This document shows, piece by piece, positions 1 through 37,098 of a DNA stretch of 37,098 bases. Source of the stretch: Desulfatiglandales bacterium (GTDB taxonomy: Bacteria > Desulfobacterota > DSM-4660 > Desulfatiglandales > HGW-15). Below the pieces are notes generated by a model, which was not told the origin of the DNA, did no database searches, and was given only the letters and a program-made list of their open reading frames with translations. The stretch is taken from positions 1-37,098 of the forward strand of contig JAQYVK010000044.1 in the NCBI GenBank assembly GCA_030145585.1. Reading direction: 5' to 3'. Made by a program: the position numbers and the translations under genes. Position 1 is the first letter of the stretch, and each line of letters opens with the position of its first letter.

Positions 1-1
1 A

Positions 2-547
2 GGAAAGGATCTAAATGCTGAAGAGACCCTGAAATGGTGGCGAGAAGAACGCAGAGCGTTGCTTGAAGTCTTAACAAAAATGGATCGCAAGACGCGAATA
101 CACTGGTATGGTCCTGCTCTGGGTGCTATGACTTTTGCCACCGCACGCCTGATGGAGACCTGGGCGCACGGACAGGATATTGTGGATGCGTTGGGCATTC
201 AACGTAAACCGACCGACCGCTTGCGTCATATAGCCCACATGGGCGTGAGCACATTACGATTCAGTTATGCCAACCGCAACATGAAGGCGCCTGACAGACC
301 GGTTCGTGTTGAGCTCACCGGGCCTTTAGGGGACATATGGAGCTGGGGGCCTGAAGAAGCGAAAGATTTGGTAAAGGGCCCGGCTGAAGATTTCTGTCTG
401 GTGGCGGTTCAACGGCGGCACGTGGCCGACACAAATTTAGAAATCTCCGGGGACATTGCTCAGGATTGGATGTCGATTGCCCAAGTCTATGCCGGACCAC
501 CGACCGAAGGCCGAAAGCCGGGGATGTTTCCAAAGAGTGAGCAATAG
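2..547 (+). CDS. C-terminal part of a DinB/maleylpyruvate-isomerase-like (TIGR03084-type) metal-binding protein, truncated at window start
   Basis: Frame open from base 2 (GKDLNAETLKWWREERRALLEV...); METWAHGQDIVDALG motif resembles the mycothiol-dependent maleylpyruvate isomerase/TIGR03084 family. Confidence 0.7.
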   Translation, partial: GKDLNAEETLKWWREERRALLEVLTKMDRKTRIHWYGPALGAMTFATARLMETWAHGQDIVDALGIQRKPTDRLRHIAHMGVSTLRFSYANRNMKAPDRPVRVELTGPLGDIWSWGPEEAKDLVKGPAEDFCLVAVQRRHVADTNLEISGDIAQDWMSIAQVYAGPPTEGRKPGMFPKSEQ

Positions 548-582
548 CGAGTTGATTAAACCACTTTCTATCCCAACCATTA

Positions 583-2481
583 TCACTTCACCCCAGCCTC
601 GCGCAGGACCTCGATATCACTCTCCACGACAGCTGGGTCCATACGCATACTCTGAGCTTGCTTCCTGTACACTTCCAAAGAGTATTCGGGAAAGAGCCTC
701 AAAAGTTCCGCCACCTCTGACCGGGCTTGCGCTTTCCGGCCTAGGCGGATGTAGGCCATAACCAGACCCTGGCGCCCCACAATACCATGTGGCTCCCGAG
801 CAACCAACACCTTGAATGCCTCGATCGCCTCCTCATACTCTCCCAAAAGATAATAGACACCGCCCAACAATTCCAGGTAAACGGCAGGATAATAAGGATC
901 AAGGCGCATGGCCTTCCTCACATGAGGGAGCGCCTCCTTATACCTGCCGGTAGCAGACAAGTACATCCCCAGCAGTAAGTGAGGGAAAGACTGGTTGGGA
1001 CCGAGGGCGACGGACTTCTCCCCCGCGGCAATGGCTTGGTCATACCGCCCTTGCCGCAGGTAGATAGCTCCCCACAGGGCATGGATTTCGGGGTCGGAAC
1101 CGTCCATGGCCAAGGCCTTTTTTGCAAGTTCAATAGCCTGCAGGAGAGACTGCTCCCGGGACTCGCTCCATCCATGGAACGCGTCTTCCCAATACGTCCA
1201 ACCAAGCGCAGTAAAAACATTGGCATATTCCGGGGCCAGGCCCGCTGCTCGCTTAAAAAGTTCCTTGGCCTTGGCGTTATCGGCCTTTGTATGTCGCGCC
1301 CGGTGATCGGACCCTCTGACGAAATAACTCCAAGCCTCAAAATTTGGCCAAATCTTGCCGGTCAGCCGGGTTTCCACCCTGCCCGATAATTTCACTTGAA
1401 GGGCGAGCACGATTTTCAGCGTGATTTCGTCTTGCAGGGCAAAAAGATCTTGAAGTTCGCGATCGTATCGGTCCGCCCAAAGGTGACGTCCGCTGGCGGC
1501 GTCGATCAACTGGGCCATGATCCTGACCCGTTCTCCGGTCCTTTGAACGCTACCTTCCAGGATATAACGCACCCCCAGGTCTTCGGCCACCTCCTGGGCC
1601 TTGACCGCCTTGCCCTTGTAGGTGAAAGTCGAGTTACGGGCGATCACGAATAGCTCCGGGATATAGGATAGGGCGGTGATGATGTTTTCGGTCATGCCAT
1701 CAGCGATGTACTCCTGATCAGGATCACCACTCAAGTTGTCAAAGGGGAGCACTGCTATGGATGGTTTTTCGGGTAAGGGGTAGGCCATTTTATCCAAAGA
1801 GGCAGGCTCGATCGGTGTCGATCGGAAATAGATACTCCAGATTCCCACACCAACGATGGCCACAAGCAAAGCAAGCGCACCCACAAAAATTCTTTTGCGC
1901 TTCCATAAGGGGGCGTTCGGAGAATTTATCTTTCCCTTGGCTACTGTCACACGCGGCGCCATTAAGACCCGATAGACACCTACTGGCTTAGCGATATTTT
2001 TTACCGTTTGATCACCTAAGAACTCATATCCATAAGGCAGCTTACTTTCGATATGATCAAAGACAGTCTTGGAGATGCATATGCCTCCTGGCTCCGCCAA
2101 ACTTTCCAAGCGTGCGGCAATGTTGACGCCATCTCCATATATTCGATCCTCTTCCTGAATGACATCACCAAGGTTAATACCGATGCGGAACTGCATTTTA
2201 CGGTTTTCGGGTAGTTCGTCGTTGCGTGACTTGATCTCTTTTTGAATGGCTACAGCACACCGTACGGCATCGACCACACTGGCAAACTCAGCGAGTAAAT
2301 TGTCACCCGGTGAATCCACCACTTTGCCGTTATGCTGCTGAATTAGAGTTGTAAGTGCCTGACGGTAGGTTGTCAAGGTGCGGACTGTGGCTTCCTCGTC
2401 TTCACCCATGAGGCGACTGTAGCCTTCGACATCGGCACTGAAGATGGCTGTTAGCTTGCGTTTAAAACCTTCTTGACTCAT
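583..2481 (-). CDS. Class III adenylate/guanylate cyclase-domain protein with TM segment, TolB-like region and TPR repeats
   Basis: N-terminal KRKLTAIFSADVEGYSRLMGEDEEATVRTL...GDNLLAEF...GINLGDVI cyclase signature, one TM, then IAVLPFDNLSGDPDQEYIADGMTENI and TPRs; ATG at 2481 preferred over the ORF start at 2526. Confidence 0.88.
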   Translation of the reverse strand: MSQEGFKRKLTAIFSADVEGYSRLMGEDEEATVRTLTTYRQALTTLIQQHNGKVVDSPGDNLLAEFASVVDAVRCAVAIQKEIKSRNDELPENRKMQFRIGINLGDVIQEEDRIYGDGVNIAARLESLAEPGGICISKTVFDHIESKLPYGYEFLGDQTVKNIAKPVGVYRVLMAPRVTVAKGKINSPNAPLWKRKRIFVGALALLVAIVGVGIWSIYFRSTPIEPASLDKMAYPLPEKPSIAVLPFDNLSGDPDQEYIADGMTENIITALSYIPELFVIARNSTFTYKGKAVKAQEVAEDLGVRYILEGSVQRTGERVRIMAQLIDAASGRHLWADRYDRELQDLFALQDEITLKIVLALQVKLSGRVETRLTGKIWPNFEAWSYFVRGSDHRARHTKADNAKAKELFKRAAGLAPEYANVFTALGWTYWEDAFHGWSESREQSLLQAIELAKKALAMDGSDPEIHALWGAIYLRQGRYDQAIAAGEKSVALGPNQSFPHLLLGMYLSATGRYKEALPHVRKAMRLDPYYPAVYLELLGGVYYLLGEYEEAIEAFKVLVAREPHGIVGRQGLVMAYIRLGRKAQARSEVAELLRLFPEYSLEVYRKQAQSMRMDPAVVESDIEVLREAGVK

Positions 2482-2565
2482 GGAAGGTTCCTTCTTATAA
2501 GGTCTTAAGGCGAATATGGAGAGCAATTAAGACATCGTTGGTTAACAGTGCGAGACCATTATACT

Positions 2566-2628
2566 AAGGATTCAAGGATTCGAGTCAAATTCACTTGAAT
2601 CCTCGGATCCTTGAATCCTCGAACCCTT
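2566..2628. repeat. Stutter-word inverted repeat, GGATTCAAG family (copy A)
   Basis: Left arm aaggattcaaggattcgagt (2566-2585); right arm cacttgaatcctcggatccttgaatcctcgaaccctt (2592-2628); may also act as a terminator for a flanking gene. Confidence 0.8.
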
Positions 2629-2631
2629 CTT

Positions 2632-3996
2632 TTAAATAATAATCTTATATTTCTTCATTTTGTGCTGAAAAAGACTCTTCGTAATACTGAGCATATCGGC
2701 GGCATGGGACTGAATATTATTACATTGGCTGAGGGCTCTCCTGATCAACTGTTCCTCGATCTGTTCAAGGGTTTGCTGCAGGGGAACGTTGGCGGGTATA
2801 AATTTATTGACATCGATCTCTTCCCGTTTTCTTGAAAAGTCGGCCGGTAGATCTTCCAACTCGATGATCCCTCCCGGGTTGAGTACAACCGCCCTCTCGA
2901 TAACGTTTTCGAGTTCCCGAATATTGCCGGGCCAAATATGATTGTAGAGGGCCTTCCACGTCTCCGGACTCAACTCGACACTCTCTATTTCTCCATCTTG
3001 ACGATATTTTTCAATGAAATGATCGACCAGCAATCGGATGTCCTCTATCCTTTCACTCAGGGACGGGACTTCCATGTGGATCACATTGAGCCGATAAAAG
3101 AGGTCTTCCCTGAAAAGGCCTTCGGCTACGAATTCCTTGATATCACGGTTGGAGGCGGATAATACACGCACATCCACTCTAATCGTTCTGGTTCCGCCCA
3201 CCCTTTCGAACTCCATTTCCTGCAAGGTCCTCAGAAGTTTTACTTGGAGCGAGAGCGGCATGTCGCCCACCTCATCCAGAAAAATTGTCCCGCCGTCTGC
3301 AAGTTCGAAGCGGCCCTTTTTCATGGCTATCGCCCCTGTAAAGGCACCCTTTTCATGACCAAAAATTTCACTCTCAAGGAGGGTTTCCGTCAGGGCGCCA
3401 CAGTTCAGGGTGATGAAGGGACGATCCTTCCTGGGGCTATCATAGTGGATGGCCTTGGCTATGAGCTCTTTTCCCGTGCCGGAAGGCCCGGTTATCAAGA
3501 CTGAGGCCTTAGAGGGAGCGACTTTCCTGATCATGTCGTATATTTTGATCATAGGCTGGCTCTTGCCTATGATATTCCCGTAACTGAAACGATCTGAAAG
3601 GGCCTCACTGAGGAGTCGATTCTCTTTTATGAGCCGATAAGTATGGAGGGCCTTTTTTATGGTCAGCTTTAATTCCTCATTCTTGAATGGCTTGGTGATG
3701 TAGTCATAGGCCTGTTTTTTCATAGCTTCTACAGCCATCTCGATGGTCCCATAGGCAGTCATGATGATGACAGGAAGATCCGGTTTTAGTGCCTTGGATG
3801 CTTCCAACAGCTCAAGGCCGCTCATCTTGGGCATTTTCATGTCGGTGATCACCAAGTCCAGATCTGCTTCCCTGATCAAACGAAGCGCTGCCTTGGCATT
3901 ATCCGCTGTCACCGTTTCGTAGCCCTCAGGGCCCAACAGGGCTTCAAGGACGACGAGATAATTTTTTTCATCATCTACAATGAGGATGGTTTCCAT
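2632..3996 (-). CDS. Sigma-54-dependent response regulator, NtrC family (REC-AAA+-Fis HTH)
   Basis: METILIVDDEKNYL REC, GPSGTGKELIAKAIH Walker A, GAFTGA loop, C-terminal HTH. Confidence 0.93.
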   Translation of the reverse strand: METILIVDDEKNYLVVLEALLGPEGYETVTADNAKAALRLIREADLDLVITDMKMPKMSGLELLEASKALKPDLPVIIMTAYGTIEMAVEAMKKQAYDYITKPFKNEELKLTIKKALHTYRLIKENRLLSEALSDRFSYGNIIGKSQPMIKIYDMIRKVAPSKASVLITGPSGTGKELIAKAIHYDSPRKDRPFITLNCGALTETLLESEIFGHEKGAFTGAIAMKKGRFELADGGTIFLDEVGDMPLSLQVKLLRTLQEMEFERVGGTRTIRVDVRVLSASNRDIKEFVAEGLFREDLFYRLNVIHMEVPSLSERIEDIRLLVDHFIEKYRQDGEIESVELSPETWKALYNHIWPGNIRELENVIERAVVLNPGGIIELEDLPADFSRKREEIDVNKFIPANVPLQQTLEQIEEQLIRRALSQCNNIQSHAADMLSITKSLFQHKMKKYKIII

Positions 3997-4055
3997 GAAG
4001 ACATCCACTCCAATAAATTTTCAAATCATGGGCAAGGGGACACAACCCACAACAA

Positions 4056-5498
4056 TCAACCTACACTGCCCCGAAGGGGCAATGAGATCTTTACGGTGGT
4101 CCCTTCCCCTTCTTTGCTTTCAATGGCAATAGTCCCCCGATGTCCTTCGACGATTTTCCGGACAATGGAAAGACCGAGTCCGCTTCCTTTTTCTTTTGTC
4201 GTGAAGAAAGGATTAAATATCTTTTTTGCATTTTCCCGGTTGATCCCGCGACCCGTATCTTGGATCTCTATCTGGTAATAATCCTTTTCCTCTTCCACCT
4301 TGATCGTGATAGATCCGCCATCAGGAGTCGCCTGAATGGCGTTGAGAAAGATGTTCAAAAGTGCCCTGTAAAGGAGTTCTTGGTCCGCGCGTAATAACAG
4401 GGGCTTGCCGTTTACGTGATCATTTACATGAATGTTCCTTTTTTCCAATTCCGGTTGGAGAAAAGTGAGGTTTCTATCCAGGATTTTTTCCAAATGACAT
4501 TCCTGAAGAAAAGGCACCTGAGGGCGGGCAAAATCGAGAAATTCAGTTACGATACTGTTCAATCGGCCGGATTCTTCCTTGATAACGCCTGAGAGCCTTT
4601 TCTGATTTTCATTGGCATCCGGCATGCCTCCAAGCAATTCGGCAGTGCTTTGAATAATTCCGAGGGGATTCTTGACCTCATGTGAGACCCCCGCCACCAT
4701 CGTTCCCAATGCGGCAAGGCGTTCTGCCTGGTTTAATTGATCTTCAAGCTTTAACCGTTCTTTTGCACGCTGTTCGATGATCCCTTCTGCTTTGTGAACG
4801 ATGAGAAGGAGTGCTACAAAAATGAGTCCCATGATCAAGGTCGAAAGGCCAAAAATGAAAAACTGAAATTTCACGATGGATTCATATTGCTCGGTGAGGT
4901 CTTGGATGAGTTCAAATACCCCACCCACATCACCTTCTCTGGTACTGGCCGTTGGAATGGGCCCCCTGAAGGGGATATAGGTCCTGAGCTTTTTGGGTTC
5001 GCCGAGGAACTCAATACCCAGGCCCAGGAAATCATCTCTGGTGGAGATCAAACCCGAAGAGGCTTCTCCCCTGGCGGCCTTTTTGTATCCCAGGCTTTCC
5101 TTCACTTTTGTGCCGATCATTTCGGGATCGGTGCTGTAAGCAATGACATCTTCCCCCAGCTGATGAATATTGACGATATCGATGTTGAATCCGTGAATAG
5201 TATTCCGGACCACCCTGTCCATCAATTCACGCTGTTCCATCTGTCTCAAGCTGATGCTCTCGTTTCGCTGGTAAACAGGGACAACAAAATTGATCAGGAC
5301 CTGATGGTTCAAATTTTCACCAACCAGCAGGGCATAATTCTCATAGCTCCTCAATAAAATCTCTTTGGCCCTTTGGGATATAAACATAGAAAAGGGGAAG
5401 CTGAAAATGATCATGACGATAAAGCTGGCCAAGGCGAAAAACTTAACCAATCGAAACTGCTTGCCCTCTGTTCGTATATTTGGGGGATGGGTTGTCAT
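4056..5498 (-). CDS. Sensor histidine kinase (partner of the NtrC-type regulator)
   Basis: TM segments, GVSHEVKNPLGIIQSTAELL H-box, NIFLNAIQATPDGG N-box, DTGRGI and GSGLGLSIV G-boxes; adjacent to regulator on the same strand. Confidence 0.92.
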   Translation of the reverse strand: MTTHPPNIRTEGKQFRLVKFFALASFIVMIIFSFPFSMFISQRAKEILLRSYENYALLVGENLNHQVLINFVVPVYQRNESISLRQMEQRELMDRVVRNTIHGFNIDIVNIHQLGEDVIAYSTDPEMIGTKVKESLGYKKAARGEASSGLISTRDDFLGLGIEFLGEPKKLRTYIPFRGPIPTASTREGDVGGVFELIQDLTEQYESIVKFQFFIFGLSTLIMGLIFVALLLIVHKAEGIIEQRAKERLKLEDQLNQAERLAALGTMVAGVSHEVKNPLGIIQSTAELLGGMPDANENQKRLSGVIKEESGRLNSIVTEFLDFARPQVPFLQECHLEKILDRNLTFLQPELEKRNIHVNDHVNGKPLLLRADQELLYRALLNIFLNAIQATPDGGSITIKVEEEKDYYQIEIQDTGRGINRENAKKIFNPFFTTKEKGSGLGLSIVRKIVEGHRGTIAIESKEGEGTTVKISLPLRGSVG

Positions 5499-5665
5499 TT
5501 CATTTCTTGCATCTTGTGATGTCTAAAAAAAGATAGCAATAAAAGCACCATAGGTGGTTCATTATACCAATTATGAAGAAAAGGGCAAAGCCAAAGTTAT
5601 GGTTTGACTTGAGGGTACTGCGGAGGTAAAAATGATTGCTTCTGTGAAAGGACATAACAAAGTGC

Positions 5666-6955
5666 ATGGGCCAACAAGATTTTGAAAATATTCCCTACAT
5701 GCTTTATGCAGACCGAAAGGGGAGGATATATGAACATCCCTATTTTCGGATGGCAGGGTTTTCCGGGTTGCAACCGATGTCTCTCAAGGAAGAAGACCTC
5801 ATACCCATGCCACAGTTCAGCAAACTCTTTTTCATCCCGGATTGTCCACCCATCGGACTGGATCCTTCAACCGGGGATTACAAGGTTGTCCCTGAGGTCA
5901 GGGTAAACGGTTCCAGGACGAAATGCTCGGCGGTCGCGACCTTTCTCGAACCCGGATTGGTGCGGGGGCTTCTTCCGGCGGTCGACTACAGCACAAAATC
6001 ATATGCTCTGCCCACCTGGGCCTACACCGCAGTCGGTTTTAAGGACGATAAATATTGGGCCGCGGGGTTTAGGATCGAATACAATCACAGGTGGGATCCG
6101 CGGTATTATGATGACAGGGAATTGGTCACAGCCATCGAGGCGTATCAGGAGAACCACTCCGGTGGCGCGCTCGTGGAACATCTTATTCAATGTGCAACCC
6201 AGAATCATTGCTTCGCGGCTAAAAATCTGTTTTTAAAAAGGTGGGAAGCGCCCCTTCCTGTTAGCCGGGGATGTAATGCCGGTTGCTTAGGATGCCTTTC
6301 CCTTCAGGCAGATCCCTCATGCGAATCATCTCACCAGAGGATCACCTTTACACCGACAAAAGAAGAAATCGTATCTCTTGCCGTGCGGCATCTGGAACAG
6401 GCACCAGAGGCCATTATGAGCTTTGGACAGGGATGCGAGGGGGAACCCCTTACTGAGTATAAACGCATTGCTGAGAGCATCAAGGAGATCAGAAAGAAAA
6501 CCAATAAAGGGACCCTGAATCTAAATACCAACGGGAGTTGGCCAGAGAGAATTCGGGAGGTGGCCCGCAGCGGACTGGATTCGATCCGTATCAGCCTGAA
6601 CAGTGCCCGGCCCGAGTTTTATCGTGCCTATTGCTGTCCGAAGGACTATGATTTCGAGGATGTTGTGTCTTCTATATCTCTATCGAGAGATTTAGAGCTT
6701 TATACCATGATCAATTATCTGGTATTTCCCGGCATTACGGATCAGGAAGAGGAAATAGCGGCCCTTTCAAAGCTTGTTCGAAGAACAGGGGTAAATTTCA
6801 TTCATTTGAAGAATTTAAACATCGACCCGCAACTTTACATGGATCGCATGCCGAATACCACTTCCGAGGCGGTGGGTATGAAAAAAATGGTAAGAATGTT
6901 GAAGAAAGAATTCCCGGATCTAGAGTTGGGGTATTTTAATCAGGCCGTTCGTTAA
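5666..6955 (+). CDS. Radical SAM protein with ~200-aa uncharacterised N-terminal region
   Basis: CNAGCLGC = CX3CX2C cluster motif; downstream MSFGQGCEGEPL and RISLNSARPEFY segments typical of radical SAM enzymes. Confidence 0.85.
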   Translation: MGQQDFENIPYMLYADRKGRIYEHPYFRMAGFSGLQPMSLKEEDLIPMPQFSKLFFIPDCPPIGLDPSTGDYKVVPEVRVNGSRTKCSAVATFLEPGLVRGLLPAVDYSTKSYALPTWAYTAVGFKDDKYWAAGFRIEYNHRWDPRYYDDRELVTAIEAYQENHSGGALVEHLIQCATQNHCFAAKNLFLKRWEAPLPVSRGCNAGCLGCLSLQADPSCESSHQRITFTPTKEEIVSLAVRHLEQAPEAIMSFGQGCEGEPLTEYKRIAESIKEIRKKTNKGTLNLNTNGSWPERIREVARSGLDSIRISLNSARPEFYRAYCCPKDYDFEDVVSSISLSRDLELYTMINYLVFPGITDQEEEIAALSKLVRRTGVNFIHLKNLNIDPQLYMDRMPNTTSEAVGMKKMVRMLKKEFPDLELGYFNQAVR

Positions 6956-7138
6956 GGGTTCACTCAAAAATAACTTAGCAGAATTCGAGGTCAGATTTGG
7001 GTCAGATTTGGTTATTCCGATTGAGCGAAACCACAGGAATAATCGTATTATTTCGAGGATTTTGCGATTGAGGAATGGCCAAAGATGGCCTGAAGATGGG
7101 ATGCGAAAATGTGAAGTTCTTTTTGAGTGAGCCCTAAA
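6952..7138. repeat. MITE-like non-coding element with ~25-bp imperfect terminal inverted repeats between convergent genes
   Basis: ttaagggttcactcaaaaataactt (6952-6976) versus reverse complement of aagttctttttgagtgagccctaaa (7114-7138), 22/25 matches; core ccacaggaataatcgtattatttcgaggatt. Confidence 0.8.
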
Positions 7139-8492
7139 GACCGATCGTCTTTCTAAAACGTAGGCAGCTATCATTCTTGTTGTTGTGATCCTCAAAGGAG
7201 ATTTTTACGATGTTGCGATAGGCCTTTTCTCTAGCGCCTTCAAGGGTGGAGTCCCCTGCGATGACATGCAGAACCCTCCCTCCATAGGTCACCAATCCTT
7301 TTTCAGGGTTTTCATCGACACCGGCGAAATAGATGGCCACCCCCCTTTCAACATCGTCCAACCCTAGGATTCGATGGCCTTTTCCGTAACGTCCCGGATA
7401 CCCCTTATTCCAACCACGGGAGGCCTTTGATCGGCCCTCCATGGCAATCACATCCACATAATGCTGATCGTTCCAGACCTGTTTGACCTCATCCAAGGTC
7501 CCGTCACAGACCGCCATACCGATTTCGAAAAGGTCCGTACTCAATTTGCGTGCGATGACCTCCCATTCCGGGTCTCCGTGTCTGACATTGATTTCAAACA
7601 CATCAAGGTTTTCATAGGGGTCCAGGTTGAGTCCGAAATAGACAACCCCCTGATAGGCCCACCCCAACGCGTTGTAAATTTCATTTACGAAGGGATTGAC
7701 GATTTCCTTAATGATTCTATTGACCAGCCATGGGGTCACCAATCTATGGGGGCAATAACAACCGGTTCCTCCTGTATTCAGATTGCCACCGAACTTCTCG
7801 ATGGACTCTTTGTCATCAGGATCGAATGCCGGTTTATAATCACGGGCAAACATCCTCAGAGGCAAGACATGTTTTCCGTCCAAGTAAGCGAAAAATGAGA
7901 TTTCGTCTCCATATTTTCTCTCTTCGATGACTACCCTGTTACCCGAATCACCAAATGCCTTTTGAACCATTATTTGATCAATCGCGGCTTCCGCGTCCGG
8001 GACATCTTCACAGACGATGGCCCCCTTTCCCGCAGCCAGGCCGTTTGCCTTGACAACGACCTGGTATCCGATGTTCCTCACGTAGGCCTTTGCCTGATCC
8101 GGATCATCAAAGACCCTGTACTCCGGTATAGGAACCCCTATTTTTTTCAACAGATCATCGGTAAATGCCCTGTCACTCTCCAACTTGACATAGTCTTTCT
8201 TCGGTCCGATGGTTCGCGTTCCTCGTTCGCTCAATATATCGATCAAGCCTTCCTCCAACGGATTTTCCGAACCCACATCCACCAGATCCACCTCATGCTC
8301 TTTACAGAAATCGGCCACCTGGTTGAAATTCTCTAACTTTACGACCTCGATGAGTCCCCTTTTCCCTTTCGGGGTATATGAAATCCCCGGATTTCCAGGA
8401 GTGATATAGACCTTATCCACATGCTGACTGTCCCCATAACTGTCAGCCAGGCAGTGATCTCTGCCGCCGGAACCGTAAACGAGTACTTTCAT
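7134..8492 (-). CDS. Divergent PurD-like phosphoribosylamine-glycine ligase (ATP-grasp)
   Basis: MKVLVYGSGGRDHCLA, VVVKANGLAAGKGAIV, AFGDSGNRVVIEE, NTGGTGCYCP and NVRHGDPEWEV align to PurD motifs but with many substitutions. Confidence 0.8.
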   Translation of the reverse strand: MKVLVYGSGGRDHCLADSYGDSQHVDKVYITPGNPGISYTPKGKRGLIEVVKLENFNQVADFCKEHEVDLVDVGSENPLEEGLIDILSERGTRTIGPKKDYVKLESDRAFTDDLLKKIGVPIPEYRVFDDPDQAKAYVRNIGYQVVVKANGLAAGKGAIVCEDVPDAEAAIDQIMVQKAFGDSGNRVVIEERKYGDEISFFAYLDGKHVLPLRMFARDYKPAFDPDDKESIEKFGGNLNTGGTGCYCPHRLVTPWLVNRIIKEIVNPFVNEIYNALGWAYQGVVYFGLNLDPYENLDVFEINVRHGDPEWEVIARKLSTDLFEIGMAVCDGTLDEVKQVWNDQHYVDVIAMEGRSKASRGWNKGYPGRYGKGHRILGLDDVERGVAIYFAGVDENPEKGLVTYGGRVLHVIAGDSTLEGAREKAYRNIVKISFEDHNNKNDSCLRFRKTIGL

Positions 8493-8707
8493 AGTGCACC
8501 ATCCGCAAATTATATAAAAATAAGACTAACTGTCCTTTAAACCTTTAGATCTATGTTCTTTCAGTTGAGTCAGACAAGATTCCGAAAAGCCCGCAGGAAA
8601 AAATCCTCCTGATTCTGAATCAGATTTGGGAGAGTATAGGGGAGTCATTTTTCCGTGTCAAGAAGGAGGTAAAGCAAAAAAGACTGAAGGCAGTTAAAAG
8701 AAAGCTG

Positions 8708-8811
8708 TAGGGTGTAAGGTATACGGTATATGGTCTTAGCTTAAGGCATAATAAGGCAAAAAACCCGGTTCGGTATGAACCGTGAACCATATACCTAACA
8801 CCTTAAACCTA
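8708..8811. repeat. Stutter-word inverted repeat, GTAAGGTATACGGTATATGGT family (B)
   Basis: Left arm tagggtgtaaggtatacggtatatggt (8708-8734); right arm aaccatatacctaacaccttaaaccta (8785-8811). Confidence 0.75.
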
Positions 8812-8938
8812 TGGCCTGCGTGAACAAGCCAGAATGCAACCCGTTTTGCTCTCTAATAAAGGACCAATTATTAAAAGGGGCCACTTACCATAGGGATGGT
8901 GGGAAAAAAGACGGTGGACCAATAAAAGACTCACAGTA

Positions 8939-9003
8939 ATTAGAGACGCATTTTTTCCCTTCGGTCTTTTTACCCTGAGTACGTCGAAGGGCAGCCTCTA
9001 ATC
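8939..9003. repeat. Nested palindrome containing a CCCTGAG..CGAAGGG word
   Basis: attagag...ctctaat outer arms; cccttcg...cgaaggg inner arms. Confidence 0.55.
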
Positions 9004-9137
9004 TTTGGCTTTGAGTTTTTTATTGTCAAGTGCCTATTTTTAGGCTTTAATAGGAAAAAGTAAATGGCCTTAAAGGGGTTGATTATTAAAGATTCTGTCG
9101 AGGCAAGGGCCGTTTTTCAATAACCGATGGGGGAGTC

Positions 9138-9914
9138 ATGAAGGTTTTTGTGCCCCTGATTTCAATAGGGCTGGCCATTTTAATTTTGGGAACCGGGTGC
9201 TCGAAGGAGGAAGAAGCACCGCCTCCTGCAAAAAAGCAGAAGGTTGTACAGAAAATCATCAAACCGCCACCCGAGACGATAAAGAACCCGGTGACCGCTA
9301 AAAAGCCTGAACCTGTAGCGAAGAAGGTCCCGGAGGCCAAGATACCGGCTGGTAAAGAGGCGGGATCGAAGCCGCCCGAGTCGGATATCCCTGAAAAAGG
9401 GGCCACATCGGGCAAAGAGCCCGGCATTTATTTGGTCAAAAAAGGGGAGAGCCTCGCCAGTATTTCAGGCCAGGCGGCGGTATACGGAAATCCTTTATCC
9501 TGGCCGATCCTTTTCCGTTACAACATGAATAAGCTCTCAGGCGTGGAATTGAAAGAGGATCTTCCGGACAGGATGATCCCTGAAGGGGTGAGACTGAAGA
9601 TAGTGACCCCTGAGGAAGTGAAGGACAATCTCAAAGAACGGGCCGACAAGTTTTGGGTTATCAATATTATATCCACCACAAACGGCAAGGAGGTTGTTCC
9701 CTCCGCGATCAAGCTTATCAAGGGTGGTTACTCGGTCTACATTACCAGCGCCATAGTGAAGGGGAAGTCCTATCAGAGGCTCCGTGTTGGGTTTTTCAAA
9801 AACCAGGCTGAAGCTGCCGCAGCAGGGAAAAAGGTTATGTCCTTGTTGAAAACCACCGAATTCTGGCCCACAACGCTAACAAAAAATGAGCATGAGGCAG
9901 TTGCCGGTTATTAA
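9138..9914 (+). CDS. Lipoprotein with LysM and C-terminal SPOR-like domains
   Basis: Lipobox ILGTGCSKEEE; YLVKKGESLASISG LysM start; C-terminal FWVINIISTTNGKEVVPSAIKLIKGGYSVYIT...QRLRVGFFKNQAEAAAAGKKV SPOR-like. Confidence 0.8.
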   Translation: MKVFVPLISIGLAILILGTGCSKEEEAPPPAKKQKVVQKIIKPPPETIKNPVTAKKPEPVAKKVPEAKIPAGKEAGSKPPESDIPEKGATSGKEPGIYLVKKGESLASISGQAAVYGNPLSWPILFRYNMNKLSGVELKEDLPDRMIPEGVRLKIVTPEEVKDNLKERADKFWVINIISTTNGKEVVPSAIKLIKGGYSVYITSAIVKGKSYQRLRVGFFKNQAEAAAAGKKVMSLLKTTEFWPTTLTKNEHEAVAGY

Positions 9915-9978
9915 AACCATCATTCGCCGGTGTTGGTATATCCTGTCCTAAAAAGATTCGGGACCAACTAAAGAGACT

Positions 9979-11178
9979 ATGAAAAATAAAAAAGTCATTG
10001 TCGGTGTGACCGGGGGAATTGCGGCCTATAAGGTTGCTGAACTGGTTCGACTCCTGGTGCGTGAGGGGGCTTCCACCAAAGTGGCCATGACGGCCCATGC
10101 AACAAAGTTTGTCACACCTTTAACCTTTGAGGCTTTGTCCGGGCAGAGGGTCGTGTCGGACATGTGGGAACCCGAAACCAAACCCATGGACCACATCACC
10201 TGGGGGCAGGATGCGAACCTGGTCGTCATTGCCCCAGCCACGGCTAATTTTCTCGCTCAAATGGCCCATGGGGTTGGCTCTGATTTTCTTTCCACCCTGA
10301 TCCTTGCGGCGACCGCCAAGATATTGGTCTGTCCCTCTATGAACGTTCATATGTATTCGAATCCCGCGGTCCAGGACAACATAAAGATCCTTAGGGAGCG
10401 GGGTTATTTCGTCATGGACGCATGTGAGGGGGAACTTGCCTGCGGGACAGAAGGGGCCGGCCGGTTGCCCGAACCGGAAGACATCCTGGACCAGAGCAAG
10501 GTGTTGCTCTCTGAGGGGGATCTTTCCGGTATGAGAATCCTTGTTACAGCAGGCCCAACCATGGAAGACATCGACCCGGTGCGATACATTACAAACAGGT
10601 CCAGCGGGAAAATGGGCTATGCCCTGGCCGATGCAGCAAGACTTCGGGGGGCGAATGTGACCTTGATCAGCGGGCCCACCTCTCTAAGGCCTCCAAGGAA
10701 TGTTCGCCTAAACAGGGTGAAGACAACAGATGAGATGAAACAGGCGGTATTTGCCTGTTACCAAGAAAACGATGTCATTATCAAGGCTGCAGCCGTTCTG
10801 GATTACAAACCGCGTAATAAAGTGGATCATAAAATAAAGAAGGAGGAGGGGAACCAATCCCTCGATCTGGTTCGGACACCGGATATCTTGGAAGAACTGG
10901 GCCGCGCTAAAGAAGACGCCAATTATTTGCTGGTGGGGTTTGCGGCTGAAACCGAAGATCTCCTCTCCAATGCAAGTCAAAAACTGGCGCGAAAGAACCT
11001 TGACATGATTGTGGCCAACGATGTGTCACGGGATGATGCGGGATTTGAAACGGACACAAATCTCGTCAGGATCATTTACCGTGATGGAGAAAGGGAAGAT
11101 TTGCCCCTGATGACAAAACAGGAGGTGGCGGATCACCTCTTGGGTAGGATCAAAAGGCTATGGGAAAAGGCATCTTGA
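9979..11178 (+). CDS. coaBC: Bifunctional phosphopantothenoylcysteine decarboxylase/phosphopantothenate-cysteine ligase
   Basis: KKVIVGVTGGIAAYKVAELVR, PSMNVHMYSNPAVQDNI, ITAGPTMEDIDPVRYITNRSSGKMGYALA. Confidence 0.96.
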   Translation: MKNKKVIVGVTGGIAAYKVAELVRLLVREGASTKVAMTAHATKFVTPLTFEALSGQRVVSDMWEPETKPMDHITWGQDANLVVIAPATANFLAQMAHGVGSDFLSTLILAATAKILVCPSMNVHMYSNPAVQDNIKILRERGYFVMDACEGELACGTEGAGRLPEPEDILDQSKVLLSEGDLSGMRILVTAGPTMEDIDPVRYITNRSSGKMGYALADAARLRGANVTLISGPTSLRPPRNVRLNRVKTTDEMKQAVFACYQENDVIIKAAAVLDYKPRNKVDHKIKKEEGNQSLDLVRTPDILEELGRAKEDANYLLVGFAAETEDLLSNASQKLARKNLDMIVANDVSRDDAGFETDTNLVRIIYRDGEREDLPLMTKQEVADHLLGRIKRLWEKAS

Positions 11179-11876
11179 CCGTAGAAGAAGAGGTCAAGGA
11201 GATCATGGGCCAGTTAAAGAACCATATGAGCCTAAACCGATCAATGGGTCTGGAGTCCCCTCGCTTATCCCCCCAAGCCCGTGCGTATCTGGATGGCGGT
11301 CCTTCCCAGCCGATTTCTCTTGAGGATTTGCGAGAAGATATCGGGGATTGCAGAAGATGCAAACTCTACCAAGACAGGACCACCCTGGTCTTTGGTGAGG
11401 GTTCCTCAAAGGCTCGTCTTGTCTTTGTGGGTGAGGGGCCCGGGAGAGAGGAAGACCAGGTAGGGAGACCTTTCGTCGGTGAAGCGGGAAGGCTATTGAC
11501 CAAGATTATCGAAGCAATGGGGCTTTCAAGGGAATCGGTCTATATCTGCAACGTTGTAAAATGCCGGCCCCCGAAGAACAGGGATCCTGAAGGGGATGAA
11601 ATAGAAAGCTGTCTTCCTTTTTTAAAGCGTCAACTCAATCTGATCCAGCCCGACGTGATTTGTGCTCTCGGGCGGGTCGCTGCTCAGGCCCTTTTGGGCA
11701 AGGAATTTCGGATCACCCGAGAGCGGGGAAAGTGGCAATCCTTTATGGATATCCCCATGATGCCTACCTTTCACCCTGCATACCTCTTGCGGAATCCGTC
11801 CGCTAAACGAGAGGTCTGGGAGGATATCCAGGAGATCATGCGGCACTTGGGAATGGAGGTCAAAAGAGATGGGTAA
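11160..11876 (+). CDS. Type-4 uracil-DNA glycosylase
   Basis: CRRCKLYQDRTTLVFGEGSSKARLVFVGEGPGREEDQVGRPFVGEAGRLLTKI; THPAYLLRNPSAKREVWED-like C-terminus (read as TFHPAYLLRNPSAKREVWED). Confidence 0.94.
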   Translation: MGKGILTVEEEVKEIMGQLKNHMSLNRSMGLESPRLSPQARAYLDGGPSQPISLEDLREDIGDCRRCKLYQDRTTLVFGEGSSKARLVFVGEGPGREEDQVGRPFVGEAGRLLTKIIEAMGLSRESVYICNVVKCRPPKNRDPEGDEIESCLPFLKRQLNLIQPDVICALGRVAAQALLGKEFRITRERGKWQSFMDIPMMPTFHPAYLLRNPSAKREVWEDIQEIMRHLGMEVKRDG

Positions 11877-13176
11877 AAAAACAATTATATGGATCGGTCC
11901 TTTTGCCCTGGCTTTGATCCTTTTTCAATTTTTGTATTGGGCACCTTCGGGATTGTCGAGCGAGGGTGAGGTCATGATCATAGACCTAGTCGGTGCGATC
12001 AGCCCGGGATCTGCCGCTTTTTTGAAGAAAGGCATCGAGGAGGCCGAAGAACGTGACGTCCATCTTGTCATCATCAGGTTGGATACCCCTGGGGGGCTCG
12101 GTTCTTCGATGCGCACAATGGTTAAGAGCATCTTGAATTCCTCTGTTCCGGTGGTCGTGTATGTGGCGCCCAAGGGTGCCGGGGCGGCGTCTGCCGGGGT
12201 TATGATAACGGTGGCCGGCCATGTTGCCGCCATGGCACCGGGTACGAACATCGGGGCTGCAAGCCCGGTAAGCATTGGAGGAGGGGAAATTCAAGGCACC
12301 ATGTCCACAAAGGTAATGAATGACATGGCATCCTATGGCAGGGGCATTGCCAAGGACAAAGGGAGAAACGCCGAATGGGTAGAGAAGGCGATCCGGGAGG
12401 CGGTATCCATCACCGCCCGAGAGGCCGTAAAGATGAAGGTGGTTGATTTGGTGGCAGAGGACCTAGAAGAGTTGTTGGAAGTTCTCGATGGGCGGGAGGT
12501 CGCGCTCAAGGATGGCAAAAAAATACTCAAAACGAAAGGCCTCACACAGAGTTTTTTCAAACCGGGATTCAGAGACGGGATTCTCAAAATGATCAGTGAT
12601 CCCAACATCTCCTTTATCCTTTTAATAATCGGAGCCGCCGGGCTCTATTTTGAGTTTTCTAATCCGGGCGCTATTTTCCCGGGCGTTATCGGGGCCATAT
12701 CCCTCATCATGGCCTTTTATTCCTTTCAGGCCCTTCCGGTCAATTACGCCGGTCTTATTCTCATTGCACTCGCCATCATATTCTTCATCGCTGAAGTCAA
12801 GGTAACGAGTTATGGGGTTTTGTCCATGGGTGGAGTCGTATCCCTCGCCCTGGGTTCCCTTATGCTCTTTGAAGATGTGAAGGTCTCGCTTAAATTGATG
12901 GCGCCGACCATTGTTTTGATTAGCGCCTTTTTTATTATTGTCTCAAGCCTCGCCTTCAGGGCGCATAAAACAAAGCCTAAAAGCGGGATGGAAGGCATGA
13001 TCGGATCAGCGGGTCTGGTTAAGGAGACGATCGACCCGGAAGGGCTGATCTTCATACATGGGGAATACTGGCGGGCCGTATCCGGGGAGAAGATCGAGCC
13101 GGGTGAACGGGTTCAGGTGGAAAACGCCGAAGGATTGGTTTTAACAGTAAAAAGAGCAAACGACAAAGAATCCTGA
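11869..13176 (+). CDS. NfeD-family membrane-bound serine protease (ClpP-like domain)
   Basis: [50 protein letters not shown] region, C-terminal OB-like NfeD domain. Confidence 0.93.
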
Positions 13177-13217
13177 ACTGTCTTTTAATTTTGCATCAAG
13201 CACGAAAGGGGGTCAAC

Positions 13218-13961
13218 ATGTTTTATATCTTAGCGGCGGTCTTAATCATTTTCTTTCTCGCTTCGGCCATCAAGATTTTAAAGGAGTATGAGCGAGGCGT
13301 CATATTTAGATTGGGACGGGTGATCAATACCAAAGGACCGGGTATTATTATTATTATCCCGCTCATTGATAAATTGGTTAAGGTGAGCCTACGTCTGGTG
13401 ACCATGGATGTTCCATCACAGGATGTCATCACACGGGACAACGTCTCCGTCAAAGTCAACGCGGTCGTATATTTTAGGGTCATGGATCCCAACAATGCGA
13501 TCGTCGAGGTGGAGAATTTCCTTTTTGCCACGTCCCAGCTTGCACAGACCACCCTGAGGAGTGTGTGCGGGCAGGTGGAGCTGGATGAACTCCTCGCGGA
13601 GAGGGAAAAGATAAATACCCAGTTGCAGAGTATCCTGGACAAGAACACCGATCCCTGGGGAATAAAGGTCACGACCGTGGAGGTCAAACATATCGACCTG
13701 CCCCAGGAGATGCAGCGGGCCATGGCCAAACAGGCTGAAGCGGAGAGGGAGAGGCGCGCTAAAGTCATCAACGCAGAGGCTGAGTTTCAGGCCGCTACTC
13801 GCTTGGTAGAGGCCGCGGGCATTATTTCAAAACATCCAGAGGCCCCCCAACTCAGGTATTTGCAGACCCTGAAAGAGGTTTCTACGGAGAATAACTCCAC
13901 GACCCTATTCCCCATACCCATAGACCTTTTCAGGGTTTTTATGAAGAAGGAAGATAAATAG
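13218..13961 (+). CDS. Slipin/stomatin SPFH-domain protein
   Basis: [35 protein letters not shown]...; adjacent to NfeD as in many prokaryotic operons; RBS gaaaggggg before ATG 13218. Confidence 0.94.
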
Positions 13962-14023
13962 GGGGCGGAGAGTGTGGATAAGGGTTCCAAGAACATCAAT
14001 TCGTAAGGAAGGGGAATTTTTTT

Positions 14024-14866
14024 ATGGCAGATGAGGAGAAAAAAGAAGAGTCAGGAAAAGAAGAGGACATAAAGAAAGAGACAAAAGCAGGCAAAGAGGA
14101 GAAAGAAAAGGCAAAGAAAGAGAAGCCTGTAAAAGCAGAGAAAAAGCCGAAAGAAACGGGCAAGAAAGAGCCGGAAGCAAAGGCGGAGAAAGAGAAGAAG
14201 GAAAAACCAGGGGAAAAAGCAGAAAAAGGTAAAAAAGAGAAGGTCGAGGAAAAGGCCGAGGCAAAAGCAGAGAAGGAAAAAAAGGTAAAGAAAGAAGCGG
14301 CCGCTGAGGTGGGAAAAGAAGAAAAATTAGAAGTAGAAGCAAACGCTAAGGCGGAAAAAGAGGAGAAGATAGAGGAAGAAGCTGCCGCTAAGGCGGAAAA
14401 AGAAGAAAAATTAGAAGCAGCGGCGCCCGCAAAGGCAGAAAAAGATGAGAAGGTAGAGGCAGACGCAGTTGCAGAGAAAGAAGAGAAGGTAGAAGTAGAA
14501 GCTGCCGCTAAGGCGGAAAAAGAAGAAAAATTAGAAGCAGCGGCGGCCGTAAAGGCAGAGAAGGAAGAGAAAGAAAAAGGTGACAAGGAGAAAGAAGCAA
14601 CTGCAGAGTTAGGCAAAACAGAGAAGGTGAAGGGGGCAAAAAAAGAAGAAACAGAAAAGCCCCTGGATAAAAAGACGTCTAAGGGTACGGAGAAAAAGAA
14701 GGCACCCAAAGAAGGGGGGCGTACAAAGGAACTGAAAAAGAAAATCTTCCTGCTCCAGGAGAAGAAAAAGGCGGCGAGAGAAGCAAGGGACAAAAAACAA
14801 GTGGATATTTTTCGTCGCCGAATCAACCGCCTCAAAAAGAAGACCAGAAAAGTGGCTCAAGCCTAA
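14024..14866 (+). CDS. Lys/Glu/Ala-rich low-complexity coiled-coil protein with basic C-terminal tail
   Basis: MADEEKKEESGKEEDIKKETKAG...; 40-aa internal repeat; C-terminus LKKKIFLLQEKKKAAREARDKKQVDIFRRRINRLKKKTRKVAQA; followed by terminator. Confidence 0.75.
   Translation: MADEEKKEESGKEEDIKKETKAGKEEKEKAKKEKPVKAEKKPKETGKKEPEAKAEKEKKEKPGEKAEKGKKEKVEEKAEAKAEKEKKVKKEAAAEVGKEEKLEVEANAKAEKEEKIEEEAAAKAEKEEKLEAAAPAKAEKDEKVEADAVAEKEEKVEVEAAAKAEKEEKLEAAAAVKAEKEEKEKGDKEKEATAELGKTEKVKGAKKEETEKPLDKKTSKGTEKKKAPKEGGRTKELKKKIFLLQEKKKAAREARDKKQVDIFRRRINRLKKKTRKVAQA
14377..14545 (+). repeat. 120-bp-period internal coding repeat
   Basis: 49-bp block agaagctgccgctaaggcggaaaaagaagaaaaattagaagcagcggcg identical at 14377-14425 and 14497-14545. 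Confidence 0.9.
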
Positions 14867-14882
14867 GAACGGCTCAGCATTC

Positions 14883-14930
14883 AAGCAGGCTCACAGGCTG
14901 AAAAGAGTGGGCCTGCTTTTGTTTTTTTAC
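14883..14930 (+). terminator. Rho-independent terminator after the K/E-rich gene
   Basis: AAGCAGGC (14883-14890) ... GCCTGCTT (14911-14918) followed by ttgttttttta. Confidence 0.75.
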
Positions 14931-15033
14931 TGTCATTCATTTGGGAGAACTTTTGGATAAGGATTCTTTCCCCTATAAGAAGAAACATGAAATTGGTTGG
15001 GACGCCGGTTGACATGTTGAAAAGGAAAGGGCC

Positions 15034-15750
15034 ATGCATAGCCCCATGAGGACAGTCGCCATTATACCCGCCGCCGGCGTGGGGGCGCGTATGGAAACTG
15101 ATAGGGCAAAGCAATTCCTGGATTTCCACGGGAAACCGCTTTTGACCGTTACTCTGGAAAAATTTCAGGATAGTCCTGCAATCCATGGAATTATTCTCGT
15201 TGTCCCGCAGGATCAGCTTGATTACTGTGCAAAAGAGATCATCGAGCCCTATCACCTCACCAAGGTGGAAAAGGTGATAAGGGGAGGGGCAAGACGACAG
15301 GATTCAGTCCGATTGGGAATCGAGGCCTCCAATGGGCACTACGAATTGATTTTAATCCATGATGGGGTTCGCCCTCTGGTTGATCCCGGGTTGATCGAAA
15401 AGGTTGTGGCCGCTGGAGAGAGAGAACGGGCTGTGATCACGGCTTTACCGGTCAAAGAGACGGTCAAGGAGGTGGATGGAAATGGCCGGGTCATAAAGAC
15501 CTGGGATCGGGGCCAGCTCCGGTTGGTGCAGACACCGCAGATTTTTCGATACGAAGATATCCTCAAAGCCCACCAGCTTGCGCTCCGGGAGGGATGGGAA
15601 GCAGTGACCGATGATGCCCTGCTGGTGGAGAAAATGGGCATACCCGTTAGAGTGATCGATGGGTCGGAAACCAATATCAAAGTAACAACACCCCATGATA
15701 TGGCTCTAGCGCGCCTGTTATGGAGAAGCGATCTCAAAAATACCAAATAG
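15034..15750 (+). CDS. ispD: 2-C-methyl-D-erythritol 4-phosphate cytidylyltransferase
   Basis: AIIPAAGVGARMETDRAKQFLDFHGKPLL; IHDGVRPLVDPGLIEKV; ATDDALLVEK-type motif (VTDDALLVEKMG). Confidence 0.95.
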   Translation: MHSPMRTVAIIPAAGVGARMETDRAKQFLDFHGKPLLTVTLEKFQDSPAIHGIILVVPQDQLDYCAKEIIEPYHLTKVEKVIRGGARRQDSVRLGIEASNGHYELILIHDGVRPLVDPGLIEKVVAAGERERAVITALPVKETVKEVDGNGRVIKTWDRGQLRLVQTPQIFRYEDILKAHQLALREGWEAVTDDALLVEKMGIPVRVIDGSETNIKVTTPHDMALARLLWRSDLKNTK

Positions 15751-15871
15751 CCCGATCTCTATGCGTCCTGCTGTTCACCGTCCTTGACCTCGGACCATTT
15801 TTCTATTTTTGAGATGGCTTCTAACAACAAATAAACAGCCTGAAAAGCAAAGACTTTGGATAAGTGAACAG

Positions 15872-16795
15872 ATGAAGTTAAGAATAGGCACAAGAGGCAG
15901 TCCGTTGGCCCTTGCTCAGAGCAATTGGGTCAAGGAGAAAATCGAAGCAAAGTACCCGGATATCCAGATCTCCCTTTTAAAGATAAAGACCAAAGGGGAT
16001 AAGATTTTGGACTCCCCCCTGGCAGAGATCGGCGGGAAGGGTCTTTTTGTCAAGGAGATCGAGGAGTCCCTGCTAAAAGAGGAGGTGGATCTGGCTGTCC
16101 ACAGCATGAAGGATCTCCCGGCAGACATGCCGGAGGGCCTTCAAATTACCATATACCCGGAGAGAGAAGATCCCCGTGACGCGCTTGTATCAATAGGCTA
16201 TCAAACCCTATCGGCCTTGCCGGAGGGGTCGTCGGTAGGCACCGGCAGTCTTAGACGTTCGGCGCAGTTGCTTCATCTGAGACCTGACCTTCACGTGGTC
16301 CCACTGAGGGGGAATGTAGGGACCCGCCTCAGGAAACTGGAAACGGAAAATTTGCAGGCGGTCATCCTCGCCACGGCGGGACTCCGCCGCCTCGGGTTTT
16401 CAGACAGAATAAGCCAAGTCCTTTCCACTGAAGAGATTTTACCCGCTGTAGGTCAGGGCGCTCTTGGTTTGGAATTGAGACAGGATGATACAGCCACAAA
16501 AGAGGCGCTCCAATTCCTGAACCATGAAAGAACAGAGGTGACAGTCAGGGCTGAAAGGGCTTTTTTGAACAAACTGGAAGGGGGATGCCAAGTTCCCATT
16601 GCCGCTTACAGTCGCATTGAGGGAGAAAGCATAATATTGCAGGGTCTTGTAGCGGAATTGGATGGGAGCAGGGTCATCAAGGACGAAGTCAGTGGAAATA
16701 AAGGCAGCCCTGAAGATATCGGCACGACCCTCGCGGATAGGATTCTTGCAGCCGGTGGAGATAAGATTCTCGCGCAGATTTATGGTGCTGAATAA
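15872..16795 (+). CDS. hemC: Hydroxymethylbilane synthase
   Basis: MKLRIGTRGSPLALAQSNWVKEKIE, AVHSMKDLPADMPEGL, GTGSLRRSAQLL, EGGCQVPIAAY; ATG 15872 preferred to ORF start 15809. Confidence 0.96.
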   Translation: MKLRIGTRGSPLALAQSNWVKEKIEAKYPDIQISLLKIKTKGDKILDSPLAEIGGKGLFVKEIEESLLKEEVDLAVHSMKDLPADMPEGLQITIYPEREDPRDALVSIGYQTLSALPEGSSVGTGSLRRSAQLLHLRPDLHVVPLRGNVGTRLRKLETENLQAVILATAGLRRLGFSDRISQVLSTEEILPAVGQGALGLELRQDDTATKEALQFLNHERTEVTVRAERAFLNKLEGGCQVPIAAYSRIEGESIILQGLVAELDGSRVIKDEVSGNKGSPEDIGTTLADRILAAGGDKILAQIYGAE

Positions 16796-16845
16796 GCGCC
16801 CGAACTGTTCAGGCACCTCCCAAAAAAACAGCAGGACTTAAAGAC

Positions 16846-18384
16846 ATGACAGGAGAAAAAAAAGGCAAAGTCTACTTGGTAGGTGCAGGGCCTGGAGATC
16901 CGGGTTTGCTCACAATCAAGGCGAAGGCTTGTATTGAAAACGCGGACGTCGTTGTTTACGACTACCTGGCAAACCGGGTCTTCCTTGACTATGCGGGCAA
17001 GAAAGCGGAATTGATATATGTAGGTAAAAAAGGCGGCTCTCATACCATGAGCCAGCAAGACATCAACAGGCTGATCGTAGAAAAGGCCAACAAGGGCCTC
17101 AGCGTAGCCAGACTCAAGGGAGGGGATCCATTTATCTTTGGACGGGGTGGCGAAGAGGCCCAGGAATTGATAAAGGCGGGTGTCTCATTTGAGGTCATAC
17201 CGGGAATTACTTCTGCTATAGCCGTGCCCGCTTATGCTGGGATTCCTTTGACCCATCGAGACCACACATCCACGGTTGCCTTTATCACCGGCCATGAAGA
17301 TCCCACAAAGGAAAGATCAGACATTGCATGGGACAAGCTTGCAACGGGAGTAGGCACCCTGGTTTTTCTGATGGGTGTAGGAAACTTGCCCAAGATCTCT
17401 AAGCGTCTCATGGAATATGGCCGTTCTCCTGAGACGCCTATAGCCATCATCCACCGTGGGACCGTGTCAGCGCAGAAAACCCTTGTCGGATGCCTTGGGG
17501 ATATTGCCCAAAGGATTGAGAAAGAACCTGTGAAAGCGCCTTCCATCATTGTGGTGGGTGACGTTGTTAACCTCCGGAAAGACCTCAATTGGTTTGAAAA
17601 AAGGCCCCTTCTTGGTAAAAAAATTGTCGTAACACGGGCCAGGGCGCAGGCGAGTGGCTTTTTGGCACAGTTGTCCGAATTGGGGGCTGAGTGCATAGAG
17701 TTCCCAACCATCGAGATCATTCCTCCCAGCACGTGGGAGGACATGGATCAAGGGATTCAATCCCTCGATAGTTATCAGTGGTTGTTGTTTACCAGCGTGA
17801 ACGGAGTTGAATTCTTTTTTAAGAGATTAGAGGCCCTCGGAAAAGATGTTCGTGATCTGAAAGGGATTTTGATTGGGGCCATAGGGCCGAAAACGGCCCA
17901 GGCAATTCGGGACAAGGGCATAAGGCCGGATTTGGTCCCGGATGAGTACAGGGCGGAGGCAGTCGTAGAGGCCTTCAAGAAAAATGATCAAAAAGGTGTA
18001 CGGGTCTTACTGCCCAGGGCGGCTGAGGCAAGAGAGGTGCTTCCTAAGGAACTGGAGAAGATGGGTGCCGTGGTCGATGTAGTGGAGGCCTACAGAACCG
18101 TGAAACCGGACGGGGAGAAGGATCGTTTGGTGGAGATGCTTGAGAAAAGGGAGATCCACATGGTCACCTTCACCAGCTCATCCACGGTCAGTAATTTTAT
18201 AGAGATGTTTGATGCGCAAGGTGGGCAATTACAAGGGTGGATGGGCGAGGTGGCGGTCGCTTGTATCGGACCCATTACGGCCAAGACCGCCGAAGAAAAA
18301 GGGCTGTCGGTCAGCCTTGTCCCATCGGAGTATACTATCGAGGCCCTTACAGAGGAGATTGTGAAATACTATACTCCTCGTTAA
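16846..18384 (+). CDS. cobA-hemD: Fused uroporphyrinogen-III C-methyltransferase / uroporphyrinogen-III synthase
   Basis: VYLVGAGPGDPGLLTIKA, ARLKGGDPFIFGRGGEEA, then HemD-like KKIVVTRARAQASGFLAQL. Confidence 0.95.
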   Translation: MTGEKKGKVYLVGAGPGDPGLLTIKAKACIENADVVVYDYLANRVFLDYAGKKAELIYVGKKGGSHTMSQQDINRLIVEKANKGLSVARLKGGDPFIFGRGGEEAQELIKAGVSFEVIPGITSAIAVPAYAGIPLTHRDHTSTVAFITGHEDPTKERSDIAWDKLATGVGTLVFLMGVGNLPKISKRLMEYGRSPETPIAIIHRGTVSAQKTLVGCLGDIAQRIEKEPVKAPSIIVVGDVVNLRKDLNWFEKRPLLGKKIVVTRARAQASGFLAQLSELGAECIEFPTIEIIPPSTWEDMDQGIQSLDSYQWLLFTSVNGVEFFFKRLEALGKDVRDLKGILIGAIGPKTAQAIRDKGIRPDLVPDEYRAEAVVEAFKKNDQKGVRVLLPRAAEAREVLPKELEKMGAVVDVVEAYRTVKPDGEKDRLVEMLEKREIHMVTFTSSSTVSNFIEMFDAQGGQLQGWMGEVAVACIGPITAKTAEEKGLSVSLVPSEYTIEALTEEIVKYYTPR

Positions 18385-18503
18385 AAAATTTGACTTGTCC
18401 CTTAGAGTCGCCTCTTCGCCCCAGACCGGGGTTGCTTTCTATTCAATTATTTATCAGTCCAGTAAAAAAAAGGGGGCCTGTTCGACATGGTCCCTTGGGC
18501 CGG

Positions 18504-18532
18504 CTGTTCGCGCCGCTCCGCGGCGTAAACAG
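18504..18532 (+). promoter_or_regulatory. Leader hairpin immediately upstream of the CaiB-type gene RBS
   Basis: CTGTTcgCGCCGCtccGCGGCGtaAACAG, followed by taggagggatagctATG. Confidence 0.5.
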
Positions 18533-18548
18533 CTTAGGAGGGATAGCT

Positions 18549-19709
18549 ATGAGACCGTTGACTGGTATTAAAGTCATTGAGATGGCGGGTCTAGCCCCCG
18601 CGCCCTATTGCGGGATGATCCTTGCGGATTTCGGGGCGGATGTCGTGGTCGTAGATAGGCTGTCAAAAGGGAGCCAGGAAACTCCTTTTTTCATGTCCAA
18701 GGACCCGTTTGACCGTGGAAAGAGATCCATCCGAATTGACCTGAAAACTGAAGAGGGCATCGCCATGGTGAAGCGGCAGATTGTCTCTTCCGATGTCCTG
18801 CTGGAGCCTTATAGACCCGAAGTCATGGAAAAACTAGGGATCGGTCCGGACGATGCCCTGAAATTAAATCCCAAATTGATTTATGCACGCCTTACCGGCT
18901 GGGGACAAAGTGGGCCTTATGCCGGAATGGCAGGGCATGATATCAATTATCTCGCACTGTCAGGGGTCCTTTCCCTTTGTAGGCTTAAAGGGGAAAAGCC
19001 CCATCCACCCTGTAATCTTCTGGGAGACTTTGCCGGCGGCGGGATGCTGTGTGCACTCGGTATTACTTTAGCCCTGTTCGAGAGGACCCATTCGGGCAAG
19101 GGCCAGGTCGTGGATGCCGCCATGGTGGATGGCGCATCGAGCTTTTTGACCTATATTTATGGGCTGCTTGCCCACAATTTCATGACCCTGGATATCGGTT
19201 CAAATATCTTAGACGGCGCTGCACCCTATTACCAAACCTATGAAACAGCTGATCAAAAATATATGGCTGTCGGTGCCATCGAGGGACGGTTTTATGAGCA
19301 GTTTGTCCTGGGGCTTCGATTGGATCCAACGTCGCTTCCTGATCAGAACGAAGAGGAACAATGGCCTAAAATGCAGGCCCAATTTGCCGAAATATTCCGA
19401 AAAAAAACGAGGGATGAATGGTCCTCTACTTTTAAAGGAAAAGATGCTTGCGTTTCACCTGTACTCGATTTGGATGAGGTGGATCAGGATCCTCATTTCA
19501 TTGAGAGAAGAAGCTTCATAAATCTCAAAGGCATTCTGCAACCTGCTGCGGCCCCGAGGCTCACCAGAACGCCCGGAAGGTCTGATACGCCGGGGAGTCC
19601 AAGGGGTTCAGAGACAAGAAAAGTCCTCGAAGATCTCGGTTATTCTTCCGAAGAGATCTCGACCCTGCTTGAAAAGGGTATCGTCGAAGCTTCATCGGAA
19701 AATGGGTGA
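18549..19709 (+). CDS. CaiB/BaiF-family CoA transferase, probable alpha-methylacyl-CoA racemase
   Basis: MRPLTGIKVIEMAGLAPAPYCGMILADFGADVVVVDR; GHDINYLALSG; ATG 18549 with good RBS, ORF-track start 18237 overlaps hemD. Confidence 0.92.
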   Translation: MRPLTGIKVIEMAGLAPAPYCGMILADFGADVVVVDRLSKGSQETPFFMSKDPFDRGKRSIRIDLKTEEGIAMVKRQIVSSDVLLEPYRPEVMEKLGIGPDDALKLNPKLIYARLTGWGQSGPYAGMAGHDINYLALSGVLSLCRLKGEKPHPPCNLLGDFAGGGMLCALGITLALFERTHSGKGQVVDAAMVDGASSFLTYIYGLLAHNFMTLDIGSNILDGAAPYYQTYETADQKYMAVGAIEGRFYEQFVLGLRLDPTSLPDQNEEEQWPKMQAQFAEIFRKKTRDEWSSTFKGKDACVSPVLDLDEVDQDPHFIERRSFINLKGILQPAAAPRLTRTPGRSDTPGSPRGSETRKVLEDLGYSSEEISTLLEKGIVEASSENG

Positions 19710-19745
19710 CATGAAGAAACTATATGGCTGTTTTCATAAACATGT

Positions 19746-19945
19746 ACCGATTGGAAGGAGTGTGGGACAGTCTAAAATCCCCCCTGGCCCACCTTTTTGA
19801 AAAGGGGGGAAAGTTTACCCTCCAGCATCGCTCGTTTCGGCCATAGGTGGTTGATACTACCACAGGTCTTCATAAGTCCCCCCTTTGACAAAGGGGGACA
19901 GGGGGATTTATTAAAAAGGAAAATAGAAACATATTTCTGACAATT
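19746..19945 (+). repeat. 200-bp dispersed repeat, copy 1
   Basis: accgattggaaggagtgt...aaatcccccctggccc...gacaaagggggacagggggattta...gaaacatatttctgacaatt; inverted homologue at 34545-34744. Confidence 0.88.
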
Positions 19946-19992
19946 ACTCTAAGTGGACGAACAAAGGGGAATTTAGAAGTGATAAGCCAAAT

Positions 19993-20026
19993 AAAAAGGG
20001 CACCCTATCAGTGGATAGGTTGCCCT
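19993..20026 (-). terminator. Rho-independent terminator of the cold-shock gene
   Basis: On minus strand: agggcaacctatc cact gatagggtgccct followed by ttttt. Confidence 0.8.
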
Positions 20027-20047
20027 TAGTGATTTGTTTGTTGTGAA

Positions 20048-20248
20048 CTAAACAGCATTCACATTTTTTGCTACAGGCCCTCGCTCGTTTTCCTCCACAT
20101 CGAAACTTACTCGCTGGCCATCTGGGAGGGTCTTGAATCCCGGTGTGTTGATAGAAGAGTAGTGGACAAATACATCCCGACCGTCGTCCTGTTCGATGAA
20201 ACCATAGCCCTTCTTCTCACTAAATCATTTTACAATTCCCTCCGCCAA
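20048..20248 (-). pseudogene. CspA-family cold-shock gene interrupted by in-frame TGA at codon 8 (20225-20227)
   Basis: Minus strand TTG start after aaggagg: [65 protein letters not shown]; the stop sits at the KWF Trp of the CSD fold. Confidence 0.85.
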
Positions 20249-20321
20249 GACACTGACCTCCTTTTTGAAAGTTGTTCAAAAAGTTCATTAGGAAAGGATG
20301 AAAACGGACTCTATTTAGTAT

Positions 20322-20609
20322 TCAACCCTCTCCATTCACTTTGTCTCTTAGCACAGGTGAGCACTTGAAAGTAACAATTCTCTTTGAACCCAGCATCAAA
20401 TCTTCACCGGTCGCAGGGTTTCTCCCTCTTCTCGCACTCTTGCTTTTAACACAAAATTTCCCAAACCTGCTAATGAGGACGTCTTCGCCAAGTTCCAGTT
20501 TCATTTTCATGGTTTCCAAAAGAGATTCAACCAGTTTGACGGATTTCGATTTGGGGAGTCCAAGTTTTTTGTGGATAGAGGTCATGAGATGGTCTTTGGT
20601 AAGGGCCAT
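20322..20609 (-). CDS. ihfA: Integration host factor / HU family DNA-binding protein, IHF-alpha-like
   Basis: MALTKDHLMTSIHKKLGLPKSKSVKLVESLLETMKMKLELGEDVLISRFGKFCVKSKSARRGRNPATGEDL. Confidence 0.9.
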   Translation of the reverse strand: MALTKDHLMTSIHKKLGLPKSKSVKLVESLLETMKMKLELGEDVLISRFGKFCVKSKSARRGRNPATGEDLMLGSKRIVTFKCSPVLRDKVNGEG

Positions 20610-21012
20610 AGATTTTTACTCCTATTGGAAAAAGTTCTTGATTACTTGAGACGGTCCACAATGACGAGGATCTCTGGGAGAAATCCCTTTCGGGTTTTTA
20701 TTCGTCTTCACCAGACTACCGCAGGGAGCATCATTTTGTCAACGAATCATAGCAGTTATAGAATTGATAGGCAAGTCTTAGGGATCATTTTATTTATAAA
20801 AAACATAGGGAATAATTCGGCTTTCAGGTGCGAATAAAGATGATCATATTTTAGGTAAAAAAAGTTAAAATATGTTTAATATTGTAAGTCGAAAATGAGG
20901 TCAATTTTCAACAGATATAGTTAAAAAAGGTACAAATCTTTTCTGCGAATAAAACTTGCCATATTGAATATTGGCCAATAGAGATTAAATTGAATCAAGG
21001 GGCTTCGCCCCA

Positions 21013-21191
21013 ATTGGAATAGTGGAATACTGAAGTGTTGGAATAATGGGTCTAGGTTAATTGCGGGAATGGTTTATTGGGAAAATGATATTGAAAAAGC
21101 CTGAAATAGTTGAAATGTTTCCTGCCAAACTTTCTCAATAAAAGTATCTTTACATCATTCCATTATTCCACCATTCCATTATTCCATGAAT
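21013..21191. repeat. Stutter-word inverted repeat, GGAATAATGGAATGGTGGAATAATGG family (C)
   Basis: Left arm attggaatagtggaatactgaagtgttggaataatgggt (21013-21051); right arm cattccattattccaccattccattattccatgaat (21156-21191). Confidence 0.85.
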
Positions 21192-21330
21192 AAGGCCATA
21201 ACACAAAAACCAAATAAGTATATTTAATTTCAATAAATTATAGAAATTCCGAGAAGTGCAATTATGTAGCCCCAGTTTACAAAATGTTTTTCAGTGGATA
21301 GGGGGCCAAAAAAAGACAAAGGAGGCCATT

Positions 21331-21501
21331 ATGTCTGAGATTATGACAACAAGGGAAATTGCAAAGTATTTAAAATTGCACGAAATTACTGTTTGTAAAT
21401 ATGCGGCAGAAGGCAAAATTCCATCTGTGAGGATCGGCCGGGTATGGCGATTTGACAAAGAAACGATCGATAAATGGATTAGTGGAGGAAACAGAAAATA
21501 A
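21331..21501 (+). CDS. Excisionase-type helix-turn-helix DNA-binding protein
   Basis: MSEIMTTREIAKYLKLHEITVCKYAAEGKIPSVRIGRVWRFDKETIDKWISGGNRK; aaaggaggccatt RBS before ATG 21331. Confidence 0.85.
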   Translation: MSEIMTTREIAKYLKLHEITVCKYAAEGKIPSVRIGRVWRFDKETIDKWISGGNRK

Positions 21502-21801
21502 CCTCAACTCTTCCTTGCTCTCAATTGGAACATGACAAACTCCAGCTAACCATCAATGCTTTAAAGTCTCCCACCATCTCCTGCTCTGGCGAAGAATCCA
21601 TAGCTTAAGCTGTTCGTGAGGGCACCCAACCCTCCTTCACTTGATATTACCCTAATCGATCGTAAACAAAAGGGAGAAGACGCCTTGGATCTGGGGTGTC
21701 CTCGACTTTCGCTCAATTAGGGTGTTAAAGTCGGTTTTTGGGAGGAGTGCCTTGCCAGGAGGCCCGGAATCTCCTATAAATTGGTTGAGGAAAAAACAAA
21801 C

Positions 21802-22272
21802 ATGGACATTCAAAGAGCTCTTAAAATCCTTGAGATAGATCGGACGGCATCGATAGATGATGTTAACCAAGCCTATAAAGATATCGTCAGCGTCTGGCAT
21901 CCGGATCGGTTCACCCATAATCCCAGACTCAAACGAAAAGCGGAGGAAAAAATTAAAGACGTTAACATTGCTTATGAAACCTTGAAATCATTCTATGCCC
22001 AAAAGCAGAGGCAGGATGAAGGAGAAAAAGGCTCTCCGTTTGACACGGATGCCGATGTTGGAGGGGCAACCGATACAACCACAGCGAATAAGGAGGGATT
22101 CAATAGAACGCGAACAACGGATGAAACGAGGGATAGAACTGAAGCTGCCTTCGAAATAGGCACACAAGTTGTCTTGACAGCCTGGTCCTTCCTCTCCTCA
22201 AAACTCCGCCGAGTGGTTGACAAGCAAGTCATCACTGGTGAAGAGGAACAGCAGAGGAAGGGAAAAAGATAG
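21802..22272 (+). CDS. J-domain (DnaJ-like) protein
   Basis: MDIQRALKILEIDRTASIDDVNQAYKDIVSVWHPDRF...VNIAYETLKSF with HPD motif. Confidence 0.88.
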   Translation: MDIQRALKILEIDRTASIDDVNQAYKDIVSVWHPDRFTHNPRLKRKAEEKIKDVNIAYETLKSFYAQKQRQDEGEKGSPFDTDADVGGATDTTTANKEGFNRTRTTDETRDRTEAAFEIGTQVVLTAWSFLSSKLRRVVDKQVITGEEEQQRKGKR

Positions 22273-22282
22273 TGAAAGAGAC

Positions 22283-22813
22283 CTACCGTTTGGGGAAAGG
22301 CAAAACTTCTTGGTAGCTCGTACCTTCACTTTGATAATGATTCCAATAAACTTGATATCCTGACCAGATCAAACCCGCCAACCAAAAGAGAAATAAGAAC
22401 AACGTGGCGAACAGGAAAATTTTTTTGGGCCGATACCTATGGTATTTCGGCTTAACTTTTTTAGAAAAGGTTTGCATTACAGCATAGGGTTGGAGTTCTT
22501 CCGGCAGAGCAGATTCCAACCTACTACAGGACTCATCGAACATTTCTGTATATAGGTCAAATACGCTGCCTGCGCGGTATAGGAGTAGGGAGCAAATGGC
22601 CCCGACGAGACCTATAAAAGACATCGAAAAATAACCAAAAGATCTAAAGAGTAGCCCCATGCTGATCAGCAGGATGCCGGTTAAGCTCAATTGTACCAGG
22701 AAGGCCCCCCAAAACAATTGGGTGTATAGGATGGATTCATTTCTTAGGCAGGAGATTAAGGAAACCAAAGCGCCTAATTCAAATTTTTCACCTTGTGCGT
22801 GTTTATCACCCAT
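22283..22813 (-). CDS. Hypothetical membrane protein (about three TM segments)
   Basis: ORF of 185 aa from 22840; MGDKHAQGE start at 22813 follows a G-rich RBS; hydrophobic segments LSLTGILLISMGLLF, FIGLVGAICSLLL, IFLFATLFLFLFWLAGLIW. Confidence 0.6.
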   Translation of the reverse strand: MGDKHAQGEKFELGALVSLISCLRNESILYTQLFWGAFLVQLSLTGILLISMGLLFRSFGYFSMSFIGLVGAICSLLLYRAGSVFDLYTEMFDESCSRLESALPEELQPYAVMQTFSKKVKPKYHRYRPKKIFLFATLFLFLFWLAGLIWSGYQVYWNHYQSEGTSYQEVLPFPKR

Positions 22814-22992
22814 GGCCCCCCCTTTCCAGACCTGCATCATCAGTGTTTTTTAAAATGGCTGTCAAATCGGTTTCCAAGAATGGTTTCCATTCCACTACCA
22901 AAGAAGGATAATGAATGAGCGCTTTTAAAGGGTATCCTACAGGCTAAATCAGAGTCAATTGGCTATGACATGAACGATGATACCAGGTCTTT

Positions 22993-23170
22993 AAATTCGA
23001 AATCAGAATATCGAAATCCGAAACAAATTCAAAGCAATAATGTTCCAATGTTAGAAATAAACACACCAAGTTGCATTCTCGAAACCGAATGTCGCACAAT
23101 ACAGTTTCGGTCATTTGGATTTTTGTCATTTGATATTGTTTCGAATTTCGGATTTCGATATTCGAATTTT
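22993..23170. repeat. Stutter-word inverted repeat, CGAAATCCGAAAC family (D)
   Basis: Left arm aaattcgaaatcagaatatcgaaatccgaaacaaattcaaa; right arm tttggatttttgtcatttgatattgtttcgaatttcggatttcgatattcgaattt. Confidence 0.88.
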
Positions 23171-23251
23171 TCTATTCTTTAGCGTGATGACCCCCACGCC
23201 CCCATGGGGTGTTGCTTCCAAGTCGGGTCTCTGGGCGTGGAATGTTTCTTT

Positions 23252-23482
23252 TCAGGGTTTGTCTGCGGATGGGGTTTCAGGTGTTTCTTTTCTTTGACTC
23301 TCAATTTCTTTGGCGATGAAATAGACATTCCTTGCGATTTCATCTAAATCTTCGCTCATATCAATCAGGATATTTCGAATCTTAAAAACAGAAAAGGGCA
23401 ATAAAAACATCAATACGATCAGGGTCATTAAAAAAAGAATACCGACCAGGAGCAACCAAGTCGACCAGTCTATGCCGAACAT
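23252..23482 (-). CDS. Small single-TM protein with C-terminal coiled segment
   Basis: MFGIDWSTWLLLVGILFLMTLIVLMFLLPFSVFKIRNILIDMSEDLDEIARNVYFIAKEIE; strong aaaggagg RBS. Confidence 0.6.
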   Translation of the reverse strand: MFGIDWSTWLLLVGILFLMTLIVLMFLLPFSVFKIRNILIDMSEDLDEIARNVYFIAKEIESQRKETPETPSADKP

Positions 23483-23649
23483 CTTCTTTTACCTCCTTTG
23501 TGCGTGAAGAAGCCTCATACACCAAATCCCAACTCACCACCCGTCTCTGCGGCGGGTTGACCATTCTGTCTCGTATATAGCGCGAGAGGTCATTATCGTG
23601 AAATGAAGCAAGATTTTTCACCACAGGGGCCTTCGCCGGTCCTGTTTCT

Positions 23650-24024
23650 TCACTTGTCTCCACTTCTCGTCAAGATACGAGGCAGCTTCCAAAAAGACTG
23701 TCTCAATTTGGATTCCTCCTCCGGTTCAGGAGAAATACCGGCGTCTTCATGAGGGTCGTCTGGGGACTCCGACGAGACAATAGTGTCAATGGGCACATCT
23801 TTTATTTTGCCCAGACAATCCTTTATGGCTGCGCCTTTCGTGTCCCCTACACCAAAGTATTTTTTGTCTGCTTCCTCAAACAAGAGATTAGGGACCGCCA
23901 CAAACTTATGCGCTGGCTCTCCAAGCAGTGCTTCATAAAGATCTATGAAGAGATTTCCTTCTTTCCGAAATATTTTGAATTTATGGATCCTGGCAAATAT
24001 TTCTCCCTCGTTGATGATGGGCAT
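23650..24024 (-). CDS. Hypothetical protein
   Basis: 124-aa ORF MPIINEGEIFARIHKFKIFRKEGNLFIDLYEALLGEPAHKFVAVPNLLFEEADKKYFG; no recognised family. Confidence 0.5.
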   Translation of the reverse strand: MPIINEGEIFARIHKFKIFRKEGNLFIDLYEALLGEPAHKFVAVPNLLFEEADKKYFGVGDTKGAAIKDCLGKIKDVPIDTIVSSESPDDPHEDAGISPEPEEESKLRQSFWKLPRILTRSGDK

Positions 24025-24460
24025 AATGAATCCTTTTGTTTTGAGTTGATTTACTTTCCTTCGCCAGAATACCCCGCCTGTGAGCGCGGGGAGTCATTAA
24101 TTTTGCAACCCTCCATTCGCAGGTCAGAGACGAAGGAGAAACGCTTATTCTTTCATAATTTATTTTCGGAAAAACCTCAATAAATATTCTCAAACATTCA
24201 TAAAGTTACATCGGAAGGCGTGGATTAGGACGATTCCTATTGAAATGGGTTGTATAAAGCCCCCATTGTGTGTAATAAAAATTATAAAGGTTTAGTAAAT
24301 AATCTAATTGTCGTATAAATAAAACGATATACTTGTAAGTTAAAAAGACTAAAATCATTAACTAACAGAGAAAAATTACCCTCATATGATAAACCTTTTA
24401 TTTTGAGCCCATATTATCATAAGCGTAATAAGAAGATCTACCTGCTTGAGGCGGAATAGT

Positions 24461-24973
24461 ATGGAACCCATATCAGCAGAGTTGGTTGAGAAGACGTGGA
24501 AAGAATTTGCCACGTTCCCTCTCGAAAAGGCACAAACAGAAGCGGCAAATATCAGTAAAACCCAGCCGAATCTCGTGGCGTTCATGATGGAGTTCACCCA
24601 GGAGTTGAGTCAGGAAGTTAAAGAATTGGCCATTTACATGTTTTATGTCTTGTATCGGATGTTTCAAAAAAATTCAAAAAAGAAAATTAAGGGAATCTCG
24701 GCCGAAGAGATCATCACTTCCTACGAAAAAAACGAGCATTTTATTAAAAGCCTGGAAGGGGTCCATGACAAATTTTTTGAAAGAATAGCCGGTGTTCAGC
24801 TTTCAGGACAACCCTATGTTATGAAATATGTTGTGGAAACCCTCATTGAAGCCCCGGAGGATGAAGAACCCGTGGCGCTGACTGAAGAAGATATGGGCTA
24901 TTTGTTTCTTTTGCTCAAAACCGTCGTAGATTTGCTTGACCAGAGGATGAGGTTTGATTTGAAAGAAAAGTAA
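24461..24973 (+). CDS. Hypothetical protein
   Basis: MEPISAELVEKTWKEFATFPLEKAQTEAANISKTQPNLVAFMMEF..., helical acidic protein, ATG at 24461. Confidence 0.65.
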   Translation: MEPISAELVEKTWKEFATFPLEKAQTEAANISKTQPNLVAFMMEFTQELSQEVKELAIYMFYVLYRMFQKNSKKKIKGISAEEIITSYEKNEHFIKSLEGVHDKFFERIAGVQLSGQPYVMKYVVETLIEAPEDEEPVALTEEDMGYLFLLLKTVVDLLDQRMRFDLKEK

Positions 24974-25073
24974 GGATGGGATCCGATCCGGATGTTTATC
25001 CAAGCTTGGAAAACCTGGCCCGGGGGGGGTAGGTCAGAGCTCAGAGATTTTGCTTTAAAAGTGAAAGGGTTCT

Positions 25074-25229
25074 AAATCCGAAGCACGAAATCCGAAACAA
25101 TATCTAATGACCAAAATTCAAATGACATAAACCATTGCCATTACTGATATTCACTGTGACATACGTTTTGAATTTGGAGCCTTCGATATTATGATTTGTT
25201 TCGTATTTCGTGCTTCGAATTTCGGATTT
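25074..25229. repeat. Stutter-word inverted repeat, CGAAATCCGAAAC family (E)
   Basis: Left arm aaatccgaagcacgaaatccgaaacaatatctaatgaccaaaattcaaatgac; right arm ttgaatttggagccttcgatattatgatttgtttcgtatttcgtgcttcgaatttcggattt. Confidence 0.88.
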
Positions 25230-25298
25230 TTTCCAATACGATGACAGCAACTCATGCCTTTGGTCTTAGATCAAAGCCGGATACTCTGGGCGGGGCTT

Positions 25299-26171
25299 TT
25301 ACTTTAAATTATTCTTTATGGCCCATTCAGCCACATGTATCGGCGTTGTGAGAATAGTCGACCCCGCCTCCTCCAATGCCTTACACTTACCTCCAACGGT
25401 GCCGGCGGAGCCCCTAACAATGGCTCCCGCATGGCCCATGCGCTTTCCCTGGGGAGAATACTGCCCTGCAATGTAGGCGGCCACAGGTTTTTTTATACTG
25501 TCTGCAATATATTCAGCGGCTTTTTCTTCCTGCTCCCCGCCAACCTCTCCGACGATGACCACACCATCTGTCTCATCATCTTCCTCAAAGAGTCTGAGAA
25601 TATCTAGTAAATTGGTAAGAACGACAGGATCAGCTCCCATGCCGACAACCGCGCTCTGCCCGACGTTCGCTTCCGACAGGATCCCGGCAAATTCGTACGA
25701 GAGGGTGCCGCTACGAGAGATAATACCTAAACGGCCGGGTGCAAAAAGCGAGGCGGGCATGATGCCCATCTTCCCTTTTCCCGGCACGAGGATACCCGGT
25801 GTGGTGGGACCCAGAGCCAGAACATCCCGTTCCAGCGCGTAGGTGCGCATTTTCATGACATCATGTACGGGGATATGCTCCGGAACGACAACAATGAACC
25901 GAACACCCGCATCCACGGTTTCATAAAATGCGTCCAAGACAAAAGGGGCCGGAACAAAAAAAACGGATGCGTTCGCCCCGGTCTCCTCCACGGCTTCCGC
26001 CACACTATCAAATACCGGTACCCCTTCCACAGTTGTCCCCCCTTTGCCAGGGGTGACCCCGCCAACGATAGGGGTGTTGTACTCCTGCATCCAATGGGTC
26101 TGGACCCTTCCGATTTTACCTGTAATACCCTGAACAAGGATACGTGTTGTTTCATCAAGAAAAATACTCAT
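25299..26171 (-). CDS. sucD: Succinate-CoA ligase alpha-subunit-like protein
   Basis: [46 protein letters not shown] active-site His region. Confidence 0.92.
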
Positions 26172-26197
26172 CGAAAATCCTCGCTATAATGATGTTC

Positions 26198-26341
26198 GAA
26201 GTGGTTTCAAAATCTTCAATCGAGTTCAAGATCACGGCGGGACAAGGCGTTCAACCGCAGGAATATATGTAATATTTTGAGGATTGGACGCCTTGTCCCA
26301 ACAAAGAGATTGGGCCCGAGGGGAGGTTTTGAAACCACTTC
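26198..26341. repeat. MITE-like inverted-repeat element between sucC and sucD
   Basis: gaagtggtttcaaaa (26198-26212) / ttttgaaaccacttc (26327-26341) perfect 15-bp TIR; nested gggacaaggcgttcaa / ttggacgccttgtccc; core cgcaggaatatatgtaatattttgaggatt. Confidence 0.85.
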
Positions 26342-27483
26342 TACTTCCCTTCTCCTACTAATTCAAACAACCGCTCAACCACAGCCTCGGTTGCTGCTTC
26401 AGTGACCACATGAACACCCCCGGAACGAAAGATTTCCCAAGTTTCTTCCTGCCGGTTACCAAGCGCCTTTGCAACGATCGGCAGTTCGATGTTATGTTCC
26501 TTAATATAGCGCACGACGCCTTTTGCCCCTTCATGAATCGGGTTGATGCCGCCATATACATTAATTATTAGGGCACGCAAATCAACTTTCATCATAATGA
26601 GTTCCATACACTTGTATAGCAGTTCTTCCGTAATGCCGCCGCCTGTTTCAAGGAAATTTGCCGGTCGCATTCTTTGGCCGATGATGTCCATGGTGGCCAT
26701 ACCAAGGCCCGCCCCGGAGGAAATCAGCCCTATGTCTCCGTCAAGATCCACATATGTGACACCGATTTCCTTACCTTTTCTCTCCAGTGGATTTTCAATC
26801 CGATCGAGAGGATCAGGAACAGAGAATCTGGCCCTCGAAAGGGCCGAATCGTCAATTTCCAGAACCGCGTCCACGGCTAGGAGGCCTTCATTAGGAAGGA
26901 CCACAAGGGGGTTGATTTCCGCAATAAGGGCTTCATGCATGATAAATATCTTAAAAAGTTTGACAATAACGTCTGCGCAAGAAATGAGGAGGCGTTGAGA
27001 CAATCCGAGACTTTTCAGAAGGGTTCTTGCTTGGTATGGGTGAAACCCGAATGCAGGGTCGACATGCACGGAGACGACTTTGTCGGGAGCGTGCCGCGCC
27101 GCTTCTTCTATCTGGACGCCACCCTCCGTGCTGGCGACAATGACAGGCTTTCCCGAAAATCCGTCCACAGTTATCCCGACATAGAGTTCCCTTGAAATTT
27201 CCGCCTTTTGACTGACTAAAATTTTTCTGACAGGTAAACCTTTGATCTCGTCTCCCAAGAGATTCCCCGTAAATTCTTCGAGCTCTTCAGGCGTCGAAGC
27301 CGTCTTTATCCCTCCAGCGAGCCCGCGTCCACCCACAAGAACCTGCGCCTTAAGGACAACCGGATAACCTATTTCTCCGGCCAGGAGCAATGCCCCATCA
27401 GTGGTTTCAACAATACCCCGTCGCGGAACAGGAATGCCCATATTTTCAAAAATATCTGCTGCTTCATGTTCATGCAGTCTCAT
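26341..27483 (-). CDS. sucC: Succinate-CoA ligase beta-subunit-like protein (ATP-grasp)
   Basis: MRLHEHEAADIFENMGIPVPRRGIVET; VVLKAQVLVGGRGLAGGIK; VTYVDLDGDIGLISSGAGLGMATMD. Confidence 0.92.
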   Translation of the reverse strand: MRLHEHEAADIFENMGIPVPRRGIVETTDGALLLAGEIGYPVVLKAQVLVGGRGLAGGIKTASTPEELEEFTGNLLGDEIKGLPVRKILVSQKAEISRELYVGITVDGFSGKPVIVASTEGGVQIEEAARHAPDKVVSVHVDPAFGFHPYQARTLLKSLGLSQRLLISCADVIVKLFKIFIMHEALIAEINPLVVLPNEGLLAVDAVLEIDDSALSRARFSVPDPLDRIENPLERKGKEIGVTYVDLDGDIGLISSGAGLGMATMDIIGQRMRPANFLETGGGITEELLYKCMELIMMKVDLRALIINVYGGINPIHEGAKGVVRYIKEHNIELPIVAKALGNRQEETWEIFRSGGVHVVTEAATEAVVERLFELVGEGK

Positions 27484-27536
27484 AGTTTAATCAATTCCTT
27501 CTCTTAATGGCGTTCTTCTCCAAATTAGTTGGAGAA

Positions 27537-27772
27537 GAGGATTCAAGGATCCAAGGATTCAAGTGTCTGTTTTGCAACGATCTTATCAATGCTTTAAACA
27601 TCCCTTATCCTTAATAGTAATAAAAGAGTATATCGATCTTATTCTATGCATTTTCCTGTCATCCTGTAAGTATCCAAACAGAATTTATAATATTTCTATA
27701 AATATTATAACGACCTGTAATTCTATGGTATTTCACTCGAATCCTTGACCCCTTGGATCCTTGAATCCTTCT
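27537..27772. repeat. Stutter-word inverted repeat, GGATTCAAG family (F)
   Basis: Left arm gaggattcaaggatccaaggattcaagtgt (27537-27566); right arm cactcgaatccttgaccccttggatccttgaatccttct (27734-27772). Confidence 0.88.
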
Positions 27773-28280
27773 AATCTGAGCAACCTTTTTGAAGATGAAC
27801 CCCGCATTTTTCCTTCAACTAAATCGGAGATGATCCTTTAATAGTAACATCGTGACCCCACAGGGTTTGAAAAATTATCAAACCGTTCATTTCGAGGAGA
27901 TCGTCACATGGCCAACCATGGGAGTTATCTACCTCTGAAATTAATCTCCGCAATGCGTTTAAAGGCAAATGACTGTCGCGGATAGGATTACTTTCAGGCG
28001 GGGATCTTCAAGCCTTCAATTGACAATATTCTACTTCCTGGTGGACGAATATAGGGAAATTGAGGCGGTATGTCAACAGCTATTTGTTCTCCCATCGGAA
28101 ACGTGTCAGAATTCGGACGCCTATATTTATGTAATATTATCAAATTGATATGCTAACATTTACTGAAACCAAATTGTTATTTTAAAATATAACTTGACAA
28201 ATTGGTCGAAAATATAATTAAAAATATAATCAAAAATAAGATTACCTATTTAATTTATTTGCTTCATCCAAAGCAGGGAG

Positions 28281-28976
28281 ATGGCTAAATCCGGACATAA
28301 AAAAGGACCAAACGGGCAGATCGATCACAGTCAGCAGGCCTACAATGGCATTCGTCGCATGCTCTATCATAAAGAGCTGGTGCCCGGGCAAAAGATCGGT
28401 TATCGGGACCTTGCAGAGCGTCTGAACATGAGTTCGACCCCTATTATTCAGGCGCTTAAATGGTTGGAATTTCAAGGATTTGTGCGGCACGAGCCCAACC
28501 GGGGATATATCATGGAACCCTTCAGCCTGAAGGAGGTGGAGGAAATCTATGAACTCCGACAGCTCTTGGAGCCGTCACTGCTGCCGGAGGCAATCAAAAG
28601 TCTGGATGACATGGGCGTTCAGCATTTGAAAGCGGCCCTGGATGACCATTTATCCGCAGTTAGGGAATTTTACCTGCAGGAGAGGTTGTTTAAAAACAAG
28701 GAGTTTCACCTCGTGTTGGCCTCTCTTTCTAAACAGAATACCCAGGTTCGTATTTTGGGAAACGTATTTGATCTCCTGTTCCTTAAATATGGCGGCAATT
28801 ATCTGTCTGCGGATTCACTGCAATCGGGTGACAAGGAACATCTGGAGATCTTTGACTGCGTTGTGAATCGGAATCTGGATGGAGCCAGGGACGTTCTAAC
28901 GCAGCACATTGTGAACGTCAAGGAACAGGTCATTACGAGATTCAGGAGAATTCTGGAGGAAAGGGAAGACATTTAA
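28281..28976 (+). CDS. GntR-family (FCD/FadR-type) transcriptional regulator
   Basis: AYNGIRRMLYHKELVPGQKIGYRDLAERLNMSSTPIIQALKWLEFQGFVRHEPNRGYIMEPFSLKEVEEIYELRQLLEP. Confidence 0.92.
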   Translation: MAKSGHKKGPNGQIDHSQQAYNGIRRMLYHKELVPGQKIGYRDLAERLNMSSTPIIQALKWLEFQGFVRHEPNRGYIMEPFSLKEVEEIYELRQLLEPSLLPEAIKSLDDMGVQHLKAALDDHLSAVREFYLQERLFKNKEFHLVLASLSKQNTQVRILGNVFDLLFLKYGGNYLSADSLQSGDKEHLEIFDCVVNRNLDGARDVLTQHIVNVKEQVITRFRRILEEREDI

Positions 28977-28995
28977 AGGAATAAGGGGGTGGCTT

Positions 28996-29030
28996 GCTGT
29001 CCTGCTGAAAGAGACTTTCAGCAGGACAGC
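28996..29030. terminator. Strong perfect 16-bp hairpin after GntR gene
   Basis: GCTGTCCTGCTGAAAG aga CTTTCAGCAGGACAGC. Confidence 0.65.
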
Positions 29031-29037
29031 GGAACAA

Positions 29038-29063
29038 GCCCCGACCTTCGGTCGGGGCTTCTT
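29038..29063 (+). terminator. Terminator-like hairpin between GntR gene and dehydratase gene
   Basis: GCCCCGACC ttc GGTCGGGGC followed by ttcttc. Confidence 0.65.
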
Positions 29064-29179
29064 CACACCTTGTGTTCGGGGATCTTTTGGAATCCCGTCA
29101 AAGCGGGTAGGAGAGAGATTCTCGAGCCTCGTCATTTTAAAGAGAAAGAAGCAGGGTAAATTATAAGGAGGAGAAAGAA

Positions 29180-30616
29180 ATGGGTTTAAAAACGAGAGAA
29201 GAATACATCGAGTCTATTCGACAAATGAATCCAACAGCTTATATGTTTGGTGAAAAAATAACGAATGTCGTGGATAATCCACGGCTTAGAGCGGGCATCG
29301 AGGCGACGGCAGTGACGTATGAAATGGCTGAGATGGAGGAATACAAGAAATACATGGTGACCGAAAGCCCTTTGATCAACGAACCGGTCAACCGTTTCAC
29401 CTTACCCCCATCATCCATTGAGGACCTTGTTGCCAGGGTCAAGATCAACAGGGCCCTTGCCAATCGCGTCGGGACCTGTCACCAACGATGCACCGGGTTG
29501 GATTGTCTCTCAGCCCTTGCCATCGTAACCTATGAGGTGGACCAGAAACATGGCACGAAATATCATGAAAATTTCAATAATTTTCTGAAATATATGCAGG
29601 AGAATGATCTCGCCGGAAATGCCGGGGTGACCGATGTCAAGGGGGATCGATCCCTAAACCCCCAGGATCAGGAAGATAAGGACATGTACCTGCGCATCGT
29701 AGAAAAACGGGACGACGGCATCGTAGTAAGGGGGGCCAAAGCCCATCAGACCGGTTCCCTTTCATCCCATGAAATCATCGTGATCCCAACCCGGGCCCTG
29801 AGGAAGGGAGATGAGGAATATGCCGTTGCATTCTCCGTACCAGCAGACTCGCCTGGATTGATTCATGTCGTGGGACGTTCAACTTTGGATATGCGGGAAA
29901 TGGAGGGATGTGACGTCGGCAATGTGAAATATTCCAAATATTGTCCCACCCTGATTTTCGATGATGTCTTTGTCCCGTGGGATCGGGTCTTTCTCTGCGG
30001 GGAAGTCGAGTTCGCCGTAGATATGGTCGTGAAATTTTCTTCGTTTCACAGGCAGAGCCATGGAGGTTGCAAATCGGGTAAAATAGACTGCATGATCGGG
30101 ACCGCCATGACTATGATGGACTACAATGGCACCTCCAAGGTCGGCCATCACAAACAAAAAATTATCGACATGATTCACAGGGCCGAAACACTCTATGGGT
30201 GCTGCCTGGCCTCTTCCTATGAGGGTAAAGAACAGCCCTCGGGAGCCTATTTCATCGATACGGTCTTGGCCAATGCCTCAAAGATGCATGAAGGCAAAGA
30301 AATGAGTGAGGCGACCCGTTTGATGGTGGATATATGCGGCGGGTACGTAGCTGACCTGCCGTCTGACAAGGATTTCGAAAATCCTGAAGTCGGGGATCTG
30401 ATAAAGAAATACATGAAGGGCGCAAACGGCGTACCGGTAGAGAAGCGTATCAAAATGTTCAGACTGGCCGAAAAACTGGCTATGGAGAGTGCCGACACTA
30501 TCTCGGACATCCATGGAGGGGGTTCGCCTGAAGCCCACCGCGTAACCATTTTGCGGGAAACCAATACCGAACAGAAGAAGAAGGCCGCACAGCGTTTGGC
30601 CGGAATCGAGGAATAG
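29180..30616 (+). CDS. abfD: 4-hydroxybutyryl-CoA dehydratase/vinylacetyl-CoA delta-isomerase-like (4-hydroxyphenylacetate 3-hydroxylase superfamily)
   Basis: C100-HQR-C104 and H290-X6-C297 correspond in spacing to the [4Fe-4S] ligands C99, C103, H292, C299 of clostridial AbfD; aaggaggag RBS. Confidence 0.87.
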   Translation: MGLKTREEYIESIRQMNPTAYMFGEKITNVVDNPRLRAGIEATAVTYEMAEMEEYKKYMVTESPLINEPVNRFTLPPSSIEDLVARVKINRALANRVGTCHQRCTGLDCLSALAIVTYEVDQKHGTKYHENFNNFLKYMQENDLAGNAGVTDVKGDRSLNPQDQEDKDMYLRIVEKRDDGIVVRGAKAHQTGSLSSHEIIVIPTRALRKGDEEYAVAFSVPADSPGLIHVVGRSTLDMREMEGCDVGNVKYSKYCPTLIFDDVFVPWDRVFLCGEVEFAVDMVVKFSSFHRQSHGGCKSGKIDCMIGTAMTMMDYNGTSKVGHHKQKIIDMIHRAETLYGCCLASSYEGKEQPSGAYFIDTVLANASKMHEGKEMSEATRLMVDICGGYVADLPSDKDFENPEVGDLIKKYMKGANGVPVEKRIKMFRLAEKLAMESADTISDIHGGGSPEAHRVTILRETNTEQKKKAAQRLAGIEE

Positions 30617-30728
30617 AACACTTCTATTTAAGTTAGAATCTGGAATCAACCCGTTTCCCTTAGCCTCTCCTGTGGGAGGGGCAAGGGAAATTTTTGTAGC
30701 GTAAAAGCTTGCGAAGTTCCGCCTCAAA

Positions 30729-30779
30729 CCGACGAGCCGTTCGACAAGCTCACGGCCCTGAAGTTCTCGAAGGGTTGGC
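30729..30779. repeat. Dispersed-word sequence GTTCGACAAGCTCACGGCCCTGA..CTCGAAGGG
   Basis: gagccgttcgacaagctcacggccctgaagttctcgaagggttgg; related word (ccctgag..cgaaggg) also at 8975-8996. Confidence 0.5.
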
Positions 30780-30810
30780 GGCGTAAATGTCCCATTTCTT
30801 GATGCCGAAT

Positions 30811-30891
30811 GATGCTGGATCCTGGATTCTGGGTAAATCGAAAAAGAATTCTTCTTAGATCCAGTATCAAGTGACCAGCATCCAGTATCTG
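30811..30891. repeat. Stutter-word inverted repeat, GATGCTGGATCCTGGATTCTGG family (G)
   Basis: Left arm gatgctggatcctggattctgg (30811-30832); right arm agatccagtatcaagtgaccagcatccagtatctg (30857-30891). Confidence 0.8.
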
Positions 30892-30988
30892 TTCGCACAT
30901 AGCATCATGTTTGATACAAAAACTTGATATTCACCCGCCTTGGGCGGGTACATTTTAAGATCTTGGCTTATGGAGACGCCTAAAAGGA

Positions 30989-32449
30989 ATGACCAAACCC
31001 TATGATGTCATAATTGTCGGTGCCGGGGTTGTCGGAAATGCGATCGCCCGAGAATTGTCGCGATATCAAATCAATGTCGCCGTTCTTGAAAAAGAACTGG
31101 ATGTTGGTTTGGGGACGAGTTCTCGGAACAGCGGAGTTGTGCACTCCGGTATCCACTACAAGCCGGGCAGTATGCGCGCAAAAGTGAATGTCCAAGGCAA
31201 TGACATGATGGGCGACTTGTGCAGAGATTTGAAGGTCAAAATCCAGTATATAGGCAAACTGACCGTCGCCCAGGATGACACCGACATCGAGACGCTTCAT
31301 GCACTGAAAGAGCAGGGCGAGGCCAATGGTGTGCCGGGTCTTGAGATCCTCGATAAGGATCAAATGCAGAAGATCCAGGCTGGAGTCGGCGGAATCCAGG
31401 CCCTTTATTCACCTACGACCGGCATCATTTGTCCTTATGGCCTGACAGTGGCCCTGGCAGAGAATGCCGTGGCCAATGGTGTTGATTTTCACTTGGGTGA
31501 AGAAGTAAAGGCCATCACGAAAACCAACAACCACTTTGAAGTGGAAACATCTCCAGGCAGACTCTTCAAAGCTCAAGTGCTCATCAACTCTGCAGGACTC
31601 TTTGCAGACAACATATGTAGAATGGCGGGAATAAACGAATACAGGATCTATCCCTGCCGCGGTGAATATCTCATTTTGGATAAAAGATTGGAGGGCAGCC
31701 TCTCCACACTGGTCTATCCCGCCCCACGAAAGGGAGGTGCGGGCCTCGGCATTCACCTGACCAATACGGTTGACGGAAATATATTGATTGGGCCCAGCAA
31801 TGAATATATTGATGAGTCTGATGATTACGCCTGCACGGCTGATGTCATCAAACTTCTGAAAAAGGAGGGCCATGAGCTCTTACCAGGGCTTTCCACGTCG
31901 GATTTTATTCGCAACTTTTCCGGCCTGAGGTCAAAGCAGACCTCTCCTGAAGAAAAAGGGTTTAAGGATTTCGTCATCGAGAGCAGGCGAGACCTGCCCG
32001 GCTTCATCAACCTGGTCGGTATTGAAAGCCCGGGTCTGACCTCTTCACCAGCAATCGCCCTCATGGTAAAGGATATGGTGGGTGAGACACTGTCTCTAAA
32101 AGAAAAAGGGTCTTTTGTGGCCGAACGCAAGGGCCTCACAGGTTTCTTCCATGAACTGCCCCCTGAGGAAAAGGCGGATCTGATAGCAGAGGATCCCGAT
32201 TACGGGGAGATCATATGTCGCTGCGAGCAGATTACCAAAAAAGAAATTCTGGATGCCATTCAAAACCCTTTGGGGAGCAAAACCATAAACGGGATCAAGT
32301 ACAGGGCCCGCGCTATGATGGGACGGTGCCAGGGTGGATTTTGTTTGCCGAGAATAGTACAGATACTGGAAAAGGAGTTTGGTTACAGGCCGGATGATTT
32401 TCTCCTGAGCAATCCCGGTTCCAACCTGTTTACGGGTCATGTTCGATAA
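30989..32449 (+). CDS. LhgO/GlpA-like FAD-dependent oxidoreductase with C-terminal BFD-like [2Fe-2S] domain
   Basis: YDVIIVGAGVVGNAIARELS; SRNSGVVHSGIHYKPGSMRAK; PCRGEYLILD; LGIHLTNTVDGNILIGPSN; C-terminal ICRCEQITKKEILDAI...MMGRCQGGFC. Confidence 0.87.
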   Translation: MTKPYDVIIVGAGVVGNAIARELSRYQINVAVLEKELDVGLGTSSRNSGVVHSGIHYKPGSMRAKVNVQGNDMMGDLCRDLKVKIQYIGKLTVAQDDTDIETLHALKEQGEANGVPGLEILDKDQMQKIQAGVGGIQALYSPTTGIICPYGLTVALAENAVANGVDFHLGEEVKAITKTNNHFEVETSPGRLFKAQVLINSAGLFADNICRMAGINEYRIYPCRGEYLILDKRLEGSLSTLVYPAPRKGGAGLGIHLTNTVDGNILIGPSNEYIDESDDYACTADVIKLLKKEGHELLPGLSTSDFIRNFSGLRSKQTSPEEKGFKDFVIESRRDLPGFINLVGIESPGLTSSPAIALMVKDMVGETLSLKEKGSFVAERKGLTGFFHELPPEEKADLIAEDPDYGEIICRCEQITKKEILDAIQNPLGSKTINGIKYRARAMMGRCQGGFCLPRIVQILEKEFGYRPDDFLLSNPGSNLFTGHVR

Positions 32450-32546
32450 TAATAGGAGCAGGGGCGAAGAAGAAGCGGGATGGTCCAAGCTATGCGATGC
32501 GGGAAAGAGGGTTTGTTTTCCTCTCACCCGCTCTCGTTGGTCGCTT

Positions 32547-32778
32547 GAGTACACAGGGAACTCAGAGAGAATTATTTTTTTGGTCTGATTCGTTAAGAGG
32601 ACGAATCAGACCAATCATCAGTCCCTTACGGGACCTATGGTTTAACCCAGATCCAAATGAAAGGTTAGAATGATATTGAGTCCCGCGAAAGCGGGATGAC
32701 TCATTGATCTGAATTCCCATCTCAGGAATTCAGATCAAATAGACTCCGTGACCTCTGTGAGCTCTGCGAGAGGTAAAA
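32547..32778. repeat. Stutter-word repeat, CACAGAG/CTCAGAG family (H), enclosing two hairpins
   Basis: gagtacacagggaactcagagagaatt (32547-32573) and gactccgtgacctctgtgagctctgcgagaggtaaaa (32742-32778). Confidence 0.7.
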
Positions 32779-32853
32779 AGAACATTTTAGAGGTGGCGCT
32801 CTAAAAGGAATCAGGTATTAATTGAGTAGATTGGATATGAAGGCAATATATAA

Positions 32854-34095
32854 ATGAAAAGTATCAAACGAGATTTAGTGATCATCGGTGGTGGGCCAGC
32901 GGGGCTTGCCGCTGCCGTCGCCGCAAAGGAATTCGGTTGCCCGGATGTCTTGTTAATTGAACGGGACCGAATTCTGGGCGGTATCCTAAATCAGTGCATC
33001 CATGACGGTTTCGGCCTCCACCGTTTCGAAGAATCGCTCACCGGTCCGGAGTACGCCCAGCGTTATATCGATGAGTTCAATCGGCTCGGCGTCGATGCCA
33101 TGATGGGGACAATCGTCCTCTCCTTGGACAGGGAACGGAATCTCCTTGTCAGTTCCAGAAAGGGTTTCACTAAAATAGAGGCGGGAGCCATCGTCCTGTC
33201 CATGGGATGCAGGGAAAGAACAGCCGGGGCCATTCAGATTCCTGGGACAAGGCCGTCAGGGATCTATACGGCCGGCGCCGCACAAAATTTTATTAACTTA
33301 CAGAATATCATGGTAGGGAAGCAAGTCGTCATTCTCGGCTCAGGGGATATCGGCATGATCATGGCAAGGAGGATGACGCTCGAGGGGGCGAAGGTCGAAT
33401 CGGTGTTTGAGATCCTCCCTTACGCCGGGGGTTTGGCGAGAAATATCCAGCAGTGCCTCAATGACTACGATATCCCGCTCCATCTGAGTACCAGTGTCAT
33501 CGAACTCCACGGAAAAAGCCGGTTGTCAGGGGTCACCGTCGCCAATATGGATGAAAACTTTCTCCCCCTTCCCGGTTCAGAACGCCATATTCCTTGCGAC
33601 ACCTTGTTGTTGTCGGTCGGTTTGATCCCTGAAAACGAATTGTCTCACAGAGCTCACGTCACCATGGCACCGGCAACCGGTGGCGCCGGGGTGGATGATA
33701 TTTTCATGACGAGCGTTCCCGGGATTTTTTCCTGTGGAAATGTCCTTCATGTGCACGACCTTGTGGACCATGTTTCCGAAGAGGCAGCCCTGGCGGGTCA
33801 GTTCGCAGCACAATTCCTGGAAGGCGGCATCCCTTCTCCTGATTCCCATATAAACATTGTTCCGAAGCAGGGAGTCAGGTATACTCTTCCACAACATGTA
33901 AGCGGGCTGAGAGATTTTACCCTCTCACTCAGGGTTACCGAACCTTTAAAGGATCGTGCCGTCTGGGTTCGTGATGGGGATCGTAAAGTCGCCCGGAAAA
34001 AGATGGTTCGTTTACACCCCGCAGAGATGATCCGGGTAAAAATAAAGGGTGAAAAATTGCAGAATACCAGGACGCTGGAGGTCTCGGTGGAATGA
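32854..34095 (+). CDS. NAD(P)/FAD-dependent oxidoreductase
   Basis: DLVIIGGGPAGLAAAVAAKEFGCPDVLLIERD; second nucleotide motif VVILGSGDIGMIMARRMTLEG. Confidence 0.9.
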   Translation: MKSIKRDLVIIGGGPAGLAAAVAAKEFGCPDVLLIERDRILGGILNQCIHDGFGLHRFEESLTGPEYAQRYIDEFNRLGVDAMMGTIVLSLDRERNLLVSSRKGFTKIEAGAIVLSMGCRERTAGAIQIPGTRPSGIYTAGAAQNFINLQNIMVGKQVVILGSGDIGMIMARRMTLEGAKVESVFEILPYAGGLARNIQQCLNDYDIPLHLSTSVIELHGKSRLSGVTVANMDENFLPLPGSERHIPCDTLLLSVGLIPENELSHRAHVTMAPATGGAGVDDIFMTSVPGIFSCGNVLHVHDLVDHVSEEAALAGQFAAQFLEGGIPSPDSHINIVPKQGVRYTLPQHVSGLRDFTLSLRVTEPLKDRAVWVRDGDRKVARKKMVRLHPAEMIRVKIKGEKLQNTRTLEVSVE

Positions 34096-34475
34096 AAAGA
34101 AAAGAACTGATTTGTATCGTCTGTCCGAACGGTTGTCAGATACAGGCTGAGATTGAAGAAGGCGAAAAAATCCAGGTCAATGAGATTACGGGGCATCTTT
34201 GTGACAAAGGGCCCGAATGGGTCGAGCAGGAACTGGTCAATCCCATGAGGACCATTGCCAGCAGTATTATGGTGGAGGGCGGCGACTTTCCCCTCGTCAG
34301 TGTCCGCACGGATTCGCCGATACCCTTCAAGAGCATCCCTGAAATCATGAAGGCGATAAAATCTTCCAAGGCGAAAGCTCCGGTGCAAATCGGCGACATC
34401 ATGGTGAAGAACCCGGCCGGTACCTTTTGCAACATCATTGCCACAAGAACTGTCCAAACTCAGGTCCTTCCTTAG
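34092..34475 (+). CDS. DUF1667-type Cys-rich protein
   Basis: KRKELICIVCPNGCQIQAEI...ITGHLCDKG; overlaps preceding stop codon (ATGA coupling). Confidence 0.85.
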   Translation: MKRKELICIVCPNGCQIQAEIEEGEKIQVNEITGHLCDKGPEWVEQELVNPMRTIASSIMVEGGDFPLVSVRTDSPIPFKSIPEIMKAIKSSKAKAPVQIGDIMVKNPAGTFCNIIATRTVQTQVLP

Positions 34476-34544
34476 AATATCTCTCCTTCAGGTCCCTGGG
34501 TTTGTCGGGAGATAAGGGGCCATTGTCGTAACCGAAATTATAGA

Positions 34545-34744
34545 AATTGTCAGAAATATGTTCCGATTGGTTTTTTTATTAAATCCCCCTGTCCCCCTTT
34601 GTCAAAGGGGGAACTTATGAAGGCCTGAAGGTGTATCAGCACACCTATTGCCGCAATGAGCAATGCCGGAGTGTAAGCATTCCCCCCTTTTCAAAAAGGG
34701 GGGCTAGGGGGGATTTTATGCTGTCGGACACTCCTTCCAATCGG
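34545..34744 (-). repeat. 200-bp dispersed repeat, copy 2 (inverted relative to copy 1)
   Basis: Reverse complement aligns with 19746-19945 end to end, including C/G-run arms and the cgattggaaggagtgt and acatatttctgacaatt ends. Confidence 0.88.
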
Positions 34745-34786
34745 AGCATAAATATGACATCAACTATATAACCAATTCCAGAGTAC

Positions 34787-35659
34787 ATGAAAATGCGGTA
34801 CGCTATTGTCACCAACCCTGTCGCCGGTAAAATGAGTGTTGCTCAGAAACGCGCCCTATTGTCGGGGCCTGCGGAAATCCTAGAGGCGGAAATATGTGGG
34901 CTTGATACCACCACAGTGGATGATTTCTGCCAGTGCACTAGGGAACTTCAAGACCGGTGTGATGTCCTTGTAGTCGCTGGTGGCGACGGTACCTTCTCCG
35001 ATGTCCTCAATGCCATCGATACCTCCAGGATCCCGATCGCCTTCCTGCCCTTGGGGACGGGTAACGCCATGCAACATGCCCTGAACTATAAGGGGACCCC
35101 CAAGGATATTGCAAGACGCATCAGGGAGGGTGAGATCCGTGAGTACGATCTGATAAATTGTGATGATAGAAAGAAGGCATTCATGGTGTCCTTAGGGATC
35201 GATGGCCTGGTCATCAAGCTCCGCAGCCAATATCGGGCCAAGGGCGCTTCCGGGTTCAAGACATATTTCAGGGCCGTCCTAAATGCCTATTTCAAAGAAT
35301 ACAAGCGGACAACCGCAAAAATGATCTTGGATGACGTGACGATTGAAATGAAGGGCTTGTTGAGTCTCATGGTTGTGAAACAACCATACTATGGTTTTGG
35401 AATGAAGGTGGTGCCGAAGGCAAGGTTTGACGACGGCCAACTGCACGTCCTTTGTGTGAATGAGGGCCTCTTAAAAGCGGCCCTTGGAGGCATGACCGCC
35501 CTGGCATTCGAGAACCGGATCGGCCAATACCTGACCGGACGGCGACTGACGGTCAGCCTGGAACGGCCCCTGGCGCTCCAGATCGATGGGAATGAAGGTT
35601 GGGAGTCGGACGAGTTTCAATTCACTGTTTTCCCTAAGGGGCTGAAAATAAAATGCTGA
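34787..35659 (+). CDS. Diacylglycerol/sphingosine kinase-family lipid kinase
   Basis: AIVTNPVAGKMS; VLVVAGGDGTFSDVLNAI; IAFLPLGTGNAMQHAL. Confidence 0.9.
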   Translation: MKMRYAIVTNPVAGKMSVAQKRALLSGPAEILEAEICGLDTTTVDDFCQCTRELQDRCDVLVVAGGDGTFSDVLNAIDTSRIPIAFLPLGTGNAMQHALNYKGTPKDIARRIREGEIREYDLINCDDRKKAFMVSLGIDGLVIKLRSQYRAKGASGFKTYFRAVLNAYFKEYKRTTAKMILDDVTIEMKGLLSLMVVKQPYYGFGMKVVPKARFDDGQLHVLCVNEGLLKAALGGMTALAFENRIGQYLTGRRLTVSLERPLALQIDGNEGWESDEFQFTVFPKGLKIKC

Positions 35660-35842
35660 GTCACTCCAGCGCGTTTTAATGGCGGGCACGAAGTTTAGGT
35701 CGTCGGTTCTATATAGGTCTTAACTTAAAACTAACTATATAGTCTCGTGATTGCAGCGACCTTTCTCCTTAATAAGTGGATATGAATTAGGTAAATATTT
35801 TTATTCACCACAGAGGCACGGAGGACACAGAGTTGACATTTT

Positions 35843-35916
35843 TTTTCGTTTGCCGGGATATCAGCCCGCCTTGGCAAACCAATCAAGCTTGGCGGGCCGA
35901 TGCCGGCAAACGAAAA
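35843..35916. repeat. Nested cruciform-forming inverted repeat
   Basis: ttttcgtttgccgg (35843-35856) / ccggcaaacgaaaa (35903-35916), inner gcccgcc / ggcgggc; preceded by caccacagaggcacggaggacacagag. Confidence 0.75.
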
Positions 35917-36003
35917 GCATCACCCCTATCGGGCTTTGAGTGAATCATTTTTATACCTCGGTGTAATATGTCCCATCAATTCCGGCCCCGCAGGGCAGTG
36001 ATC

Positions 36004-36037
36004 TTTTTGCCCATCGTTTTTTCTCGATGGGCAAAAA
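36004..36037. terminator. Perfect 13-bp hairpin flanked by T/A runs, bidirectional-terminator-like
   Basis: TTTTTGCCCATCG ttttttct CGATGGGCAAAAA. Confidence 0.55.
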
Positions 36038-36133
36038 AGAAGAAACATTCTATTAACGATTCGTTACCATAAATATGAATTGGAGTACTAAGACCTTATA
36101 GCAGGTTTAATTGGAACATAGGTTACAGATCTT

Positions 36134-36844
36134 ATGAAAATGGACGACATCATTGAAGATCTATTGAAGGAACTTCAACCCTTGCGGTTCGGTCCTCCAG
36201 TGACACACGTCTACAATCCCTTGCAATACGCCCAGAAATCTTACAAAGCGTATTTAAAGCTCTATGGAAGGCGTCCAAAGGAGGTTGTCCTTCTCGGGAT
36301 GAATCCCGGCCCTTGGGGGATGGCGCAGACCGGCATTCCTTTCGGGGAGGTATCCGCGGTGAAAAGATGGCTTCGCATCGAAGCCCCCGTAGGTTCGCCT
36401 CGATCAATACACCCAAAACGCCCGGTCCTTGGTTTTGAATGCCCTCGGCGTGAAGTGAGCGGCAGGCGGTTTTGGGGGTGGGCAAGGGATGTGTTCGGAA
36501 CCCCGGAGCGTTTTTTTAAACGTTTCTTTGTGTCCAATTACTGCCCATTGCTTTTCATTGAATCAAGCGGTCGGAACAGGACCCCCAACCAGCTTACCAG
36601 GGCGGAGCAGAAGCCCCTTTTTGAAGCCTGCGATCGGGCTCTCCGGCGGACCATTGAATGGCTAAAGCCCCGTTATGTCGTGGGAGTGGGGAACTTTGCA
36701 AAAGAAAGGGCCCTCGAGGTCTTAGACGATCTAGATGTGATCATCGGCAGTGTCACCCACCCGAGCCCCGCCAATCCCAAGGCCAACAAAGGTTGGGACC
36801 CCCTCGCCACCCAAGCCCTAAAAGACCTGGGCATTCATCTCTGA
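36134..36844 (+). CDS. SMUG1-like single-strand-selective uracil-DNA glycosylase
   Basis: VVLLGMNPGPWGMAQTGIPFGEVSAVKRWL; FVSNYCPLLFIESSGRNRTP; THPSPANPKANKGW. Confidence 0.92.
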   Translation: MKMDDIIEDLLKELQPLRFGPPVTHVYNPLQYAQKSYKAYLKLYGRRPKEVVLLGMNPGPWGMAQTGIPFGEVSAVKRWLRIEAPVGSPRSIHPKRPVLGFECPRREVSGRRFWGWARDVFGTPERFFKRFFVSNYCPLLFIESSGRNRTPNQLTRAEQKPLFEACDRALRRTIEWLKPRYVVGVGNFAKERALEVLDDLDVIIGSVTHPSPANPKANKGWDPLATQALKDLGIHL

Positions 36845-36980
36845 AAAGTAGATCGGAATTTGGGAAACCATGTGGTGATTAGTTTGATCTAAACCCACCG
36901 CTTCTAGCGGTGGACCCGGAAAGGTTCTACCGTTCCGGCGAGAAAAAAATACTCGTGAACGGCAGATTAAAGCATTTTTT

Positions 36981-37098
36981 TGAACGTCCAACATCGAACA
37001 TCGAACATTGAACATCGAATGATGAACTCGCTTCGCTCGGCCATTTTATAAAAAATTTTAGCATGCCTTATTCAAAATTCGACGTTGGACGTTGGATC
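36981..37098. repeat. Stutter-word inverted repeat, CGAACATCGAACATTGAACATCGAA family (J), truncated at window end
   Basis: Left arm tgaacgtccaacatcgaacatcgaacattgaacatcgaat (36981-37020); right arm attcgacgttggacgttggatc (from 37077). Confidence 0.85.

Follow-up and report, generated by a model that had tools for sequence, protein, structure and literature searches.

The gap between a radical SAM gene and a convergent purD in a Desulfatiglandales bacterium is filled by a MITE that, in our best explanation and with high probability, was put in at a TWA trinucleotide by a trans-acting DDE-type transposase, leaving each gene with a stop codon and placing a hairpin in the transcripts. The element lies in a window of 37,098 nt (the whole stretch of DNA analysed here), which belongs to a genome (G000) of 4.7 Mb in 623 contigs (Table 1). 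An earlier note on this DNA had described an inverted repeat between the two stops, and this proved real, with arms at 6952–6976 and 7114–7138 that are 25 nt long and 88% complementary; the stops (TAA at 6953–6955 for the plus-strand frame, TAG at 7134–7136 for the minus-strand frame) and the flanking genes (a PF04055 match for radical SAM; TIGR00877, 384 bits, for purD) were likewise confirmed. The element itself is beyond chance, forming a single end-to-end hairpin (z = -10) and recurring in its own genome with the same ends. What had to be revised were its limits: the TAA found at both 6953–6955 and 7135–7137 is a 3-bp target duplication that lies outside the terminal repeats, and the element spans 6956–7134. 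A TA duplication for this element was dropped in favor of TAA once copies were compared.

Protein alignments revealed that relatives (~65–85% identity) match up to the last residue of both radical SAM and PurD, and thus each protein ends at its natural stop. When the element is taken out in silico together with one TAA, the letters read GTTCGTTAAAGACC, in which both genes stop again at the same codon, so that the ancestral junction, read from the letters alone, was probably a site (CGTTAAAG) of two overlapping convergent stops; given such a site, neither protein would have been altered by the insertion. The terminal G of the element converts the purD stop to TAG, and the exact fit between the stops at 6953–7137 follows from the TWA target, since TWA written as TAA is a stop codon.

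Table 1. Coordinates of the element, its flanking genes and the related elements of the window.
Feature	Position	Strand	Remarks
MITE proper (group IV), 179 bp	6956..7134	+	plus is the best RNA-folding strand; copies lie between 3-bp TWA duplications with the same boundaries
Left terminal inverted repeat	6956..6976	+	GGGTTCACTCAAAAATAACTT
Right terminal inverted repeat	7114..7134	-
Left target-site duplication	6953..6955	+	TAA, the radical SAM stop codon
Right target-site duplication	7135..7137	+	TAA; its TA with the element's last base forms the purD stop TAG (7134–7136, minus strand)
Radical SAM gene	5666..6955	+	natural C-terminus kept
purD	7134..8492	-	natural C-terminus kept
Conserved hairpin apex	7029..7061	+	AACCACAGGAATA-ATCGTAT-TATTTCGAGGATT with a 3x2 internal loop (RSA/GA); shared in G000 and across Desulfobacterota
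Second clan member, group III ends	26198..26341	+	GAAGTGG..CCACTTC, inverted repeat; R1 match 26218–26321, 93.9 bits, E 1.9e-25
Third, shortened clan member	15724..15822	-	inverted repeat; R1 match 15744–15801, 25.3 bits, 61-position deletion

Copies, relatives and stop codons

Full copies with the same ends occur in G000 at 96, 87 and 81% identity, together with shortened ones, and this family (group IV) was found in more than 12 of the 61 related genomes searched, reaching, when counted as paired ends, ~110 copies in G018 and ~50 in G029 (148 and 62 as model matches). The 3-bp flanks are identical in 39 of 54 distinct copies, with 20 TAA/TAA, 19 TTA/TTA and no TAA/TTA mixtures, giving a target duplication of fixed length (3 bp, TWA). 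The 179-bp element carries no transposase gene, and forms of 42–139 bp retain both ends while their interior is shortened or replaced. The description of the element as MITE-like in the earlier note is therefore upheld: its copies are numerous and dispersed, have terminal inverted repeats and target duplications, and include forms with internal deletions.

The convergent radical SAM–purD pair is conserved in relatives, in which the gap measures 72–350 nt (1068 nt in one), and the group IV element is absent from that gap in the syntenic relatives, the nearest being ~76% identical. This bears on the proposal that the sequence is a bidirectional terminator, that is, a fixed intrinsic terminator of the convergent pair kept by selection. 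Such a reading would account for the location between convergent stops and for the A-tract and T-tract opposed at the stem base (CAAAAATAACTT / AAGTTCTTTTTG), but the absence from syntenic relatives speaks against it, as do the copies dispersed over unrelated loci, tandem and divergent gene pairs included, and a consensus scan that found in the element no terminator and no short GC-rich stem with a direct T-run, so we regard it as quite unlikely. Two relatives have other sequences in this gap: in another genus (L162) we observed a hairpin of a different kind, bounded by TGGCYTCGTAAAAAGTC ends and containing the same CAACGCAGAAATTGG block, and at L163 an apparently decayed GAGACC-ended copy.

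A second proposal held that insertion is aimed at stop codons. We compared the reconstructed targets of 125 copies, belonging to four end types, with all nearby non-coding sites that have the same target word, and found stop overlap in 20 (3/34, 5/20, 5/20 and 7/51 per end type), counts that are approximate because genes were called with a simple codon-score ORF caller. This is 4- to 7-fold above expectation in each of the four types (p = 0.011, 0.006, 0.0008 and 0.002), and in a stricter run type IV alone gave 4/39 against 2.2% expected. Stop-codon targeting is supported only in part. A transposase that specifically targets stop codons would fit this enrichment among permitted non-coding sites and the fact that all three elements in the window touch a gene's stop, but 105 of the 125 copies lie away from stops, the target words TWA, TA and TNNNTA are stop-like in themselves, and purging of insertions inside genes concentrates survivors at gene ends, making it very unlikely. 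Since the overlap concerns just 20 of 125 copies, the element does not target stops in themselves; their overlap is an enriched outcome, a by-product of the TWA target and of survival outside genes. Stop contacts of types I–III are made nearly always via the right end (13 vs 1; e.g., L068, L076, L106, L114 and L139), for which we can offer only a partial coupling to leading-strand genes, and those of type IV equally via left and right ends (4 and 4).

Hairpin fold and a core shared across end types

As RNA, the plus strand of the element folds end to end at -79.6 to -82.2 kcal/mol (z = -10) and the minus strand at -41.7 to -43.8 kcal/mol (z = -4.3), with the plus strand folding better in all 40 group IV copies examined. 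Unbiased alignment of the group IV arms gave 468 G-U against 146 A-C oppositions on the plus strand, compared with 191:140 in type I, 85:99 in type II and 130:92 in type III; shared descent inflates these numbers, and their p-values are too small because copies of one family are not independent. The strand preference is strong in type IV alone, which weakens the idea of a strong plus-strand preference in every end type. In the core, 96% of cells pair both in group IV, where 20 of 44 pairs show double changes, and in types I–III, where 22 of 33 do, and for neither set does any of 500 shuffles or any slid version come near this covariation. Arm complementarity could also persist without selection, via quasi-palindrome correction (template switching).

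The apex AACCACAGGAATA..TATTTCGAGGATT recurs in G000 within hairpins bearing other arms, and a search for its pattern over 84,980 species genomes returned at least 115 stretches, nearly all of those listed being labelled Desulfobacterota or Deltaproteobacteria and most being full hairpins of 142–150 or 180–200 nt; because the search used the apex as bait, part of its invariance is built in. Outside the bait, a second conserved block sets UCAAGG opposite CAACGCMGAGAU, and in G251 the apex has a different sequence (GCGGAGCATAT..AATATGTGAGC) and keeps a 3x2 loop of the form RSA/GA. Two apex matches (L044 and L095) fall in MAGs labelled Rokuibacteriota and Nitrospiraceae, which represent either real spread or mis-binned contigs. 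Rfam gave no match at gathering and, at E <= 10, just tRNA or sub-threshold chance matches; the phage collection gave chance-level matches alone, and viral contigs gave 5 matches, of which L155 looks like a chance match adjoining a tRNA.

Evaluating the ends of these hairpins separated several types around a common core of ~100 nt, which differ in the terminal ~20 bp and in duplication length (2, 3, 4–5 or 6 bp). Type I (GAGACC/GAGCC) has duplications of 5 bp (14/34 exact) and 4 bp (6/34), against shuffled means of 0.45 and 0.28; type II (GTGTCC) has a 6-bp duplication (9/20 exact; shuffled 0.89); TA is seen in the flanks of the GAAG-ended type; and type IV, with GGG..CCC ends, has the TWA duplication. 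Between types I and II core identity is 0.80, equal to that within a type, whereas the ends drop to 0.57 (shuffled 0.49) from 0.77–0.80 within either type. One core is therefore used with different ends, which suggests, at the level of sequence, a hairpin module recapped for different transposases.

A model of the core of types I–III, built without type IV (R1), matched in 45 of 198 Desulfobacterota genomes (36 of the 157 good ones). Model matches per genome reach maxima of 118–148 copies, R1 giving 118 in G251 (one contig of 2,751,635 bp) and 119 in G146. Two further clan members lie in the window itself. The second sits between sucC (26341–27483, minus strand) and sucD (25299–26171, minus strand), 26 bp from the sucD start, and its last base with TA forms the sucC stop TAG. 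The third seems to supply the C-terminal residues of IspD, since the ispD frame (15034–15750) runs ~25 bp into it and stops at a TAG inside its left end. We found no paper on this clan in the literature searched, whose coverage is without most subscription journals, and these long-hairpin elements of Desulfobacterota, with more than 100 copies per genome at most, are apparently undescribed.

Orientation, mobilisation and mechanism

In G251, 80 of the 90 copies in the sampled parts (loci L303–L362) have their plus strand on the lagging strand (80:10), orientation being minus for 49 of 54 copies in the half where the skew is positive and plus for 31 of 36 in the opposite half (p = 7e-14). Copies between tandem genes mostly run counter to those genes on the leading strand (43 of 48) and parallel to them on the lagging strand (18 of 20), so orientation in this genome follows the fork and not transcription. 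These observations favor a need for the hairpin as single-stranded DNA, in replication- or repair-linked mobilisation or retention, and not as RNA; in line with this, the plus strand also folds better with DNA parameters (85 of 90 copies), and G025 agrees weakly (~10 of 11 listed copies within its mostly skew-positive 0.1–1.9 Mb). We nevertheless think this role unlikely: G146 has no replication-linked bias (16:14), neighbouring type IV copies in G018, by a count made by eye, share a direction roughly as often as they differ, and target duplications indicate ordinary double-strand insertion. No signal emerged when GC skew of short loci was used to stand in for replication direction. Replication-linked orientation is genome-specific.

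PIF/Harbinger and some IS5 subgroups have a 3-bp TWA duplication and a terminal G-run, and group IV resembles their (Tourist-like) MITEs in both, although no IS5- or PIF-type transposase was found in the genomes tested. Transposases of PF13586 and PF13359 were found in 0 of 14 genomes, and the transposase families sampled yielded no autonomous element with group IV ends (GGGYTCRCKCAAAAATAA), the PF01609 loci examined being without such ends. At G018:C47, two group IV ends spaced by 1659 bp suggested an autonomous IS, but this candidate was rejected as its ends belong to two separate 93-bp elements and the genes between them look RmlD- and DnaJ-like (by eye). For another end type, a 2.2-kb IS-like stretch (L207:3–2179, G060:C78) contains a DDE_Tnp_1 gene and has type V ends like those of the AGGAGGCTGTCCGAGAATG hairpins, making it a possible autonomous partner of that type.

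With a 3-bp TWA duplication, a core found under several kinds of end and conserved internal loops, the clan differs, as it does in sequence and hosts, from ERIC, NEMIS (Correia) and RUP elements (PMC2229807, PMC10969869). It shares with them a length of 100–200 bp, terminal inverted repeats, target duplication, intergenic location, the folding of the whole element into one long RNA hairpin and tens to more than 100 copies. REPs, elements of 20–40 bp with tyrosine transposases, supply TAG stops from their ends, and G-T pairing in their stems has been taken as a sign of transcription (PMC3733652). Group IV resembles REP/RAYT systems in giving flanking genes a TAG stop, in its G-T stem pairs and in its position after genes. 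The imperfect hairpin after stop codons with one strand folding better might likewise recall an integron attC site or an IS200/IS605- or REP/RAYT-type hairpin, yet the element is 179 bp, with long terminal inverted repeats and fixed-length target duplications that REPs lack, and we saw no R-box motifs of attC at its ends. The target duplications rule out attC and IS200/IS605 identities, and we consider this whole group of readings extremely improbable.

Insertion by a transposase at TWA, the reading that we favor, would have proceeded as follows. A DDE-type transposase supplied in trans would insert the non-autonomous element at a TWA trinucleotide, here within the overlapping convergent stops of the radical SAM gene and purD (CGTTAAAG), where a 3-bp stagger would duplicate TAA and leave TAA on one side and TA plus G (TAG) on the other. 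Because both proteins would be left intact, the insertion would be tolerated, as intergenic insertions survive. Run-off transcripts of either gene would then enter the ~180-nt hairpin. Like NEMIS and ERIC elements, for which such roles have been put forward, it may serve as a substrate of RNase III or as a barrier at the 3' end; their part in mRNA 3' ends is the analogy that we draw on (PMC2229807; PMC10969869). By this analogy, and given that the plus strand is kept foldable through G-U pairs, the most likely role would be that of a transcript structure at mRNA 3' ends; that members of the family do not all point the same way relative to genes counts against it. More tentatively, and with considerable doubt, the ~100-nt core could be a module of its own. 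A host or replication factor would read it as single-stranded RNA or DNA via its two conserved internal loops, several transposon families with no kinship to one another would have spread it across Desulfobacterota, each adding its own ends, and in some genomes the fork would set its orientation.

To summarize their biology, this case indicates how an element that carries no genes can insert into the tightest of gene junctions, two overlapping stops, with both proteins unchanged, and following it exposed a phylum-wide, apparently unnamed clan of long hairpins in which the core lasts longer than the ends. The orientation bias tied to replication in one complete genome makes it possible to ask directly if it is as DNA or as RNA that the folded strand counts, and if the core is indeed one module for several transposases, the question of what recognises it arises.
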